Shown piece after piece: positions 1 to 64,000 of a stretch of 64,000 bases of DNA. The notes below the pieces were generated by a model. That model did no database searches, had not been told where the DNA came from, and was given only the letters and a program-made list of their open reading frames with translations. Every line of letters begins with the position of its first letter. Position 1 is the stretch's first letter. The position numbers were made by a program, and so were the translations under genes. This DNA is from Winogradskyella epiphytica (GTDB taxonomy: Bacteria > Bacteroidota > Bacteroidia > Flavobacteriales > Flavobacteriaceae), in assembly GCF_003217215.1 (NCBI RefSeq), contig NZ_QJTD01000001.1, forward strand, positions 62,001 through 126,000. The letters are read 5' to 3'.

Positions 1-259
1 GAATGCCGAAGTACAAACCCGAGAAGTCATCAAGAATATTGAAAAGAACTTAGCTAAAGTTGGTGCAACCTTAAAAGATGTGGTAGATGTAACTTCGTTT
101 TTAGTAAATATGAACGATTTTGCAGGTTATAACAAAGCCTATGCAGAATTCTTTGATAAAGAAACAGGACCAACAAGAACTACTGTTGCAGTACATCAGT
201 TACCTCATCCTGATTTAGTGGTTGAAATCAAAGTTATGGCGTATAAAAAACAAGACTAA
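1..259 (+). CDS. RidA/YjgF family deaminase, 3' part (probable 2-aminomuconate deaminase)
   Basis: The reading frame enters from the left edge (first full codon at 2) and stops at 257-259; 85 residues are visible, so only the 5' end is missing. The C-terminal half is typical of the RidA/YER057c/UK114 family: a GPTRTTV segment carrying the conserved arginine that binds the imine or carboxylate, then VVEIKVMAY with the conserved glutamate. RidA proteins hydrolyse reactive enamines and imines. Members next to aminomuconate semialdehyde dehydrogenase and ACMSD genes, as here, are normally 2-aminomuconate deaminases, converting 2-aminomuconate to 2-oxo-3-hexenedioate plus ammonia. The family is clear from sequence; the specific substrate is inferred from the neighbours. 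Confidence 0.85.
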
Positions 260-316
260 GACTTAATAAAAATTAATTCGAATTCTTTTCTTTAAGTTCG
301 ATTATCTGTGAATAAA

Positions 317-1756
317 ATGAACATACAAAACTACATCAACGGAAATTTCCATAACCCAACTAACGATGATTGGATAGACAACTACAATCCATCAAATGGC
401 GAGGTCTATGGACAAATTCCAAACTCAACAAAGGAAGATGTTGAAAACGCTTATATCGCAGCGAAATCAGCTTTTCCGAGTTGGTCACAGACAACATTGG
501 AAGAGCGCAGTAGAATCCTTATTAAGATTTCTGAATTACTCGAAGAAAACTTACAACGTTTTGCTGAGGCCGAAAGTAAAGACAACGGAAAACCAATTAG
601 TTTAGCAAAGGCTGTCGATATACCAAGAGCAGCGAGCAACTTTCGTTTTTTTGGCAATGCCATTACTCAATTTGCTAGTGAAAGCCATGAAAGTATTGGC
701 CTACAAGCTATCAACTACACCTTACGTCAACCCATCGGTGTTGTAGGTTGTATTTCCCCGTGGAATCTTCCGCTTTATTTATTTACGTGGAAAATCGCGC
801 CAGCTATTGCTGCTGGAAACTGTGTCGTTGCCAAACCGAGTGAAGTCACGCCTATGACCGCCTATTTATTAGGGGAAATCTGCAATGAAGCTGGACTTCC
901 TAAAGGCGTTTTAAATATTGTTCATGGATTAGGAACCACAACAGGTCAAGCTATTATTGAACATCAAGACATAAAAGCCATTTCATTTACAGGAGGAACA
1001 GCAACTGGTGCACATATCGCTAAAGTAGCCGCTCCCATGTTTAAAAAACTATCCTTGGAATTAGGCGGAAAAAACCCAAATATCATTTTCGCCGATTGTG
1101 ATTATGAGGATATGTTAAGCACTACAGTCCGATCTTCCTTTGCAAATCAAGGTCAAATCTGTTTATGTGGAAGTCGCATTTTTGTAGAAGCTTCCATTTA
1201 TGAGAAGTTCAAAAAAGATTTTGTTGAAAAAGTAAAGCAATTAAAAGTTGGTCATCCTTCAAAAGACGATACCAATATTGGTGCTTTGGTTTCAAAACCA
1301 CATTTAGAAAAAGTAAAAGAATATATCGCCATCGCCAAAGACGAACACGGTTCTATTTTATGCGGCGGAAACGAAGTGACTATTGAAGGTTTTGAAAACG
1401 GCTATTATTTAGAACCAACGGTCATTGAAGTTCCTAATGACGACTGTCGTGTGAATCAAGAAGAAATTTTTGGACCTGTGGTGACTATTATGCCTTTTAA
1501 TTCTGAAGACGAAGTTCTTCAAATGGCCAACAAAGTGAAGTACGGATTATCCGCTACACTTTGGACGAACAATTTAAAACGCACCATGAAAATGAGTAAT
1601 GAATTACAAGCAGGAATCGTTTGGGTAAACACTTGGATGATGCGTGATTTACGAACACCTTTTGGTGGTGTAAAAGCATCCGGTGTTGGCAGAGAAGGCG
1701 GATTTGAAGCTTTACGCTTTTTTACCGAAGCTAAGAATGTTTGTATAAAATATTAA
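317..1756 (+). CDS. 2-aminomuconate 6-semialdehyde dehydrogenase (aldehyde dehydrogenase family)
   Basis: A 479-residue NAD(P)-dependent aldehyde dehydrogenase of normal length. The catalytic cysteine is Cys282 in NQGQICLCGSR and the general-base glutamate is Glu248 in LELGGKNP; the SPWNLPL and SFTGG cofactor-binding segments are present. The NPSNGEVYGQIP opening and WMMRDLRTPFGGVKASG ending resemble hydroxymuconic/aminomuconic semialdehyde dehydrogenases, and the gene lies between a RidA deaminase and 3-hydroxyanthranilate pathway genes. It would oxidise 2-aminomuconate 6-semialdehyde to 2-aminomuconate in the cytoplasm. An in-frame GTG at 308 exists, but the ATG at 317 aligns with the usual family N-terminus. 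Confidence 0.85.
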   Translation: MNIQNYINGNFHNPTNDDWIDNYNPSNGEVYGQIPNSTKEDVENAYIAAKSAFPSWSQTTLEERSRILIKISELLEENLQRFAEAESKDNGKPISLAKAVDIPRAASNFRFFGNAITQFASESHESIGLQAINYTLRQPIGVVGCISPWNLPLYLFTWKIAPAIAAGNCVVAKPSEVTPMTAYLLGEICNEAGLPKGVLNIVHGLGTTTGQAIIEHQDIKAISFTGGTATGAHIAKVAAPMFKKLSLELGGKNPNIIFADCDYEDMLSTTVRSSFANQGQICLCGSRIFVEASIYEKFKKDFVEKVKQLKVGHPSKDDTNIGALVSKPHLEKVKEYIAIAKDEHGSILCGGNEVTIEGFENGYYLEPTVIEVPNDDCRVNQEEIFGPVVTIMPFNSEDEVLQMANKVKYGLSATLWTNNLKRTMKMSNELQAGIVWVNTWMMRDLRTPFGGVKASGVGREGGFEALRFFTEAKNVCIKY

Positions 1757-1774
1757 TTCCCACTATCGTGGGAA
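1757..1774. repeat. Small palindrome directly after the ALDH stop codon
   Basis: Seven-base arms TTCCCAC and GTGGGAA around a TATC loop begin at the base after the stop codon. There is no following T-run, so it is not a classical terminator. It resembles the short dispersed intergenic palindromes of flavobacterial genomes (from memory). Confidence 0.5.
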
Positions 1775-1811
1775 TCTCATAAAATAAAACGAGATTAATT
1801 TTTAAAAGATC

Positions 1812-1825
1812 CCTGCCTTCGCAGG
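1812..1825 (+). promoter_or_regulatory. Leader hairpin just upstream of the SDR start codon
   Basis: CCTGC and GCAGG pair around a CTTC loop, ending 7 nt before the ATG at 1833, so the hairpin lies in the ribosome-binding region. The sequence between stem and start, AGGAAATATTATG, is identical to that in front of the ACMSD gene at 3526. It may be a dispersed palindrome that landed here or a translational control element. Confidence 0.4.
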
Positions 1826-1832
1826 AAATATT

Positions 1833-2615
1833 ATGAATCTAAACCTAAACAACAAATACGCATTAGTTTGCGGTAGTACAGCAGGAATCGGAAAAGCCAC
1901 AGCAATGGCCTTAGCAGCAGAAGGTGTTCAAGTGACACTTGTAGCAAGAAATGAGGACAAACTTAAAATGGTTCTTTCAGAATTACCTCAACAAAAACAA
2001 CACGACTACATTGTTGCCGATTTTTCAAACCCAATGGAATTGAAAGAAAAAGTCTCAGCCTATATTTCTAAGATTCATGGATTTCATATCCTAGTGAACA
2101 ATACCGGAGGCCCAAAAGGCGGACCTATCTTTTCAGCGGAAGTTGCTGAGTTTGATTCGGCTTTTACGCAACACTTAAAATGTAATCACGTCCTAGCGCA
2201 AACTGTTGTTCCTTTTATGAAAAGTGAAGGCTATGGTAGAATCGTTAATGTGATTTCAACCTCTGTAAAACAACCATTAGACGGTCTTGGCGTTAGTAAT
2301 ACCATTCGTGGCGCTGTTGCCAACTGGAGTAAAACTTTAGCTAATGAATTAGGCGAATTTGGAATTACAGTTAACAACGTTTTACCAGGAGCCACAGGTA
2401 CCGAACGTCTGTCTGAAATTATAAAAAACAAAGCGAGCAAAACAGGAAAAACTGAAGAAGAATCTGCCAATGCAATGAAAAGTGCAGTGCCAGCTAGACG
2501 TTTCGCTAAACCTGAAGAGTTAGCAGATGCCATTACGTTTTTAGCCAGTGAACGTGCTGCCTATATCAATGGTATTAATTTACCTGTGGATGGTGGACGA
2601 ACTAAATCCCTCTAA
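1833..2615 (+). CDS. SDR family protein lacking the canonical Tyr/Lys pair
   Basis: A 260-residue Rossmann protein of short-chain dehydrogenase length. The cofactor loop GSTAGIG (residues 14-20) and the VNNTGG segment (about 88-93) are classical. In the active site, where YxxxK is expected, the sequence reads SNTIR (155-159), so Tyr is Ser and Lys is Arg; serines 142 and 144 remain. This fits the BKR-like SDR subgroup known to have an imperfect catalytic tetrad. It sits inside the 3-hydroxyanthranilate degradation cluster and may act on an aminomuconate intermediate or have a non-redox role. The fold is certain, the reaction unknown. Confidence 0.85.
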   Translation: MNLNLNNKYALVCGSTAGIGKATAMALAAEGVQVTLVARNEDKLKMVLSELPQQKQHDYIVADFSNPMELKEKVSAYISKIHGFHILVNNTGGPKGGPIFSAEVAEFDSAFTQHLKCNHVLAQTVVPFMKSEGYGRIVNVISTSVKQPLDGLGVSNTIRGAVANWSKTLANELGEFGITVNNVLPGATGTERLSEIIKNKASKTGKTEEESANAMKSAVPARRFAKPEELADAITFLASERAAYINGINLPVDGGRTKSL

Positions 2616-2691
2616 AACGCTTCAACTAAACCGATCACATTAATTAAGGATTATTACAATCACTAAAATTTCAACTGTATCTTTAAAATTT

Positions 2692-2724
2692 AGACCTCAC
2701 AGGTTTTAAAAACCTGTGAGGTCT
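2692..2724. repeat. 33-nt inverted repeat (REP/MITE-like or terminator)
   Basis: Arms of 16 nt (2692-2707 and 2709-2724) are perfect reverse complements around a single A. Neither side has a strong T-run. It lies 76 bases after the SDR stop. The same type of sequence is, to my recollection, a dispersed intergenic palindrome in Bacteroidota genomes. It could also end transcription of the SDR message. No second copy was noticed in this window. Confidence 0.7.
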
Positions 2725-2902
2725 TTGTATATTAGTGGACGTTTAATAAACTCATGTTGGTAATTAGACTACAATAAGTTGAATTTTCCAACATAAGGTA
2801 TTGTATAACAATTATTCTTATTCGCCCGATTAAGAATTCCTTCCCACGCGTTGTGACCGCCACAATTAGATAAGGAAGGTTAGGAAGGGCTTTCTATGTA
2901 TC

Positions 2903-3439
2903 ATGAGCAAAATATATCCTCCTATTAACTTTAAAGAATGGATTGAAGAAAACCGTCATTTATTAAAGCCACCTGTTGGTAATAAAGTGGTTTGGCAAGA
3001 TGGCGATTTTATTGTGATGGTCGTTGGTGGACCAAACAGTAGAAAGGATTATCACTATAATGAAACGCCTGAATTTTTCTATCAGATTGAAGGAAACATG
3101 ATTCTTAAGGTGATTGAAAATGGTGAACCTAAAGATATTCACATCAATGAAGGGGATATTTTTCTATTACCTCCAAAAGTACCTCATTCACCACAGCGTG
3201 AAGCTAATACCGTTGGCTTAGTCATTGAATATCCAAGAGATGAAGGTGTAAAAGATGCCTTACTTTGGTTCTGTGAAAATTGCACAACCAAGCTGTATGA
3301 AGAGGATTTTACCGTTGAAAATATTGAAACTGATATGCCGAAAATTTTCGACAAATATTATGGTGATAAGGACAAACGTAAATGTCCGAATTGCGGTGAA
3401 ATCATGGAACCACCTAAAAAAGTTCAGATAGAAGACTAA
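2903..3439 (+). CDS. nbaC: 3-hydroxyanthranilate 3,4-dioxygenase
   Basis: A 178-residue cupin that opens the ring of 3-hydroxyanthranilate, giving 2-amino-3-carboxymuconate 6-semialdehyde. The iron ligands His51, Glu57 (HYNETPEFF) and His95 (VPHSPQR) and the substrate arginines Arg47 and Arg99 all fall at the positions known for the bacterial enzyme. The C-terminus carries two CxxC pairs (Cys124/127 and Cys161/164) that form the rubredoxin-like second iron site of bacterial members. The next gene, ACMSD, uses its product. The preceding gap holds a TTGTG/CACAA hairpin at 2851-2865. Confidence 0.95.
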   Translation: MSKIYPPINFKEWIEENRHLLKPPVGNKVVWQDGDFIVMVVGGPNSRKDYHYNETPEFFYQIEGNMILKVIENGEPKDIHINEGDIFLLPPKVPHSPQREANTVGLVIEYPRDEGVKDALLWFCENCTTKLYEEDFTVENIETDMPKIFDKYYGDKDKRKCPNCGEIMEPPKKVQIED

Positions 3440-3503
3440 CTTTCAAAAGGCATAAAACACAAGACTTAAATACAATCTAAGAGACTAATCTCTTATTAAA
3501 AAA

Positions 3504-3520
3504 TTCCTGTTCCGTAGGAA
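3504..3520 (+). promoter_or_regulatory. Leader hairpin just upstream of the ACMSD start codon
   Basis: TTCCT and AGGAA arms enclose a 7-nt loop and end 5 nt before the ATG at 3526. The junction AGGAAATATTATG is identical to that before the SDR gene at 1833, which suggests either the same dispersed palindrome or shared translational control in the two leaders. Confidence 0.4.
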
Positions 3521-3525
3521 ATATT

Positions 3526-4614
3526 ATGGCAGAAAAACGAAAACTAAGAATAAACGGTCACTCTCACCTCCTTCCCTATCCTGAAGAAATTCCACAATTC
3601 ATGAAAGACAAAGGGATTTTTTGGGTTGATAAAGACCGAAAATACATGCTTCAAAAAGATTGGAATAGACCAATTACGGATTCTAGCTTTTTCTTGGATG
3701 AGAAATTAGCATGGATGGAGCGCTTTAAAATTGATCATGCTGTAGTTTTAAACTTATCTCAGTTATATGGGAACGGTTTGCGAGTTGAAGAAATGAAACA
3801 AGCGTTACGTTTTCAGAATGATTTTAATGCAAAAGTTCAACGTGAAAATCCATCAAAATTCACTTGTGGATTTGTTGTGCATCCTGGTTTTGTTAGAGGT
3901 GCTTGTTGGGAAATTGAACGCTGTGTTGAAGAATTAGGCATGCAGCTTTTGTGTTTACCTACCCATTATATGGATACCATAGGAACATGGCGTTGTATTT
4001 TTGATGAAGAAAACGAACCGATTTTCGAGTTGGCAAATAAATATAATTTAGCCATTGAAATTCACCCTTACGATGGCGAGAAGTTTATAAAATTAGAAAA
4101 TACCTCATGGCGTTTTCATTTGATATGGATGTTAGCCCAATGTGCTGATGCGTATCACTTTTTAACCCTAAATGGTTATCAAGATAAATACCCTAATATG
4201 CGAACTTGCTTTGCTCATGGAGGACAATTAGCTCAAATTAATTTAGGTCGAAGAATTCAAGGATTTGATGGTCGTCCAGATTTATTTGAAGGTAAAAGTC
4301 ACCCACGAAAAGCTGTTGGTCATAAGAACATATTTTTTGACACCTTAGTTCATGATACAGGAGGCTTAGAATTACTGATTAAAAACCAAGGTTCTAAACA
4401 AGTGTTAATGGGCTTAGATGATCCGTATCCTCTTGGTGAAATGGAAAGCGAAAAGCAATCCTCTTATCCTGGTAAAATTTTAGATTTAGCTATAGAAAGA
4501 GACATTATTTCTGAAACAGAACGCGATGCTATTTGGGAGGATAATGTTATTCAATGGTTATGCGGAGATGATGAAGCGGCTAAGCAAAAATTAATTTCTA
4601 GAATAACGTCATAA
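3526..4614 (+). CDS. 2-amino-3-carboxymuconate 6-semialdehyde decarboxylase (ACMSD)
   Basis: A 362-residue amidohydrolase-superfamily decarboxylase. The metal site is readable: His12 and His14 in INGHSH, His180 in IEIHPYD, and Asp298 in MGLDDPY; His231 in FAHGGQ is the catalytic histidine and Arg48 matches the substrate arginine. The enzyme removes CO2 from ACMS, diverting it from spontaneous quinolinate formation to 2-aminomuconate semialdehyde, the substrate of the ALDH encoded at 317. With RidA, ALDH and the dioxygenase this forms a catabolic route, not an NAD-biosynthetic one. It follows nbaC by 86 bases, probably in the same transcript. Confidence 0.93.
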   Translation: MAEKRKLRINGHSHLLPYPEEIPQFMKDKGIFWVDKDRKYMLQKDWNRPITDSSFFLDEKLAWMERFKIDHAVVLNLSQLYGNGLRVEEMKQALRFQNDFNAKVQRENPSKFTCGFVVHPGFVRGACWEIERCVEELGMQLLCLPTHYMDTIGTWRCIFDEENEPIFELANKYNLAIEIHPYDGEKFIKLENTSWRFHLIWMLAQCADAYHFLTLNGYQDKYPNMRTCFAHGGQLAQINLGRRIQGFDGRPDLFEGKSHPRKAVGHKNIFFDTLVHDTGGLELLIKNQGSKQVLMGLDDPYPLGEMESEKQSSYPGKILDLAIERDIISETERDAIWEDNVIQWLCGDDEAAKQKLISRITS

Positions 4615-4639
4615 ACATCAAAGCTTCAGTATTTACTAT

Positions 4640-4647
4640 TATTTTTG
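4640..4647 (+). promoter_or_regulatory. -7 promoter box TATTTTTG for the O-methyltransferase operon
   Basis: Matches the Bacteroidota consensus TAnnTTTG, 39 bases upstream of the ATG at 4687. No clear -33 TTTG at normal spacing. Confidence 0.45.
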
Positions 4648-4686
4648 CAGCCTGATTTAGACGATCAGTATTAATAATTTACCTCT

Positions 4687-5328
4687 ATGTATTTTTTACC
4701 TGAAGACCTTGACAATTATGTAGTAGCACATTCGGAACAAGAGCCTGAATTGCTGCAACAGCTTACTCGAGAAACTTATCAAAAAATATTACAACCCATC
4801 ATGCTCAGTGGTCCGTATCAAGGGCGTGTTTTGAGTATGATTTCAAAGTTAATTCGTCCTAAATCCATTTTAGAATTAGGCACGTTTACGGGCTATTCAA
4901 CCTTATGTTTAGCGGAAGGCTTAGCACCTAATGGAGAACTACACACCATCGATATCAATGAAGAATTGGTTGATTTTCAACGAAAATATTTTGATAAGTC
5001 TGATTATGGAGAACAAATTATTCAACATACAGGAAGCGCTTTAGACATCATTCCAAAATTAGATCAAACGTTTGACCTTGTTTTTATTGATGCTGATAAG
5101 CCGAACTATTCTAATTACTTCCATCTAATTATTGATAAGTTGAAAAAAGGTGGAATTATTCTTTCAGATAATGTTCTTTGGCATGGAAAAGTGGTAGAAC
5201 CTTTAAATGATAAAGATAAATCTACTAAAGCCGTATTGGAATATAATACGCTTTTGAAAAATGATAAACGTATTGAAACTGTGCTCTTACCTATTAGAGA
5301 TGGATTAACCATTAGCAGAAAAAAATGA
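4687..5328 (+). CDS. Class I SAM-dependent O-methyltransferase (COMT/CCoAOMT type)
   Basis: A 213-residue methyltransferase of family 3. The SAM-binding motif ILELGTFTGYST (61-72), the acidic strand-2 end IDIN (about 88-91) and the metal-binding FIDADKPNY segment (Asp135, Asp137) with SDNVLWHG downstream match catechol/caffeoyl-CoA O-methyltransferases. It would methylate a hydroxyl on a small aromatic acceptor using a divalent cation; the natural acceptor in flavobacteria is unknown. It overlaps the next gene by 4 nt (ATGA), implying translational coupling to the HipA-like kinase. Confidence 0.85.
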   Translation: MYFLPEDLDNYVVAHSEQEPELLQQLTRETYQKILQPIMLSGPYQGRVLSMISKLIRPKSILELGTFTGYSTLCLAEGLAPNGELHTIDINEELVDFQRKYFDKSDYGEQIIQHTGSALDIIPKLDQTFDLVFIDADKPNYSNYFHLIIDKLKKGGIILSDNVLWHGKVVEPLNDKDKSTKAVLEYNTLLKNDKRIETVLLPIRDGLTISRKK

Positions 5329-6119
5329 TTTCAAAACCAATGGGTAAAATAGATATACGAACAGTAGATGTTGTAAAATACGTCACACCACTGAGAGAAG
5401 GTGGTTCTCTTCCTGCCATAGTTAAAGCGGACGATGATTTTCTTTACGTTTTAAAGTTTAGAGGCGCTGGTCAAGGGAAAAAAGCTTTAATCGCGGAATT
5501 CATCGGAGGAGAACTAGCAAGAGCTATTGGTCTAAAAGTCCCTGAATTGGTATTCATGAATTTAGATGATTCTTTCAGTAAAACTGAACCTGATGAAGAG
5601 ATTCAAGACTTACTAAAATTTAGTATTGGTTTAAATTTAGGCCTTCATTATTTAAGTGGGTCTATCACTTTTGACCCCTTAGTATCTGTTGCAGATGCTC
5701 TGACTTCTTCCAAAATAGTTCTATTTGACAGCATTGTTAGCAATATTGACCGCACCGCTAAAAACACTAATCTCCTAAATTGGAATAACGAATTATGGGT
5801 GATAGACAATGGTGCAAGTTTCTATTTTCACCATAATTGGAACACCTGGAAAAATCACCTTGACAAAACTTTTCCTCTTATAAAAGACCATGTTCTTTTG
5901 GAACGTGCTACACTATTGGATGAAGCTTCTAAGGCGATTATAAAAGCCTTGGATAAAGACACTATTGAAGATATTATTTATAAAATTCCTGAAGATTGGT
6001 TATTAAGCGAATCTGAGCCGCTCACTCCAAATGAAATGAGAGAAGCCTATATTGAATACCTAAATTCAAGACTCTCAAAAATTGACTCATTAGTTAAAGA
6101 AGCTGAAGATGCAAGATAA
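5325..6119 (+). CDS. HipA-like kinase domain protein (HipA_2 type)
   Basis: 264 residues, much shorter than true HipA toxins (about 440). Kinase-like features are visible: Lys44 in YVLKFRG as ATP-binding lysine, Asp142 and Asn147/Asn149 in NIDRTAKNTN as catalytic loop, and Asp161 in WVIDNGASF as metal-binding aspartate. It is therefore probably an active phosphotransferase. It lacks the separate HipA N-terminal domain and has no HipB antitoxin beside it; instead it overlaps a DUF3037 gene by 11 nt. Start taken as the ATG in the ATGA overlap; Met6 at 5340 is the alternative. The target is unknown. Confidence 0.75.
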   Translation: MISKPMGKIDIRTVDVVKYVTPLREGGSLPAIVKADDDFLYVLKFRGAGQGKKALIAEFIGGELARAIGLKVPELVFMNLDDSFSKTEPDEEIQDLLKFSIGLNLGLHYLSGSITFDPLVSVADALTSSKIVLFDSIVSNIDRTAKNTNLLNWNNELWVIDNGASFYFHHNWNTWKNHLDKTFPLIKDHVLLERATLLDEASKAIIKALDKDTIEDIIYKIPEDWLLSESEPLTPNEMREAYIEYLNSRLSKIDSLVKEAEDAR

Positions 6120-6492
6120 AGTTACTTTTGAATATGCCATTATACGACTCGTTCCTAAAGTTGAACGCGAGGAATTTTTTAATATCGGTGTGATATTATT
6201 CTCAAAACGAAAAAAATTCCTTGGAGTTAAATATAAAATCAATCAAAAAAAATTTGATGCCTATTCATGTGATTTAGACTTAGAAGCCATTAATAATTAT
6301 TTAAAATCATGGGAATTAATTTGTAAAGGCGATGCATCAGCGGGTGTTATTGGTCAGTTTGAATTATCAGACCGCTTCAGATGGTTAGCAGCTTCAAGAA
6401 GTACCATAATTCAAAGTTCAAAAACACATGCTGGATTAACTGACAATCCTGAAAAAGAATTAAAAGCCATTTTTGAATCTTGTGTTTTATAA
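6109..6492 (+). CDS. DUF3037 domain protein
   Basis: A 127-residue protein that I recognise as DUF3037 from its opening (FEYAIIRLVPKVEREEFFNIGVILFSK) and conserved aromatic and charged pattern. No catalytic motif, signal peptide or membrane segment is evident. It begins inside the 3' end of the HipA-like kinase gene, so the two products are presumably made in fixed ratio. DUF3037 genes next to HipA_2 genes recur in other bacteria (from memory), which suggests a functional pair such as substrate, regulator or antitoxin of the kinase. That role is inference only. Confidence 0.75.
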   Translation: MQDKVTFEYAIIRLVPKVEREEFFNIGVILFSKRKKFLGVKYKINQKKFDAYSCDLDLEAINNYLKSWELICKGDASAGVIGQFELSDRFRWLAASRSTIIQSSKTHAGLTDNPEKELKAIFESCVL

Positions 6493-6513
6493 ACATCTGG
6501 CCCTCTGTTATAT

Positions 6514-6549
6514 AAAAAAAAGCCTCTCTAAATTAGAAAGGCTTTTTTT
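6514..6549. terminator. Bidirectional terminator between DUF3037 and the subtilase
   Basis: An A-run plus AGCCT (to 6525) pairs with AGGCT plus T-run (6539-6548). A- and T-tracts on both sides allow termination for the converging genes on either strand. Confidence 0.75.
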
Positions 6550-6567
6550 GTTAAATCAGTATATAGC

Positions 6568-8067
6568 TCATTGCACGGCTTGTAAAGCATCAATATTGCC
6601 ATAGCCAAATTCACTGCTCTTATAAGGATATAAATCCGATGATTGTTTTAATCGACTTAGAACTTGAGCTCTACTCCAATGTGGGTACTTAGACCAAACT
6701 AAGGCAGCAATACCAGCAGTTGTTGCCGTAGCTGCAGAAGAACCTCCTGTATATCGCGTTTGACCGTTATAAAAATTCAATACTGGTGGCGCTTTACTTG
6801 TATCATTATCGCCTTGCATAATAATTGTAAAATCTATTTTACTTCCACTATGGCAAGTATCGCAACGCTCATAATTACTTCCATCGTTGACACCAGTTAC
6901 AGCCACAGTTTCACTCATTGTCGCTGGGAATATCACCCCAAAACCATTTGTAAAACTTGTAGAGGTTCCACCAGCTGCGAAAATTAATTTTCCTTTACTA
7001 TAAGCATATTTAACAGCATCCTTAATATTACCTATAGACCACACATAACCAATGGACATTGAAATAATCTTCACATCACTTCTATTTCCTAATTGTGTTA
7101 ATGCTTTAGATACACCTTTACGCTCATGGTAATCATTAAGCAACACATCTTCTGTTGCTCTATAAGCGACTAAATTTGCATTATAAGCAACACCTACTGG
7201 CATGCCATCATTATTTCTAGGCGAAGCCATTACAGAGCCCATAGCAGTACCATGTCCGCATTTGTCATGAGGACCATCATAGTTACTCGACCACCACCAA
7301 TTAGAATCTATAAAGGTTCCATATTTTTGAACAAAACGACCTGTAGAATAACCATCATTAATTCCAGATGAATTCAACAGTGCTTGATATTTTGAAACTC
7401 CTGTATCAATTAAACCAATAGTTACACCTGAACCTGTAGAAATATTCCAAGCATCGCGAATATTATGTTCATCAAAATGCCATGAGACTTTTGCATTATT
7501 TGGAGCTACTGTTGTATAGTGCGATAGATTAATATATTCCGCACTTGTAGAACATCCAGAACTTGACTTCTCTTGCATACTTACATACTGGTTATAGCCA
7601 TTAGGTTCTAAGTATCTTACATAGTCACTTTTTCTTAAAGCGATGATCGTTTCAAGTTTAGTAACCTCAGCATCAAAAACAGTGAGGATCTCATCTTGTT
7701 TAATTTTCAAATCTGTCTTATCAATTTGCTCCTCAGCAATTATCGTATTAATTAAAGTATTTCTTTTACGTTCAAGCTCTTTATCTACTTCTTCGCTAAA
7801 ACTTTGTCCGTCGTTACCATAGCCTACCGTTAAAACGTATTGACCATGAGTTAAAGCACTCCACAAAAAGTGAGCATCTACCTTATTCCAGTCGAAATCT
7901 CCCGTTTTTTCAATGCTGTTACTTATACGCTGATTGATTTGATCGATCGTTAAAGGTTCTGTGGGAAGTTGTTGTGCTTCCTGATCGATTTCCATAATAG
8001 TATCCTTAGAACAAGATACTATGGTTAGTGCTAAAACAAGCACAACCAAGGTGTAAACTCTTTTCAT
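6568..8067 (-). CDS. Subtilisin-like (S8) serine peptidase lipoprotein
   Basis: 499 residues with a lipoprotein signal peptide (lipobox IVSC, Cys19). The S8 triad is recognisable: Asp221 in IGLIDTGV, His272 in CGHGTAMGS and Ser444 in TGGSSAATA. Two oddities: the oxyanion-hole asparagine of the usual AAGN motif is glycine (AAGGTS, Gly367), and the proline after the catalytic serine (GTSxAxP) is absent. A coiled, charged stretch (about 85-165) may be a propeptide. There is no C-terminal T9SS sorting domain, so it is probably anchored to a membrane by lipid. Substrate unknown. Confidence 0.85.
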   Translation of the reverse strand: MKRVYTLVVLVLALTIVSCSKDTIMEIDQEAQQLPTEPLTIDQINQRISNSIEKTGDFDWNKVDAHFLWSALTHGQYVLTVGYGNDGQSFSEEVDKELERKRNTLINTIIAEEQIDKTDLKIKQDEILTVFDAEVTKLETIIALRKSDYVRYLEPNGYNQYVSMQEKSSSGCSTSAEYINLSHYTTVAPNNAKVSWHFDEHNIRDAWNISTGSGVTIGLIDTGVSKYQALLNSSGINDGYSTGRFVQKYGTFIDSNWWWSSNYDGPHDKCGHGTAMGSVMASPRNNDGMPVGVAYNANLVAYRATEDVLLNDYHERKGVSKALTQLGNRSDVKIISMSIGYVWSIGNIKDAVKYAYSKGKLIFAAGGTSTSFTNGFGVIFPATMSETVAVTGVNDGSNYERCDTCHSGSKIDFTIIMQGDNDTSKAPPVLNFYNGQTRYTGGSSAATATTAGIAALVWSKYPHWSRAQVLSRLKQSSDLYPYKSSEFGYGNIDALQAVQ

Positions 8068-8182
8068 TTAATAGTATTTAGTTGGTTAGTATTTCCTAAA
8101 TATATTAAATTATCAACAATAAATGACTCGTAATTATATGTTTATCTCAAAAACAGATGTGCTTTTTTTGAGAATTAGGAAT

Positions 8183-8473
8183 TTATTTATTCCTTTTTAA
8201 AGATCCTGTAAAGTCTTCAAGATCATCTTTAACTTTATTGATTTCCTGTTGGACATCTTTAACAACATCTGAGTCTATGACGTTACTTTCCTTAGCACTT
8301 TTAGTGACTTCTTGCTTAATATCGTTGGTGGCATCTTTTAATTGTCGCATACCCTTACCTAGGCCACGCGCAATTTCAGGAAGTTTATCTGCACCAAAGA
8401 TCAGCACCACTACAAATAGAATAAATACTATTTCGGTACCGCCAATGAATAATAATGTAAGTTGTTGTATCAC
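8183..8473 (-). CDS. tatA: Sec-independent translocase subunit TatA/E
   Basis: A 96-residue protein with one N-terminal membrane helix (about 8-25), the hinge FGADKLPEIARGLGKGMRQLK and a charged amphipathic tail, the TatA/TatE plan. It would form the pore-like component of twin-arginine export. The only start fitting the family N-terminus is GTG at 8473-8471; no in-frame ATG lies near. A TATATTTG box ends 4 nt upstream of this GTG, so the message may be nearly leaderless. tatC is not in the window. Confidence 0.9.
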   Translation of the reverse strand: MIQQLTLLFIGGTEIVFILFVVVLIFGADKLPEIARGLGKGMRQLKDATNDIKQEVTKSAKESNVIDSDVVKDVQQEINKVKDDLEDFTGSLKRNK

Positions 8474-8477
8474 TTTG

Positions 8478-8485
8478 CAAATATA
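8478..8485 (-). promoter_or_regulatory. -7 promoter box TATATTTG for tatA
   Basis: Reads TATATTTG on the minus strand, matching TAnnTTTG, with only four bases before the GTG start. Transcription would begin at or very near the start codon. Confidence 0.45.
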
Positions 8486-8526
8486 GAGTGAGTTTGTGAA
8501 TTATACCACTACTTATGTAGAAATTA

Positions 8527-8555
8527 AAAAGCCGACTTTAAAAAAAGTCGGCTTA
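8527..8555. terminator. Hairpin terminator downstream of the M1 peptidase
   Basis: GCCGACTTT pairs with AAAGTCGGC, with A-rich flank on one side and T-rich on the other in minus-strand reading. It lies between the end of the M1 peptidase gene at 8575 and tatA. Confidence 0.7.
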
Positions 8556-8574
8556 AATTATAATGCACTTCTCT

Positions 8575-10872
8575 TTAGTTTCGCACTTTATTCTTGAACT
8601 TCTCGAAATCACTGACTTTCGCTTCTCTTGGCCAAGAATTATTAGACGTGTCTACATCTGCTGTTTCCAAATCTGGATCGACCATAATAGACACAATTTC
8701 TTTATCTGTAGCTACAGCTCTACTCACCTCTTTATCATTCAATCTCCAAATTTGAGCTGGATACTTCTCTCTTTTTGTAGTGCCATCGGCATAAGTATAT
8801 TCAACAATTATAGGCATTACCAATCCTCCTGGCTTTTCATAAGTTATTTCATAAAAGAACTTTGGTGCCTTTTTCATTGTTTTTTGTTGTTCCGGCGTAA
8901 AGTTATCCATGATGTATTCTTTGACCGTTGGTAAGTCTTCAATAGAAGCTGCCTTTTTCATAGCCTCTTCATAACCTTCCTCTCCTTCTTCAATAAAATA
9001 CACTAAGCTATTAGGATCTCTATTGTATCGTTCAGCTAATAATTTTCCATTTTTGTTCGGATTAGCAGTTACCGCATATTTTTTCACTTCTTTAATACCA
9101 ATATCTGTATAATCGGTGGTGTAGAACCATCCTCTCCAGAACCAATCCAAATCAAAGGCTGAAGCATCTTCCATAGTACGGAAAAAATCTTCAGGGGTAG
9201 GATGTTTAAACTTCCAACGATTCGCATATACTTTAAATGAATAGTCAAACAATTCACGTCCCATTACAGTTTCTCTAAGAATATTCAACGCCGTTGCTGG
9301 TTTACCGTAGGCATTATTCCCAAACTGGTATGTGTTCAAACCTTTGGTCATAATTGGAGCAATAAAATCTTGATCACCGCCCATATAGCGCACGATATTC
9401 TTTGCAGGACCTCTTCGTGACGGATAAGTTTTGTCATGAGGTGATAAGGCATCAGGAAACCATTCTGCAAAATCTTGTTCCGCTACGTATTGAGTAAAGG
9501 TATTTAAACCTTCATCCATCCATGTCCACTGACGTTCATCACTATTCACAATCATTGGAAACCAATTGTGTCCAACTTCGTGAATAATTACACTGATCAT
9601 TCCGTATTTCGTTCTATCTGAATAGTTACCATCTTTATCTGGACGGCCGAAATTATAACAGATCATTGGATACTCCATTCCCATTGGTGCATGTACAGAA
9701 ATAGCCTTATGGTAAGGGTAATCAAAAGTCATACGTGAGAAGGTTTTTAAAGTACTTGCCACAGTTTTAGTAGACCATTGTTCCCAAAGTGGATTTCCTT
9801 CTTTAGAGTATAACGAAACAGCCATTACATCCTTAGTATCTAGTTTTACAGCCATCATATCCCATAGGAATTTACGAGAGGTTGCAAAGCCGAAATCACG
9901 AACCATTTGCGCTGATAATTTCCAAGTTTTTTTCTTTTTACTCTTAGACTTTTCTGCCTTTTCAGCTTCAGCTTGAGTAACAATCATTACAGGTTTATCA
10001 TATGACTTCTTCGCTTTCTCAAAGCGTTTCATCATTTCTTTCGTAAATACTTCTTCTCTGTTGACTAAGTAACCTGTACCATCTAAAATATGATCGGCAG
10101 GAACTGTAATATTCACATCAAAGTTTCCAAATGGCAGAGCAAACTCATCACGTCCCCAAAATTGTGAATTCTGCCAACCTTCTACATCATTATAAACAGC
10201 CATTCTCGGGTAGAATTGAGCCATTACATAAATACGGTTGTCATTTTCTTCAAAATATTCATAACCTGAGCGTCCACCATCTTTTACATGATCGTTAATA
10301 TTGTACCACCATTTTATTTTGAATGAAAATTTATCGCCAGATTTCATTGGTGTTGGTAGTTCAACACGCATCATAGTACGATTAATAGTATATGGTAAGT
10401 CTTTTCCGTTGACATCGGTTACGTGCTCAATTTTAAAACCTCCATCATAAGAGTCGTCTAAATATGTATTCACCACACCAGAAGACAAAGCCGCAGGTCT
10501 TATGTTTGTACTATTAATTAATGGCGACTTAGAATCCTTTGCACGCATGTTTTGATCTAACTGCACCCATAAATAACTGAGTTCATCTGGTGAATTGTTG
10601 GTATAAGTAATCGTTTCATCACCGTAAAGTCTTGCATTTACATCATCGATTTCTATATCCATTTTGTAATCGGCTTGCTGCTGATAATAGGCAGGACCAG
10701 GAGCACCAGACCCTGTTCTAAACATATTTGGTGTTGCAAACTCCTCGTATAATTGCTTGAATTTGTTTTGATTCGTATGTCCTTGCTGACGTTCGGCTTT
10801 TACCTCCTCTTGAGCATACATGCTAAATGACGTAAATAGCAAGGCATATAAAAAATACTTAATAATTTTCAT
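8575..10872 (-). CDS. M1 family metallopeptidase (aminopeptidase), exported
   Basis: 765 residues with a signal peptide (hydrophobic stretch 3-19, SMYAQ cleavage region). The gluzincin zinc site is complete: His431-Glu432-x-x-His435 (HEVGH) and Glu454 in WMDEGLNTF, 18 residues after the second histidine, as in M1 enzymes. The N-terminal region forms the usual saddle-like domain; a lysine-rich linker occurs near residues 305-320. The classical GAMEN exopeptidase motif appears as PMGMEYP. It would trim peptides in the periplasm or at the cell surface. It lies downstream of a DUF6702 gene in the same direction. Confidence 0.9.
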   Translation of the reverse strand: MKIIKYFLYALLFTSFSMYAQEEVKAERQQGHTNQNKFKQLYEEFATPNMFRTGSGAPGPAYYQQQADYKMDIEIDDVNARLYGDETITYTNNSPDELSYLWVQLDQNMRAKDSKSPLINSTNIRPAALSSGVVNTYLDDSYDGGFKIEHVTDVNGKDLPYTINRTMMRVELPTPMKSGDKFSFKIKWWYNINDHVKDGGRSGYEYFEENDNRIYVMAQFYPRMAVYNDVEGWQNSQFWGRDEFALPFGNFDVNITVPADHILDGTGYLVNREEVFTKEMMKRFEKAKKSYDKPVMIVTQAEAEKAEKSKSKKKKTWKLSAQMVRDFGFATSRKFLWDMMAVKLDTKDVMAVSLYSKEGNPLWEQWSTKTVASTLKTFSRMTFDYPYHKAISVHAPMGMEYPMICYNFGRPDKDGNYSDRTKYGMISVIIHEVGHNWFPMIVNSDERQWTWMDEGLNTFTQYVAEQDFAEWFPDALSPHDKTYPSRRGPAKNIVRYMGGDQDFIAPIMTKGLNTYQFGNNAYGKPATALNILRETVMGRELFDYSFKVYANRWKFKHPTPEDFFRTMEDASAFDLDWFWRGWFYTTDYTDIGIKEVKKYAVTANPNKNGKLLAERYNRDPNSLVYFIEEGEEGYEEAMKKAASIEDLPTVKEYIMDNFTPEQQKTMKKAPKFFYEITYEKPGGLVMPIIVEYTYADGTTKREKYPAQIWRLNDKEVSRAVATDKEIVSIMVDPDLETADVDTSNNSWPREAKVSDFEKFKNKVRN

Positions 10873-10936
10873 AGAATAAATTAGTGTTAAAAAATCTGAT
10901 GCCTAAAATAGGAATTAATGTGGTTTTTCCTATAAT

Positions 10937-11446
10937 TTACTTAAAGTTTAACAAGCAAGAATCCTTTTCAGGAACCAATAAAAAGCTCTTGTTTTTCCCT
11001 AAGAGTTTTAAGCGCACAATGTTTTGTTGATCTGAAAATACATCGAATAAAATTTGATTGGTTACCTCTACAGACTTGACGTTTGATACGTTTTCAACTT
11101 CTAAGTAACAGTAAGTGATATCGTCTTTATATTCTTTGCCTATAAATTTAAACTTTACAGATTCGCCATTTACCTTTACTTTTAGCTTGTCTGTTAAGTA
11201 ACGTTTCATGTAATTTTCAGCCTCCTTAATGGCCAGTTCATCTTTAGTTCCTAAAGTGATATTTTCATCATATCGCTTTCGTAATACGGTTTCGAAATCA
11301 TCTATAAAAATTTGACTAATAATTTGAAGTGATTTTTGCTCTTTAGAATACTCCACTGTTGTTACACTTACATAATATTCATGTTCTGAACTATTGAAGC
11401 TTTGAAAAGGAAGATGTGTTAAAAAGAATAGAAATAATAATTTCAT
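10937..11446 (-). CDS. DUF6702 family protein
   Basis: A 169-residue protein with a short hydrophobic N-terminal signal (MKLLFLFFLTHLPFQSF), recognised as DUF6702 by the HEYYVSVTTVEY start and FIDDFETVLRKRYD segment. Probably periplasmic or outer-membrane associated, mostly beta structure. It lies 64 bases upstream of the M1 peptidase gene, an arrangement I recall as common in flavobacteria, so the two may work together. Function unknown. Confidence 0.75.
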   Translation of the reverse strand: MKLLFLFFLTHLPFQSFNSSEHEYYVSVTTVEYSKEQKSLQIISQIFIDDFETVLRKRYDENITLGTKDELAIKEAENYMKRYLTDKLKVKVNGESVKFKFIGKEYKDDITYCYLEVENVSNVKSVEVTNQILFDVFSDQQNIVRLKLLGKNKSFLLVPEKDSCLLNFK

Positions 11447-11492
11447 AAGCGATTTTCGAATTGATTGTTGTGGTACAAAACCTGTTCCAAAA

Positions 11493-12308
11493 TTAATCTT
11501 TAGAAACTGATTTCCTATTCTCTTGATAGACTTTTAGCATACTTTGTAAAAATTCAAGCAACTCAATTTCATTATTTTTATGGCATAAGGCCAAAAACGA
11601 ATCATCCTCCGAACAAAATAAAAAATATTCATTTCGTAAATGCTCTGCCAAAGTATCCTTTTCAAAAAGGAAGGATTCATAATCTGCTCTTAAGCGTTGA
11701 ATACATTGTTCTCTATTATCAATTTCAACAATAGCTTTAAGTTTATTTGTTCTACCACTAATTGTATTTAATAATTTATTGAGATTAACACTTGGCCCTC
11801 CTCCATATATTCCACCTACAATTCCCATCATTGCACCGGCATCAGCATCATAAAGTTTTCGCTCATTTTGAGTCATTTGCTTTCCGGTATACCCAGGAAT
11901 ACCTAAATCGTAAAAGTTAATTTCTGGTTCAGCATCAGAATTTTCCATATCTGATTCTAAACTTCCTGTTAGAATTTTACCGACAATAACCTCCTTGAGT
12001 TCGCTTACATTTTCAATTAATAATACATTTAACTGACCTAATTCGACTATAGAAGATGTAATAATGACTTCTTGTTTATGGTATTTCACTCCGGAAACCA
12101 CTAAAGTATCTGAAACTTGCACGGGAATTATAAAACTTCCATCGTCATTTGAAATGGTATATTTAGCAGCGGTTCTATTTTGAATATGAAGTCCTTCAAC
12201 CTCATCATTAGATATAAGTTGCCCCTTTACATCTTTTCTTTGAGCATGTATTGTGCCTATAAATAAAAGACTAATTACAATTAAGAGCCTTTTAATGCTT
12301 CTCACCAT
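11493..12308 (-). CDS. Exported carboxypeptidase-regulatory-like domain protein (second of a pair)
   Basis: 271 residues with a signal peptide (hydrophobic 7-21, ending HAQ). Residues about 25-110 form a carboxypeptidase D regulatory-like beta-sandwich (KGQLISNDEVEGLHIQNR, YTISNDDGSFIIPV), the module also found at the start of SusC/TonB-dependent receptors. The C-terminal 150 residues have no family I recognise. Its start overlaps the 3' end of the preceding paralogue by 17 nt, so the two are translationally coupled and probably interact. Function unknown. Confidence 0.75.
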   Translation of the reverse strand: MVRSIKRLLIVISLLFIGTIHAQRKDVKGQLISNDEVEGLHIQNRTAAKYTISNDDGSFIIPVQVSDTLVVSGVKYHKQEVIITSSIVELGQLNVLLIENVSELKEVIVGKILTGSLESDMENSDAEPEINFYDLGIPGYTGKQMTQNERKLYDADAGAMMGIVGGIYGGGPSVNLNKLLNTISGRTNKLKAIVEIDNREQCIQRLRADYESFLFEKDTLAEHLRNEYFLFCSEDDSFLALCHKNNEIELLEFLQSMLKVYQENRKSVSKD

Positions 12309-13110
12309 TTTCCTTTAAGAACGATTTACTTAATTGAGAAATACGCTCAAGAAGTTGCATTTCCTTGTCTTCTTCAAATAAAGACTCATCTACACCTTCT
12401 TCTTCCACATAATCAATAAATACTTGAACTTGGTCTAAAGGAATATTGAAATTTGAATGTATAAAGTTGATACTATATTCATCTAAGGCCTTTTTAAAAG
12501 GTGTTTTGTTTAATGCGGCCTCTTTTTTTGTTTCTTTCTTGTTCTTGTCCACATCAGCGACCTGCTTCAAAAGGAACCCAGCAACATTCACTAAATTCAA
12601 CATATTATCCATTTTCGGATTATACTCATTGAAGGCTAAATTTTCTGCCTTCGTTTTATAATCCGCTGAGAACTCAAAATCTTCGATATTATCTAAACCA
12701 AAATAAAGGGCATCTAAACTCACATTATAAGTTCGAACCTTTTCTAAGTCCGCACTTAAATCACCTGTAAGACCAAAAGGTAATATTACAACTTCATCTA
12801 ACTTATTGACTTCTTCAACAAGAATAACGGTTAACTGCCTAGAGCCAATCACCTTATCTGTAATCGTAACGCTAAAATCTTGAAATAATAATGAAGAGAA
12901 TTCTATAATATCATTGAGACCCACTTTAATTTCAAAATTTCCATTTTCGTCCGTAATAGTTCCTTGGTTTGCTGATGAATTATATACTGTAACACCTTCT
13001 TTATCTTCTGAAGAAACAACAATCCTACCGTTAACTGTAATTCTTTCGATATCTTGACTAAAAGCTGTTAAAGTAAAAATGCAGCACACTATGAGTAATA
13101 TTTTTTTCAT
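12292..13110 (-). CDS. Exported carboxypeptidase-regulatory-like domain protein (first of a pair)
   Basis: 272 residues from Met3 of the longer frame; the upstream ATG at 13116 is the alternative. Signal peptide MKKILLIVCCIFTLTAFSQ is followed by the beta-sandwich module (VNGRIVVSSEDKEGVTVYN, GTITDENGNFEIKVG). The rest is helical, charged and unassigned. Same domain plan as its downstream neighbour, with weak similarity outside the module, so they look like an old duplication. Likely surface or periplasmic; function unknown. Confidence 0.75.
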   Translation of the reverse strand: MKKILLIVCCIFTLTAFSQDIERITVNGRIVVSSEDKEGVTVYNSSANQGTITDENGNFEIKVGLNDIIEFSSLLFQDFSVTITDKVIGSRQLTVILVEEVNKLDEVVILPFGLTGDLSADLEKVRTYNVSLDALYFGLDNIEDFEFSADYKTKAENLAFNEYNPKMDNMLNLVNVAGFLLKQVADVDKNKKETKKEAALNKTPFKKALDEYSINFIHSNFNIPLDQVQVFIDYVEEEGVDESLFEEDKEMQLLERISQLSKSFLKENGEKH

Positions 13111-13276
13111 AATCATTTTTTTAAGTTTACTAAAGTTCGGTTATATTCTTCTAATGGCATAAAAATTCTAGTCTAATCTTTTGTTAAATCACATTTAAAC
13201 TAGTCATTTTGTTTTAATTTAATATTTTCACGTCATTAGGACTTTTTACAACAACGAAATTTAAAAACTATACATT

Positions 13277-13984
13277 TTGAAATCCATAATAATTGCAAGC
13301 ACTTCAACCATTCATGGCAGTGGTTATCTAGAATATTTATTAGACGAACTAAGTCAACACTTCAAGTCGGCTGATGAAATTTTATTTATCCCTTATGCTA
13401 GACCAGGAGGTATTTCTCATGATGAATATACAGAAAAAGCATCTGAGGCTTTTAAATCTATTGGTAAAACAGTGAAGGGGATTCACGAATTTGAAAATCC
13501 TGAAAAAGCCCTTGAAAATGCCCAAGGTATTTTTGTTGGTGGAGGAAACACATTTGTGCTTGTCAATCAATTGTATAAAAACAAGGTTCTCCTACCAATC
13601 AAAAAGGCTATAGAAAAAGGCACACCTTATCTTGGAACAAGCGCTGGAAGTAATATTTGTGGTTTAACTATGAACACTACCAACGATATGCCCATCGTTT
13701 ATCCTCCAAGTTTTAAAACTTTAGGCTTAGTTCCTTTTAATATCAATCCGCATTATTTAGATCCTATTGAAGGAAACACACATATGGGAGAGACCAGAGA
13801 AACTCGTATTAAAGAGTTTCATGCCTATAATTCACAACCTGTAATTGGCTTGAGAGAAGGGAGTTGGATTGAAGTAAAAGGCAATCAATTAACCTTAAAA
13901 GGTGCCTTAGATGCACGAATTTTTGAGTACGATAAACAGCCTTATGAAATAGGCACAGATTCGGAATTAAACTTCCTAAAATAA
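13277..13984 (+). CDS. pepE: Dipeptidase E (alpha-aspartyl dipeptidase, S51)
   Basis: 235 residues. The nucleophile is Ser122 in LGTSAGSNI, with Asp137 and His159 (NPHYLDP) as likely partners, and the FVGGGNTF loop is conserved. The enzyme hydrolyses Asp-X dipeptides in the cytoplasm. The start is TTG at 13277: no ATG lies upstream in frame and the next residues (KSIIIASTST) match the first beta strand of the family. Length matches E. coli PepE (229). Transcribed divergently from the carboxypeptidase-like pair across a 166-bp gap. Confidence 0.92.
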   Translation: MKSIIIASTSTIHGSGYLEYLLDELSQHFKSADEILFIPYARPGGISHDEYTEKASEAFKSIGKTVKGIHEFENPEKALENAQGIFVGGGNTFVLVNQLYKNKVLLPIKKAIEKGTPYLGTSAGSNICGLTMNTTNDMPIVYPPSFKTLGLVPFNINPHYLDPIEGNTHMGETRETRIKEFHAYNSQPVIGLREGSWIEVKGNQLTLKGALDARIFEYDKQPYEIGTDSELNFLK

Positions 13985-14016
13985 CACGAACCATTCAAAA
14001 TATATGAAGCTTCAAA

Positions 14017-14046
14017 TTTGATATAGATTTGTATATGTTATATTTG
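14017..14046 (+). promoter_or_regulatory. Promoter of gpmI (TTTG-N18-TATATTTG)
   Basis: A -33-like TTTG (14017-14020) and a perfect -7 TATATTTG (14039-14046) are separated by 18 nt, within the range described for Bacteroidota primary-sigma promoters. The start codon follows 20 nt later. Confidence 0.6.
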
Positions 14047-14066
14047 AATTTCTTAAAATTTCACAG

Positions 14067-15584
14067 ATGAACAAAAAGGTTATTTTGATGATTTTAGATG
14101 GTTGGGGAACATCTCCTGACCCTAAAGTATCGGCAATAGACAATGCACAAACTCCATTTATAGATTCACTATACACCAAATATCCTAATGCAAGTTTAAG
14201 AACGGACGGTTTACATGTTGGTTTACCAGAAGGCCAAATGGGAAACAGTGAGGTTGGGCATATGAATTTAGGTGCAGGACGAATTGTATATCAGGATTTA
14301 GTAAAAATTAATCTTGCCGTAGAAAATAACACCTTACGTGAAGAACCTGTTTTAAAAACCGCTTTCGACTACGCTAAAACGAATAAAAAAAATGTTCATT
14401 TATTAGGTTTAGTGAGTGATGGCGGCGTTCATTCTCATATCAAACATCTTTTTGGTCTACTGGATGCCACTGATGCTTATGGCTTAGAAAATGTTTATGT
14501 TCATGCTTTTACAGACGGTAGAGATGTAGACCCTAAATCGGGATATGGTTTTATTACTGAGTTAGAAGAATACCTTAACAAGACCTCTGCAAAACTAGCC
14601 ACAGTTACTGGCCGTTATTACGCCATGGACAGAGACAAACGTTGGGAGCGTGTAAAATTAGCTTATAATGCCTTAGTAAATGGTATAGGCGAAAAAACTC
14701 ATGATGTTTTAAGCGCCATACAGAAAAGTTACGATGACGATATTACAGATGAATTTATAAAACCTCTGATTGTAACTGATCAAAATAATCAACCTGTTGC
14801 AACCATAAAAGAGGATGATGTCGTGATCTTTTTCAACTTTAGAACAGATCGCGGTCGACAATTGACGGAAGCATTAACTCAACGCGATTTTCACGAATAC
14901 AATATGCACAAATTGAATCTTCATTATGTGACTATCACTAATTACGATGATAATTTTGAAGGTTTGAATGTTGTGTTCAACAAAGATAATCTCTCTGAAA
15001 CCTTAGGTGAGGTTTTAGAGCAGCACCATAAAAAACAAATTAGAATTGCTGAAACAGAGAAGTATCCTCATGTTACCTTTTTCTTTTCAGGTGGACGCGA
15101 AGAACCCTTTGAAGGCGAGACACGGATTTTACGAAACTCTCCAAAAGTAGCGACCTACGATTTAAAACCAGAGATGAGTGCCTATGAATTACGCGATGCC
15201 TTAATTCCTGAGCTTCAAAAAGGCGAGGTTGATTTTGTGTGTTTAAATTTTGCCAATGGCGATATGGTTGGCCATACAGGCGTTATGGAAGCTGCTATTA
15301 AAGCCTGTGAAGCTGTTGATAATTGCGTAAAAGATGTAGTGAATTCAGCATTAGAAAATAACTATACCACGATTTTAATTGCAGACCATGGTAATTGTGA
15401 AACCATGATTAATCCTGACGGGTCTCCAAATACAGCACATACAACAAACCCGGTTCCTGTAATTTTAATCGACAAAGATTTAAAACATATTAAAGATGGG
15501 ATTTTAGGAGATATTGCCCCTACAGTTTTAAAATTAATTGGCATACCTCAACCAAAGGCTATGACACAACAAAGCCTTGTTTAA
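14067..15584 (+). CDS. gpmI: 2,3-bisphosphoglycerate-independent phosphoglycerate mutase
   Basis: 505 residues, standard length. Interconverts 3- and 2-phosphoglycerate in glycolysis and gluconeogenesis using two Mn ions. Asp11 in LILDGWG-type opening (MILDGWGTS) and the phosphoserine nucleophile Ser61 in GNSEVGHMNLGAGR are present, as are the HSHIKHL, DGRDVDP and IADHGNCE metal or substrate segments. Followed by the HAD phosphatase gene after 32 bases, likely in one transcript. Confidence 0.97.
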   Translation: MNKKVILMILDGWGTSPDPKVSAIDNAQTPFIDSLYTKYPNASLRTDGLHVGLPEGQMGNSEVGHMNLGAGRIVYQDLVKINLAVENNTLREEPVLKTAFDYAKTNKKNVHLLGLVSDGGVHSHIKHLFGLLDATDAYGLENVYVHAFTDGRDVDPKSGYGFITELEEYLNKTSAKLATVTGRYYAMDRDKRWERVKLAYNALVNGIGEKTHDVLSAIQKSYDDDITDEFIKPLIVTDQNNQPVATIKEDDVVIFFNFRTDRGRQLTEALTQRDFHEYNMHKLNLHYVTITNYDDNFEGLNVVFNKDNLSETLGEVLEQHHKKQIRIAETEKYPHVTFFFSGGREEPFEGETRILRNSPKVATYDLKPEMSAYELRDALIPELQKGEVDFVCLNFANGDMVGHTGVMEAAIKACEAVDNCVKDVVNSALENNYTTILIADHGNCETMINPDGSPNTAHTTNPVPVILIDKDLKHIKDGILGDIAPTVLKLIGIPQPKAMTQQSLV

Positions 15585-15616
15585 ACCTCTTATTAATATA
15601 ACTTTGACCTCAAGTG

Positions 15617-16024
15617 ATGAAGAATATGAATTTTCAAAATAGATTAATTATAGCCGTAGATTTTGATGGTACAATAGTAGAAGATGCCTATCCTAAAATT
15701 GGAAAAACACGCATTTTTGCTTTTGAAACCTTAAAACGACTTCAAGAAGATGGTCATCGTTTAATTCTTTGGACCTATAGATGCGGTACACGACTTCAGG
15801 AAGCTGTTGATTTCTGTAAAGAAAACGGCATTGAGTTTTATGCCGTTAACGCTAGTTTCCCTGAAGAGAAATTCGATAATAGCAGAAGCCGTAAAATCAA
15901 TGCCGACCTATTTATAGACGACCGCAATATTGGTGGCGTTTTAGGTTGGGGCGAAGTGTATCAAATCATCACTAACGAAGAACCAAATATTCCTGTACCA
16001 AAAAAGAAATGGTGGCAATTTTAA
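15617..16024 (+). CDS. BT0820-type HAD phosphatase
   Basis: 135 residues of compact HAD fold without a cap domain. Motif I is AVDFDGTIVED (Asp15 nucleophile, Asp17), motif II WTYR, and motif IV LFIDDRN. The family includes BT0820 of Bacteroides thetaiotaomicron; substrates are not firmly known. Start chosen at ATG 15617; a GTG immediately upstream at 15614 is less likely. Converges with the CoA-transferase gene, sharing a hairpin at their 3' ends. Confidence 0.85.
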   Translation: MKNMNFQNRLIIAVDFDGTIVEDAYPKIGKTRIFAFETLKRLQEDGHRLILWTYRCGTRLQEAVDFCKENGIEFYAVNASFPEEKFDNSRSRKINADLFIDDRNIGGVLGWGEVYQIITNEEPNIPVPKKKWWQF

Positions 16025-16050
16025 ACCTTTTTACTATTTAAAAGGTTTTA
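16023..16050. terminator. Bidirectional hairpin between converging genes
   Basis: AAACCTTTT and AAAAGGTTT arms around a 7-9-nt loop, overlapping the 3' end of the CoA-transferase gene and starting at the HAD stop codon. A- and T-tracts on both sides. Confidence 0.55.
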
Positions 16051-17303
16051 AAAAATGCTCTTTCAATATCCTCTCTGTGATCGGGATGAGCAATTTCTAC
16101 TAAAGCTTTTACGCGATTCTTAATTGTTTTTCCATAAAGGTTGGCAATACCGTATTCTGTAACCACATAATGTACATGTGCCCTTGTCGTAACCACACCT
16201 GCTCCAGGTTTTAAGGTTGAGACTATTCTGCTTATGCCGTGTCTAGTTATTGATGGTAAGGCAATAATAGCTTTTCCACCCTCACTCAATGAAGCTCCAC
16301 GAATAAAGTCCATTTGTCCGCCAACACCAGAATACATACTCGAACCTATAGAATCTGCACAAATCTGACCTGTTAGATCGACTTCAATGGCAGAATTTAT
16401 AGCAACCATTTTAGGGTTTAACTTAATATAGGCCGTGTTATTAGTATAATTTGAAGCTCTCATTTCTACAAATGGATTGTCATCTACATAATCATATAAA
16501 CGTTTTGATCCCATTAAAAATGTAGTGAGGGCACGTCCGCGATTGATCTTTTTGTAATTACCATTGATCACATCATTCAGAATGAGATCGATTACACCAT
16601 CGGAGAACATTTCAGTATGTAAGCCTAAATCTTTATGATTAGTTAAACGCGTTAATACGGCATTCGGAATAGAGCCAATCCCCATTTGCAGCGTACTTCT
16701 GTCTTCAATTAAACTCGCTACATAGTCTCCAATTTTAGCCTCTATATCATTAGGTTCAGCCATCTTATAAATAGGAAGTTCTTCATCCGATTCTACAAAA
16801 AAATCAATTTCAGACACATGAATTATCCCTGCTCCATGAGTCCTTGGCATTTGAGGATTCACTTGAGCGATTACCGTCTTTGCATTATCAATCGCAGCTA
16901 AAGTCGCTTCTACCGAAACCCCTAAAGAACAATAACCATGTCTATCTGGTACAGACACCTGAATTAGAACGACATCAAGATTCACAATTCCTTGCTTAAA
17001 AAGACGAGGGAGTTCACTTAAAAACACTGGTGTATAAGACCCATTACCCGCTTTTAACGTATGTCTCACATTTTTCCCAATAAAAAAGGAGTTCACATGA
17101 AAGCTATCTCTTAATTCTGGATTTGCATAAGGTGCCTCTCCTTCGGTATGTAAATGGCATACTTCAACATTTCTTAATTCCTCATGCCGTGCTGACATAG
17201 CCTTTATTAAAGCTTGAGGTGCTGCTGCAGCCGCCTGAATATAGACTCGATCGTTAGATTTTACTACTTTTAATGCGTTTTCCGCGCTCACGGTTTTATA
17301 CAT
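16038..17303 (-). CDS. Acetyl-CoA hydrolase/CoA-transferase family protein
   Basis: 421 residues matching the class of 4-hydroxybutyrate or acetate CoA-transferases: GIGSIPNAV in the middle, LHTEMFSDGVIDL, and GGQMDFIRGASLSEGGKAI near residue 325. It would move CoA between acyl-CoA and a carboxylic acid, possibly recycling acetate or succinate; the exact pair cannot be read from sequence. Single gene on the minus strand, divergent from map. Confidence 0.88.
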   Translation of the reverse strand: MYKTVSAENALKVVKSNDRVYIQAAAAAPQALIKAMSARHEELRNVEVCHLHTEGEAPYANPELRDSFHVNSFFIGKNVRHTLKAGNGSYTPVFLSELPRLFKQGIVNLDVVLIQVSVPDRHGYCSLGVSVEATLAAIDNAKTVIAQVNPQMPRTHGAGIIHVSEIDFFVESDEELPIYKMAEPNDIEAKIGDYVASLIEDRSTLQMGIGSIPNAVLTRLTNHKDLGLHTEMFSDGVIDLILNDVINGNYKKINRGRALTTFLMGSKRLYDYVDDNPFVEMRASNYTNNTAYIKLNPKMVAINSAIEVDLTGQICADSIGSSMYSGVGGQMDFIRGASLSEGGKAIIALPSITRHGISRIVSTLKPGAGVVTTRAHVHYVVTEYGIANLYGKTIKNRVKALVEIAHPDHREDIERAFFKTF

Positions 17304-17399
17304 GGTTATTTCGTTTAGAAAGGCAAAGTTATAATAGATATCTCAGTTAAAAACTGTCATTTGTCATGCTTTGAAGAAATTTTAAAATATATAATTACC

Positions 17400-17407
17400 T
17401 ATCTTTG
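17400..17407 (+). promoter_or_regulatory. -7 promoter box TATCTTTG for map
   Basis: Perfect TAnnTTTG match 20 bases upstream of the ATG at 17428. A TTTG at 17370-17373 is 26 nt away, longer than usual. Confidence 0.5.
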
Positions 17408-17427
17408 CCAATCAACAATTTTGAATC

Positions 17428-18246
17428 ATGATTATAGTAAAAACAGCAGAAGAAATTGAGTTAATGCGTCAAAGTGCGCTCATCGTGTCTAAAACCTTAG
17501 GGATGTTGGCTAAAGAGATTAAAGAAGGGGTTACCACCAACCATTTAGATGCTTTAGCTGAAGAATTTATACGAGACCATGGCGCTGTACCAGGTTTTAA
17601 AGGACTTTATGACTGCCCTTCTACCCTATTATGTAGTGTAAACGAAGCAGTAGTTCATGGATTACCAACCGATATCCCATTAAAAGATGGTGATATTGTA
17701 TCTGTTGATTGCGGTGCTTTAATGAATGAATTTTACGGTGATCATGCTTATACTTTTGAAATTGGTAATGTAGATGAAGAGACTAAAAAATTAATTCGTA
17801 TTACTAAAGAATCACTTTACATTGGTATTGAACAACTGAAAGTTGGCAATCGTGTTGGTGATGTTGGTTTTGCTATTCAACAATATTGTGAAGCCGAAGG
17901 TTATGGTGTAGTTAGAGAATTAGTCGGTCATGGAATTGGAAGAAAAATGCACGAAGATCCTGAAATGCCAAACTACGGAAAACGTGGACGTGGTAAAAAG
18001 TTTATCGAAGGTATGGTGGTTGCCATTGAACCTATGATCAATTTAGGAACTCATAAAGTGAAACAATTAAGCGATGGCTGGACGATTGTAACCCAAGACG
18101 GAAAGCCAAGTGTACATTTTGAACATGATGTTGCGATTGTAGAGGGTAAACCTGAGATTCTTTCAACCTTTGCTTATGTGCATGAAGCTTTAGGTATTGT
18201 TTCGGATGAGGAGGATGCTTTTCGTAAAGTGCCTTTAGTTATTTAG
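17428..18246 (+). CDS. map: Methionine aminopeptidase, type I
   Basis: 272 residues. Removes initiator methionine from nascent proteins. Metal-binding segments are all present: VDCGALMNEFYGDHAYTF (two Asp), GHGIGRKMHEDP (His), AIEPMI (Glu) and HFEHDVAI (Glu). It lacks an N-terminal zinc-finger extension, as in E. coli, and has a few extra C-terminal residues. The gene is followed within 7 bases by the CACAGAG repeat array of the GxxExxY unit. Confidence 0.97.
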   Translation: MIIVKTAEEIELMRQSALIVSKTLGMLAKEIKEGVTTNHLDALAEEFIRDHGAVPGFKGLYDCPSTLLCSVNEAVVHGLPTDIPLKDGDIVSVDCGALMNEFYGDHAYTFEIGNVDEETKKLIRITKESLYIGIEQLKVGNRVGDVGFAIQQYCEAEGYGVVRELVGHGIGRKMHEDPEMPNYGKRGRGKKFIEGMVVAIEPMINLGTHKVKQLSDGWTIVTQDGKPSVHFEHDVAIVEGKPEILSTFAYVHEALGIVSDEEDAFRKVPLVI

Positions 18247-18252
18247 CTATTT

Positions 18253-18290
18253 CACAGAGCATCACAGAGTTTTCGCGGAGATTCACAGCG
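18253..18290 (+). repeat. Left repeat array of the GxxExxY unit
   Basis: Four 7-nt units start at 18253 (CACAGAG), 18263 (CACAGAG), 18274 (CGCGGAG) and 18284 (CACAGCG), a 10-11-nt period close to one helical turn. They mirror the array at 18698-18734 in inverted orientation, so the two frame the ORF between them. Visible directly in the sequence. Confidence 0.85.
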
Positions 18291-18313
18291 TCTTTTTTGA
18301 ATCCTTTTAAGAT

Positions 18314-18694
18314 ATGAATTATAATAAGATAACAGAGAATATCATTGGAGCTGCTATCGAAGTACACAAAGCATTAGGTCCTGGTTTGTTAGAGTCGGCT
18401 TATCAGAAATGTTTGTTTTATGAATTAGATTCATTAGGATACTCGATTAAAAAAGAAATCACTCTACCAATAACTTATAAGCAGTTAACATTAGATCATG
18501 GATATCGAATTGATTTACTTGTTGAAAATAAAATTGTTATTGAATTAAAGAATGTTGAAAAGTTCACAGATGTCCACACTGCTCAAATATTGACATATAT
18601 GAAGTTAGGAAATTACCCTATAGGTTTATTATTTAATTTTAATACTAAACTTTTGAAAAATGGAATTAAAAGGTTTATAAACACATCAGAATAA
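18314..18694 (+). CDS. GxxExxY protein (PD-(D/E)XK nuclease-like fold)
   Basis: 126 residues. The namesake motif is Gly24-x-x-Glu27-x-x-Tyr30 in GPGLLESAY. Further on, Asp67 (YRIDLLV), Glu77-x-Lys79 (VIELK) and Gln91 in HTAQILTYMKL reproduce the order of a PD-(D/E)XK nuclease core, so a metal-dependent nuclease-like fold is plausible. No cellular role is established for the family that I know of. The ORF fills the space between two inverted arrays of short repeats, and the unit sits in the gap between map and a methyltransferase gene. It looks like a self-contained inserted cassette. Confidence 0.85.
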   Translation: MNYNKITENIIGAAIEVHKALGPGLLESAYQKCLFYELDSLGYSIKKEITLPITYKQLTLDHGYRIDLLVENKIVIELKNVEKFTDVHTAQILTYMKLGNYPIGLLFNFNTKLLKNGIKRFINTSE

Positions 18695-18697
18695 GCG

Positions 18698-18734
18698 CTC
18701 CGTGATTCTCTGTGTGCCTTTGTGCATCTCTGAG
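18698..18734 (+). repeat. Right repeat array of the GxxExxY unit
   Basis: Units CTCCGTG (18698), CTCTGTG (18708), CTTTGTG (18718) and CTCTGAG (18728) occur at an exact 10-nt period, starting three bases after the ORF stop. On the minus strand they read CACGGAG, CACAGAG, CACAAAG and CTCAGAG, i.e. the inverted counterpart of 18253-18290. The next gene starts 8 bases later. Confidence 0.85.
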
Positions 18735-18742
18735 TAATAACA

Positions 18743-19507
18743 ATGAAAAAACTCTTTAAATTTATTCTCAACACCATCCCAAGACCGCTATTAATCAGGC
18801 TAAGCTACATCGCACGCCCTATTCTAGCCTTCTTTTTAAAAGGTGATTCATTTACAGACCCTATTGATGGTAAAAGTTTTAAAACCTTTTTACCTTATGG
18901 CTACGGCAATCAAAGGAATAACGTTCTATCGCCTTCAACATTAAGCTTAGAGCGTCATAGATTATTATGGTTGTATCTTTCTAATTCCACAGATTTCTTT
19001 ACTGCTCAAAAGAAAGTTCTTCATTTCGCTCCAGAACAATGTTTCTTAAAACGATTTAGAAGTTTAAAAAACATAGACTATACTACGACCGACTTACTAT
19101 CACCTATTGCTGATGTGAAAGCGGATATCTGCGACCTTCCCTTTGAAGACAATAGCTATGATATTATTCTTTGCAATCATGTCTTAGAACATATCCCTGA
19201 CGATACTAAGGCGATGCAAGAGCTATACCGAGTGATGAAACCTGGAGGCTATGGAATTTTTCAGATTCCACAAGATATGAATCGTGCCGAAACTTTTGAA
19301 GATAATAGCATTACAGACAAAGCCGAACGCGCTAAAATATTCGGGCAATATGACCATGTTCGCGTGTATGGACGTGATTATTTTGATAAGCTGAGACGTA
19401 TGGGTTTTAAAGTGGAAGAAGTCGATTACACCACTACTCTTTCCGATGAAGAAATTGAAAAATACTGCTTAGCCAAGGGAGAAATTATCCCCGTGGTTTA
19501 TAAATAA
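18743..19507 (+). CDS. Class I SAM-dependent methyltransferase
   Basis: 254 residues. The SAM fold is seen as VLHFAPEQ (motif I, degenerate: FAPE in place of the glycine-rich loop), DICDLPFEDNSYDIILCNHVLEHIPDD (motifs II-III) and LYRVMKPGG. A hydrophobic, basic N-terminus (1-35) might contact membrane. Acceptor unknown. The degenerate glycine loop is typical of a subgroup annotated only as methyltransferase. Its start codon lies 8 bases beyond the GxxExxY repeat array. Confidence 0.8.
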   Translation: MKKLFKFILNTIPRPLLIRLSYIARPILAFFLKGDSFTDPIDGKSFKTFLPYGYGNQRNNVLSPSTLSLERHRLLWLYLSNSTDFFTAQKKVLHFAPEQCFLKRFRSLKNIDYTTTDLLSPIADVKADICDLPFEDNSYDIILCNHVLEHIPDDTKAMQELYRVMKPGGYGIFQIPQDMNRAETFEDNSITDKAERAKIFGQYDHVRVYGRDYFDKLRRMGFKVEEVDYTTTLSDEEIEKYCLAKGEIIPVVYK

Positions 19508-19520
19508 TATATCAAACAAA

Positions 19521-19892
19521 ATGACTCAACAAATTATATTAGCCACAGCTGCACTTTTCGGAATGTTAGCTGTCATATTTGGTGCTTTTGGCGCACATGC
19601 TTTGAAGAAAATATTATCAGCGGATCAGTTAAACAGTTTCGAAGTTGGTGTTAAATATCAAATGTATCACGCCATTATATTACTGATTTTAGGATTCAAT
19701 TCCACTCAAATAAGTACGGCAACCTATTGGTGTTTTACTATGGGCATTATACTATTCTCTTTCAGTATTTATGGCTTAGTTTTATCTGATGCTAAAGGAA
19801 AGAAACTCAAATTCTTAGGGCCTATTACGCCAATCGGTGGACTGCTATTGGTTATAGGTTGGTTGCTATTAATTATTAATGCCTTCAGTTAG
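19521..19892 (+). CDS. DUF423 family membrane protein
   Basis: 123 residues with four predicted membrane helices and the family signature FGAFGAHALKK near residue 22. Small inner-membrane protein related to YgdD; function unknown. It follows the methyltransferase after 13 bases, probably one transcript. Confidence 0.88.
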   Translation: MTQQIILATAALFGMLAVIFGAFGAHALKKILSADQLNSFEVGVKYQMYHAIILLILGFNSTQISTATYWCFTMGIILFSFSIYGLVLSDAKGKKLKFLGPITPIGGLLLVIGWLLLIINAFS

Positions 19893-19921
19893 TACAGCAC
19901 GCTTAGCGATTCTACAATCGT

Positions 19922-20899
19922 TTATTCAGGAAATCCATTAAAGCTCATTGTCTCTAATGCTTTACTTTCATTTTCAAAGATGATATAGACCTTCAATTCA
20001 GGATGCGATTCTAAAAAAGCTGACATTTTCTCAATACCCATAGCCTGAAATGCTGTAGCATAACCATCAGCCGTCATACAATCTTTAGCAATAACAGAAA
20101 CACTTAGAATATTGGTTTTACTCGGATATCCCGTTTTTGTATTGATAATATGCGCATAACGATTGCCATTTTCGTCAACCTTAAACTTTCGATACGTCCC
20201 TGAAGTCGCCATACTTTCATCATTTAGATGGACTACCTTAGAATAGGTTTGCTCACCATCAAAATTAGGGTCATCAATTCCAACGGTCCAAGACGTATTC
20301 TTTTCAACATTTATCCCTTTAACTCGTATCTCACCTCCAATATCTACCAAATAATCATTAATATTTTTAGCTTCCAGGAACTCCGCAATTACATCTACAC
20401 CATAGCCTTTAGCTATAGCGTTAAGATCTAAAAACGACCCCTTATTTTTTATGATTTTTCCATCTTTAAGCCCCATTCTATTGAGCCCAACCCATTTCAT
20501 AAGACTATCGATTGCCGTACTATCGATATTGGTGATTTTTCCTTCTGGTCCAAAATCCCATGCGTTTACAACTGCGCCAATGGTAGGATCAAAAGCACCT
20601 TCAGTAGTTCTGTAAATTAACTTTGCTTTATTAAAAACACGTTTAAAATGTTCATCTACCATAATGTCTTCACCTTTATTAATCCTTGATATTTTTGACG
20701 AAGGAATATAGGTAGACATGGATTCGTTCACCACGTTAAAAAGGCTATCAAATTGCATTTGATAATCTGCATTATCTTGAGAATGGTATTGAATATTATA
20801 AGCGGTACCAAAAACCGGACCTGATAATTTAATATTTTTTGGCTCTTGCTTACATGAAACAAGACTGAAAATTAAAAATAGAAAAGCAATTTTTCTCAT
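19922..20899 (-). CDS. apbE: FAD:protein FMN transferase, lipoprotein
   Basis: 325 residues starting at MRKIAFLFLIFSLVSCKQ, a lipoprotein signal with Cys17; an ATG 33 bases upstream adds an implausible N-terminus. ApbE moves FMN from FAD to Thr/Ser in exported or membrane proteins. Motifs seen: FGTAYNI, GAFDPTIGAVVNAWDFGP, DLNAIAKGYGVD, DIGGEIRVKG and MATSGTYRKF, with MTADGYATAFQAMG near the end. Likely targets are NqrB and NqrC, whose genes lie 6-7 kb away on the same strand. Preceded by a small conserved gene. Confidence 0.93.
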   Translation of the reverse strand: MRKIAFLFLIFSLVSCKQEPKNIKLSGPVFGTAYNIQYHSQDNADYQMQFDSLFNVVNESMSTYIPSSKISRINKGEDIMVDEHFKRVFNKAKLIYRTTEGAFDPTIGAVVNAWDFGPEGKITNIDSTAIDSLMKWVGLNRMGLKDGKIIKNKGSFLDLNAIAKGYGVDVIAEFLEAKNINDYLVDIGGEIRVKGINVEKNTSWTVGIDDPNFDGEQTYSKVVHLNDESMATSGTYRKFKVDENGNRYAHIINTKTGYPSKTNILSVSVIAKDCMTADGYATAFQAMGIEKMSAFLESHPELKVYIIFENESKALETMSFNGFPE

Positions 20900-20951
20900 A
20901 TAAATTTTGATTTGAAGCTGAATGGAGTTCATCTAAAATTTCAATATTGAA

Positions 20952-21329
20952 TTAATTCAAATGCATATCAATGACTTGAATACCGTTGTATTCTATAAGG
21001 TACTCTTCGTTTAAATAAACAGGTAAACCTTCACCTTTAGGATTTCCTAAACCGACTCCTGCATATAATACTTTAGCGTCTTTTTCGTAAGCATGTTTCT
21101 TAAATGTTTCCATCCAAACCACATCATAGTTATTAGGGTTTTCAGGAAGAATAACAGCTCTAACGATCACGAAGTAATACTGACTGTTTTTATCAATGCA
21201 AACAAACTGTGGATGTCTTTTAAGTTTACTATTTATAGCTACAAATTCAAAACCACGAGATTCGAGATCTTTGCCCACATGATTCATGGCGAGGTTGTGA
21301 AGTTCTTGAGGTGTTAGTGCTTTACTCAT
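20952..21329 (-). CDS. Conserved flavobacterial protein next to apbE
   Basis: 125 residues from the ATG at 21329; upstream in-frame Met at 21398 adds a tail that does not look native. A soluble alpha/beta protein with segments HPQFVCIDKNSQYYFVIVRA and VGLGNPKGEGLPVYLNEEYLI. Homologues beside apbE are sometimes labelled NqrF, but there is no ferredoxin, FAD or NADH motif here, so that label is wrong. It lies 52 bases upstream of apbE and probably shares its transcript, hence perhaps a helper in flavinylation or Na+-NQR assembly (inference). Confidence 0.7.
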   Translation of the reverse strand: MSKALTPQELHNLAMNHVGKDLESRGFEFVAINSKLKRHPQFVCIDKNSQYYFVIVRAVILPENPNNYDVVWMETFKKHAYEKDAKVLYAGVGLGNPKGEGLPVYLNEEYLIEYNGIQVIDMHLN

Positions 21330-21547
21330 ATTAACTTCCCTAAGTAATGGGAATCCTTTTAATTTCCGCAACAGCGGTAAAATTCTTGATTGCAGCAAAG
21401 ATAAATTAATGCCTCATAAAAATAGAATTTCATATATAGAAAAGTAGAAAACCTGGGAATTGTTTATTATTCTTCGTTTCCATGTCTTTACCACTTAAGG
21501 GAGAAAAACAGATTCTTTACACCGCCCATTAACCCGTACAAATTACC

Positions 21548-21555
21548 TAAATTTG
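21548..21555 (+). promoter_or_regulatory. -7 promoter box TAAATTTG upstream of the AAA ATPase
   Basis: Perfect TAnnTTTG match about 100 bases upstream of the ATG at 21656, which would leave a leader of roughly 95 nt. Confidence 0.4.
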
Positions 21556-21655
21556 AAGTGGATTTAAATGTTCAAAATAGAGAAATTTTAAAATGTATAA
21601 TAAATGAATTGTGAATTAACAGACGTCAAGAACAAACCATTAGCAATTAGACATT

Positions 21656-22681
21656 ATGGCCTACCACAGCACTACAACTAGTATAAAGAATAAAGTAATT
21701 CCTCTCGAAGAACTCCATTTAAGCAGAGAGGTTCGTGTGAGAATCAATCAACTTATTGAAGAATTCACCTATAAAGATGCCCTCAACAAACTTGAAATTC
21801 CTGTTGACAATAAGATTTTATTATATGGACATACCGGTTGCGGAAAAACAGCAACAGCGAGTGCTATTGGATTTGCATTGAATAAAAAAGTCATAACCAT
21901 CAACTTAGCAGGATTTGTCTCATCACGTTTAGGTGAAACCGCAAAAAACCTTGCAGAAATATTTAAGAAAGCCTCTAGCGATAAAGCTATTGTGTTTATT
22001 GATGAATTCGATTTTATAGGTAAGCTACGCGATTACGATCAGGTAGATTCAGGAGAAATGAAGCGCTTGGTTAATGCCTTAATTCAACAGATTGATCATT
22101 TATCAGACGACACCTTATTAATTTGTGCTACCAATCATATTGAAATTATTGACACGGCCCTGTTGAGACGATTTCAAATAAGACTGACTTATGAACTGCC
22201 TTCGAAAGAACAACTCGATACTTATTATGATGATATACTTTCTAAATTTCCTGAATCTATAAATACTATAGATAGACATTACGGAATCTCTTACGCGGAA
22301 GCAAAGGATATCACCTTTCAGCAAATCAAAGGCAAGGTCATCAATTTAGAAAAACAGAGAAAACATCTAGTTTTTACTTATGGCGAATTGACCTCAAAAG
22401 ATTATGCCTCCCTGATTTCAAAAGGTACTAAAGATGTATTGCCTGGTTACAAATTAATCGATTTAAACATAAATCCATCTTCACAGGATAACAAAACGAT
22501 TCAAGCCTCAGCTAAAAAGACTAGAGCAGATACAGACCAAATTGAAGGTGTTGTTTTTGAACTATCGGGTGCCGAATTGGTTCAAACAGATAAACGTGAA
22601 CAATTTAATTATAAACGCGTCTTAGAAACAACAACATCTGGAAAAGAGGTATGGGTTTATGTAGATCATAATTCATTTTAA
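21656..22681 (+). CDS. AAA+ family ATPase
   Basis: 341 residues. Walker A GHTGCGKT (58-65), Walker B IVFIDEFD (112-119), sensor ICATN and an arginine-finger-like ALLRRFQIRL define a classical AAA+ module like those of FtsH/Cdc48 relatives. The N-terminal 50 residues and the C-terminal ~120 have no domain I recognise; no protease domain or membrane helix is present. It ends 1 base before the next ORF (YggS), suggesting coupling. Partner and substrate unknown. Confidence 0.8.
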   Translation: MAYHSTTTSIKNKVIPLEELHLSREVRVRINQLIEEFTYKDALNKLEIPVDNKILLYGHTGCGKTATASAIGFALNKKVITINLAGFVSSRLGETAKNLAEIFKKASSDKAIVFIDEFDFIGKLRDYDQVDSGEMKRLVNALIQQIDHLSDDTLLICATNHIEIIDTALLRRFQIRLTYELPSKEQLDTYYDDILSKFPESINTIDRHYGISYAEAKDITFQQIKGKVINLEKQRKHLVFTYGELTSKDYASLISKGTKDVLPGYKLIDLNINPSSQDNKTIQASAKKTRADTDQIEGVVFELSGAELVQTDKREQFNYKRVLETTTSGKEVWVYVDHNSF

Positions 22682-22682
22682 A

Positions 22683-23405
22683 ATGGAAGCATCTATGATA
22701 GATAACCTAAACCATATTCTTATAAGAATTGAAAACGCTTGTAAAAAGGCACATCGAGACCCAAAGGAAGTCAGACTGCTTATGGCTACAAAAACCGTAT
22801 CAGCAGATCATATAAAGCTTGCTATTAATCATAACCAACGGTTAATAGGAGAGAATAAAGTTCAAGAAATCAAAGAAAAATACGAGGCCTTAAAAAGCAT
22901 CAAACATGAAAAACACTTTATAGGCCATCTTCAGACGAATAAAGTCAAAGAGTTGATAAGATATGATGTAGACTGCATACAGTCATTAGACCGACTCAAA
23001 TTGGCTTATAAGCTACAAAACCGATTGGATTATGAAGATAAAACAATGGATGCCTATTTACAATTTAACACATCTTACGAGAACAGTAAATTTGGAATGA
23101 ATCCAGAAAATGCTATTTCTTTTGCTAAGGAGATCCAACAATTGGATAGAATAAACATCAAAGGCTTGATGACTATTGGCCTATTTTCTGCTAAAGCTGA
23201 AAAAGTAAGAGCTTGTTTTAAATTGTTGAATCAAATTCAAACCCAACTTTTTGATCATGGGCATTCCGTTCATGATTTATCTATGGGTATGAGTGGCGAC
23301 TTAGAAATAACCATTGAGGAAGGATCTACTATGGTCAGAGTAGGTACCGCCATATTTGGTAAACGAGAATATCCTGATAGTTACTATTGGAATGAAGACC
23401 AATAA
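22683..23405 (+). CDS. YggS/PROSC-type pyridoxal-phosphate-binding protein
   Basis: 240 residues, family length. Predicted PLP lysine is Lys37 in MATKTVS; GENKVQE, HFIGHLQTNK and MGMSGDLEITIEEGSTMVRVGTAIFG are the conserved family blocks. The protein helps keep free pyridoxal phosphate in balance and has no known catalytic activity. ATG at 22683 keeps it one base from the preceding stop; Met5 at 22695 is an alternative start. Confidence 0.93.
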   Translation: MEASMIDNLNHILIRIENACKKAHRDPKEVRLLMATKTVSADHIKLAINHNQRLIGENKVQEIKEKYEALKSIKHEKHFIGHLQTNKVKELIRYDVDCIQSLDRLKLAYKLQNRLDYEDKTMDAYLQFNTSYENSKFGMNPENAISFAKEIQQLDRINIKGLMTIGLFSAKAEKVRACFKLLNQIQTQLFDHGHSVHDLSMGMSGDLEITIEEGSTMVRVGTAIFGKREYPDSYYWNEDQ

Positions 23406-23425
23406 TATCAGAAATTAAACCTAAT

Positions 23426-23456
23426 AAAAAAGCCGACGATTAATCGTCGGCTTTTT
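23426..23456. terminator. Strong bidirectional terminator between yggS and nqrF
   Basis: AGCCGACGATT and its reverse complement form a perfect 22-nt palindrome (23431-23452) flanked by an A-run and a T-run, so it can stop both converging transcripts. Confidence 0.88.
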
Positions 23457-23475
23457 TGTTTTATAATGTTTTGAA

Positions 23476-24783
23476 CTATCCACCAAAGTCATCAAATCTA
23501 ATGTGTTCATCCGGAATTCCGAAGTCTTCACCCATTTTCTGTACCGCTTGGTTCATTAACGGAGGTCCACAGAAATATAATTCGATATCTTCTGGAGTTT
23601 CATGATGATTTAAATAGTTTTCAATTACACAATTGTGAATGAATCCTACGAAACCGTCACCTGGTGCATCGATATTTTCTTTTACTTGCCAATTATCTTC
23701 CTCTAATGGCTCAGAAAGTGCCATATAGAATTTGAAGTTAGGGAAGTCTCTTTCCAATTCTTTAAAGTGATCGATATAGAATAACTCACGTTTTGAACGT
23801 CCACCATACCAATAAGTTACTTTTCTACCCGTTTTAATGGTTTTGAATAAGTGATATAAGTGCGAACGCATTGGAGCCATACCAGCACCACCACCAACGT
23901 ATAACATTTCACTTTCAGACTCGTTGATGAAGAATTCACCATAAGGTCCTGAAATTACCACTTTATCTCCAGGTTTTTGGTTGAAGATATACGAAGACGC
24001 AATTCCTGGATTTACATCCATCCAACCGTTCTTATTACGATCCCATGGCGGAGTTGCAATACGAACGTTAAGCATAATCTCACGTCCTTCTGCTGGGTAA
24101 GAGGCCATAGAATATGCACGCTCTGTAGTTTCGGTATTCTTCATGACTAATGGCCATAAATTAAATTTATCCCATTCCGCTTGAAACTTATCTGGAGTAT
24201 CATGCTCTTCTGGGTGAGCCGTAATATCTATTTCTGAATATTTAATTTCACATGGTGGAATTTCAATTTGAATATATCCACCAGCTTTGTAACCCATATC
24301 TTCAGGAATCTCAACAACGAATTCCTTAATAAATGATGCTACGTTATAGTTTCTTACAACCGTTGCTTCCCATTTCTTAATACCAAATACTTCCTCAGGA
24401 ATGGTGATTTCCATATCCTGTTTTACTTTTACCTGACAAGATAAACGAGCGCCTTCTTGTAACTCTCTTCTACTAAAGTGTGGCGTTTCTGTAGGTAGAG
24501 CTTCACCTCCACCAGAAAGAACGTGACATTCACACTGAATACATGTTCCACCTCCACCACAAGCAGATGGTAAAAATATTTTATTATTACCTAAAGTACT
24601 TAATAATGTATCTCCTGAACTTACTTCTAATTCTTTCTCACCATTTATAGTGATTTTAACTGGACCTGAAGGTGAAAGTTTTTGTTTCACTACCAGTAAA
24701 AGTGTTACCAATAATAAAGTAACTACTAAAAACGCGACAACTGTAGCAATGACGGTTCCTATTGTGCTTGCTGCTAATACCAT
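23476..24783 (-). CDS. nqrF: Na+-translocating NADH:quinone reductase subunit F
   Basis: 435 residues. One N-terminal membrane helix (about 6-30), a 2Fe-2S ferredoxin domain with cysteine pattern in [16 protein letters not shown], then a ferredoxin-reductase module with the FAD motif RAYSMASYP and the NADH site [13 protein letters not shown] and FCGPPLMN. It takes electrons from NADH and passes them to the flavins of the other subunits. Last gene of the nqr operon. Confidence 0.97.
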
Positions 24784-24788
24784 ACTAT

Positions 24789-25538
24789 CTATTGTTTTTT
24801 ATCCGTATCGTTTATTGTTTCAATCACAAGACTAGAGGTCTTATCATCTTCCTTAGTTTCTGTAACAGTTGTAATCATTCCAACAGTATCTTCTTGAGTT
24901 TCCTCAGTAGCTTCATCTTCTCCACCTGTTAACATACCACCAAAGCTCATGAATCCAATCGCCATTAAACCTGTAATAATAAAAGTAATTCCTAAACCTC
25001 TTAAAGGTGCAGGTACATTACTGTATCTTATTTTTTCTCTAATCGCTGCAATAGCAACAATTGCTAAGAACCATCCAATACCAGAAGCAACTCCGTAGTT
25101 AAGCGCTAAACCTAAAGTTTCAATTTCACGAGATTGCATAAATAATGAACCTCCTAAAATCGCACAGTTTACAGCAATTAACGGTAAGAAGATACCTAAA
25201 GAGTTGTATAATGATGGTGAAAATTTCTCTACAATGATTTCAACTAATTGTACCATTGTAGCAATAGTTGCAATAAACATAATGAAGGAAAGAAAACTTA
25301 AGTCGTAATCTGCATATTCAGGGCCTAACCATGTTAATGCACCTTCCTGTAATAAATATTGATCTAACAACCAGTTTAGGGGTACTGTAATTGCCAATAC
25401 AAAAATAACGGCAGCTCCTAATCCTACTGCAGTAGATACTTTTTTAGATACCGCTAAGTACGAACACATACCTAAGAAGTATGCGAATACCATGTTATCT
25501 ACAAATATCGATTTAAAAAATAACTCTATATGTTCCAT
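24789..25538 (-). CDS. nqrE: Na+-translocating NADH:quinone reductase subunit E, with acidic C-terminal tail
   Basis: 249 residues against about 200 in most NqrE. Six membrane helices fill residues 1-203, including the conserved [11 protein letters not shown] segment whose cysteine, with one near [11 protein letters not shown], helps bind the intramembrane iron centre. Residues about 204-249 form an extra hydrophilic tail rich in Glu, Asp and Thr. Lies between nqrD and nqrF. Confidence 0.95.
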
Positions 25539-25611
25539 ATTCTTTTAGTTTTCAGTCTTAGTCTCGGTCACTATTAAAAAAAATAGCCTTCGACTAACTG
25601 ATGCTTAGTGA

Positions 25612-26256
25612 TTAGTCTTCGATTAATTCTTTGTTTCTACTACGTTGTACCCAAATGATAATACCTACTACGATTAAGGCCATTGGAGGTAATACCATAA
25701 ATCCGTTATTCTCGTAACCTAAGGCATATAAACCTGTTTTCTCAACAGAATCTCCTAATACCTTCAATCCGAATAATGTACCAGAACCAAAAAGTTCTCT
25801 AAAGAATCCAACGATAATTAAGATAACACCGTAACCTAAAGCGTTACCAATACCATCTAAAAAGGATTTCCAAGGACCGTTTCCTAAAGCAAAAGCTTCA
25901 AAACGTCCCATAATAATACAGTTCGTAATAATTAATCCAATAAAAACTGAAAGCTCTTTACTTAAACTATAGGCAAATGCTTTTAACACCTGATCTACTA
26001 TAATTACTAAAGTTGCTACAACAATAAGTTGCACAATAATTCTAATTTTTGAAGGAATAATGTTTCTCATTAACGAAATAACAACGTTTCCAACACCTAG
26101 AACAAATATTACAGAAATCGCCATTACAATAGATGGTTTTAACTGTGCTGTAATTGCTAAGGCTGAACAAATTCCTAATACCTGAATGGTAACAGGGTTA
26201 TCATCCGTTAAAGGATCTAATATAAGTTTACTATCTTTTTTTGATAAAAGTCCCAT
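25612..26256 (-). CDS. nqrD: Na+-translocating NADH:quinone reductase subunit D
   Basis: 214 residues, standard length, six membrane helices related to NqrE. The TNCIIMGRFEAFALGNGPWKS segment and the N-terminal LGICSALAIT carry the cysteines expected for the shared iron centre. Separated by 6 bases from nqrC upstream and by 73 from nqrE. Confidence 0.97.
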   Translation of the reverse strand: MGLLSKKDSKLILDPLTDDNPVTIQVLGICSALAITAQLKPSIVMAISVIFVLGVGNVVISLMRNIIPSKIRIIVQLIVVATLVIIVDQVLKAFAYSLSKELSVFIGLIITNCIIMGRFEAFALGNGPWKSFLDGIGNALGYGVILIIVGFFRELFGSGTLFGLKVLGDSVEKTGLYALGYENNGFMVLPPMALIVVGIIIWVQRSRNKELIED

Positions 26257-26262
26257 ACAATA

Positions 26263-27012
26263 TTATTTTAATGTCTTAAAAAAAGGCACGTACATTTTTA
26301 AATCTTTCTTAATCATAGCCGTTACACCGTCACCAGTAATAGTAGCTCCAGCAATAGCATCTACTGCATTGTCTGTTTTTCTTTCGTTCTTAGGATCTGC
26401 ATTACCTTTAGCTACGGTAATTCCTTCAAACTTACCAGATGCATTTAGAAGGTGCTCTCCTTCAAAATCATCCATAAAATAACGTTGCTTAATTTCACTA
26501 CCTAAACCTGGTGTTTCTCCAGCGTGATCAAAGAACACACCTTGAACAACCATTGACTTGTCAACTGCGACAAATCCCCAGATAGCATCCCAAAGACCTT
26601 TACCACGAATTGGAACTACATAAAGTGGTTTCCCATCCTTTTCACCTTCAAACAAAGGTAATTTACGTGTGTAATTAGGATCTTTTGATTTTGTTTCCTC
26701 CTTTTTAATATCAATTAAATAAGCTTCAGGGTTCTCTGTTACTTTATCTCCTTCAATCACATATTGCTTCTTGATTGTGTTCTTGAAAACATCTTCTACC
26801 TTATCTGTAGAAATAAATTCAACATCACTAATCCCTTCGTTGCCATTAATACCCATGGCATACAATATGTTTTGTTGTTTTTCGAAACGCTCGTTAGCCT
26901 TTACCAATGGTTTTAAGCCAGAAGCCAATCCTGAAAGTATAGAACCTACAATCACCACCATAACAATGGCAAAAACAATGGTATAACTATTTTTATCTGT
27001 ATCGATTGCCAT
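26263..27012 (-). CDS. nqrC: Na+-translocating NADH:quinone reductase subunit C
   Basis: 249 residues with one N-terminal membrane helix (10-32) and a periplasmic FMN-binding domain. The flavinylation motif is DAIAGATITG with Thr224 as the predicted FMN-phosphothreonine; this corresponds to Thr225 of the Vibrio cholerae protein. The first residue of the SGAT core is Ala here. Modified by ApbE (gene at 19922). Confidence 0.97.
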   Translation of the reverse strand: MAIDTDKNSYTIVFAIVMVVIVGSILSGLASGLKPLVKANERFEKQQNILYAMGINGNEGISDVEFISTDKVEDVFKNTIKKQYVIEGDKVTENPEAYLIDIKKEETKSKDPNYTRKLPLFEGEKDGKPLYVVPIRGKGLWDAIWGFVAVDKSMVVQGVFFDHAGETPGLGSEIKQRYFMDDFEGEHLLNASGKFEGITVAKGNADPKNERKTDNAVDAIAGATITGDGVTAMIKKDLKMYVPFFKTLK

Positions 27013-27015
27013 AAT

Positions 27016-28242
27016 TTAAGCTGTTTTTATTTTTGCTCTTTTTAATCTTCTTTTCACATTCCCTTGCACCACATAATGATCAATTGTAGGTGCGAACACA
27101 TTCATTAACAGAATTGCTAACATCACGCCTTCTGGATAAGCAGGGTTAAATACACGTATCATAATAGATATAAAACCAATTAAGAAACCGTAAATCCACT
27201 TACCTTTATTCGTCTGAGCCGCTGTAACTGGATCCGTTGCCATATATACAATACCGAAGGCCATACCACCAATTAATAAATGGTGCCAGAATTCAGTACT
27301 CATTAGGCCATAGAATTTACTTGTATTTGAAATCCAACCGGCATCAACAACCATATTAAAGATGAAGCCCATCACTAAAGCTCCTAATACCGAACTCAGC
27401 ATAATTCTCCAGCTTCCTATTTTAGTAAAGATTAAAAATAATCCACCTAACAATATTAAGAATGTAGATGTTTCACCGATAGAACCTGGTATAAATCCGA
27501 AGAACATATCTGAAACCGAATATGATAATTCTTGATTCTGAGCTAATGTTCCTAAGATCGTTTCACCTGAAATAGCATCGGCTGTCGAACCATTTGCAAT
27601 CTCTTTAGTTCTTTCAACTGCACCATGTACCCATACTTTATCACCACTCATCCAAGTTGGGTAAGCGAAGAATAAAAATGCTCTAATCGTTAAAGCCGGG
27701 TTAAGGATATTCATTCCTGTACCACCGAATACTTCTTTACCTATAACTACACCGAAGATAACAGCTACTGTAAGCATCCATAATGGAATATCTACTGGTA
27801 CAATTAATGGCACTAACATACCTGTTACTAAGTATCCTTCTTCAACTTCATGTCCTTTTATTACAGCAAATAAAAACTCTATACCTAAACCAACACCGTA
27901 AGAGATGATGATTAATGGTAAGATTTGCCAAAAACCAACTGAGAAGTTAGCAAGTGACCAAAATTCGCCACTTAAAAATCCATTGGTTACCGCTTGAATT
28001 TCTCCAATGGCTAAATTGTGTTGGTAACCTGTATTAAACATACCAAAGATTAGACATGGAATTAATGCCATAATCACCGTATTCATGGTACGTTTTAAAT
28101 CGTCCGCCGCCTTTATATGCGTACCACCTTTAGCAGTATCGTTTGGCGTATATAGAAAAGTATGAAGAGCGTTAAAGGCTGGTGCCATTTTCGTCCCTCT
28201 ATATTTTTCTCTTAATGCATGTAAGTTCTGTTTTAAACCCAT
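27016..28242 (-). CDS. nqrB: Na+-translocating NADH:quinone reductase subunit B
   Basis: 408 residues from Met4 of the frame that opens at 28251; this start matches the usual MxLKQ N-terminus. About ten membrane helices with GTGMNILNPALTIRAF. The flavin-attachment region reads DAISGETILG (Thr231 counted from 28251), so SGAT of most NqrB is SGET. Riboflavin-binding and quinone-binding subunit of the pump. Cotranscribed with nqrA (10 bases apart). Confidence 0.96.
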   Translation of the reverse strand: MGLKQNLHALREKYRGTKMAPAFNALHTFLYTPNDTAKGGTHIKAADDLKRTMNTVIMALIPCLIFGMFNTGYQHNLAIGEIQAVTNGFLSGEFWSLANFSVGFWQILPLIIISYGVGLGIEFLFAVIKGHEVEEGYLVTGMLVPLIVPVDIPLWMLTVAVIFGVVIGKEVFGGTGMNILNPALTIRAFLFFAYPTWMSGDKVWVHGAVERTKEIANGSTADAISGETILGTLAQNQELSYSVSDMFFGFIPGSIGETSTFLILLGGLFLIFTKIGSWRIMLSSVLGALVMGFIFNMVVDAGWISNTSKFYGLMSTEFWHHLLIGGMAFGIVYMATDPVTAAQTNKGKWIYGFLIGFISIMIRVFNPAYPEGVMLAILLMNVFAPTIDHYVVQGNVKRRLKRAKIKTA

Positions 28243-28252
28243 TATCTTCATT

Positions 28253-29599
28253 TTAACCGATTTCCTTAATCATTAAATCTAAACCTTCTCTAATAATTTG
28301 TTGATGCGGTTGTTTAGACACACATATAAATTCTGTTAGAGCAAAATCTTCAGGTGCTACTTCATACATACCTAAAGCTTCCATTTCGTCAAGGTCTTTA
28401 TATAAACATGACTTTAAAATTTGTAATGGATATATATCTAATGGAAAAACCTCTTCATATTTACCAGTAAGCACAAAATTTCTATGCTCACCATTCATAT
28501 TCGTGTTTAGGTCATATTTCTTATTTGGCGTTAACCAAGAAAAAGTTAAAGCTCTAGAGTTAGACACTTTATCAAAGATTGGCTTATTCCATCCGAAGAA
28601 ATCATAATCGTCACCTTCAGGAATTACAGTCACAACATTACTGTAGTAATCTAAGAAACCATCAGGACCTACTTGTTTTCCAGACAATACATTTCCAGAA
28701 ATAAAACGATTATTAGCACCTCTCTCTACACCGTTATCATATACCATAGTAGAAATTTCAGAACCAATTAAAGTTCTAAAATAACGTGGTTTCTTAACAG
28801 CAGAACCAGATAATGCAATAACACGCTCAGCATTAAACTTACCAGTAAGCAGTAACTCACCAATAATTACTAAATCTTGTGCGTTAACCGTCCATACCGT
28901 TTCGCCTTTATTAACAGGACTCACCTTGTTAATTAAAGTACCAACATTTCCAGAAGGATGTGGTCCAGAAACTTTATACAACTCTATGTTTTGCATTTTA
29001 GCTAGAGGAGAGTCTGAATCTTTCCCTACAGACACATGAACCTTAGCAAATTTAGACAAAGCCGTTATAGCCGCTTGCAATTCAGCTTCTTTACCTTTTA
29101 AGGTAAAATCTAAATCTGCGCTTAACGGAGCACTAGCATAACCCGAGATAAAAATCCCCTTTGGCGTACTGTCGGCTTTTGCAACAACATCATAAGGACG
29201 TTGTTTTATAAATGCCCAACAACCTGTGGCTAATAAATGTGCTCTTAACTTTTCAGCATCAGCGCCTAAATCAAATTTACCATGATCTACGTGCTCTTGC
29301 ACTTTATCAGCAGTAATTTTTAAGGCATCGATGCGACGTCTTGGCCCACGTTGTACTTCAGTTATTTCTCCAGAAACAGGAGAAACAAACTTCATTGCTT
29401 CATTATCCTTATTGTAAAACAAAGTTTCACCTGCTTTTACGCGAGTGCCTTCCTTTGCTACTAGTTTTGGGATAATACTGTGAAAATCTTCAGGTCGTAT
29501 GGAATAGAAATTACTTACTACAGCATTTTCTACAGCTTTCTCGGCTTCACCGACAAGCTTTATATCCAAACCTTTTTTTATTCTGATGTCTTTTGACAT
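28253..29599 (-). CDS. nqrA: Na+-translocating NADH:quinone reductase subunit A
   Basis: 448 residues, standard size; soluble cytoplasmic subunit with a Rnf/Nqr barrel-sandwich N-terminus (KLVAKEGTRVKAGETLFYNK). First gene of nqrABCDEF, the Na+ pump that replaces or complements complex I in marine Bacteroidota. Two tandem TAAATTTG boxes precede it. Confidence 0.97.
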   Translation of the reverse strand: MSKDIRIKKGLDIKLVGEAEKAVENAVVSNFYSIRPEDFHSIIPKLVAKEGTRVKAGETLFYNKDNEAMKFVSPVSGEITEVQRGPRRRIDALKITADKVQEHVDHGKFDLGADAEKLRAHLLATGCWAFIKQRPYDVVAKADSTPKGIFISGYASAPLSADLDFTLKGKEAELQAAITALSKFAKVHVSVGKDSDSPLAKMQNIELYKVSGPHPSGNVGTLINKVSPVNKGETVWTVNAQDLVIIGELLLTGKFNAERVIALSGSAVKKPRYFRTLIGSEISTMVYDNGVERGANNRFISGNVLSGKQVGPDGFLDYYSNVVTVIPEGDDYDFFGWNKPIFDKVSNSRALTFSWLTPNKKYDLNTNMNGEHRNFVLTGKYEEVFPLDIYPLQILKSCLYKDLDEMEALGMYEVAPEDFALTEFICVSKQPHQQIIREGLDLMIKEIG

Positions 29600-29632
29600 A
29601 TCTATTAAAGATTAGTTATCTAAAAATCCGTG

Positions 29633-29648
29633 CAAATTTACAAATTTA
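29633..29648 (-). promoter_or_regulatory. Two tandem -7 boxes TAAATTTG for the nqr operon
   Basis: On the minus strand TAAATTTG occurs twice back to back (29648-29641 and 29640-29633), both perfect TAnnTTTG matches, 34-42 bases upstream of the nqrA ATG. They may be alternative or additive start sites. Confidence 0.5.
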
Positions 29649-29761
29649 AGCTAATAAAGAACCCTAATTCAGTCATCTTTTTTATTTATAACCATTATAA
29701 ATAACCTAATTACTTCAAGGCATGGATTTTGTTTATCTTTACACTTTACAGATTTTATAGA

Positions 29762-31015
29762 ATGAAGCATATATTTTTAAGCATTGTACTCCTTTTAGCA
29801 GCGTCTACTCTAGTATTTCCACAAGTAGCGCAAGAAGTGAGCCCACCTGACTTTATAAAAACCATCACTTTTTCAAGCAATACAACTCAAGGTCAATTAC
29901 CAATCTTAAGACTTGGAGAACCTTTGGTGTTAAAATTTGATGCCTTAACCGCAAATGAAGAGGACTTTCATTACGTCATTGAACATTTTAACTTTGACTG
30001 GACGCCTTCAAACTTGGTGAAATCCGAGTATTTGAAAGGCTTAGACAACCAAAGAATTTTAAATTATCAAAACTCATTCAACACCTATCAAATCTATTCA
30101 CATTACGATTTAAGAATTCCTAATCCTCAAACACAGGCTTTATTAAAAAGTGGAAACTATATGATTTCCATCTATGATGATTTTGGAGAAGTGATGTTTA
30201 GTAGAAAATTTATGATTTACGAAGACTTAACGAATGTTGGCGTAAAAGTAAAGCGTTCACGCAATGTAAAATCTATAGCTCAGATGCAGTCTGTCGATTT
30301 AGTGGTGAATACGAATGGCATGAATTTAAATAACCCACTGGAAACAGTAAAAACATTAATCATTCAAAACAATAACCTAAACACAGCGATTTCAGATTTA
30401 AAACCACAATACACCTTGGGTAATGAATTAATTTATCGCTATGATACCGAATCAGCCTTTTGGGGCGGGAATGAATATTTGTTTTTTGAAAATAAAGACG
30501 TGAGAGCCGCTAATGTTAGTGTTCAATTTATAGATTTAAAAGACCTCTACCACAATTATCTATATACAAATATCTCTCGTAAAAATAGACCTTACACTTA
30601 TAATCCTGATATTAATGGAAACTTTCAAATTACCGCTATAGACAGATCTGACTTAGATATCGAAGCCGATTATACGATGATCCATTTTTCATTAGAGCAT
30701 GAAGAACTAAAAAACAAAGACGTTTATATCTACGGTAATTTTAATGCTTTTACCATTGAGCCTCAAACTAAAATGGGATATAATTCTAAAAAGAAACGAT
30801 ATGAAGGTATACTTTTGCTAAAGCAAGGTTTTTACAATTATAAATACGCGACTATAGATAGAAAGTCGGGTGAATTAGATGAAGGGGCTATTAGCGGTAA
30901 TTTCTGGGAAACCGAAAACGACTATAAAGCGCTAATATATTACAAAGATTTAGGCGCGCGCTATGATCGAATAATCGGTTTCGGTGAAGCCTCATCCCTT
31001 GACATTTCTAATTAA
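29762..31015 (+). CDS. Type IX secretion system plug protein (DUF5103)
   Basis: 417 residues starting at MKHIFLSIVLLLAASTLVFPQ, a clear signal peptide; an earlier in-frame start at 29729 is unlikely. I recognise the DUF5103 family, whose flavobacterial member is the Plug that seals the SprA translocon channel. Mostly beta, with an N-terminal domain (SPPDFIKTITF, FDWTPSNLVKSEYLKG) and a second sandwich from about residue 305. Single gene, not in an operon with other T9SS genes. Confidence 0.82.
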   Translation: MKHIFLSIVLLLAASTLVFPQVAQEVSPPDFIKTITFSSNTTQGQLPILRLGEPLVLKFDALTANEEDFHYVIEHFNFDWTPSNLVKSEYLKGLDNQRILNYQNSFNTYQIYSHYDLRIPNPQTQALLKSGNYMISIYDDFGEVMFSRKFMIYEDLTNVGVKVKRSRNVKSIAQMQSVDLVVNTNGMNLNNPLETVKTLIIQNNNLNTAISDLKPQYTLGNELIYRYDTESAFWGGNEYLFFENKDVRAANVSVQFIDLKDLYHNYLYTNISRKNRPYTYNPDINGNFQITAIDRSDLDIEADYTMIHFSLEHEELKNKDVYIYGNFNAFTIEPQTKMGYNSKKKRYEGILLLKQGFYNYKYATIDRKSGELDEGAISGNFWETENDYKALIYYKDLGARYDRIIGFGEASSLDISN

Positions 31016-31137
31016 ATATGAATGCATTACTCCTCAGTAAAGTCTTATAATTGTTAAAAAACAGCGCTACTTATCGCAATTATGATGCTTCAATCAAAAT
31101 TTATGTTATTTTAGCTACTGACTAATTATTTACATTC

Positions 31138-31524
31138 ATGGTACAACAAGTTACAAGCGGCATCAAAATTTCTGTCGAGACCAGTTTTGAAGGTACATTT
31201 TATAAGAACTATAAAGTGCACTTTGCCTTTGGTTATAAAATAACTATTGAGAACCAAAGTAAAGATTCAGTTCAGCTTAACTCAAGACATTGGAGAATTT
31301 TAGACGCTCTAAACAACGAGGAAATTATTGAAGGAGAAGGAGTCATAGGGAAAAAACCCATCTTAAGACCTGGAGAAACTTACACTTATAATTCCGGCAC
31401 TTTATTAACCTCTCCTTTTGGAGCCATGAATGGTTTCTATAATATGACGAACCTCAATAAAGCGAGCAAATTTAAAGTTTATGTTCCTTCATTTAAGTTG
31501 AGTGCTCCTTTCGCGCTTAACTAA
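31138..31524 (+). CDS. apaG: ApaG-like protein
   Basis: 128 residues of the ApaG fibronectin-like fold, with KITIENQSKDSVQLNSRHWRILDALN, EGVIGKKPILRPGETYTYNSG and the closing F-x-V-x-V-P-S-F. Named for association with Co2+/Mg2+ efflux and Ap4A metabolism in enterics; its biochemical role is unsettled. Followed by a 202-bp gap before pruA. Confidence 0.92.
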   Translation: MVQQVTSGIKISVETSFEGTFYKNYKVHFAFGYKITIENQSKDSVQLNSRHWRILDALNNEEIIEGEGVIGKKPILRPGETYTYNSGTLLTSPFGAMNGFYNMTNLNKASKFKVYVPSFKLSAPFALN

Positions 31525-31682
31525 AATTTCGTATTTCACACGGATTAACGTTCATAGACATCTTTAAGATTCTTTGACATTTTCAGTGAATCGGAAATTG
31601 ATTTTCAATATTACTTATCCACCTATTTTTCAATTGCCTCACATCTATAACGTTTGAAACCATATTTCTGCTATAAAAATTG

Positions 31683-31690
31683 TACCTTTG
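31683..31690 (+). promoter_or_regulatory. -7 promoter box TACCTTTG for pruA
   Basis: Perfect TAnnTTTG, 36 bases upstream of the ATG at 31727. Candidate TTTG at 31653 is 26 nt away. Confidence 0.5.
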
Positions 31691-31726
31691 CACTTTCAAT
31701 TTTCAAACTAAAAAAACAATTATATC

Positions 31727-33352
31727 ATGGGAAAAGGATTCTTTAATGTACCTGTAGCAGTCAACGAACCTGTTAAAAGTTACGCACCTGGTTCACCTGA
31801 ACGAGAAGCTGTTTTAGAAGCTTACAAATCAATGTTTAATTCTAAGGTTGAAGTCCCTTTATATATAAACGGTAAAGACGTTAAAACTGGAAACACCAGA
31901 ACAATGTCACCACCTCACGATCATAAACATATTGTTGGTGAATATCACTTAGCAGAAAAAAAACATGTAGAGGAAGCTATTGCTACTGCATTAGAAGCTC
32001 GTACTGCTTGGGCAGAAATGCCTTGGGAACAACGTGCTGGCATTTTTTTAAAAGCTGCTGAATTAATCGCAGGTCCATACAGAGCAAAAATCAATGCAGC
32101 GACAATGATTGCTCAATCAAAAACCATCCACCAAGCTGAAATTGATTCGGCTTGTGAATTGATTGATTTCTTACGTTTCAATGTTCAGTTTATGTCTGAC
32201 ATTTATATGGAACAACCAGAAAGTACAAGCGACGCTTGGAACAGAGTGGAATACAGACCACTTGAAGGATTCACTTATGCAGTAACTCCTTTTAACTTTA
32301 CAGCTATTGCTGGAAATTTACCATCATGTATGGCATTAATGGGTAACGTAGTTGTATGGAAACCAAGTAACAACCAAATTTACTCAGCTAAAGTCATCAT
32401 GGATGTTTTTAAAGAAGCTGGTGTACCAGCTGGAGTTATCAACGTTGTTTTTGGTGACCCAGGAATGATTACCGATACGGTTATGGCTAATCCACATTTC
32501 TCAGGATTACATTACACAGGATCTACTCCAGTATTCCAAAGCCTTTGGAAACAAATAGGAAACAATATAGAAAATTATAAAACCTACCCAAGAATAGTTG
32601 GTGAAACTGGTGGTAAAGATTTTATTGTAGCACACAAATCAGCCGAAGCTAAACAAGTAGCAACAGCTATTTCACGTGGTGCTTTTGAATTCCAAGGACA
32701 AAAATGTAGTGCAGCATCTAGAGCCTATATTCCAAGTAACCTATGGGAAGATGTTAAAACATTCGTTATTGCAGATGTGAAATCTTTTAAACAAGGGTCT
32801 CCAGAAGATATGAGTAACTTTGTTACTGCAGTAATTAACGAAGGATCTTTTGATAAACTTGCAAAATATATAGACGCAGCTAAAGCTGATGCTGACGCAG
32901 AAATTATTGCAGGTGGAAATTATGACAAATCGAAAGGTTATTTTATTGAGCCTACGGTTATCGTAACTACTAATCCAAAGTACGAAACTATGTGTACTGA
33001 ATTATTTGGACCGGTAATTACTATCTATGTTTATGATGAAGATAAGTTTACAGAAACTTTAAAATTAGTTGACGAAACAAGTGAATACGCTTTAACAGGT
33101 GCTATTTTATCTACTTGTCGTTACGCAATTGAAGAAGCTACAAAAGCATTACAAAATGCCGCTGGAAACTTCTATATCAATGACAAACCAACTGGTGCGG
33201 TTGTAGGACAACAACCATTTGGAGGCGCAAGAGCTTCTGGTACAAACGATAAAGCGGGTAGTTCTCAAAACTTATTACGTTGGGTATCTCCACGATTAAT
33301 AAAAGAAACTTTTGTAACTCCTGTAGATTACAGATATCCTTTCTTAGGCTAA
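31727..33352 (+). CDS. pruA: L-glutamate gamma-semialdehyde (P5C) dehydrogenase
   Basis: 541 residues, the length of monofunctional P5C dehydrogenases. Catalytic cysteine in FQGQKCSAASR, glutamate in VGETGGKDF, and the FTYAVTPFNFTAIAGNL segment near residue 185 are typical of this subfamily. Converts glutamate semialdehyde, the product of proline oxidation, to glutamate. Proline dehydrogenase is not fused and not in the window. Ends with a strong terminator. Confidence 0.95.
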   Translation: MGKGFFNVPVAVNEPVKSYAPGSPEREAVLEAYKSMFNSKVEVPLYINGKDVKTGNTRTMSPPHDHKHIVGEYHLAEKKHVEEAIATALEARTAWAEMPWEQRAGIFLKAAELIAGPYRAKINAATMIAQSKTIHQAEIDSACELIDFLRFNVQFMSDIYMEQPESTSDAWNRVEYRPLEGFTYAVTPFNFTAIAGNLPSCMALMGNVVVWKPSNNQIYSAKVIMDVFKEAGVPAGVINVVFGDPGMITDTVMANPHFSGLHYTGSTPVFQSLWKQIGNNIENYKTYPRIVGETGGKDFIVAHKSAEAKQVATAISRGAFEFQGQKCSAASRAYIPSNLWEDVKTFVIADVKSFKQGSPEDMSNFVTAVINEGSFDKLAKYIDAAKADADAEIIAGGNYDKSKGYFIEPTVIVTTNPKYETMCTELFGPVITIYVYDEDKFTETLKLVDETSEYALTGAILSTCRYAIEEATKALQNAAGNFYINDKPTGAVVGQQPFGGARASGTNDKAGSSQNLLRWVSPRLIKETFVTPVDYRYPFLG

Positions 33353-33371
33353 TTTATAATTTAACAACCCT

Positions 33372-33414
33372 AAAAATCCCTAAAAGTATTTTTAACTTTT
33401 AGGGATTTTTTTTT
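33372..33414 (+). terminator. Terminator after pruA
   Basis: AAAAATCCCTAAAAG (33372-33386) pairs with CTTTTAGGGATTTTT (33396-33410), 9-nt loop, and a T-run to 33414. Confidence 0.88.
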
Positions 33415-33494
33415 ATCCATTACCTAAGGAAGCTTAAATTAAATGTTAAAATTTTTATAATATTCGTATATTTAAGACTCAAAATCTTGAATTT

Positions 33495-35201
33495 ATGAAA
33501 CACTTCTACACTTTCGCCTTATTATGTCTACCATTTATTATTAGTGCTCAAACAGCCATCACCTCAAGTATAACCCCCGATTTAGCAGCCTATGGTGAAA
33601 CTACGAATTTTCCAGGCCAAGGAGAGTACGAAATTTATTTAAGTGCTGATGGAATTTTAGACAAACCGATAGTTGTTGTGGATCCTTTTGACCCAGGAGA
33701 CACCTTGAATATTGCAGCTTTATATAACCTCTTCAATTTCACCAATAGTTCTGGAGACCAAAATTTAATTGATCTTATTAGAGCTGAAGGATTTGATGTT
33801 ATCTTTTTAAACTTCCCAAATTACACAAGAGCTGAAGATAACGCTATCATTGATGGCGGAACCGATTATCTGGAGCGCAACGCTATGGTATTAGTTGAAT
33901 TGATTAATACTATAAATGCAGAAAAAGCTTCTAACAACGCCGAGCAAAATGTTATTATTGGCCCAAGTGCAGGAGGATTGATAGCAAGATATGCGCTAAA
34001 TTATATGGAAAATGAAAGCCTAGATGCCGATACAAGATTATATATATCTTTCGATTCGCCACATTTTGGTGCAAATATTCCTATTGGACTACAACATCAA
34101 TTAAACTTTTTAGCTAATAATTCACTGAGTCCAGTCACCGAATTAGCTCCACTTATTGACGGCACAATAAAATCTCCAGCAGCTCGACAAATGCTAATCG
34201 ATCATTTTGAAGCACATCTCTCTGGTGCCGACTTATACAGTTTTGATTCTGATATAACCCAACCCACACCACATCCTTATAGAAATATCTTTGAAGCCAG
34301 CCTTAATAGTTTAACCCCAACAGGGTTTCCTGAAAATGTTCGTAATGTTGCCATAATTAACGGAAGTGCTATTGGAAGTTCATATACAGCTGCAGATGGC
34401 GTAACTCCTGTAACCAATGGTTTTACAATGGTAGACCTTACACTTCCCATGGAAGTACCTATTGTCGGAGCTATAGACATCGAAATTGAAATAAACATGA
34501 CACCAAGTGCAGGAACTCCACAACAAGTGAGTCGTTTTTTCGCACCCCTTTTCCCTCCTTTTATTCCTAATGTAGAATCCATAGCCAATTCAGGAACAAG
34601 TTTTTATGATGGCGTAGATGCAGCTCCAGGTGGATTAATTGATTTTTCTGCATTAATGGACCAATCTGGTACTGGTGGAGATATGGCTTCCGACTTTATT
34701 GACGGTTTACAAATAGATAAATTTAGCTTTATCCCATCAATTAGTGCTCTAGCCTTAGATACTACGGACGAATCCACCGGAAATGAAAGAAATTGGTTTC
34801 ACGATATAGAAATAGACGGAAGCGGACATGCTATTAATAGTCCATTTGATAACACGTTCACCCCAATTGATAATCAGCCACATTTATATCTATCGGACGC
34901 CAACGTTGCCTTTGCTTTAAATGAGATTCTTAACGCTCCTTTATCAACAACTAATTCTGAATTTCTATCAATGCAATTAGAAAACAATCCTGTAAAGAAC
35001 GAACTAGTAATACTTAACACCGAAAACATAAAGGCTAAAATTAACATCATGGATTTAACAGGAAAGACGGTGTATCAATTAAATTCAAACCTAAATAATA
35101 GAACATCAATTCCCATTAATTTAAGTTCAGGCTTTTACATTCTCAAAGTGGTTAGCGACACTAATGCTACTTTCACCACGAAGTTTATGGTCAATAATTA
35201 G
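33495..35201 (+). CDS. Secreted alpha/beta-hydrolase-like protein with T9SS sorting domain
   Basis: 568 residues. Signal peptide (MKHFYTFALLCLPFIISAQ). The first 300 residues have a hydrolase-like core: VVVDPFDPGD, ARAEGFDVIFLNFPNY-type strand, and nucleophile elbow GPSAGGLIARYAL near residues 157-169, with serine in a G-x-S-x-G-like setting. DSPHFGANIP follows as in lipase-like proteins. The last 75 residues form a type A T9SS C-terminal sorting domain (LENNPVKNEL, GFYILKV). Probably a surface or secreted esterase/lipase; substrate unknown. Confidence 0.72.
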   Translation: MKHFYTFALLCLPFIISAQTAITSSITPDLAAYGETTNFPGQGEYEIYLSADGILDKPIVVVDPFDPGDTLNIAALYNLFNFTNSSGDQNLIDLIRAEGFDVIFLNFPNYTRAEDNAIIDGGTDYLERNAMVLVELINTINAEKASNNAEQNVIIGPSAGGLIARYALNYMENESLDADTRLYISFDSPHFGANIPIGLQHQLNFLANNSLSPVTELAPLIDGTIKSPAARQMLIDHFEAHLSGADLYSFDSDITQPTPHPYRNIFEASLNSLTPTGFPENVRNVAIINGSAIGSSYTAADGVTPVTNGFTMVDLTLPMEVPIVGAIDIEIEINMTPSAGTPQQVSRFFAPLFPPFIPNVESIANSGTSFYDGVDAAPGGLIDFSALMDQSGTGGDMASDFIDGLQIDKFSFIPSISALALDTTDESTGNERNWFHDIEIDGSGHAINSPFDNTFTPIDNQPHLYLSDANVAFALNEILNAPLSTTNSEFLSMQLENNPVKNELVILNTENIKAKINIMDLTGKTVYQLNSNLNNRTSIPINLSSGFYILKVVSDTNATFTTKFMVNN

Positions 35202-35224
35202 ACTATTCTATTTAATATTTAAGC

Positions 35225-35265
35225 AAAAAAAAAAACCTGTACAAAGATTTACAGGTTTTTTTTTT
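35225..35265. terminator. Bidirectional terminator between T9SS hydrolase and Omp28
   Basis: A long A-run and AACCTGTA pair with TACAGGTT and a long T-run; loop about 10 nt. Serves both converging genes. Confidence 0.85.
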
Positions 35266-35283
35266 ACGCTTAAATAAGATTCT

Positions 35284-36354
35284 CTATAATTCTTCAATTG
35301 TCTGAGTCTCACCAAATGTAGCTACCCTTGCATTATAAACTTTATTATTATTTCCATTAACAACAAAAGCTACAATAGTCATTTTTGACGTATTAGTTAC
35401 ATTTCCTGGAACAGAAACAGTAATGTTTTTCGAGTAAACATTATCAGCAACCACTTCAGCAGAAGGAATTTGATCCCCCATTAAATCAGTCAATGTTGCT
35501 CTTAGCACATTGTCATGCTCAAAATTTGCTAAAATATCACCACCACCATAATAACTTGTATAGTTTACTTGATCATAAAATAGATCATTTTCTAAAACAT
35601 AAACCACAAGTTTAGGATTAGCAACTGCCGTCCCAAACTTCACATTAACATCAAGAGAAATATTATTATTACTAAGTACTGGAGCTAAAGCGAGACCAAG
35701 ATCTGCTTCTTCATTAGCTATATTAACAACTTGATTCACATTACTTGGCTCTGGATAAGCCCATACAGTGGTTCTATCTAACATCGCTGTTGGGTAGCCT
35801 TCAAGATTGATAATGTTCTCTAATGCCGTGGCATTAAAGTTATATGGATCATGAGTACTTGAGCTCGTACTAGGACTTCCTCTATGAATAGCTACAGTAA
35901 TTGATTTGTCTGTAGCTGCTTCAACCTGCTCTACTCCATAGGCTACTCTAGGACACCAGCCACACCACGTACCGGTATAATCTTCAATTAAAACATTTTT
36001 AGTAAACTTTGTAGGCAATTCTAAAACCGATATTTGTAATGTATTACTAGTTAAGCCATTATAAGTAGCAACTACGTCTATAACCCCAGCAGTTTGAGGT
36101 GTATAATTACTTCCATTAATACTTACTCCATTTACTGTGATATTGGCAGAAGTAGTAACAAAATCGTTGTTATTAGTTTTTACATCAAAAAATATGGCAT
36201 CGCCAACATAGATATCATTATTAAATTGTTTTGATATCGTAATACTTGTTACGTCAGACCCTCCTCCCGAATCATCATTGCTGTCACCGCTGCAACTCAA
36301 AAGCATCACCGTTAAGGCAAAAAATAAGGATTTTAAAATGTGTGTGTTGTTCAT
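35284..36354 (-). CDS. Omp28-related outer-membrane lipoprotein with thioredoxin-like CxxC
   Basis: 356 residues. Lipoprotein signal (MLLSCS lipobox, Cys near residue 21) followed by a Gly/Ser/Asp linker typical of surface-exposed flavobacterial lipoproteins. Residues about 35-115 look like an Ig-type domain; from about 118 the Omp28 domain starts with a CxxC in TGTWCGWCPR, as in thioredoxin folds. Related to Porphyromonas gingivalis Omp28. The divergent neighbours are a TlpA-like thioredoxin and a DUF6029 barrel, suggesting a shared envelope thiol-redox or assembly role. Confidence 0.85.
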   Translation of the reverse strand: MNNTHILKSLFFALTVMLLSCSGDSNDDSGGGSDVTSITISKQFNNDIYVGDAIFFDVKTNNNDFVTTSANITVNGVSINGSNYTPQTAGVIDVVATYNGLTSNTLQISVLELPTKFTKNVLIEDYTGTWCGWCPRVAYGVEQVEAATDKSITVAIHRGSPSTSSSTHDPYNFNATALENIINLEGYPTAMLDRTTVWAYPEPSNVNQVVNIANEEADLGLALAPVLSNNNISLDVNVKFGTAVANPKLVVYVLENDLFYDQVNYTSYYGGGDILANFEHDNVLRATLTDLMGDQIPSAEVVADNVYSKNITVSVPGNVTNTSKMTIVAFVVNGNNNKVYNARVATFGETQTIEEL

Positions 36355-36451
36355 AAGATTAGGTTTTTTATTAATTCGATGGCTAATATAATTTTTTTAT
36401 AATTTTTTGGTGTTATTATTGCACAATTACTAACAAAACAACAATCTTTCA

Positions 36452-36931
36452 ATGAAAAACATTTACCTACTCGTATTATTAATGGTAATCTCATTATCTA
36501 ATGCCCAAGAATTACCAAACATCACCCTAAAAAGTATTGATGAGCAATCTGTAAATATTCAAGAACTTGCTAATTCGGACACGGTTAAAGTTTTTAGCTT
36601 TTGGGCCACATGGTGTGTTCCATGTATTAATGAACTTGACGCAATTAGTGAAGTTTATGAGGAATGGCAAGATGAAACCAATGTAGAAATTATTGCTATT
36701 TCTACTGATGATTCAAGAACCAAAAAACGTGTTACTCCACTTGTTAATGGAAAAGGCTGGGAATATCAAATCTTATTCGACGATAATCAAGAGCTTAAAC
36801 GAGCACTTAACATCACAGTAATGCCCTACGTGATTGTCGTTAAAAACGGAAAAATCATCCACCAACATACAGGATACACCCCAGGTAGTGAAGATGCTTT
36901 ATATGAAGTAATCAAAAAACACTCCAATTAA
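36452..36931 (+). CDS. TlpA-like exported thiol-disulfide oxidoreductase
   Basis: 159 residues: signal peptide to about 19, then a thioredoxin fold with active site WATWCVPC and cis-proline loop VMPYVIV. Periplasmic reductant for disulfides, perhaps acting on the CxxC of the divergent Omp28 protein. Followed after 45 bases by the DUF6029 gene, likely cotranscribed. Confidence 0.9.
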   Translation: MKNIYLLVLLMVISLSNAQELPNITLKSIDEQSVNIQELANSDTVKVFSFWATWCVPCINELDAISEVYEEWQDETNVEIIAISTDDSRTKKRVTPLVNGKGWEYQILFDDNQELKRALNITVMPYVIVVKNGKIIHQHTGYTPGSEDALYEVIKKHSN

Positions 36932-36976
36932 AATCCTTAGAACTTTTTTCACAAAATACTAGCCAAAACAAACATT

Positions 36977-38656
36977 ATGAAAAGACTGATATTACTATTA
37001 GTTTTTTGTCTATCAGGACAATTTATTTTTGCACAATTATTAGATAATTTAAGAATTGGATTAGAGTCTAATTCAGCTTGGTACAACGATGATAAAAAGA
37101 CAGGTTCTTTTTATGACACCGAAAACCAAGATGGAGATAAACACATTAGATCAAACAACTACCTAAAGTTAGACTATAGCTTTTTAAAGAACTTTCAAGC
37201 TTCTGTTCAAATCGAATCCTATGAACCATTAGCTCTTATTAATTATTCCCCTAATTTAGAAGGAACCAATATTGGGACCTATTCATTAAACTATAAATCC
37301 TCTAAATTAGACGTTACCGCTGGTCATTATTATGCACAATTTGGCAGCGGCTTAATTCTTAGAAACTGGGAAGACCGACAATTAGGTTTAAACAATGCCT
37401 TATTCGGTGGAAAAGTAGAATACACGCCTATGGAATCCATTCACCTAACAGGTTTATATGGCAAACAACGTGTTGGATTTGACACCTCTGATGGAGAAGT
37501 ATTTGGAGCCAATGTAGAAATTGACCTCTCATCAATTATAGATTTCGAAAGCACATCTCTAAGTTTAGGGTTGAGTTATGTAGGAAGAAAGGAAGCGACA
37601 GAAATTGTAGATCCTAATTTTGATGAATTGACCAATGCTTTTTCAGGAAGACTTGACTTTTATGAGGGTAGTTTTTATTCAAGTTTAGAATATGTTTCTA
37701 AAAGTGAGGATGCCATTGTACAAGTGGGACAAATTATGAATAACTTTGTAAAGCCTGGTAATGCCATTCTGTTTAACGCAGGGTTTTCACAAAAAGGATT
37801 TGGATTAGATGCTACCTTCAGACGATTAGAAAACATGTCTTTTTACTCAGAACGCCAAAAAAGTGGTAATCTATTTATAGAAAATATTGTTAACTACACC
37901 CCTGGTTTAACAAAACAACACGATTATTTGTTAACTAATATCTTTGTTTATCAAGCTCAGCCACAAGTATCCTTCTTAGACCCAGGCCTTTTAAAAGCTG
38001 GCGAAATTGGTGGTCAAATAGATTTATTTTACCAGATTAAAAAAGACACACCACTAGGTGGCAAATATGGCACAAAGATCGCTTTCAATATGTCGTATTG
38101 GGCAGGACTAAAAGGTGATTTTGATTATAACAATTTAGATTATAGCACTGACCTTTTCGGTTTCGGAAATAAGTATTTTTCAGATATTAATTTCGAAATC
38201 AGAAAGAAATGGAATTCTAAATGGAATAGTATCTTTTATTATGTGAATCAATATTACAGCAAGAAGCAGATAGAAGGGAATTTTGGAGCTGAACCTATTA
38301 AATCAAATATTGTGGTTGCTGAAGCTACCCGCAAACTTAATGGTGGTAAATCCTTCCGAATCGAAGCTCAGAAATTATGGTCCGACTCTGATGGTCACGA
38401 TTGGGTTGGAGGAACATTTGAATTTAATTTAAGTTCTAAATATTCCGTTTATATTAACGATATTTACAACTCCGGCAATGATAGTGACACCGCTGAAACT
38501 CATTACTTTAATATTGGTGGCAGTTATACAAAAGGCTCTACAAGATTAGGCTTGAATTATGGAAGACAAAGAGCAGGTCTGATCTGCGTTGGAGGTGTTT
38601 GTCGTTATGCAGCAGAAGCTACCGGCGTTTCAGCTAACCTAACCATGTCATTCTAA
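36977..38656 (+). CDS. DUF6029 family outer-membrane beta-barrel protein
   Basis: 559 residues with a signal peptide (MKRLILLLVFCLSGQFIFAQ) and alternating aromatic/polar strands throughout (for example NYKSSKLDVTAGHYYAQFG, LGLNYGRQRAGL), ending in a terminal Phe as outer-membrane barrels do. Recognised as DUF6029. Two cysteines near the C-terminus (LICVGGVC) could be substrates of the TlpA-like protein encoded just upstream. Function unknown. Confidence 0.8.
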   Translation: MKRLILLLVFCLSGQFIFAQLLDNLRIGLESNSAWYNDDKKTGSFYDTENQDGDKHIRSNNYLKLDYSFLKNFQASVQIESYEPLALINYSPNLEGTNIGTYSLNYKSSKLDVTAGHYYAQFGSGLILRNWEDRQLGLNNALFGGKVEYTPMESIHLTGLYGKQRVGFDTSDGEVFGANVEIDLSSIIDFESTSLSLGLSYVGRKEATEIVDPNFDELTNAFSGRLDFYEGSFYSSLEYVSKSEDAIVQVGQIMNNFVKPGNAILFNAGFSQKGFGLDATFRRLENMSFYSERQKSGNLFIENIVNYTPGLTKQHDYLLTNIFVYQAQPQVSFLDPGLLKAGEIGGQIDLFYQIKKDTPLGGKYGTKIAFNMSYWAGLKGDFDYNNLDYSTDLFGFGNKYFSDINFEIRKKWNSKWNSIFYYVNQYYSKKQIEGNFGAEPIKSNIVVAEATRKLNGGKSFRIEAQKLWSDSDGHDWVGGTFEFNLSSKYSVYINDIYNSGNDSDTAETHYFNIGGSYTKGSTRLGLNYGRQRAGLICVGGVCRYAAEATGVSANLTMSF

Positions 38657-38676
38657 TTAATAAAAACCATAAAACG

Positions 38677-38717
38677 CAAAAAAAAACCTACTCAATAAAT
38701 CAAGTAGGTTTTTTTTA
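38677..38717. terminator. Bidirectional terminator between DUF6029 and rsmG
   Basis: ACCTACT (38686-38692) pairs with AGTAGGT (38703-38709), with A-run before and T-run after. Confidence 0.85.
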
Positions 38718-38726
38718 TTAAGCCAA

Positions 38727-39356
38727 TTAAACTTTAAATTTTAATGGCAAATGAATTACCTTTTTTGTCACAAAAAATTCTTCTTCAAAATAATCAGATA
38801 GCAAATAAGCCTTAACCGCTTTATATGGCTTTAACTCTTCGGTAAGATCACCTCCTTTTAGATAAAGGATTCCATTTTTTAATTCGTTCTTCTGTATTTT
38901 GGCAATTTTACCCTTTACCCAAGTTGTAAACTCTGGCATTGCGGTCACCGCTCTACTAACAATAAAATCGAAAGTTTCGTCGATGGCTTCCACTCTACTG
39001 TGTGTGGTTTTAACATTTGTAAGTCCAATTGCCTCAGTAACAGCATTAATTACTTTTAATTTTTTATTGATACTATCCACTAAATGGAATTGGCATTCTG
39101 GAAATAAAATGGCCAATGGAACACCAGGAAAACCGCCTCCTGTCCCGACATCTAGTATTGAAGAACCTGGGGCAAATTTCATCACTTTAGCAATTCCTAG
39201 AGAATGTAATACATGTCTTAGATATAATTCGTCAATATCCTTTCGGGAAATAACGTTTATTTTACTGTTCCAGTCTTTATACAAGCCGTCTAAAGCCTCA
39301 AACTGTTGAATTTGAGTTTCAGTTAAGTCCGGAAAATATTTTAAAATCAGCTCCAT
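38727..39356 (-). CDS. rsmG: 16S rRNA (guanine-527-N7)-methyltransferase
   Basis: 209 residues, standard length. SAM motif SILDVGTGGGFPGVPLAILFP, the NVISRKD segment and the catalytic-region SRAVTAMPEF identify RsmG/GidB. Modifies G527 in helix 18 of 16S rRNA. Monocistronic; TACTTTTG promoter box directly upstream. Confidence 0.96.
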   Translation of the reverse strand: MELILKYFPDLTETQIQQFEALDGLYKDWNSKINVISRKDIDELYLRHVLHSLGIAKVMKFAPGSSILDVGTGGGFPGVPLAILFPECQFHLVDSINKKLKVINAVTEAIGLTNVKTTHSRVEAIDETFDFIVSRAVTAMPEFTTWVKGKIAKIQKNELKNGILYLKGGDLTEELKPYKAVKAYLLSDYFEEEFFVTKKVIHLPLKFKV

Positions 39357-39371
39357 TTAATGTTCTTTCTG

Positions 39372-39379
39372 CAAAAGTA
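39372..39379 (-). promoter_or_regulatory. -7 promoter box TACTTTTG for rsmG
   Basis: Perfect TAnnTTTG on the minus strand, 15 bases upstream of the ATG at 39356; the leader would be very short. Confidence 0.45.
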
Positions 39380-39437
39380 CTTATTTTCGGATTTATAATT
39401 TAACATTTTACAATAATGACTGCTTTTATTTATTAGC

Positions 39438-39445
39438 TATCTTTG
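39438..39445 (+). promoter_or_regulatory. -7 promoter box TATCTTTG for the desaturase operon
   Basis: Perfect TAnnTTTG, 53 bases upstream of the ATG at 39499. Confidence 0.45.
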
Positions 39446-39498
39446 TTATATTATAATGCACTAAATTACTTACATTATAATATAAATTTTTTAAATAC

Positions 39499-40599
39499 AT
39501 GTCACAACAAACACTTTCCTTCTCTAGAACAGATTCCGCAAAGTTCTTTAGAACATTAAACAAACGCGTAAACAGTTACTTCAAGGAAAATAATATAAAA
39601 CGAACAGGCAATTGGCAACTATGGGTAAAAACCATCATCATGTTTGCTTTATTCTTAACGCCTTATTTTTTATTACTCACCTTAAACATGCCTACTTGGG
39701 CGCAATTACTCTTAACCGTAGTAATGGGTATTGGTATGGCCGGTGTTGGTATGAACGTCATGCACGATGGTAACCACGGTGCTTTCTCTAACAAAGAGTG
39801 GGTTAACCGCATCATGGGAAGCAGCATCTATATCTTAGCCGGAAATGTATATAACTGGAAAGTTCAACACAATGTTTTACACCATACCTATACGAATATT
39901 CACGGTCATGATGAAGATTTAGAAGCGGGTAGAATTCTACGTTTCTCAAAGCATACCGAATGGCGTAAGCATCATAGATTTCAGCATTATTATTCCGTCT
40001 TACTCTATGGCTTATTAACCATCAACTGGGCGATTACTACAGATTTCCAACAGATGAAACGTTACATGAAGCGTAAATTATCTTATGGTAAATTCCCTAA
40101 TCCAGTGGCAAACTGGAGTAAATTAGTGGTTTCAAAAATCATCTATATTTCTATGTGGATTGTTATACCTATGGTTCTTACTGATATCGCATGGTATAAA
40201 GTCTTAATCGGATTCTTCATTATGCATTATGTTGCAGGTCTTATTTTAAGTATCGTATTTCAATTAGCTCACGTTATGGACGAAGCTGAGATGCCATTAC
40301 CAGAAAAAGATGGTACTATGAAAAACACTTGGGCGATCCACCAATTAAAAACTACAGTTAATTTTGGTGCGAGAAGTAAAATTATAAACTGGTATACTGG
40401 AGGCTTAAATCACCAAGTGGAACATCACATTTTTCCACATATCAGCCATATTCACTATGGTAAAATCGCAGAGATTGTAAAGTCAACTGCACAAGAATTT
40501 AACTTACCATACAAAGAGTACGAAACGACAAGAAAAGCTATTGCTGCTCATTTCAAGTTTTTAAAAGAAATGGGAGCACGACCAGCAATGCAAGCCTAA
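39499..40599 (+). CDS. Membrane fatty-acid (acyl-CoA/acyl-lipid) desaturase
   Basis: 366 residues with two pairs of membrane helices (about 47-90 and 200-260) and the three histidine boxes of di-iron desaturases: HDGNHGAF, HNVLHHTYTN and HQVEHHIFPHISHIHY. The HQVEHH third box matches front-end/linoleoyl-CoA-type desaturases without a cytochrome b5 domain. Introduces double bonds for membrane fluidity, a trait often cold-regulated. Separated by 18 bases from the aminotransferase gene. Confidence 0.9.
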   Translation: MSQQTLSFSRTDSAKFFRTLNKRVNSYFKENNIKRTGNWQLWVKTIIMFALFLTPYFLLLTLNMPTWAQLLLTVVMGIGMAGVGMNVMHDGNHGAFSNKEWVNRIMGSSIYILAGNVYNWKVQHNVLHHTYTNIHGHDEDLEAGRILRFSKHTEWRKHHRFQHYYSVLLYGLLTINWAITTDFQQMKRYMKRKLSYGKFPNPVANWSKLVVSKIIYISMWIVIPMVLTDIAWYKVLIGFFIMHYVAGLILSIVFQLAHVMDEAEMPLPEKDGTMKNTWAIHQLKTTVNFGARSKIINWYTGGLNHQVEHHIFPHISHIHYGKIAEIVKSTAQEFNLPYKEYETTRKAIAAHFKFLKEMGARPAMQA

Positions 40600-40617
40600 T
40601 TCAACATAAAATAACAG

Positions 40618-41802
40618 ATGAATCAACTTTCAGATAGAATTAACAATCTATCCACATCAGCCACCTTAGCGATGGCTGCAAAAGCTAGAGAATTAAGAGC
40701 CGAAGGAAAAGATATTATTGGATTAAGTTTGGGTGAGCCTGACTTTAATACGCCAGACTTTATTAAAGATGCGGCTATTAAAGCGATTAACCAAAACTAT
40801 AACAGCTACACTCCTGTAGATGGTTATGTAGAACTGAAGCAAGCGATTATCACAAAATTTAAGCGTGATAATAGGCTCGATTACAGCTTACCACAAATTG
40901 TGGTCTCCACCGGTGCAAAACAAGCCTTAGCTAATATCGCTGCTGTTATGCTCAACCCAGGTGATGAAGTTATTTTACCTTGTCCGTATTGGGTAAGCTA
41001 TAACGATATTGTAAAGTTAAACGATGGCGTACCTGTAGAGGTTCAAACCTCAATTGAAAACGACTTTAAAATGACTGCTGAACAATTAGAAGCCGCTATT
41101 ACTCCTAACACTAAGATGGTTTGGTACAGTTCGCCTTGTAACCCAAGTGGTTCTGTATATAGTGAAGCCGAATTGAGATCATTAGCAGAAGTCCTAAAGA
41201 AATACCCGGATATTTTTGTGCTTTCAGATGAAATCTATGAGCATATTAATTTCAAAGGTGGTCATTTTAGTATGGCCGAAATTGAGCATATGTACGACAG
41301 AACCATTACAGTAAACGGTGTATCAAAAGCCTTTGCGATGACAGGTTGGAGAATAGGTTATATTGGTGCTCCAGATTGGATCGCTAGAGCTTGTACTAAA
41401 ATGCAAGGTCAGGTGACTAGTGGTGCTAACTGTATTGCTCAACGGGCCACAATTACAGCTTTAGAAGCCTCACCGTCTCGTATTAAATATATGATAGATG
41501 AATTTAAAGAGAGACGTCAACTCGTTCTTGATTTATTAAATGAGATTGAAGGGTTTAAAAACAATGAACCCGAAGGTGCTTTTTATATATTCCCAGATGT
41601 GTCCTCATATTTCGGAAAAACGATAAAAGGAACCACTATAAATAATGCGACAGACTTCTCTTTGTTTCTACTAGAAGAAGCTTTAGTAGCAACTGTTACA
41701 GGTGAAGCCTTTGGTAATCCAAACTGTATAAGAATTTCTTATGCAGCATCACAAGATGAAATTAAAGAAGCTATAAAACGAATTAAAGCAGCCTTAAGCT
41801 AA
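40618..41802 (+). CDS. Class I pyridoxal-phosphate aminotransferase (aspartate aminotransferase type)
   Basis: 394 residues. PLP lysine in NGVSKAFAMTGWRIGY, substrate and cofactor residues in YSSPCNPSGSVY and SDEIYEHI, and the C-terminal RISYAAS carboxylate-binding arginine are present. Subgroup I-beta aspartate aminotransferase; some members also act on prephenate. Terminator follows at 41828. Confidence 0.92.
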   Translation: MNQLSDRINNLSTSATLAMAAKARELRAEGKDIIGLSLGEPDFNTPDFIKDAAIKAINQNYNSYTPVDGYVELKQAIITKFKRDNRLDYSLPQIVVSTGAKQALANIAAVMLNPGDEVILPCPYWVSYNDIVKLNDGVPVEVQTSIENDFKMTAEQLEAAITPNTKMVWYSSPCNPSGSVYSEAELRSLAEVLKKYPDIFVLSDEIYEHINFKGGHFSMAEIEHMYDRTITVNGVSKAFAMTGWRIGYIGAPDWIARACTKMQGQVTSGANCIAQRATITALEASPSRIKYMIDEFKERRQLVLDLLNEIEGFKNNEPEGAFYIFPDVSSYFGKTIKGTTINNATDFSLFLLEEALVATVTGEAFGNPNCIRISYAASQDEIKEAIKRIKAALS

Positions 41803-41827
41803 AAATAAAAGTGGTGTTTAATGAAGA

Positions 41828-41864
41828 AGCTGTAATGTCATTTTTTGACTTACAGCTTTTTTTT
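41828..41864 (+). terminator. Terminator after the aminotransferase
   Basis: AGCTGTAA and TTACAGCT (41850-41857) pair, with inner GTCA/TGAC pairing, followed by a run of T. Confidence 0.82.
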
Positions 41865-41910
41865 ATGCACCTAAATTAAATCGTGTTAGGTCTAATAAAA
41901 TGTAAGCAGT

Positions 41911-43413
41911 CTACCTATTTCTCCAGAAGAAAGGTGTCATTAAAATTAAAACCGTAAACAGTTCTAATCGTCCTATTAACATTAAGAATGACGCCCACCA
42001 CTTACCTAACTCAGGTAAAGCGGCAAAATTATGCACAGGCCCAAAATTCCCAAGTGCGGGACCAATATTCCCTAAACTCGTTGCCGAAAGTCCAACAGCC
42101 GATACAAAATCAATTTCAAACATAGAGAATACTAAGGCACCAACGATAAAGGATAACATATATAGTATAAAGAATCCTAAGACGTTAAATACAATTTCTC
42201 GAGACACTGATTTTTCATTATATCTTACTGGAATAATAGCATTGGGGTGCAAAGCACGTTTAAATTCTAAAAAGCTATTTTTAATTAAAATCAATTGACG
42301 CATTACTTTTACACCTCCAGCAGTACTCCCTGCAGAACCCCCTAAGAACATCAATCCGAAAAAGAAAACGGTCAAAAACGGAGTCCAAACCGTGTAGTCT
42401 GCCGTTATAAATCCAGTAGTAGTAATCACACTGACCACTTGGAACAAGGCATGTCTTAAAGCGCTTTCACCTTCACCCCATATCATAGGATGTATTATTG
42501 AGGATTGAGATATATCCGCTCTAAAATAAATTAAGACCGAAGCGATTATAGTAAATACTGCCACAAATCTGAAGTAGAGCTTAAACTCTTCATCGTGTAT
42601 AATCTTAGATACTTTCCCTTTAAATAAATAGTAACTTAATACAAAATTAGTTCCAGCCAAGAACATAAAGAAAATGATAATATACTGTATAATAGGATGA
42701 TCGTTCCAATAGGCAACACTTGCATTTTTAGTAGAGAATCCTCCTGAAGACAAAGTACTTAACGAATGATTTATAGCATCAAAAAATGACATCCCTGCGA
42801 CTTTTAACAGTATAGTTTCTGCCACCGTATAGCCCACATAAATTAACCATAAACGCTTCGCTGTATCCGTTATTCTCGGATGAAGTTTATCACCAACAGG
42901 TCCAGGAGCTTCGGCTGCAAATAGCTGCATACCACCAACACCAAGTAATGGAAGAATAGCGATAGCTAAAACAATTATACCCATACCACCAATCCATTGG
43001 GTTAAACTTCTCCAAAATAACACCCCTTTAGGAATTATTTCAATATCATTTAATATAGACGATCCAGTCGTGGTATATCCAGACATGGTTTCAAAAAAGG
43101 CATCCGTAAACGAAGGAATAGATTCAGTCACCAAATAAGGTAAGGTTCCAGATAGTGACATCACAATCCAACCAAAGGCTACCACTATATAACCTTCTCG
43201 CTTATTCATTTCTTTGCGATGATTTTGAGTTCTATACATCACCAAAGCTCCAATGATTAGCGTAACGAATCCCGCTAAAAATAATTGGAGGGTCACACCG
43301 TCTTGATAAATAAGACTTATCAAAGTTGCGATAAGCATAAAACCACCATTGAATAATAGTAGTAGTCCTAAAAAATGAAAAATGATTTTATGATTGAGCC
43401 TAATGCGCGACAT
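41911..43413 (-). CDS. trkH: TrkH/KtrB family potassium transporter
   Basis: 500 residues, eight to ten membrane helices and four pore loops: SGYTTTGSS, STLSSGGFST, VITTTGFIT and ATSLGNIGPA, each with the selectivity-filter glycine. Membrane channel subunit of K+ uptake, gated by the TrkA protein whose gene lies 4 bases upstream. Confidence 0.95.
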   Translation of the reverse strand: MSRIRLNHKIIFHFLGLLLLFNGGFMLIATLISLIYQDGVTLQLFLAGFVTLIIGALVMYRTQNHRKEMNKREGYIVVAFGWIVMSLSGTLPYLVTESIPSFTDAFFETMSGYTTTGSSILNDIEIIPKGVLFWRSLTQWIGGMGIIVLAIAILPLLGVGGMQLFAAEAPGPVGDKLHPRITDTAKRLWLIYVGYTVAETILLKVAGMSFFDAINHSLSTLSSGGFSTKNASVAYWNDHPIIQYIIIFFMFLAGTNFVLSYYLFKGKVSKIIHDEEFKLYFRFVAVFTIIASVLIYFRADISQSSIIHPMIWGEGESALRHALFQVVSVITTTGFITADYTVWTPFLTVFFFGLMFLGGSAGSTAGGVKVMRQLILIKNSFLEFKRALHPNAIIPVRYNEKSVSREIVFNVLGFFILYMLSFIVGALVFSMFEIDFVSAVGLSATSLGNIGPALGNFGPVHNFAALPELGKWWASFLMLIGRLELFTVLILMTPFFWRNR

Positions 43414-43417
43414 ATGG

Positions 43418-44767
43418 TTATGAGAAAAATGCTTCTACTTCTGAAATAGATCGTGGTAAACTACAAACAACCACACGATCACCGGCTTCAATTTTAAAAC
43501 TCCCCAACGGAATAGATCCGTTTCCTCCTCTAATGACACCACCGATAATAGCCGATTTAGGAAATTTCAAATCTTTTATTTGCTTATTGGTGATTTTAGA
43601 ATTTGGCTTCACTACAAATTCTAATAGCTCAGCATTCATATTGGTTAATTTCGTCATGGCAACAACCTCACCTTTTCGTATATATCTAAAAATGTTGTTT
43701 GCAGCTAAGAGCTTTTTATTAATAAGTGTATCAATGCCTATAGATTGTGATAATTGATAATAATCCATATTTTCAACTAAGGCAATAGTTTTTGCCACAC
43801 CTTTTGATTTCGCTAAAAGACAGGACATAATATTGGTTTCAGAATTACCAGTCACGGCTATAAAAGCATCCATATCAGAAATGTTTTCTTCTTCTAATAT
43901 ATCCACATTTCTACCATCACCACAAATTACTAAAGCATTAGGTAAATCTTCTGCTAAATCTTCAGCTTTACTTCGTTTACTTTCAACCAGTTTTACATTA
44001 AATTTACTCGTACATAAGTCAGTCGCGGTTTTATAACCAATTTTACTACCTCCAAGAATCATGACATCTTTGATATCCACCTTGACTTTTCCTGATAATT
44101 TAAAAAGCTCTTCTCCTCCACCTTTCGAGGTCATAAAAACCACCTTATCACCTTCTTTGAAAATCGTATCTCCTCTTGGTATTATCGTATATTGGGTTCC
44201 GTAACGTTGTATAGCTATGGGAATAAAATTTAATTCTGAAAACAGCTCGGCAGCTTCTTTCACAGATTTATCAACAAAGGTTGCCGTTCTAGACAAACGT
44301 AGCCCTAACATGGTTAATTCACCATCTTCAAACTCGTAAGTATCATTAAATCCGTATTGGTTTAATAGTAATTCTATTTCTGCCGCTGCTAGAGATTCTG
44401 GAGAAATCAACTCATCAATCCCGAATTGAGAAAATCCGACCATATCTTTATGTTCGATAAACTCGGTATTCGAAATACGTGCAATCGTTTTTTTAGCTCC
44501 TAATTGTTTTGCTAGAACGCAAGCCGTGATATTTGTAGTTTCAGACGATGTTACTGCAATAAAAAGCGCAGCTGTATCTATTCGCGCATCTCTTAAGATT
44601 GAAATAGAGGTGGCATCACCTTTAATCGTCCTAATATCTAAATGCTCACCAGCATAAGCTAAGCTATCTTTTTTGGTATCAATTAAAGTAATTTCTTGAG
44701 ACTCGTAGGATAAAAGTTTCGCCAAATGAAATCCTACCTCACCTGCTCCTGCGATTATTATTTTCAT
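43418..44767 (-). CDS. trkA: Trk system potassium uptake regulatory subunit TrkA
   Basis: 449 residues: two tandem RCK units, each with a Rossmann nucleotide site (AGAGEVGFHLAKLL near residue 6, GGSKIGYKTATDL near 236) followed by a TrkA-C domain. Peripheral cytoplasmic subunit that gates TrkH. First gene of the trkA-trkH operon, with a TATATTTG box upstream. Confidence 0.96.
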   Translation of the reverse strand: MKIIIAGAGEVGFHLAKLLSYESQEITLIDTKKDSLAYAGEHLDIRTIKGDATSISILRDARIDTAALFIAVTSSETTNITACVLAKQLGAKKTIARISNTEFIEHKDMVGFSQFGIDELISPESLAAAEIELLLNQYGFNDTYEFEDGELTMLGLRLSRTATFVDKSVKEAAELFSELNFIPIAIQRYGTQYTIIPRGDTIFKEGDKVVFMTSKGGGEELFKLSGKVKVDIKDVMILGGSKIGYKTATDLCTSKFNVKLVESKRSKAEDLAEDLPNALVICGDGRNVDILEEENISDMDAFIAVTGNSETNIMSCLLAKSKGVAKTIALVENMDYYQLSQSIGIDTLINKKLLAANNIFRYIRKGEVVAMTKLTNMNAELLEFVVKPNSKITNKQIKDLKFPKSAIIGGVIRGGNGSIPLGSFKIEAGDRVVVCSLPRSISEVEAFFS

Positions 44768-44790
44768 TGTATCTTCTCCGAATAAGACTG

Positions 44791-44798
44791 CAAATATA
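44791..44798 (-). promoter_or_regulatory. -7 promoter box TATATTTG for trkA-trkH
   Basis: Perfect TAnnTTTG on the minus strand, 23 bases upstream of the trkA ATG. Confidence 0.5.
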
Positions 44799-44990
44799 TG
44801 GATTAGTTAGAAGCTCTTTAGTTTTCAACTATTTAAAGTTTAAATTAAATCCAATAAGAACAATTCAACCAACCCCTAAATCATTAAAAATCAAAGAATA
44901 AAAAGCAAGAACTCACTTAGAAGCTAATTAACAAAAACAAACAAATTCTAAAAACGCCCTAATTATTAACTTCATTTGTAAACAAATAAC

Positions 44991-45023
44991 TTTAGTCACA
45001 CTTATAAGTTCTTAGTATATTTG
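44991..45023 (+). promoter_or_regulatory. Promoter of ubiE (TTTA-N21-TATATTTG)
   Basis: Perfect -7 box TATATTTG (45016-45023) with a TTTA 21 nt upstream. The TTG that opens the longest frame at 45021 is part of this box, which rules it out as the start codon and fixes the ATG at 45036. Confidence 0.55.
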
Positions 45024-45035
45024 CCAAAAATTTCT

Positions 45036-45767
45036 ATGGCTAAGAAAGTAAATCCATATAAGGACAGTGACCAATCTAAAAAGGTTCAAGTCACTAAAAT
45101 GTTCGATACGATATCGAAAGAATACGACAGTTTAAATCGTGTCATTTCTTTTGGAATAGATATTAAATGGCGGAATAAAGTTGTAAAATTGGTAGATAAA
45201 ACCAATCCTAAAAACATTCTTGATATTGCTACCGGGACTGGTGATTTAGCCATTAGCCTTGCTGAAACCAAGGCAGAAGAAATCATTGGTTTAGATATTA
45301 GCGATGGCATGTTAGAGGTGGGTCGTCAAAAAATTAAAGCCAAAAATTTAGATCATATTATTTCTATGGTTATTGGCGATTCTGAAGAATTACCTTTTGA
45401 AGACCATACTTTTGATGCCATAACAGTAGCCTTTGGGGTTCGGAATTTTGAACATTTAGAAAAAGGTCTTGCCGAAATTTTAAGAGTGCTAAAACCCAAC
45501 GGTATCTTTGTGATTCTTGAAACTTCAGTACCAACGAATCCAATTTACAAAGCAGGTTATAATTTCCACACTAAACTAATTATGCCTACGATAGGGAAGT
45601 TATTTTCTAAAGACAAAGTGGCCTATAATTATTTAAGCGAATCTGCTTCAGTTTTTCCTTATGGTGAAGCTTTAAACAATATTTTACGAAAAATTGGGTT
45701 TATTAATGTCGAAGACCATCCTCAAACCATGGGAGTGGCCACAATTTACTCAGCATCTAAAGCATAA
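45036..45767 (+). CDS. ubiE: Demethylmenaquinone C-methyltransferase (UbiE/MenG)
   Basis: 243 residues from ATG 45036. SAM motif [17 protein letters not shown], plus [20 protein letters not shown] and the family block [15 protein letters not shown] followed by TIYSASKA at the end. Last step of menaquinone synthesis in an organism that probably uses only menaquinone. The porT gene begins 2 bases after its stop. Confidence 0.96.
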
Positions 45768-45769
45768 GT

Positions 45770-46486
45770 ATGAAGCGAATTCTTGTCCTTTCAGTATTTT
45801 TATTAATTTTTCAAAATATGTCTGCGCAACTTTTTTCCAAAGAAAGAGTGACGAATTCCGTAGATAATATTGATCAAAAGTTTTTGACTTGGGGTTACTT
45901 TTTAGGCTTCAATCAATACGATTTTAACTTTGATTATAATGAAAATTTAGAAGATATCCTTGTGGATAAAACTTTTGGATTTCATTTGGGACTGGTTGGA
46001 GATATGAGAATTAACAACCATTTAAACTTAAGATTAGAACCAGGCGTATTTTTTACCACAAGAAACCTACAATACGATGAAAGTTATTTTGAAGGTATAG
46101 AGCATAACGATTCAGATTTATTAAGAGAAGTGAAGTCGACCTATGTTCATATTCCACTACTTTTAAAGATTTCAACGAAACGTATCAATAATTTTAAACC
46201 ATTCATTGTAGGTGGCGTTTCTACAGCTTTAAACCTATCAAGTAACCAAGATAATCCTAATGACAACCGTTCGGGAGAATTTAGAATGACCAAAAACACC
46301 TATTTCTACGAGCTTGGTTTTGGTATCGACTTCTACTTACTTTATTTTAAATTCACGCCATCAATAAGAGGCGTATTTGCAATTAATGACGAGATTGTGA
46401 AGGATATTGACCCAAACAGTCCGTGGACAGGGAACATTTCAAAAATGCAAACACGAGGCGTTTTTATCAATTTTACTTTCCAATAG
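45770..46486 (+). CDS. porT: Type IX secretion / gliding protein PorT (SprT)
   Basis: 238 residues with signal peptide (ends SAQ at about 20) and an eight-strand-like outer-membrane barrel pattern ending in phenylalanine. I recognise PorT from TWGYFLGFNQYDFNFDY and its position directly after ubiE, an arrangement conserved in flavobacteria as I recall. Required for T9SS export and gliding in studied species. 3' end overlaps the converging rRNA methyltransferase gene by 14 nt. Confidence 0.85.
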   Translation: MKRILVLSVFLLIFQNMSAQLFSKERVTNSVDNIDQKFLTWGYFLGFNQYDFNFDYNENLEDILVDKTFGFHLGLVGDMRINNHLNLRLEPGVFFTTRNLQYDESYFEGIEHNDSDLLREVKSTYVHIPLLLKISTKRINNFKPFIVGGVSTALNLSSNQDNPNDNRSGEFRMTKNTYFYELGFGIDFYLLYFKFTPSIRGVFAINDEIVKDIDPNSPWTGNISKMQTRGVFINFTFQ

Positions 46487-47207
46487 AGCGACGTCTAAAC
46501 TCACTTAATAATATGGCTGTTGCATTAGCAACGTTTAAGCTTTCTGTTTGTTTGATTTCACCAAACTGTGGAATGGTTATTTTTCGGTGGACATGACTTT
46601 CTATGGTTTCAGAAATACCATTAGCTTCATTACCTAAAACAACGACACCTTCAGATGGCAATTCTGAAGTATAAACGTTTTCGCCATCTAAAAAGGTTCC
46701 AAACACTTTTGTATGACTAGATTCTAAATAATCATTCAAGTCCACGTATTGAACATTCACACGAGTTAAAGACCCCATCGTGGCTTGCACTACTTTTGAG
46801 TTATAACAATCTACTGTATTTAAGCTACACACCAAGTCCTTAACACCATACCAATCACAAAGTCTTATGATAGTTCCCAGGTTCCCAGGATCTCTTACAT
46901 CATCTAAAGCGATTACCAAACCTTGATCCGATACTTGCCTTGGTTTTGGAATTTCAAAAATAGCTAGAGCTGTGTTTGGATTTTTAAGTGAGGATATCTT
47001 TTTTAAATAGGCTTCAGAAATCGCTACAACTAATTCCGATGGCGCTTCAAAAATTGGCATCGTGGTGTAGAGGCTTTTTAGTTTAAAATCGGACTTAAGA
47101 AACTCGGATATTCCTTTTATGCCTTCAACAATAAACAAACCTTCCTGTTGCCTATTCTTTTTTTGACTTAAACCTCTAATTAACTTTATTTGATTCTTTG
47201 ATAACAT
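46473..47207 (-). CDS. TrmH/SpoU family RNA methyltransferase
   Basis: 244 residues from Met15 of the longer frame (start 47207, MLSKNQIKLIRGLSQKK), which matches the substrate-binding N-terminus of the family. SPOUT knot motifs: LDDVRDPGNLGTIIRLCDWYG, VVVLGNEANGIS and IPQFGEIKQTESLNVANATAILLSE. Probably 2'-O-methylates rRNA; site not known. Confidence 0.92.
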   Translation of the reverse strand: MLSKNQIKLIRGLSQKKNRQQEGLFIVEGIKGISEFLKSDFKLKSLYTTMPIFEAPSELVVAISEAYLKKISSLKNPNTALAIFEIPKPRQVSDQGLVIALDDVRDPGNLGTIIRLCDWYGVKDLVCSLNTVDCYNSKVVQATMGSLTRVNVQYVDLNDYLESSHTKVFGTFLDGENVYTSELPSEGVVVLGNEANGISETIESHVHRKITIPQFGEIKQTESLNVANATAILLSEFRRRSIGK

Positions 47208-47323
47208 CAAAATGTATTTACATTTGTTAGACGGAACACTATAAAACACAAAGTAAACCTTTTTTAATTTTATAGTCTTTCTAAATTAATGCAACTATAC
47301 TATTTCATAAGGATAAATGGTAT

Positions 47324-47331
47324 TATTTTTG
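47324..47331 (+). promoter_or_regulatory. -7 promoter box TATTTTTG for tamL
   Basis: Perfect TAnnTTTG, 40 bases upstream of the proposed TTG start at 47372. Confidence 0.4.
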
Positions 47332-47371
47332 AGTCGTAAAACAACATTTAATTAACATAGGGCATTACAAC

Positions 47372-49960
47372 TTGCAGGATCGCTATTTTATATCGCATTT
47401 TAACTTAAAATTACTATCACGCTATGCGGCGGTTGCTATTTCTATTTTCCTTCTAAGTTCTTGCAATATTGTAAAACGCGTCAAAGATGGCGAGCACTTA
47501 ATTGTTAATAATACAATATTAGAAGATGGTAATAAAACCAATAATGAACGTATAAACAATATCATCATCCAAAAAACCAATTCGGGAGTAAAAGGTTTTT
47601 TAGGCATTAAACTTCCTATAAAATTAGGTATTTACAACCTAGCTAGACCTAATATTGATTCTATATTATACGCCAATATTTTAAGCGATACCTCAAAGGT
47701 TAAACGAAGAGTAGCTCTACTCTCTAAAAAGCAATTTGATAAATCTATTGAATCTCGCCGTAATTTTAACGCTTGGTTAAAAAGAACTGGAGAAGCCCCT
47801 ACTATTCTAGACGAAAGTAAAACAAAGAAAACCGCCAATAATCTTAAAAAATACTATTATACCAGAGGATGGTTAGACAATGAGGTGAATTACGAAATTG
47901 TTAAAGACAGCAATAAACGAGCGGAAGTTATTTATAAAGTGACACGAAACAAACCTTATATTTTAGACTCACTTAAACCAATTATTAGCAGCCCTGCCAT
48001 AGATTCATTGTACGAGAAATTCGGAAAAACGACCTTACTTCAAAAAGGCGTACAGTTTGACGAACAACTTTATGAAAATGAACGTGATCGCATTAACACC
48101 TACTTAAGAAATTCCGGATTCTATTATTTTGGACAGGATTATGTGAGGTTTATTATTGACACTATTGGAACCAAACAGAAGGTAAATACAGAATTAATCA
48201 TTTCAGACCGTACAATAAGAGGTGATGATTCCACAACTGTAACGCCTTTCAAGATTTATAAGATTAAAGAAGTGAATATTTTCACCGATGATAATTTTAC
48301 AAATCGTGATCAGGTTATTGCCGATACAACCATATATAAAAACTTTAACCTTTACAGTAAAGACCGTTTAAGGTTTAGACCTAAAGCACTCACTGACGCT
48401 GTTTTTATTAATAAAGGTGATATTTACAGTGATTTGGCAAGAAGTAGAACACAGCGTTACCTCAACGATCTTCAGATGTTCAGGTACCCGAGTATAGATT
48501 ATATTGAGAATGCGCAGGACACTTCTTTAATTGCGAATATCTACTTAGAGCCTAAGAAAAAATACGCCTTAAGTTTCGATCCTGAAATTAACACAAGTAA
48601 TATTCAAACTATAGGATTTTCCTTTAGTACAGGATTAAAAATCAGGAATGTGTTTAGAGGTGCTGAAACCTTGGAAATAACAGGTATCGCAGCTATAGGT
48701 GCGTCAAAAAACCGTAACGACCCAGAAGCTGCCTTTTTTGATATTAATGAGTTTGGAGGAAACGTCCGCTTAACCATTCCGAGATTATTCAGTCCATTTA
48801 ATACAGATAGAATTATACCGAAATACATGTCTCCAAGCACTACAATGAACCTTTCTGCAACGAGTCAGCAAAATATAGGATTAGATAAACAAGCCATCTC
48901 CGGAGTTTTTAGCTATAATTGGTATCCTTCCAAAACAGTTACTAATACGGTAGAGCTCTTTAATGTCAATTTCGTTAAAAACTTAAATACGAACAATTAT
49001 TTCGGAGTTTACAAAAATTCTTTCGACCGGCTAAATATCATTGCACGAGACATAGGGTATATTGCAAACGATGAGACTTTGTATGATGATTCTTCTAATA
49101 CGTTTACACCTGCTGATATCTTTATATCAGACGTATTATCAGGTAACACAGGCTTAAGTCCAAATAATGAAGATTATGTTTTAGTCAATAATATTGATGA
49201 GCGAAAGCAACGATTAACCGAGAATAACCTCATATTTTCCTCAAGTTTTGATTATAAAAAAGATAGGCGAAAGAACATATTTGATAATGATTTTTCAGTG
49301 TTTAAATGGCATGTAGAATTAGCCGGAAACTTACTATCTAACTTATCAAGTGCTATGGGATCTCAGAAAAATGATGCTGGAAATTATGAAATTTTTGGAG
49401 TGGCCTTCTCTCAGTATTTTAAAACTGAACTTGATTACGTTAAGTATATTGATCTAGGTAGAAAAAATGTCCTTGCATTTCGAAGCTATGCTGGTATTGC
49501 CATCCCTTTTGGAAATTCTAATAGTATTCCGTTTGCAGAAAGTTTCTTTGCCGGAGGACCCAACGACAACCGTGCTTGGACTGCTTATGATTTAGGCCCT
49601 GGAAGTTCTAAAACTACAAATGAATTTAATGAAGCTAATTTTAAAATCCATCTCAGTGCCGAACAACGTTTTAGTCTATTTGGTGCATTTCAAGGTGCCA
49701 TATTTGTAGACGCTGGGAATATTTGGAATGTGTTAGACAATGTCACCGAAGAAGCCGAAACATTTACAGGGTTTAAATCCTTAAAAGATATTGCTGTCGG
49801 ATCTGGGATTGGCTTACGTTACGACTTTAGTTTCTTTGTACTTCGATTCGATGTCGGTTTTAAAACTTACGATCCTTCATTGCCTGATGGCGAACGCTGG
49901 TTTAAAGATTATAATTTTAGAAACGCCGTTTATAATATTGGTATCAACTACCCTTTCTAA
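47372..49960 (+). CDS. TamL-type BamA/TamA family outer-membrane lipoprotein
   Basis: 862 residues. N-terminal lipoprotein signal (AISIFLLSSCNIV, Cys near residue 31), POTRA-like repeats to about residue 400 and a C-terminal Omp85 barrel with the AERFSLF-like segment and a final aromatic strand (YNIGINYPF). Lipid-anchored TamA relative (TamL) of Bacteroidota, thought to assemble outer-membrane proteins or transport lipid with TamB. No ATG is available in frame before the signal, so TTG at 47372 is the likely start. Confidence 0.85.
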   Translation: MQDRYFISHFNLKLLSRYAAVAISIFLLSSCNIVKRVKDGEHLIVNNTILEDGNKTNNERINNIIIQKTNSGVKGFLGIKLPIKLGIYNLARPNIDSILYANILSDTSKVKRRVALLSKKQFDKSIESRRNFNAWLKRTGEAPTILDESKTKKTANNLKKYYYTRGWLDNEVNYEIVKDSNKRAEVIYKVTRNKPYILDSLKPIISSPAIDSLYEKFGKTTLLQKGVQFDEQLYENERDRINTYLRNSGFYYFGQDYVRFIIDTIGTKQKVNTELIISDRTIRGDDSTTVTPFKIYKIKEVNIFTDDNFTNRDQVIADTTIYKNFNLYSKDRLRFRPKALTDAVFINKGDIYSDLARSRTQRYLNDLQMFRYPSIDYIENAQDTSLIANIYLEPKKKYALSFDPEINTSNIQTIGFSFSTGLKIRNVFRGAETLEITGIAAIGASKNRNDPEAAFFDINEFGGNVRLTIPRLFSPFNTDRIIPKYMSPSTTMNLSATSQQNIGLDKQAISGVFSYNWYPSKTVTNTVELFNVNFVKNLNTNNYFGVYKNSFDRLNIIARDIGYIANDETLYDDSSNTFTPADIFISDVLSGNTGLSPNNEDYVLVNNIDERKQRLTENNLIFSSSFDYKKDRRKNIFDNDFSVFKWHVELAGNLLSNLSSAMGSQKNDAGNYEIFGVAFSQYFKTELDYVKYIDLGRKNVLAFRSYAGIAIPFGNSNSIPFAESFFAGGPNDNRAWTAYDLGPGSSKTTNEFNEANFKIHLSAEQRFSLFGAFQGAIFVDAGNIWNVLDNVTEEAETFTGFKSLKDIAVGSGIGLRYDFSFFVLRFDVGFKTYDPSLPDGERWFKDYNFRNAVYNIGINYPF

Positions 49961-50111
49961 ATCACCACTATTTGATAAGTTGATTAATTAAGTATTATTT
50001 TAAACTTTCAGCTCACTTCACCATTCGCAGGAATCCATAAATGCATTTTGCTTCAATTTATAGACCTGTATTTTATCCCTTTTTTGACTTAGTAAATACT
50101 GAAAAATTACG

Positions 50112-50119
50112 TATTTTTG
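50112..50119 (+). promoter_or_regulatory. -7 promoter box TATTTTTG for fbaA
   Basis: Perfect TAnnTTTG, 26 bases upstream of the ATG at 50146; a TTTG at 50083 is 25 nt before it. Confidence 0.5.
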
Positions 50120-50145
50120 GTATCTAAATTTTCAATCCTAAAATT

Positions 50146-51213
50146 ATGAGTCATAACATTAAACCTGGAGTTGCAACAGGAAAAGAAGTTCAGAATATTT
50201 TTAAACACGCTAAGGAAAATGGCTATGCTTTACCAGCTGTAAACGTCATAGGAAACAACAGTATTAATGCCGTTTTAGAAACAGCAAAAGCATTAAACGC
50301 ACCAGTTATCATTCAATTTTCGAATGGTGGAGCACATTTTAATGCAGGTAAAAGCTTAAGTAATGATGGGCAAAAAGCCGCTATTGCTGGCTCTATAGCA
50401 GGTGCAAAACATATTCATCTTATGGCTGAAGCTTATGGTGTTCCTGTCATATTACATACAGACCACTGTGCTAAAAAATTATTACCTTGGATTGATGGTC
50501 TTTTAGACGCTAGTGAACAACATTATAAAGAAACAGGTAAACCGTTATATAGCTCTCATATGATTGACTTATCGGAAGAGCCCTTAGAAGAAAATATTGA
50601 AATCTGTAAAAACTATCTTGAGCGTATGAGCAAAATAGGTATGACTTTAGAGATTGAATTAGGAATCACTGGAGGTGAAGAAGATGGTGTAGACAATACT
50701 GATGTAGACGATTCTAAATTATACACACAACCTGAAGAGGTCGCTTATGCTTACGAAGAATTAAGCAAAGTGAGTGACCAGTTCACAATTGCAGCTGCTT
50801 TTGGAAATGTTCACGGTGTTTACAAACCAGGTAACGTTAAATTAACGCCTAAGATTCTAAAAAATTCTCAGGAATATTTATCTAAGAAACACAATCTACC
50901 ACATAATCATATCGACTTCGTTTTTCATGGCGGATCGGGATCTTCTTTAGAAGAAATCAGAGAAGCTATTAGTTACGGTGTTATCAAAATGAATATCGAT
51001 ACGGATATGCAATATGCCTTTATGAGTGGTGTTAGAGACTATGTTCAAGATAAAAAAGACTATTTACAGACTCAAATTGGAAATCCAGATGGCGATGATG
51101 TTCCAAACAAAAAGCACTACGATCCACGTATTTGGTTAAGAAAAGGAGAAGAAGCCTTTGTTGCAAGACTTAAAAAAGCTTTCGAAGACTTAAACAATGT
51201 CAACACATTATAA
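50146..51213 (+). CDS. fbaA: Class II fructose-bisphosphate aldolase
   Basis: 355 residues, class IIA length. Zn-binding HTDHCAKKLLPWIDG, the ELGITGGEEDGVDN acidic loop, and FHGGSGSS/NIDTDMQ phosphate-binding segments are present. Cleaves fructose 1,6-bisphosphate in glycolysis. Ends with a hairpin terminator. Confidence 0.97.
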   Translation: MSHNIKPGVATGKEVQNIFKHAKENGYALPAVNVIGNNSINAVLETAKALNAPVIIQFSNGGAHFNAGKSLSNDGQKAAIAGSIAGAKHIHLMAEAYGVPVILHTDHCAKKLLPWIDGLLDASEQHYKETGKPLYSSHMIDLSEEPLEENIEICKNYLERMSKIGMTLEIELGITGGEEDGVDNTDVDDSKLYTQPEEVAYAYEELSKVSDQFTIAAAFGNVHGVYKPGNVKLTPKILKNSQEYLSKKHNLPHNHIDFVFHGGSGSSLEEIREAISYGVIKMNIDTDMQYAFMSGVRDYVQDKKDYLQTQIGNPDGDDVPNKKHYDPRIWLRKGEEAFVARLKKAFEDLNNVNTL

Positions 51214-51234
51214 TCTTAATTTAAGATATTTTAG

Positions 51235-51275
51235 AAACCCATTAGAACTTATAATCAGAGTTTTAGTGGGTTTTT
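51235..51275 (+). terminator. Terminator after fbaA
   Basis: AAACCCATTAGAAC pairs with GTTTTAGTGGGTTT (with two G-U pairs) around an 11-nt loop, followed by T-run. Confidence 0.8.
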
Positions 51276-51317
51276 ATTCATGTATATAATTCGTTTTTTG
51301 AGATACCTCTCGCTATT

Positions 51318-51349
51318 TTTGAGTTGTATTCATTAAAATAGTAATTTTG
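51318..51349 (+). promoter_or_regulatory. Promoter of accD (TTTG-N20-TAATTTTG)
   Basis: TTTG at 51318-51321 and TAATTTTG at 51342-51349 with a 20-nt spacer, the best full promoter match in the window. The ATG at 51487 is about 130 nt downstream, an unusually long leader; within it 51425-51428 pairs with 51465-51468 and 51433-51439 with 51453-51459 (one mismatch). Confidence 0.6.
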
Positions 51350-51486
51350 TAAACTTGCATTCGTGCAATACAACTAACATAAAATACCGATTGAAGATTA
51401 ATAAGATCTAAAATCATAAACCTGTCCGGAGCGTCACACCACCCGATAACATGTGCGACAACGACGGATGAAAATCGTAAATTAAT

Positions 51487-52344
51487 ATGGCTTGGTTTAA
51501 AAGAAAAGAAAAAGGTATTCATACCTCAACAGAAGAAAAAAAAGACACACCGAAAGGGCTATGGTACAAATCGCCTACTGGTAAAATCATAGATACAAAA
51601 GAGCTAGAACAAAATTTTTATGTGAGTCCAGAAGATGGCTACCATGTAAGAATTGGAAGTAATGAATATTTTCAAATCCTTTTTGACGATAATAAGTATA
51701 AGGAGTTAAATCCAAATTTGACCTCTAAGGATCCTCTTAAATTTGAAGACACTAAAAAGTACCCAGACCGTTTAAAAGCTGCTCAAGCTAAAACTAAACT
51801 TAAGGATGCTATCCGTACGGCAGTGGGTAAATCTAATGGTGAAGATTTAGTAATTGCCTGTATGGATTTCTCTTTTATTGGTGGATCTATGGGAAGTGTG
51901 ATGGGAGAAAAAATTGCTAGAGCTGCAGATTATTCTCTAAAAAAGAAAATACCTTTAATGATTATTAGCAAATCAGGAGGTGCTCGTATGATGGAGGCTG
52001 CGTTTTCATTAATGCAAATGGCCAAAACTTCTGTGAAGTTAGCACAGTTAGCCGATGCAGGGATCCCATATATATCTTTATGTACCGATCCAACGACAGG
52101 AGGAACCACAGCGTCTTTCGCCATGTTAGGGGATATTAATATTGCAGAACCAGGAGCATTAATAGGCTTTGCTGGACCAAGAATTGTAAGAGACACCACT
52201 GGTAAAGAGTTACCAGAAGGATTCCAAACTTCAGAGTTTTTACTAGAACATGGTTTCTTAGATTTTATTACACACAGAAAAGATTTAAAGAAGAAAGTTA
52301 ATTTATATATCGATTTGATAAGAAATCAACCGGTAAGAGCATAA
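51487..52344 (+). CDS. accD: Acetyl-CoA carboxylase carboxyltransferase subunit beta, zinc-ribbon cysteines lost
   Basis: 285 residues. Carboxyltransferase core complete: [54 protein letters not shown] and [15 protein letters not shown]. Transfers carboxyl from carboxybiotin to acetyl-CoA, first step of fatty-acid synthesis. The N-terminal zinc ribbon of the E. coli protein uses two CPxC pairs; here they read SPTG (29-32) and SPED (47-50), so all four cysteines are gone. The surrounding GLWYK and YHVRIG are conserved, so the domain remains but cannot bind zinc in the usual way. Confidence 0.95.
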
Positions 52345-52352
52345 TAAAATAG

Positions 52353-52378
52353 AAAGAGGCATTGCGCCTCTTTTTTTT
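52353..52378 (+). terminator. Terminator after accD
   Basis: AAAGAGGC pairs with GCCTCTTT around ATTGC, followed by a T-run to 52378. The histidine kinase gene converges from the other side. Confidence 0.85.
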
Positions 52379-52399
52379 ATGTTTGTATGTAATTATAAA

Positions 52400-53539
52400 T
52401 TATGCGAATCTGACCCGATGATCTCCCTGACTGATTGGTTCTGCTTTTAAAAAGTAAGTTGAAAAAACAGTCCCTTCATCCACAACACTTTCAACCTCTA
52501 TTTTACCACCAATATTTTCAACATTATTTTTAGTAATATATAAGCCGATACCTCTAGAATCATGATGCTTATGCAAGATACCATTTAGCGTAAACAATTT
52601 GTCATAACTTTTTTCTAAGTCCATTCCCAAACCGTTATCCTTAATCTTCAAGACCACATATTCGTTATCAATTTCGCTAGATAATTCTATAACGGGTAGG
52701 CGTTTATCAGATTTATACTTTATGGAGTTGGTTAGAAAATTAAGAATAATGCTATCTAAATAGGCTTCAATCCCCTGGATTTTCACGCCTTTATTCACAT
52801 TGTTTATAATCTGACACTTCTCTTTTTTAGCTATGGCACTTACATTGTAAATGGCACTTTCAACATATTTATGTAGGGAGAGTCGTTTTAACTTCTTAAA
52901 CGATCGCTTCTTATTCTCTCGTATAGAACTAAGATTATTAATAGTATCATTTAAATTGGCTAAGGATTCCTTCAGCATTTTAAAATTCTCATTTGAACTT
53001 AAGACTTCCTCAAAATCTTCCTCTAAAAATTCAGTTATAGAAAATAAGTTACCAACATGCGTTCTTATATCATGCGTAGCAATATGTGCAAAATCTTTCA
53101 ATTTTTCATTCTGCTCATTAACCACATTCATTAGAAAATCTAATCGTCCTGATGCCGATTTATGAACTGAAATATCGGTCATTTGAGATATAAAATAAAT
53201 TGGAGAATCGGTTTCGTCTCTTACTAAAGAAACAGAAAGTAGCACCCAAACTACAGAACCATTCTTATGAAAATACCGTTTTTCTATTTGGTAATTTTCT
53301 AAAGTACCATCTAGCAGTTCTTGCATATGTTCTACGTCTAACTCTAAATCATCACGATGTGTGATATCCTTAAAGTTAGTACCAATCAACTCACTCTCTT
53401 TATAACCCAATAGGTTTTCGATGCTCTTATTCACCTTAATCCATATTCCTTCAGGGCTAATTATAGAAATACCACCATGAGCATTATTGAATATACTTTC
53501 AAAAAGCTGATTTCTAAGACGTTTTAAATTTTTAGGCAT
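52400..53539 (-). CDS. PAS-domain sensor histidine kinase (second of a tandem pair)
   Basis: 379 residues, cytoplasmic. An N-terminal PAS domain with PAC (about 10-130: NAHGGISIISPEGIWIKVNKSIENLLGY, RYFHKNGSVVWVLLSVS) is followed by a dimerisation H-box THDIRTHVGN (His near residue 156), N-box NFLTNSIKYK, G1 DNGLGMD and G2 GIGLYITKN. No receiver or output domain, no membrane helix. Highly similar in layout to the gene upstream at 53666; no response regulator is adjacent. Confidence 0.9.
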   Translation of the reverse strand: MPKNLKRLRNQLFESIFNNAHGGISIISPEGIWIKVNKSIENLLGYKESELIGTNFKDITHRDDLELDVEHMQELLDGTLENYQIEKRYFHKNGSVVWVLLSVSLVRDETDSPIYFISQMTDISVHKSASGRLDFLMNVVNEQNEKLKDFAHIATHDIRTHVGNLFSITEFLEEDFEEVLSSNENFKMLKESLANLNDTINNLSSIRENKKRSFKKLKRLSLHKYVESAIYNVSAIAKKEKCQIINNVNKGVKIQGIEAYLDSIILNFLTNSIKYKSDKRLPVIELSSEIDNEYVVLKIKDNGLGMDLEKSYDKLFTLNGILHKHHDSRGIGLYITKNNVENIGGKIEVESVVDEGTVFSTYFLKAEPISQGDHRVRFA

Positions 53540-53665
53540 AGATCTATGATAAGCCTCAAAATTAAATGAAGCCCTACTATTTGCTTAACTCAATCACATA
53601 TTATGTTAACAGCAATGCTAATTTTTCAAAAGAGAGGAAATTATTCTTCTAAGTAGTTCATACCA

Positions 53666-54772
53666 TTACGCTTTTTTTAAATATACCGAAAACTCCGAAC
53701 CAACATCAACTTCACTTTTTACCTCTACTCTACCGCCTAAGGATTCAATATGGTTTTTCGTAATAAATAAACCTATACCAATGGCATCAGGATTACAGTG
53801 AAAAGTTTTATACATCTGAAATAAGGAATCTCCAAATTTATCAAGATCAATCCCAAGACCATTATCTTTTATTTTCAGGACAACAAAATCACCTTCAACA
53901 TCGGAACTTAACGCAATTATGGGTTTTCGTTTTTCCGTTCTGTATTTAATGGCATTGGTTAAAAAATTAAGAATAATACTATCGAGATAGGCGGGAATAG
54001 CCTTTACACAAATGTCTTCATCAATCTCATTATAAATAACAGCTTTTGCATTTTGAGCCAAGGCAATAATATTATAGGTGGCTTTCTCTGCGTAATCATA
54101 TAAATTAAGAGCATCCATTTTAGAATCTTCGATCTCTCTAATTTTTGCAACTTCTGTTAAATGGGATACTGTTTCCTGTAAATTATCAACCGCCTGTTTT
54201 AACAATACAAAATTTTCATTTTGTTTTAAGGTAGAATCGTCATCTTCCAAAAATTCAGTAAGGGTTAAGAGATTCCCGGAATGTGACCTTAAGTTATGCG
54301 TTACAATACTTGCAAAGGCTCTTAATCGGTCATTCTGTTCTTTAGCCAAATAAAGCATGGTCTTTAACTTATCCTGACCTTTTTGGTGTTTCGTTATATC
54401 AGAAAACTGCCAAATCATATGAGGTTTGCCCTTTTTGAAATAGACCAACGACACATAAATGAGCATCCAAATTATAGTACCATCTTTATGAAAATAACGT
54501 TGTTTAACGCGGTATTTGTCAATTTTACCACTGATAAGTTTTTCAAACTTTTCCTCATGCACACCTAAATCTTGAACATAGACAATATTACTAATATCCA
54601 TGTTAAAGAGTTCCCATCTGGTATAACCAAAAGTTTCACAGACGCTATCATTAACTTTAAGCCAATCTCCCTCTAAATTTACAATAGCAATACCATTATA
54701 GGCATTATTAAAAGTACGCTCTAGCACATCAAAGGCACTAGAAAAATTCCGTAAATTATTTGTTACTTTCAT
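53666..54772 (-). CDS. PAS-domain sensor histidine kinase (first of a tandem pair)
   Basis: 368 residues. PAS+PAC (about 12-132: NAYNGIAIVNLEGDWLKVNDSVCETFGY, RYFHKDGTIIWMLIYVS), H-box THNLRSHSGN, N-box NFLTNAIKYR, G1 DNGLGID, G2 GIGLFITKN. Aligns along its length with the downstream kinase and clearly arose by duplication; the H-box Arg-x-His is shared and differs from the RSPL form of many flavobacterial kinases. Ligand sensed by the PAS domain unknown. Confidence 0.9.
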   Translation of the reverse strand: MKVTNNLRNFSSAFDVLERTFNNAYNGIAIVNLEGDWLKVNDSVCETFGYTRWELFNMDISNIVYVQDLGVHEEKFEKLISGKIDKYRVKQRYFHKDGTIIWMLIYVSLVYFKKGKPHMIWQFSDITKHQKGQDKLKTMLYLAKEQNDRLRAFASIVTHNLRSHSGNLLTLTEFLEDDDSTLKQNENFVLLKQAVDNLQETVSHLTEVAKIREIEDSKMDALNLYDYAEKATYNIIALAQNAKAVIYNEIDEDICVKAIPAYLDSIILNFLTNAIKYRTEKRKPIIALSSDVEGDFVVLKIKDNGLGIDLDKFGDSLFQMYKTFHCNPDAIGIGLFITKNHIESLGGRVEVKSEVDVGSEFSVYLKKA

Positions 54773-54927
54773 GCATAAAATTTACAGGGATTAATGTCAT
54801 TGAAAGCTATTAATTAGTCAAAAGGAATACGGGTAAAATCATAAAGGCCAACCTTGCCAAAACCAGGCGACACCTCTTTTTTAATCTTAAAAAGTTACGA
54901 AAAAAATACCAAATGACAAAAAAATAG

Positions 54928-54935
54928 TATATTTG
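54928..54935 (+). promoter_or_regulatory. -7 promoter box TATATTTG for rpsO
   Basis: Perfect TAnnTTTG, 54 bases upstream of the rpsO ATG. The 5' leader (about 48 nt) may hold the S15 autoregulatory site, which I cannot fold confidently. Confidence 0.5.
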
Positions 54936-54989
54936 CCGATCGGAAGAAAGGCTTTCGAGTACATAAAAATCATTTACAACAATATTAGA

Positions 54990-55259
54990 ATGTATTTAAC
55001 TAAAGAGAAAAAAGAAGAAATCTTCGAAAAGTACGGTAAAGGTAAAAACGATACTGGAAGTGCAGAAGGACAAATTGCGTTATTCACACACAGAATTAAC
55101 CACTTAACTGAACATTTAAAAAACAATCGTAAAGATTATAATACTGAGCGTGCCTTAGTAATGTTAGTAGGTAAGCGTCGTTCGCTACTTGATTATTTAA
55201 CTAAGAAAGATATCTTAAGATATCGTGCTATTATTAAAGAATTAGGATTAAGAAAATAA
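54990..55259 (+). CDS. rpsO: 30S ribosomal protein S15
   Basis: 89 residues from ATG 54990; the longer frame starting at 54933 is not family-like. DTGSAEGQIALFTHRINHLTEHLK and RRSLLDYLTKKDILRYRAIIKELGLRK are standard S15. Binds 16S rRNA central domain. Followed by pnp, the conserved bacterial order. Confidence 0.98.
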   Translation: MYLTKEKKEEIFEKYGKGKNDTGSAEGQIALFTHRINHLTEHLKNNRKDYNTERALVMLVGKRRSLLDYLTKKDILRYRAIIKELGLRK

Positions 55260-55273
55260 TCTCAATACAAAGA

Positions 55274-55296
55274 CCACGCGTTTAGCGTGGTTTTTT
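55274..55296 (+). terminator. Terminator between rpsO and pnp
   Basis: CCACGC and GCGTGG around GTTTA, then TTTTTT. The hairpin could reduce read-through from rpsO into pnp or be an mRNA processing site as in enterics. Confidence 0.8.
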
Positions 55297-55488
55297 GTAT
55301 GCAAATAACTCAAGCGTAAGAGTTTAAAAATCGCGAAAAAATAGCAGAAAGATCCTAAGTTTAGGATTGCGGTTTTTCATTGGTCCAGGCCTTTTAGGCC
55401 AAACAACAACTACAAAACAACAACACAACGACCATTGTTTAACATCGTTTTAGTCAGCAATAATGGGCTAAAACATAGAATTAAAATT

Positions 55489-57744
55489 ATGATACCAAAA
55501 GTATTTAAAGAAGTCATTGACCTTGGTGACGGGAGAGAGATTTCTATCGAAACCGGAAAATTAGCAAAACAAGCGCATGGTAGCGTTGTAGTGCGATCTG
55601 GAAAATGTATGTTACTATGTACAGTTGTTTCCAATTACAAACAATCTGATGTCGACTTCTTACCGTTGACTGTAGATTACAGAGAAAAATTCGCTGCCTC
55701 AGGTCGTTACCCAGGCGGTTTCTTCAAAAGAGAAGCAAGACCTAGTGATGGTGAAGTATTAACAATGCGTTTAGTGGACAGAGTTCTACGTCCATTATTC
55801 CCAAAAGATTATCACGCAGAAACACAAGTAATGATTCAGTTAATGTCTCATGACGAAGACGTGATGCCAGACGCTATGGCTGGATTAGCTGCATCTGCTG
55901 CAATTCAATTATCAGATTTCCCTTTCGAATGTCCAATCTCTGAAGCAAGAGTTGGTCGTATTAATGGCGAATTCATCATTAACCCAACACGTGCTCAATT
56001 GTTAGAATCTGACATCGATATGATGATTGGAGCTTCTGCCGATTCAGTTATGATGGTTGAAGGTGAAATGGATGAGATTTCTGAAGAAGAAATGGCGGAT
56101 GCTATTAAGTTTGCTCACGAAGCAATTAAAGAACAATGTGCGGCTCAAGTAAGATTAGCAGAAGCATTCGGAAAGAAAGAAGTTCGTGAATACGCTCCAG
56201 AAAGAACAGACGAAGATTTAGCGAAGAAAATTCATGATATGGCTTATGATAAAGTGTATGCAATTGCAAAAGCTGGATCTGCTAAACATGAAAGAAGCGC
56301 TGCATTTGATGCAATCAAAGAAGAAATTAAAGCTACTTTCAGCGAAGAAGAATTAGAAGACTTCGGTGGAATGGTTTCAAAATATTACTACCAAGCTGAA
56401 AAAGAAGCTATTCGTGACTTAACCTTAAATGAAGGTTTACGTTTAGATGGTAGAAAAACTGATGAGATTAGACCAATCTGGTGTGAAGTAGATTACTTAC
56501 CATCTACACACGGTTCGGCTGTCTTTACACGTGGAGAAACTCAAGCATTAGCTACAGTGACTCTAGGTACATCAAGAGAAGCAAACCAAATAGATATGCC
56601 ATCTTACGAAGGTGAAGAGCGTTTCTATTTACATTATAACTTCCCTCCTTTCTCAACAGGTGAGGCAAGACCAATTCGTGGAACATCTCGCCGTGAGATC
56701 GGACATGGTAATTTAGCACAACGTGCACTTAAAGGAATGGTTCCAGATGATAGCCCTTACACAGTAAGAGTTGTTTCTGAAATCTTAGAATCTAACGGTT
56801 CTTCTTCTATGGCAACAGTTTGTGCAGGTACAATGGCACTTATGGATGCTGGGGTACAATTAATTAAGCCAGTTTCTGGTATTGCTATGGGATTAATTTC
56901 TGATGGTGATTCTGGAAAATACGCTGTACTTTCAGATATCTTAGGGGATGAAGATCATTTAGGTGATATGGACTTTAAAGTAACTGGTACTGCAGATGGT
57001 ATTACTGCTTGTCAAATGGATATTAAAGTCAAAGGATTGTCTTACGAAATTTTAGTGAATGCACTAAAACAAGCTCGTGATGGTCGTTTACATATCTTAG
57101 ACAAGATTACAGAAACTATCGATAAGCCAAATGCTGAAGTTAAAGAACACGCGCCTACAATGGTAACAAGACGTATTCCTAACGAATTCATTGGAGCCTT
57201 AATCGGACCTGGTGGAAAAGTAATTCAGGAAATGCAAAAAGAAACCGATACAACGATTGTTATTAACGAAGATCCTGTAACGGAAGAAGGTATTGTTGAA
57301 ATTTTAGGTGTTGGTAAAAAAGGTATTGATGCTGTTTTAGCAAAAATAGACTCTTTATTATTCAAACCAGAAGTGGGTAGCATTTACGAAGTAAAAGTCA
57401 TTAAAATGTTAGATTTTGGTGCTGTTGTAGAATATACACAAGCTCCAGGAAACGAAGTTTTATTACACGTATCTGAATTAGCTTGGGAACGTACAGAAAA
57501 TGTATCGGATGTGGTAAACATGGGCGATGTATTTGATGTGAAGTACTTCGGTATCGATTCTAGAACTCGTAAAGAAAAAGTATCTCGTAAAGCGATCTTA
57601 CCAAAACCAGAAGGTTATGTGGCAAGACCACCAAGAGATGATAACCGTTCTGGTGGACGTGATAATAATAGAGGAAGAGATAATCGCGGACGTGATAACA
57701 GACGTGATGATCGTAAACCAAGAGAAAATAAGAGAGAAGATTAA
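55489..57744 (+). CDS. pnp: Polyribonucleotide nucleotidyltransferase
   Basis: 751 residues from ATG 55489 ([17 protein letters not shown]); the frame opens earlier at 55435 but that tail is not family-like. Two RNase PH domains (about 10-140, 330-470), alpha-helical linker, KH domain ([18 protein letters not shown]) and S1 domain ([20 protein letters not shown]). The C-terminal 40 residues are a low-complexity Arg/Asp/Asn/Gly tail ([14 protein letters not shown]), a likely RNA-binding extension. Phosphorolytic 3'-5' RNA decay and tailing. Confidence 0.98.
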
Positions 57745-57770
57745 TTATCTTTTACATCTTAAGACTATAA

Positions 57771-57805
57771 AAAACCCATCAAGGAAACTTGATGGGTTTT
57801 TGCTT
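57771..57805 (+). terminator. Terminator after pnp
   Basis: AAAACCCATCAAG (57771-57783) and CTTGATGGGTTTT (57788-57800) around a GAAA tetraloop, followed by T-rich sequence. Confidence 0.88.
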
Positions 57806-57999
57806 TTTTACCAACAGGCAAACGTTAAAATATGAATAGGCCTTCATTTCTCGTTTCCTTAACCCTAGCTTGACTTGAGCTTAGGTTTTAACTGAATTCC
57901 CCTATTTTTTTCAATGTTAAATAAAATCTAAAAACAATCTAAACTTACGAAGTCAACGTACATCGGGTATTAGTTAACATCAAAACTATTACACGACAT

Positions 58000-59436
58000 A
58001 TGAATACAAACAAAAAATCGTCTAAGAATTTCTTAGCCTCTACTAAAGACAAAATAACCGCATTACCAAATACCATCAACTTACTATTAAACAGTAAGAG
58101 TAAAACTGAGAATCCTTATAACCGAATTGTATTACTAAGTTCGTTTTTACTGTTAATTCTAGGTATTTACTTTTTCTCTGTGTTTCATGGCGACTTTCAG
58201 CAATTCAATGCTGATCGTATGAGTACCACTCTAGGCTATTCATTCATTATTATAGCAACAAGTTTATTGGCGTTTAAAATTCTATTCTTTTTATTCAAAG
58301 CCTATAACTATTACAAATACAAAGCTATTGAGTCTGTATCAGATGAAGAACTTCCAACCTGTACCGTTATTGTACCAGCTTACAATGAAGGAAAACAAGT
58401 ATGGGATACTTTAAAGAGTTTAGCCAATAGTAATTACCCCGAACATAAATTACAGTTATTATCTATCGATGATGGAAGTAAAGATGATACCTGGGATTGG
58501 ATGTTAAAGGCAAAGGAAGAGTTAGGAGACCGTTTAGAGATTCTTCAACAACCAAAAAACCAAGGAAAACGTCACGCCCTTTATCGTGGTTTTAATATAG
58601 GAACTGGAGATATTTATGTGACTGTAGATAGTGATTCTATTGTGACTGAAGATACCCTGAGAAACTTGGTGAGTCCATTTGTAAAAGACGAAAACTGTGG
58701 TGCTGTAGCAGGAAATATTAGAGTTCTTAATAACAAAAAGGAAATGCTTCCTAAGATGTTAGATGTAAGTTTTGTATTGAGTTTTGAGTTTGTGCGTTCG
58801 GCAGAAAGTAATTTGAACTCGGTATTATGTACACCAGGCGCTTTAGCCGCTTATAGAAGTACTGCGGTTCACGAATGTTTACCACAATGGATCAATCAAA
58901 CCTTTATGGGCCAGCCGTCAGATATTGGAGAAGACAGAGCCATGACCAATATGATATTAAAACAAGGGAAGTACGTCTTATTCCAAAAGAATGCGGTGGC
59001 TTACACCAATGTTCCTGAAGAGTATTTAGGCTTATATAAGATGTTTATCAGATGGGGACGAAGCAATGTGCGTGAGAACCTTGAAATGTCTAAATATGTA
59101 TTCACCAATTTTAGAGAAAGCGGTAAATCAGGAATTAGACTATTATTTATCAGTCAGTTCTTAAAGATACTGATGAGTTACCCATTACTAATTTCTATGT
59201 TGTTCTTTGTATTGGTGCACCCGCTCCTATTCTTAGGGTCGACCTTAGTGAGTATATTAGTCGTGTCCACATTTTCAGTGCTGTTCTTTGCAAGTCAGTA
59301 TAAAACAACAGAAGGCTTTTGGGCTTATTCGTATAGTATCTTATATACCTTCGCCTTATTCTGGATTACACCTTATGCTATTGCAACCGCAAATAGAAGA
59401 GGTTGGTTAACCAGAGGCTTAGCAGAAAAGAAATAA
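58000..59436 (+). CDS. Processive family 2 glycosyltransferase (hyaluronan/chitin-synthase-like)
   Basis: 478 residues. Two N-terminal helices (about 45-62, 82-100), a cytoplasmic GT-A domain with VPAYNEGKQVWDTL, SIDDGSKDDT, VDSDSIV (DxD), GEDRAMTN and FIRWGRSN (an RW motif of processive enzymes), then three or four C-terminal helices. Layout resembles NodC, HasA and related N-acetylglucosaminyl/glucuronyl polymerases, implying secretion of a polysaccharide; product cannot be stated. No accessory polysaccharide genes nearby. Ends in a strong terminator. Confidence 0.85.
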   Translation: MNTNKKSSKNFLASTKDKITALPNTINLLLNSKSKTENPYNRIVLLSSFLLLILGIYFFSVFHGDFQQFNADRMSTTLGYSFIIIATSLLAFKILFFLFKAYNYYKYKAIESVSDEELPTCTVIVPAYNEGKQVWDTLKSLANSNYPEHKLQLLSIDDGSKDDTWDWMLKAKEELGDRLEILQQPKNQGKRHALYRGFNIGTGDIYVTVDSDSIVTEDTLRNLVSPFVKDENCGAVAGNIRVLNNKKEMLPKMLDVSFVLSFEFVRSAESNLNSVLCTPGALAAYRSTAVHECLPQWINQTFMGQPSDIGEDRAMTNMILKQGKYVLFQKNAVAYTNVPEEYLGLYKMFIRWGRSNVRENLEMSKYVFTNFRESGKSGIRLLFISQFLKILMSYPLLISMLFFVLVHPLLFLGSTLVSILVVSTFSVLFFASQYKTTEGFWAYSYSILYTFALFWITPYAIATANRRGWLTRGLAEKK

Positions 59437-59461
59437 GTTCTTATAGCATTACAACTTTATT

Positions 59462-59506
59462 AAGATGGTCTAAAATATATGATATGTTTTAGACCATCTT
59501 TTTTTT
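59462..59506 (+). terminator. Terminator after the GT2 gene
   Basis: 14-nt arms (59462-59475 and 59487-59500) pair perfectly around an 11-nt loop, followed by T8. Confidence 0.9.
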
Positions 59507-59628
59507 GCACCACATACAACTCATTAATTATCAGCTATCCGCATTAAACATATTGCTTTAATCCTGAGAAACACATTCAGATATTATTGAAATGATCGCT
59601 GATGTTCTCATAAATCACTAAAAACCTA

Positions 59629-59684
59629 CAAAATGTCACCGACAAATTGTCGGATTGTTGAAAAGCTTGAATTTCAACATTTTG
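59629..59684 (+). promoter_or_regulatory. Nested inverted repeats in the leader region of proCBA
   Basis: The 411-bp gap before proC holds, besides the GT2 terminator, this cluster: CCGACAA-A-TTGTCGG (59639-59653), TGTTGAAA/TTTCAACA (59656-59663, 59672-59679) and an outer pair CAAAATGT/ACATTTTG (59629-59636, 59677-59684). Together they could fold as a three-way junction, and the outer stem competes with the second hairpin over 59677-59679. Candidate regulatory RNA or operator; nothing else is seen in the rest of the gap. Confidence 0.4.
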
Positions 59685-59847
59685 AATTTTACAATAATTC
59701 ACCCTGTATTATTAGAATATTTTAAAGAATGACATAAAACCCTACAAACTTCATAATTCTCAAAATCAAAGATTCTATTTGGCACTTCCGTACAGTCCTT
59801 GTGGTGTATAGTGTGATTTAATATAAAGAAGAAATAACTCAATAAGA

Positions 59848-60654
59848 ATGAAAGTATTAGTAATTGGAGCCGGAAATATGGGCTTGACTTATGCAGAAGG
59901 AATGGCAGATTCGCCAATGCTGAATAAGCACAAGCTAAAAATATATGATACCGATCCAAAAAAAATAAAAAGTTTACGAGAAGATTCAAGATTTGATGTT
60001 TACGATAATTTAGACGACTGCTTACCAAAAGCCGATATCGTTTTTGTGGCCGTAAAACCTTATCATAGTGATGGCTTATTTGAAGAGATGAAAACTATGA
60101 TCAACCAGAGTCAGATTTTTGTATCTCTCATGGCAGGAGTCACCATTGATACCATTCAGGAGAAATTAGAAGCTTCAAAAGTGATTCGAACCATGCCTAA
60201 TTTACCAGCACAGGTGGGTAAAGGTGTGACCTCTTATACCGAATCTAAAGAGGTGTCTCGTGTAGAACTCATCATGGTTAGAAATCTATTAGACACTACA
60301 GGAACATCGATACATGTAGATACCGAAACTTTTATCGATGCCTCAACAGGGATTTCAGGAAGTGGACCGGCTTATGTCTTTTACTTTATGCAATCTATGC
60401 TAGAAGCTGCTTTAAAAATGGGCTTTTCAGCTTACGATTCTAAAGTATTAGTCAGTAGTACTTTTGAAGGCGCTATCGAGCTCTTCAATCAAAACGACAT
60501 CTCTCCAAAATCATGGATTGCTAAAGTCGCTTCAAAAGGTGGTACCACCCAAGCGGCCATCGACTCCATGGAAGACAATAACGTCAAGCAACTTATCCAA
60601 GATGCTGCTTATGCCGCTTTCGACAGAGCGGTAGAATTAGGTAAAGAAGATTAA
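59848..60654 (+). CDS. proC: Pyrroline-5-carboxylate reductase
   Basis: 268 residues, standard. NADPH site VIGAGNMGLTYAEGM at the N-terminus; FVAVKPYH, RTMPNLPAQVGKG, GISGSGPAYVFYFMQSM and KVASKGGTTQAAIDSM are the family blocks. Last step of proline synthesis. First gene of a proC-proB-proA run; the order is unusual relative to enterics but known in flavobacteria. Confidence 0.97.
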   Translation: MKVLVIGAGNMGLTYAEGMADSPMLNKHKLKIYDTDPKKIKSLREDSRFDVYDNLDDCLPKADIVFVAVKPYHSDGLFEEMKTMINQSQIFVSLMAGVTIDTIQEKLEASKVIRTMPNLPAQVGKGVTSYTESKEVSRVELIMVRNLLDTTGTSIHVDTETFIDASTGISGSGPAYVFYFMQSMLEAALKMGFSAYDSKVLVSSTFEGAIELFNQNDISPKSWIAKVASKGGTTQAAIDSMEDNNVKQLIQDAAYAAFDRAVELGKED

Positions 60655-60769
60655 ACCTAATTTCCTTAAAAAATCAATTAAATAATTTTCAAATCGAGTG
60701 TCTACATTTTCTAAAAATGCTGGCCCTCACAAACCTGCAAGATAGTTTCTTGCACATAGATTAAACACA

Positions 60770-61549
60770 ATGAATGACGATATAAAACGTGTGGTGGTCA
60801 AAGTAGGCACCAACGTATTAACTAATAAAGACAATAGAATTTTAGGACCCGTTCTTCGTGAATTGGTCAGGCAAATCGCCGTACTATATGAAGAAGACAT
60901 CTTAGTGGTATTGGTCTCTTCGGGATCTGCCATGGCAGGAATGGAAGTTTTAGGCGATACGGATATTAAAGATAAATCAATCCGACGACAAGTCTATTCT
61001 GCCGTAGGTCAACCCAGAATGATGCGCCATTATTATAGTATTTTCCATGATTACGGCATGCGATGCGCTCAAATTTTAGCCACGAAGCGTGATTTCGATA
61101 TTGGTAAACACCGACAAAATATGATTAATTGTTATGAAGGTTTATTGTCTGAAGGCGTGATTCCTATTGCTAATGAAGATGATGCCGTGTCTTTAACCAT
61201 GTCTATGTTCACGGATAATGATGAGTTAGCGAGTTTAGTCGCTGAACTTATCGATGCCGACCGACTAATCATTCTATCGGATACCGACGGACTTTATACA
61301 GGCCACCCAGATGACGATGATTCCATCAAGGTGAGTGAAGTAAAAACCAATGACAATGTAGAACAATATGTTCAGGAGTCGAATAAAAAAGAAGGAGAAG
61401 GCCGAGGCGGAATGGCTTCAAAATTAAGAATCGCCAAATTCACGGCTAACAAAGATATTCCAACATACATCGCAAATGGGAAACGCGAAAATGTCATTGT
61501 AGACATTATTAATAATAAAGAAGTAGGCACCAAATTTATTTCGGCCTAA
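60770..61549 (+). CDS. proB: Glutamate 5-kinase, short form without PUA domain
   Basis: 259 residues with the amino-acid kinase fold: VKVGTNVLT, LVSSGSAMAGM, IPIANEDDAV, SDTDGLYTGHP and GRGGMASKLRIA. The C-terminal PUA domain of the E. coli enzyme (367 residues) is absent, as in several other phyla. Phosphorylates glutamate, the controlled step of proline synthesis. 21 bases upstream of proA. Confidence 0.96.
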   Translation: MNDDIKRVVVKVGTNVLTNKDNRILGPVLRELVRQIAVLYEEDILVVLVSSGSAMAGMEVLGDTDIKDKSIRRQVYSAVGQPRMMRHYYSIFHDYGMRCAQILATKRDFDIGKHRQNMINCYEGLLSEGVIPIANEDDAVSLTMSMFTDNDELASLVAELIDADRLIILSDTDGLYTGHPDDDDSIKVSEVKTNDNVEQYVQESNKKEGEGRGGMASKLRIAKFTANKDIPTYIANGKRENVIVDIINNKEVGTKFISA

Positions 61550-61570
61550 ATCAATAAAAAAAACAAACAC

Positions 61571-62770
61571 ATGAAACTATTACATACAGATATAAAAAAC
61601 AAAGTTCTTCAATCCATGATCGAAATTCTAGATCGTGAACGAACGAACATTATAGACGCGAACAAAAAGGATTTAGAGGCCTTTAATAGAGACGACCAAG
61701 CTTTATATGACAGATTGGTGGTGAACAACAAGAAGGTTGATGAAATGATTGCGGCCGTAGATGCTGTGATGCACCAAGAAGATCCTGTAAGTCAAGAGAT
61801 TTCTAATCTGACTTTAAAAAACGGGTTGAACATTGTAAATACAACAGCCCCTTTTGGGACCATTCTGATTATTTACGAATCCCGACCAGACGTCACTATT
61901 GAAGCGGCAGTTTTAGCCTTTAAAGCGAATAATAAGATTTTATTAAAAGGCGGAAAAGAAGCCTTAAATTCTAATCTTATCTTAGAACAATGTTGGCACG
62001 AAGCATTGGAAACTCACGGATTGTCTAAAGACTGGATCAAGCTTCTACACTTACAACGTGAAGAAACTCAAGAATTCTTAAAGAATCCAACCGAGCCACT
62101 AGACTTAATTGTGCCACGAGGAGGTGAACGTCTCATCAACTTTGTTAAGACTCATGCCACCTGCGCTGTTCTAGTCAGTGGTAGAGGAAATAATTTCTTA
62201 TATGTTTCAGAGCATGCGGACTGGGCAAAAGCGGTAAACGTGATTATCAACGCCAAGACCGATAAAATTTCAGGATGTAATGCCTTAGACAAGGTGCTTA
62301 TCAATAAAAACCTACCTGAATATCAAACGAAGTTAAAAATGCTTCAAGAAAAGCTAGAACAACATAAGGTTGAAATTATTGTAGACGATAAGGTCTCTGG
62401 TATTTTATCTCAAAAAGAAACGATTCAAGATGCAGGCATTTGGTATGAAGAATTTCTAGCCTTAAAATTATTAATTGCCGAAGTAGAATCTCTAGACGAA
62501 GCCGTGTCAACTATCAACAAATATTCTGGAAAGCATTCGGCAGCCATTATTACTGAAGATAAAGCCGAAGCGATGACCTTTATGCAACAAGTGGATAGTG
62601 CGGCTGTGTACCATAATGCTTCGACGCGATTCACCGATGGTGGACAGATGGGTGTTGGTGCAGAATTAGCGATTAGTACAGATAAGTTACACCACAGAGG
62701 CCCATTAGGCCTCAACCAATTGGTCACCAATAAATATTATGTGTATGGTGACGGCCAAGTACGTGTATAA
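61571..62770 (+). CDS. proA: Glutamate-5-semialdehyde dehydrogenase (gamma-glutamyl phosphate reductase)
   Basis: 399 residues. GTILIIYESRPDVTIEAA, KGGKEALNSN, and the catalytic-cysteine region KTDKISGCNALDKVL are present, ending RGPLGLNQLVTNKYYV. Reduces glutamyl phosphate to glutamate semialdehyde for ProC after cyclisation. Followed by a terminator hairpin. Confidence 0.97.
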   Translation: MKLLHTDIKNKVLQSMIEILDRERTNIIDANKKDLEAFNRDDQALYDRLVVNNKKVDEMIAAVDAVMHQEDPVSQEISNLTLKNGLNIVNTTAPFGTILIIYESRPDVTIEAAVLAFKANNKILLKGGKEALNSNLILEQCWHEALETHGLSKDWIKLLHLQREETQEFLKNPTEPLDLIVPRGGERLINFVKTHATCAVLVSGRGNNFLYVSEHADWAKAVNVIINAKTDKISGCNALDKVLINKNLPEYQTKLKMLQEKLEQHKVEIIVDDKVSGILSQKETIQDAGIWYEEFLALKLLIAEVESLDEAVSTINKYSGKHSAAIITEDKAEAMTFMQQVDSAAVYHNASTRFTDGGQMGVGAELAISTDKLHHRGPLGLNQLVTNKYYVYGDGQVRV

Positions 62771-62864
62771 ATTAAAACTATAGCTAATCGATGGCTAGTT
62801 TTGCTTAGACAAGCGTCTGCCGTTTTCGGCCAATGATGTTCGCAGAACCACACAACAGACTGAT

Positions 62865-62910
62865 AACCAAATGGTTTTAACGTTAAATTATTAAAATCAT
62901 TTGGTTTTCT
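62865..62910 (+). terminator. Terminator-like hairpin after proA
   Basis: 16-nt arms 62865-62880 and 62891-62906 pair with one G-U, 10-nt loop, ending in a short T-run. Lies 30 bases before the next gene. Confidence 0.65.
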
Positions 62911-62936
62911 CATTAAAAAAACGTACACTATAGGTT

Positions 62937-63311
62937 ATGATAACACAAGATAAAAGCAAGTACACATTAGAATTAAGTCAGTCCATTTCCTACCTTGAGA
63001 ACTTAGGATATTCAAACATCAAGGCCGATATGGAAGGCTATGAATCACCAAAATCCTATCATAAAAAAGGCAGTGATATCGATGTCACCCCAGATATTGT
63101 TGCAGAAAAGGAAGGTCGAAAGCACATTTTCGATTTAAGTTTAAAGTCTCAGAAACCACGATTATTAAAATCAAAATGGTTATTTTTAAATACTTTGAGT
63201 CAATTGAAATCTTACCGTTTCCGATTAATCACCACACGTGGCCATTACAAATTCACCAATGAAATCATTGAAGATATTAATCTCGACACGGTAAAGCTTC
63301 TTAAGATTTAA
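62937..63311 (+). CDS. Conserved protein of unknown function
   Basis: 124 residues, soluble, basic. Visible features: an N-terminal helix (LELSQSISYLENLGY), then SDIDVTPDIV (Pro52-Asp53) and FDLSLK (Asp66 to Lys70), which recalls a nuclease-type PD...(D/E)xK spacing but with Ser where Asp/Glu of the ExK should be. No signal peptide. Downstream of the proline operon and directly upstream of rpoD on the same strand; the family is one I recall only as hypothetical in flavobacteria. Confidence 0.65.
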   Translation: MITQDKSKYTLELSQSISYLENLGYSNIKADMEGYESPKSYHKKGSDIDVTPDIVAEKEGRKHIFDLSLKSQKPRLLKSKWLFLNTLSQLKSYRFRLITTRGHYKFTNEIIEDINLDTVKLLKI

Positions 63312-63406
63312 AAGTTTTTTTATTATTGTGTAACATTTTTATGACTTTACACGTATAATAAAAGCAACACGTTGTTGTAATAAAATTGCACAAATCTTAA
63401 AATTAA

Positions 63407-64000
63407 ATGAGACAACTTAAAATTACCAAGCAGGTAACCAATAGGGAAACTGCGTCGTTAGACAAATATTTGCAGGAAATTGGTAAGGTCGATCTTATTA
63501 CTGCCGATGAAGAGGTAGAATTAGCTCAACGTATTAAAGCTGGAGATCAGATAGCCTTAGAGAAGTTAACGAAAGCTAACTTACGTTTCGTGGTATCTGT
63601 TGCTAAGCAATACCAAAATCAAGGTTTAACTTTACCAGATTTAATTAATGAAGGTAATTTAGGCTTAATTAAAGCGGCACAACGTTTTGATGAAACGCGT
63701 GGTTTTAAATTTATATCTTATGCGGTATGGTGGATTAGACAATCTATCTTACAAGCTTTAGCGGAACAATCGCGTATTGTACGTTTACCGTTAAACAAAA
63801 TTGGTTCTATTAACAAGATTAATAAAACCTTTGCATTTTTAGAGCAAAGTCATGAGCGTCCACCTTCTGCGGAAGAAATCGCGAAAGAATTAGACATGAC
63901 GATCAACGACGTAAAAGAGTCTATGAAAAACTCTGGCCGTCACGTCAGCATGGATGCTCCTTTAGTTGAAGGTGAAGATTCTAACTTATACGATGTCTTA
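63407..64000 (+). CDS. rpoD: Primary sigma factor RpoD/SigA, N-terminal part
   Basis: 198 codons to the window edge, starting [15 protein letters not shown]. Region 1.2 ([27 protein letters not shown]), region 2 ([58 protein letters not shown]) and the start of region 3 ([16 protein letters not shown]) are seen. Region 1.1 and the long non-conserved insert of E. coli sigma-70 are absent, as is normal for Bacteroidota, whose sigma factor recognises TTTG/TAnnTTTG. The rest of the gene is beyond the window. Confidence 0.96.

Follow-up and report, generated by a model that had tools for sequence, protein, structure and literature searches.

Homing endonuclease genes encode a nuclease, are accompanied by precise empty sites and show a preference for particular sites. 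REP sequences, as described in one study, are mostly intergenic, and the presence of the TnpA-REP gene, which is mostly single-copy, is often correlated with REP abundance (PMC8266576). A second study reports that most REP doublets have an inverted orientation, that every RAYT examined had a REP next to it and that RAYTs sharing a genome almost never cluster (PMC3116915). The intervening sequence (IVS) of the 23S rRNA gene is called a selfish genetic element in a further report, and has a 28-bp nearly perfect stem lying inside that gene (PMC4990558).

Here we describe a cassette of approximately 0.5 kb (array, gene, array) found in the window, by which we mean the whole 64-kb stretch of DNA analysed, from a Winogradskyella genome of 3.38 Mb in 47 contigs with a single match to the GxxExxY family. 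The original prediction, made from the sequence of the window, was of a self-contained GxxExxY cassette filling the gap between map and a methyltransferase gene with 6–8 bases to spare on each side. All eight of the proposed array units were confirmed in the sequence, namely CACAGAG at 18253 and 18263, CGCGGAG at 18274 and CACAGCG at 18284 on the left, and CTCCGTG at 18698, CTCTGTG at 18708, CTTTGTG at 18718 and CTCTGAG at 18728 on the right, with the units at 18284 and 18728 being off-consensus. The spare bases were also as predicted, with 6 nt between the map stop (18246) and the left array and 8 nt between the right array and the methyltransferase start (18743). A strict two-unit pattern matched in the 64-kb window at the two cassette arms only. 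An ORF and profile search found no transposase inside the window cassette, and the sole ORF of at least 80 aa was the GxxExxY gene (Table 1).

Table 1. Features of the GxxExxY cassette and its junction, in window coordinates.
Feature	Position	Strand	Observation
Whole cassette, map stop to methyltransferase start	18247..18742	+	Absent in empty sites
Left array, four units, steps 10-11-10	18253..18290	+	Read in the sequence; pattern family-wide
GxxExxY gene, 126 aa, putative PD-(D/E)XK-type nuclease (D67, E77, K79, Q91)	18314..18694	+	
Right array, four inverted units, steps 10-10-10	18698..18734	-	Read in the sequence; pattern family-wide
4 nt beyond the outermost left unit	18249..18252	+	Inverted identity between cassette ends stops approximately here (93 loci)
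4 nt beyond the outermost right unit	18735..18738	-	Inverted identity between cassette ends stops approximately here (93 loci)
map (type I methionyl aminopeptidase), flanking the insertion junction on the left	17428..18246	+	
Methyltransferase-domain gene, flanking the insertion junction on the right	18743..19507	+	

The encoded protein matched TIGR04256 (GxxExxY) with 147.1 bits (cut-off 35) and PF13366 (PDDEXK_3) with 142.2 bits (cut-off 22). Alignments of 58 and 53 rows showed that G22, G24, E27, Y30, D67, E77, K79, Y95, N108 and F109 are invariant and that Q91 is conserved in at least 90% of rows, in agreement with the PD-(D/E)XK-like core of Asp67, Glu77-x-Lys79 and Gln91 that had been proposed. 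The modelled fold (AlphaFold2, pLDDT 93.9, pTM 0.87) agrees with this core. A Foldseek search of the PDB with the model gave no match at E ≤ 0.001; the best solved match was SSO0001 (4ic1; Foldseek E 1.6e-3; VIA Z 9.6 over 101 residues, rmsd 4.3, 18% identity), which we take to be a Cas4, and Q91 and Y95 match the QxxxY motif. The second structural match was the restriction-endonuclease-like 3ijm (VIA Z 8.4), two chains were matched at Z ≥ 8, and many further PD-(D/E)XK enzymes were found at Z 6–7. In a viral library, the best match was to an unnamed protein (E 8e-10), followed by a PD-(D/E)XK nuclease of a Halogranum tailed virus (E 9e-9), and a sequence search of the PDB retrieved no relatives at E ≤ 10. 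The predicted fold is thus of the PD-(D/E)XK, RecB/Cas4 type, and we refer to the protein as a putative nuclease.

A first genome scan, from which the best 80 of 160 related loci were kept, nearly all of them labelled Bacteroidota, was extended by family, genus and plasmid searches to 136 distinct loci, 123 of which have intact ORFs. Loci were scored by a two-arm test based on the skeleton CRCNRAK, with at least two forward units upstream and at least two inverted units downstream, each within 200 nt. This test was passed by 106 of the 136 distinct GxxExxY loci and failed by 30, while the same skeleton read backward (mirror control) was found at 1/136. Units occurred in the opposite order at 13/136 loci. 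Summed over the 80 related loci, there were 209 forward units in the 100 nt before the start codon and 202 inverted units in the 100 nt after the stop codon, and counts in 100-nt bins further out were mostly 1–6 and at most 32 (forward units: 32 at 100–200 nt and 20 at 300–400 nt). A motif-free test gave 8.89 inverted shared 7-mers per locus against 3.96 when arms were mispaired across loci (n = 122; maximum of 4.77 in 200 shuffles), and control windows at the same loci gave 2.07 against 1.96 (n = 467). Homologous loci without arrays were few, with fewer than two units on both sides at 9/136. Inspection of array-poor loci by eye showed units that the skeleton had missed (CACAATG at L053 and L073, AGGATT at L108 and L111), and others appeared decayed. 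The observation that arrays frame GxxExxY genes is correct and general. The self-contained cassette with matching flanking arrays is a family-wide arrangement, with empty sites in congeners.

Copies outside Bacteroidota came from plasmid records only. A Gemmatimonadota plasmid has two copies, one with CGCAGAG arrays (L280) and one with CGCGGAT arrays seen only downstream (L400); a Sphingomonas plasmid copy has the left array only, and copies from Treponema and Fusobacteria have weak arrays. No clear array pair was seen at two Bacteroidota plasmid copies, from Prevotella (L283) and Persicobacter (L284). Carriage of the gene as phage or plasmid cargo was considered and rejected, with matches in 0 of 50,697 phage records (two queries, E ≤ 1e-5) and, for each of three queries, in an identical set of 8 among 72,556 plasmid records. 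A scan of IMG/VR with two peptide patterns, which sets a lower bound, found at least 4 GxxExxY loci, and a GxxExxY protein has been reported in one algal virus (PMC12085832).

The arrays fall into classes with units of the CACAGAG, CACAAAG, CGCAAAG, CACGAATT, CGCAGATT and CACGGATT types, among others, at steps of 8, 9 or 10 nt. In clades with CACAGAG or CACAAAG units, the units come in fours at 10-nt steps, the middle step being variable; there are also CACAAAG/CGCAAAG clades at 9-nt steps, CGCAAAG units at 8-8, and CACGAATT/CACTAATT and CGCAGATT units at 9-10. The CACAGAG type is referred to below as class A, the CACGAATT type as class B and the CGCAAAG type with 8-nt spacing as class C. The original prediction had suggested that the arrays could be nuclease-binding sites on one face of the helix, and we dropped this phasing in view of the 8- and 9-nt steps found in other clades. 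Within-pair spacing is the same in both arms at 76/78 loci (shuffled mean 38, maximum 56; 10,000 shuffles). The arms also share the letter at unit position 2 at 89/101 loci (maximum of 2,000 shuffles, 75), at position 5 at 82/101 (shuffle maximum 72) and at position 7 at 99/101 (maximum 87), whereas agreement at position 4 (63/101) lies inside the shuffles (68). On a tree of 123 proteins, which was built from few columns, with 17 of 120 inner branches starred and many forks unresolved, spacing labels change 8 times among 103 labelled rows, and letter labels, among 110 labelled rows, change twice at position 7, 7 times at position 2 and 12 times at position 5, these counts being given without a shuffled control. 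Judged by this sequence comparison, the array classes follow the protein tree, and arrays and protein thus appear to co-vary, for which the original prediction had proposed a check. The features conserved, class letters and pair spacing, are those expected if the arrays are read by a protein. Further kinds of array were seen at single loci, with CACATAG-like units on both sides of L355 (genome G131), and CACTGAT-type units at L267 (G013:C18:506.5–508.5k), where a decayed GxxExxY gene is accompanied by repeated C-terminal fragments.

The gap between map and the methyltransferase gene was then compared across the genus, where the methyltransferase was found in 59 of 60 genomes, our own included. 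Precise empty sites, with a gap of 0–10 nt and no array, were present in 16/59 genomes, so that the proposed check for such sites in relatives gave a positive answer; at one of them (L215) the map stop and the methyltransferase start overlap as TAATG. A GxxExxY gene of the CACAGAG class occupies the junction in 12/59 genomes, our own included (65–100% identity; L229 is decayed), and a GxxExxY gene of 35–39% identity lies there in CACGAATT/CACTAATT arrays in 5/59. Two genomes have remnants (L246 and L258) and the remaining 24 have other sequence. Among these junctions (L208–L266), other inserts of approximately 205, 326 and 800 nt were seen that are ORF-like. In a methyltransferase tree of 30 full-sequence loci, the empty L215 and the class-B L231 are sisters with support of 99/98, and the states A, B and none require 7 changes (shuffled mean 12.1, minimum 7). 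A TTAA is possible on both sides in this sister pair. In other genera, inspection by eye placed the map/methyltransferase junction downstream of copies with classes A, B, CACGGATT and CACAGATT, and a total of 40 loci have map and the methyltransferase gene as their two neighbours. At L104 (G171), the methyltransferase start codon (GTG) is apparently supplied by the right CACGAATT array. Sharing of both neighbours was found for 6/7 class-D loci and 8/12 class-C loci, with 9 of the latter sharing the downstream neighbour. The cassette is co-directional with both neighbours at 117/133 loci.

At a second junction, which lies at C7:84k of the window genome (L205), 30 of the 57 loci found were examined, and 7/30 were without the partner gene. 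The GxxExxY gene is present there at L294, L300 and L306, gene-less palindromes or arrays at L286 (our own), L288, L290, L291, L295 and L296, and small gaps at L299, L308, L310 and L313. Copies within one genome are distant from each other: identity does not exceed 62% among 34 pairs drawn from 15 genomes of the family, or 68% among 6 further pairs, and no recent whole-cassette jump within a genome was seen in these 34 + 6 pairs, fragment copies being left out. Two Winogradskyella genomes (G210 and G237) each have one CACAGAG-type and one CACAAAG-type copy. No consistent target duplication was found in 93 loci; the duplication counts that exceeded every shuffle were scattered, with 4-mers at offsets 1, 2, 4 and 6 and a few 2-, 6- and 8-mers. 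Four Winogradskyella loci at one junction (L002, L003, L004 and L011) show, by eye, two types of left arm and two of right arm in every possible pairing, which we read as recombination across the cassette between species. Among the options offered by the original prediction, the ends of a minimal mobile element remain the best fit, but neither a transposase nor a consistent target duplication nor close copies within a genome accompany them.

The distribution of gene-less blocks was determined in a family survey of 199 genomes (198 genera by tally), of which 41 carry TIGR04256 (a single match in 23, more than one in 18) and 158 do not. The pattern CRCARAGNNNCRCARAG gave 210 matches in the 41 gene-carrying genomes (5.12 per genome, counting those in gene flanks; 0.17 for the mirror control) against 14 in the 158 gene-free genomes (0.089 per genome; mirror control 0.108). 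At least three CACAGAG-type matches were present in 13/41 gene-carrying and 0/158 gene-free genomes (p = 2.1e-10), 28 of the 41 having fewer than three class-A matches, and the corresponding figures were 8/41 against 1/158 for the class B pattern and 7/41 against 1/158 for class C. We also compared genomes by the class of their own gene, with classes assigned by eye from the flanks. Three or more class-A matches occurred in 6/12 genomes with a class-A gene or remnant, 7/29 with other classes only (p = 0.15) and 0/158 without the gene. For class B, with gene flanks removed, the threshold of three was reached in 4/5 genomes with the own class, 4/36 with others and 1/158 gene-free genomes (p = 0.003, own versus other), and a threshold of five in 2/5 against 3/36 (p = 0.1). 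For class C, at least five matches were found in 3/11 own, 0/30 other and 0/158 gene-free genomes (p = 0.015), and at least three in 3/11 against 2/30 (p = 0.11). Loose blocks therefore track the GxxExxY family, and the coupling to the own class is partial, with classes B and C suggestive on small numbers. Two genomes (G000 and G084) have class-B matches without a class-B gene, and blocks without a gene of their own class need either past gene loss or cross-recognition.

Of the 33 matches in the window genome, 2 lie beside the gene and the other 31 are spread over eight stretches that were retrieved; none of the 31 loose matches lies inside an ORF of at least 100 aa, though such ORFs make up 61% of these stretches. 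The blocks keep the 10-11-10 arrangement, with triples of 11-10 (21) and 10-11 (18) and none of 10-10, 9-11 or 8-8, whereas blocks in two other genomes (L271 and L276) have 10-10 instead. The original prediction had asked whether arrays occur equally often without the gene. They do exist without an adjacent gene, but three or more matches were found essentially only in genomes that carry GxxExxY. The loose CACAGAG blocks of the window genome (L200–L207; C1:125–137k, C1:863–867k, C2, C7, C10 and C14) cluster with TTTTCAC, CCCTAAT, GAAGCTAG, CTAACAA and CTCACCG repeats, several of which resemble arrays of four-helix-bundle genes. Some of these clusters lie near contig ends (C2, C10 and C14) and may break assemblies. 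At L202 (C2:80.8–81.4k), a unit of approximately 168 bp that holds inverted-orientation blocks is repeated in tandem, a local amplification of blocks.

We propose that the flanking inverted blocks of three to four short units may be cis sites of the encoded PD-(D/E)XK protein, which would read the class letters, with position 4 free, in unit pairs whose step (8, 9 or 10 nt) depends on the clade. The array, gene and array would come and go as a single piece that prefers junctions of packed co-directional genes. Cutting at or near the units, followed by repair, would disperse the blocks and, less often, the cassette itself, in a REP/RAYT- or homing-like manner. By analogy, the putative nuclease and its cognate arrays would form a mobile pair that works like REP/RAYT with an unrelated enzyme, a reading that we hold to be slightly more probable than not; our confidence had been somewhat further above an even chance and was lowered because of the class-A coupling result (p = 0.15). 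The cassette and its arrays look like an undescribed minimal mobile unit.

The arms could alternatively act at the level of RNA, as in a ribosomal intervening sequence, by forming an interrupted stem in a polycistronic transcript that RNase III cuts, leaving the operon unharmed, with the nuclease as cargo; a long RNA stem had been among the options of the original prediction. The co-directional placement of the gene at 117/133 loci would suit this, as would the cassette anatomy shared by four-helix-bundle genes of TIGR02436, which we take to be the family of the 23S rRNA IVS protein. Within spacing classes, true arm pairs have lower duplex energies than mispaired arms, most clearly in class 10AGG (n = 34; -47.6 against -42.3 kcal/mol), where 0 of 5000 permutations, with row and column effects removed, reached the observed value; the numbers for the other classes were 118 (10AAG), 67 (8GAG), 399 (9AAG, weak) and 3350 (9AAT, n = 5, no excess). 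The arms do not, however, match place by place. In 39 loci of the 10-nt class, linker identity at the same place is 0.414 between arms of one locus and 0.413 between different loci, identity at position 4 is 0.545 for the same place and 0.511 for other places within a locus, against 0.480 for the same place between loci, and middle spacing is equal between arms in 16/39. In 14 loci of the 9-nt class, linkers give 0.277 within a locus and 0.305 between loci, with equal middle spacing in 2/14. What agrees between arms is the choice of letter throughout a locus, at position 5 in the 10-nt class (0.73–0.76 against 0.56–0.58) and at position 2 in the 9-nt class (0.66–0.71 against 0.41). Two coarser place-by-place pairing tests had the same negative outcome. 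Because these tests fail, we attribute the excess in energy to letters that a locus has in common throughout, and keep the stem as a rival explanation. The arms are alike as a class and not base by base, which favours a protein reader over an RNA stem, and loose blocks in a single orientation also exist. We consider the RNA-level account unlikely.

Homing alone would have the nuclease cut array-free junction alleles, with the cassette copied in by recombination and the arrays as by-products or operators. The linkage of class and site among class-D and class-C loci and the 40 map/methyltransferase loci speak for this, as do the distant relationship of copies within a genome and the combinations of arm types, seen by eye, that indicate recombination at the four Winogradskyella loci. 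It leaves the family-tied dispersed blocks and the coupling between arms unexplained, however, and one junction is used by several classes; we regard it as improbable. If instead the gene had landed in pre-existing degenerate repeats, its association with arrays would come from a hot spot of insertion common to both. Repeat-rich junctions like C7:84k, where one species has loose blocks and another the gene, and the lack of a clear link between class-A blocks and class-A genes could be understood in this way, but the empty map/methyltransferase sites are wholly array-free, array class is coupled to the protein and gene-free genomes are at background, so that this explanation is already disfavoured and has very little probability in our estimate. 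Nor do we give more than a slight chance to a domesticated regulator or genome-defence nuclease, with the arrays as operators and mobility secondary. The conserved catalytic residues and the occupation of one junction in several Flavobacteriaceae genera are compatible with such a role, whereas the patchy distribution (41/199 genomes), the decayed copies and the gain and loss at one site argue against it, as do the lack of any match in the 50,697 phage records and of a recurrent partner gene besides site-specific neighbours.

The preferred reading, of a putative nuclease paired with its arrays, has a parallel in the TIGR02436 four-helix-bundle genes, with 5 copies in the window genome (L366–L370). 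These and further loci (L366–L399) have inverted degenerate arrays of their own, for example of the GGTAGTT, GGTGATG and CTTCCAG types, and the motif-free test gave 4.68 inverted shared 7-mers against 1.85 for mispaired arms (maximum 3.00; n = 34). We tentatively raise the possibility, towards which we lean less than towards its opposite, of a general unrecognised minimal mobile element of bacteria that employs at least two unrelated folds (the PD-(D/E)XK fold of GxxExxY and that of TIGR02436) with fast-diversifying cognate inverted arrays, and from which a large part of the degenerate short repeats in intergenic DNA of Bacteroidota and beyond would stem. In the open literature, GxxExxY was met in two papers, in passing mentions only, and PF13366/PDDEXK_3 in one, and no long array strings or pairs of array 7-mers were found there; earlier mention elsewhere is possible. 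A widespread family named after a motif (TIGR04256/PF13366) thereby gains a concrete, testable partner in its own array. The results also suggest a possible origin for degenerate intergenic repeats of the CACAGAG, CACGAATT, CGCAGATT and CACGGATT types. Natural variation provides matched sets of protein class, unit letters and spacing, and recognition is testable by array swaps. Should the nuclease move the blocks, the pair would be a REP/RAYT-like system whose nuclease fold is not linked to such systems in the literature searched.

Comparison with known systems places the cassette near several of them. Cas4 proteins have four cysteines that bind an Fe-S cluster. GxxExxY shares with Cas4, RecB and lambda-exonuclease-type proteins the PD-(D/E)XK core, D...ExK plus Q91/Y95, but the 126-aa window protein has one cysteine only and so lacks the four-cysteine iron-sulphur site. 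Insertion sequences and DDE transposons carry a transposase inside the element, unlike the window cassette. The 23S rRNA IVS with the S23 ORF resembles the cassette in having a small ORF within inverted repeats, and differs in that the cassette lies between protein-coding genes and has arms that are alike in class and not complementary place by place. Homing endonuclease genes share with it a nuclease gene, precise empty alleles (here 16/59) and site preference, but the cassette has its own inverted arrays and gene-less blocks elsewhere, and no intron or intein was seen at it.

REPtrons show the closest likeness: a gene framed by cognate repeats (here at 106/136 loci against 1/136 in the control), repeats dispersed in intergenic DNA with inverted pairs as gene-less units, repeat abundance tied to the gene (here p = 2.1e-10, with p = 0.15 for matching class A), and several genes per genome that are not mutual closest relatives. 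More than one match per genome was found here in 18/41 genomes, a point on which the family differs from REPtrons. The REPtron enzyme is of the HUH type, whereas the ORF here has PDDEXK_3/GxxExxY, of PD-(D/E)XK type, as its only match and no H-hydrophobic-H motif. The REPtron repeat is a GTAG-tagged palindrome of 20–50 nt, whereas the repeat here is a CRCNRAK block of three to four short units at 8–11-nt steps, whose arms, unlike REPs, are not base-wise palindromes. REPtrons are thus the nearest system by anatomy, and the cassette is not a member of them because enzyme and repeat differ.
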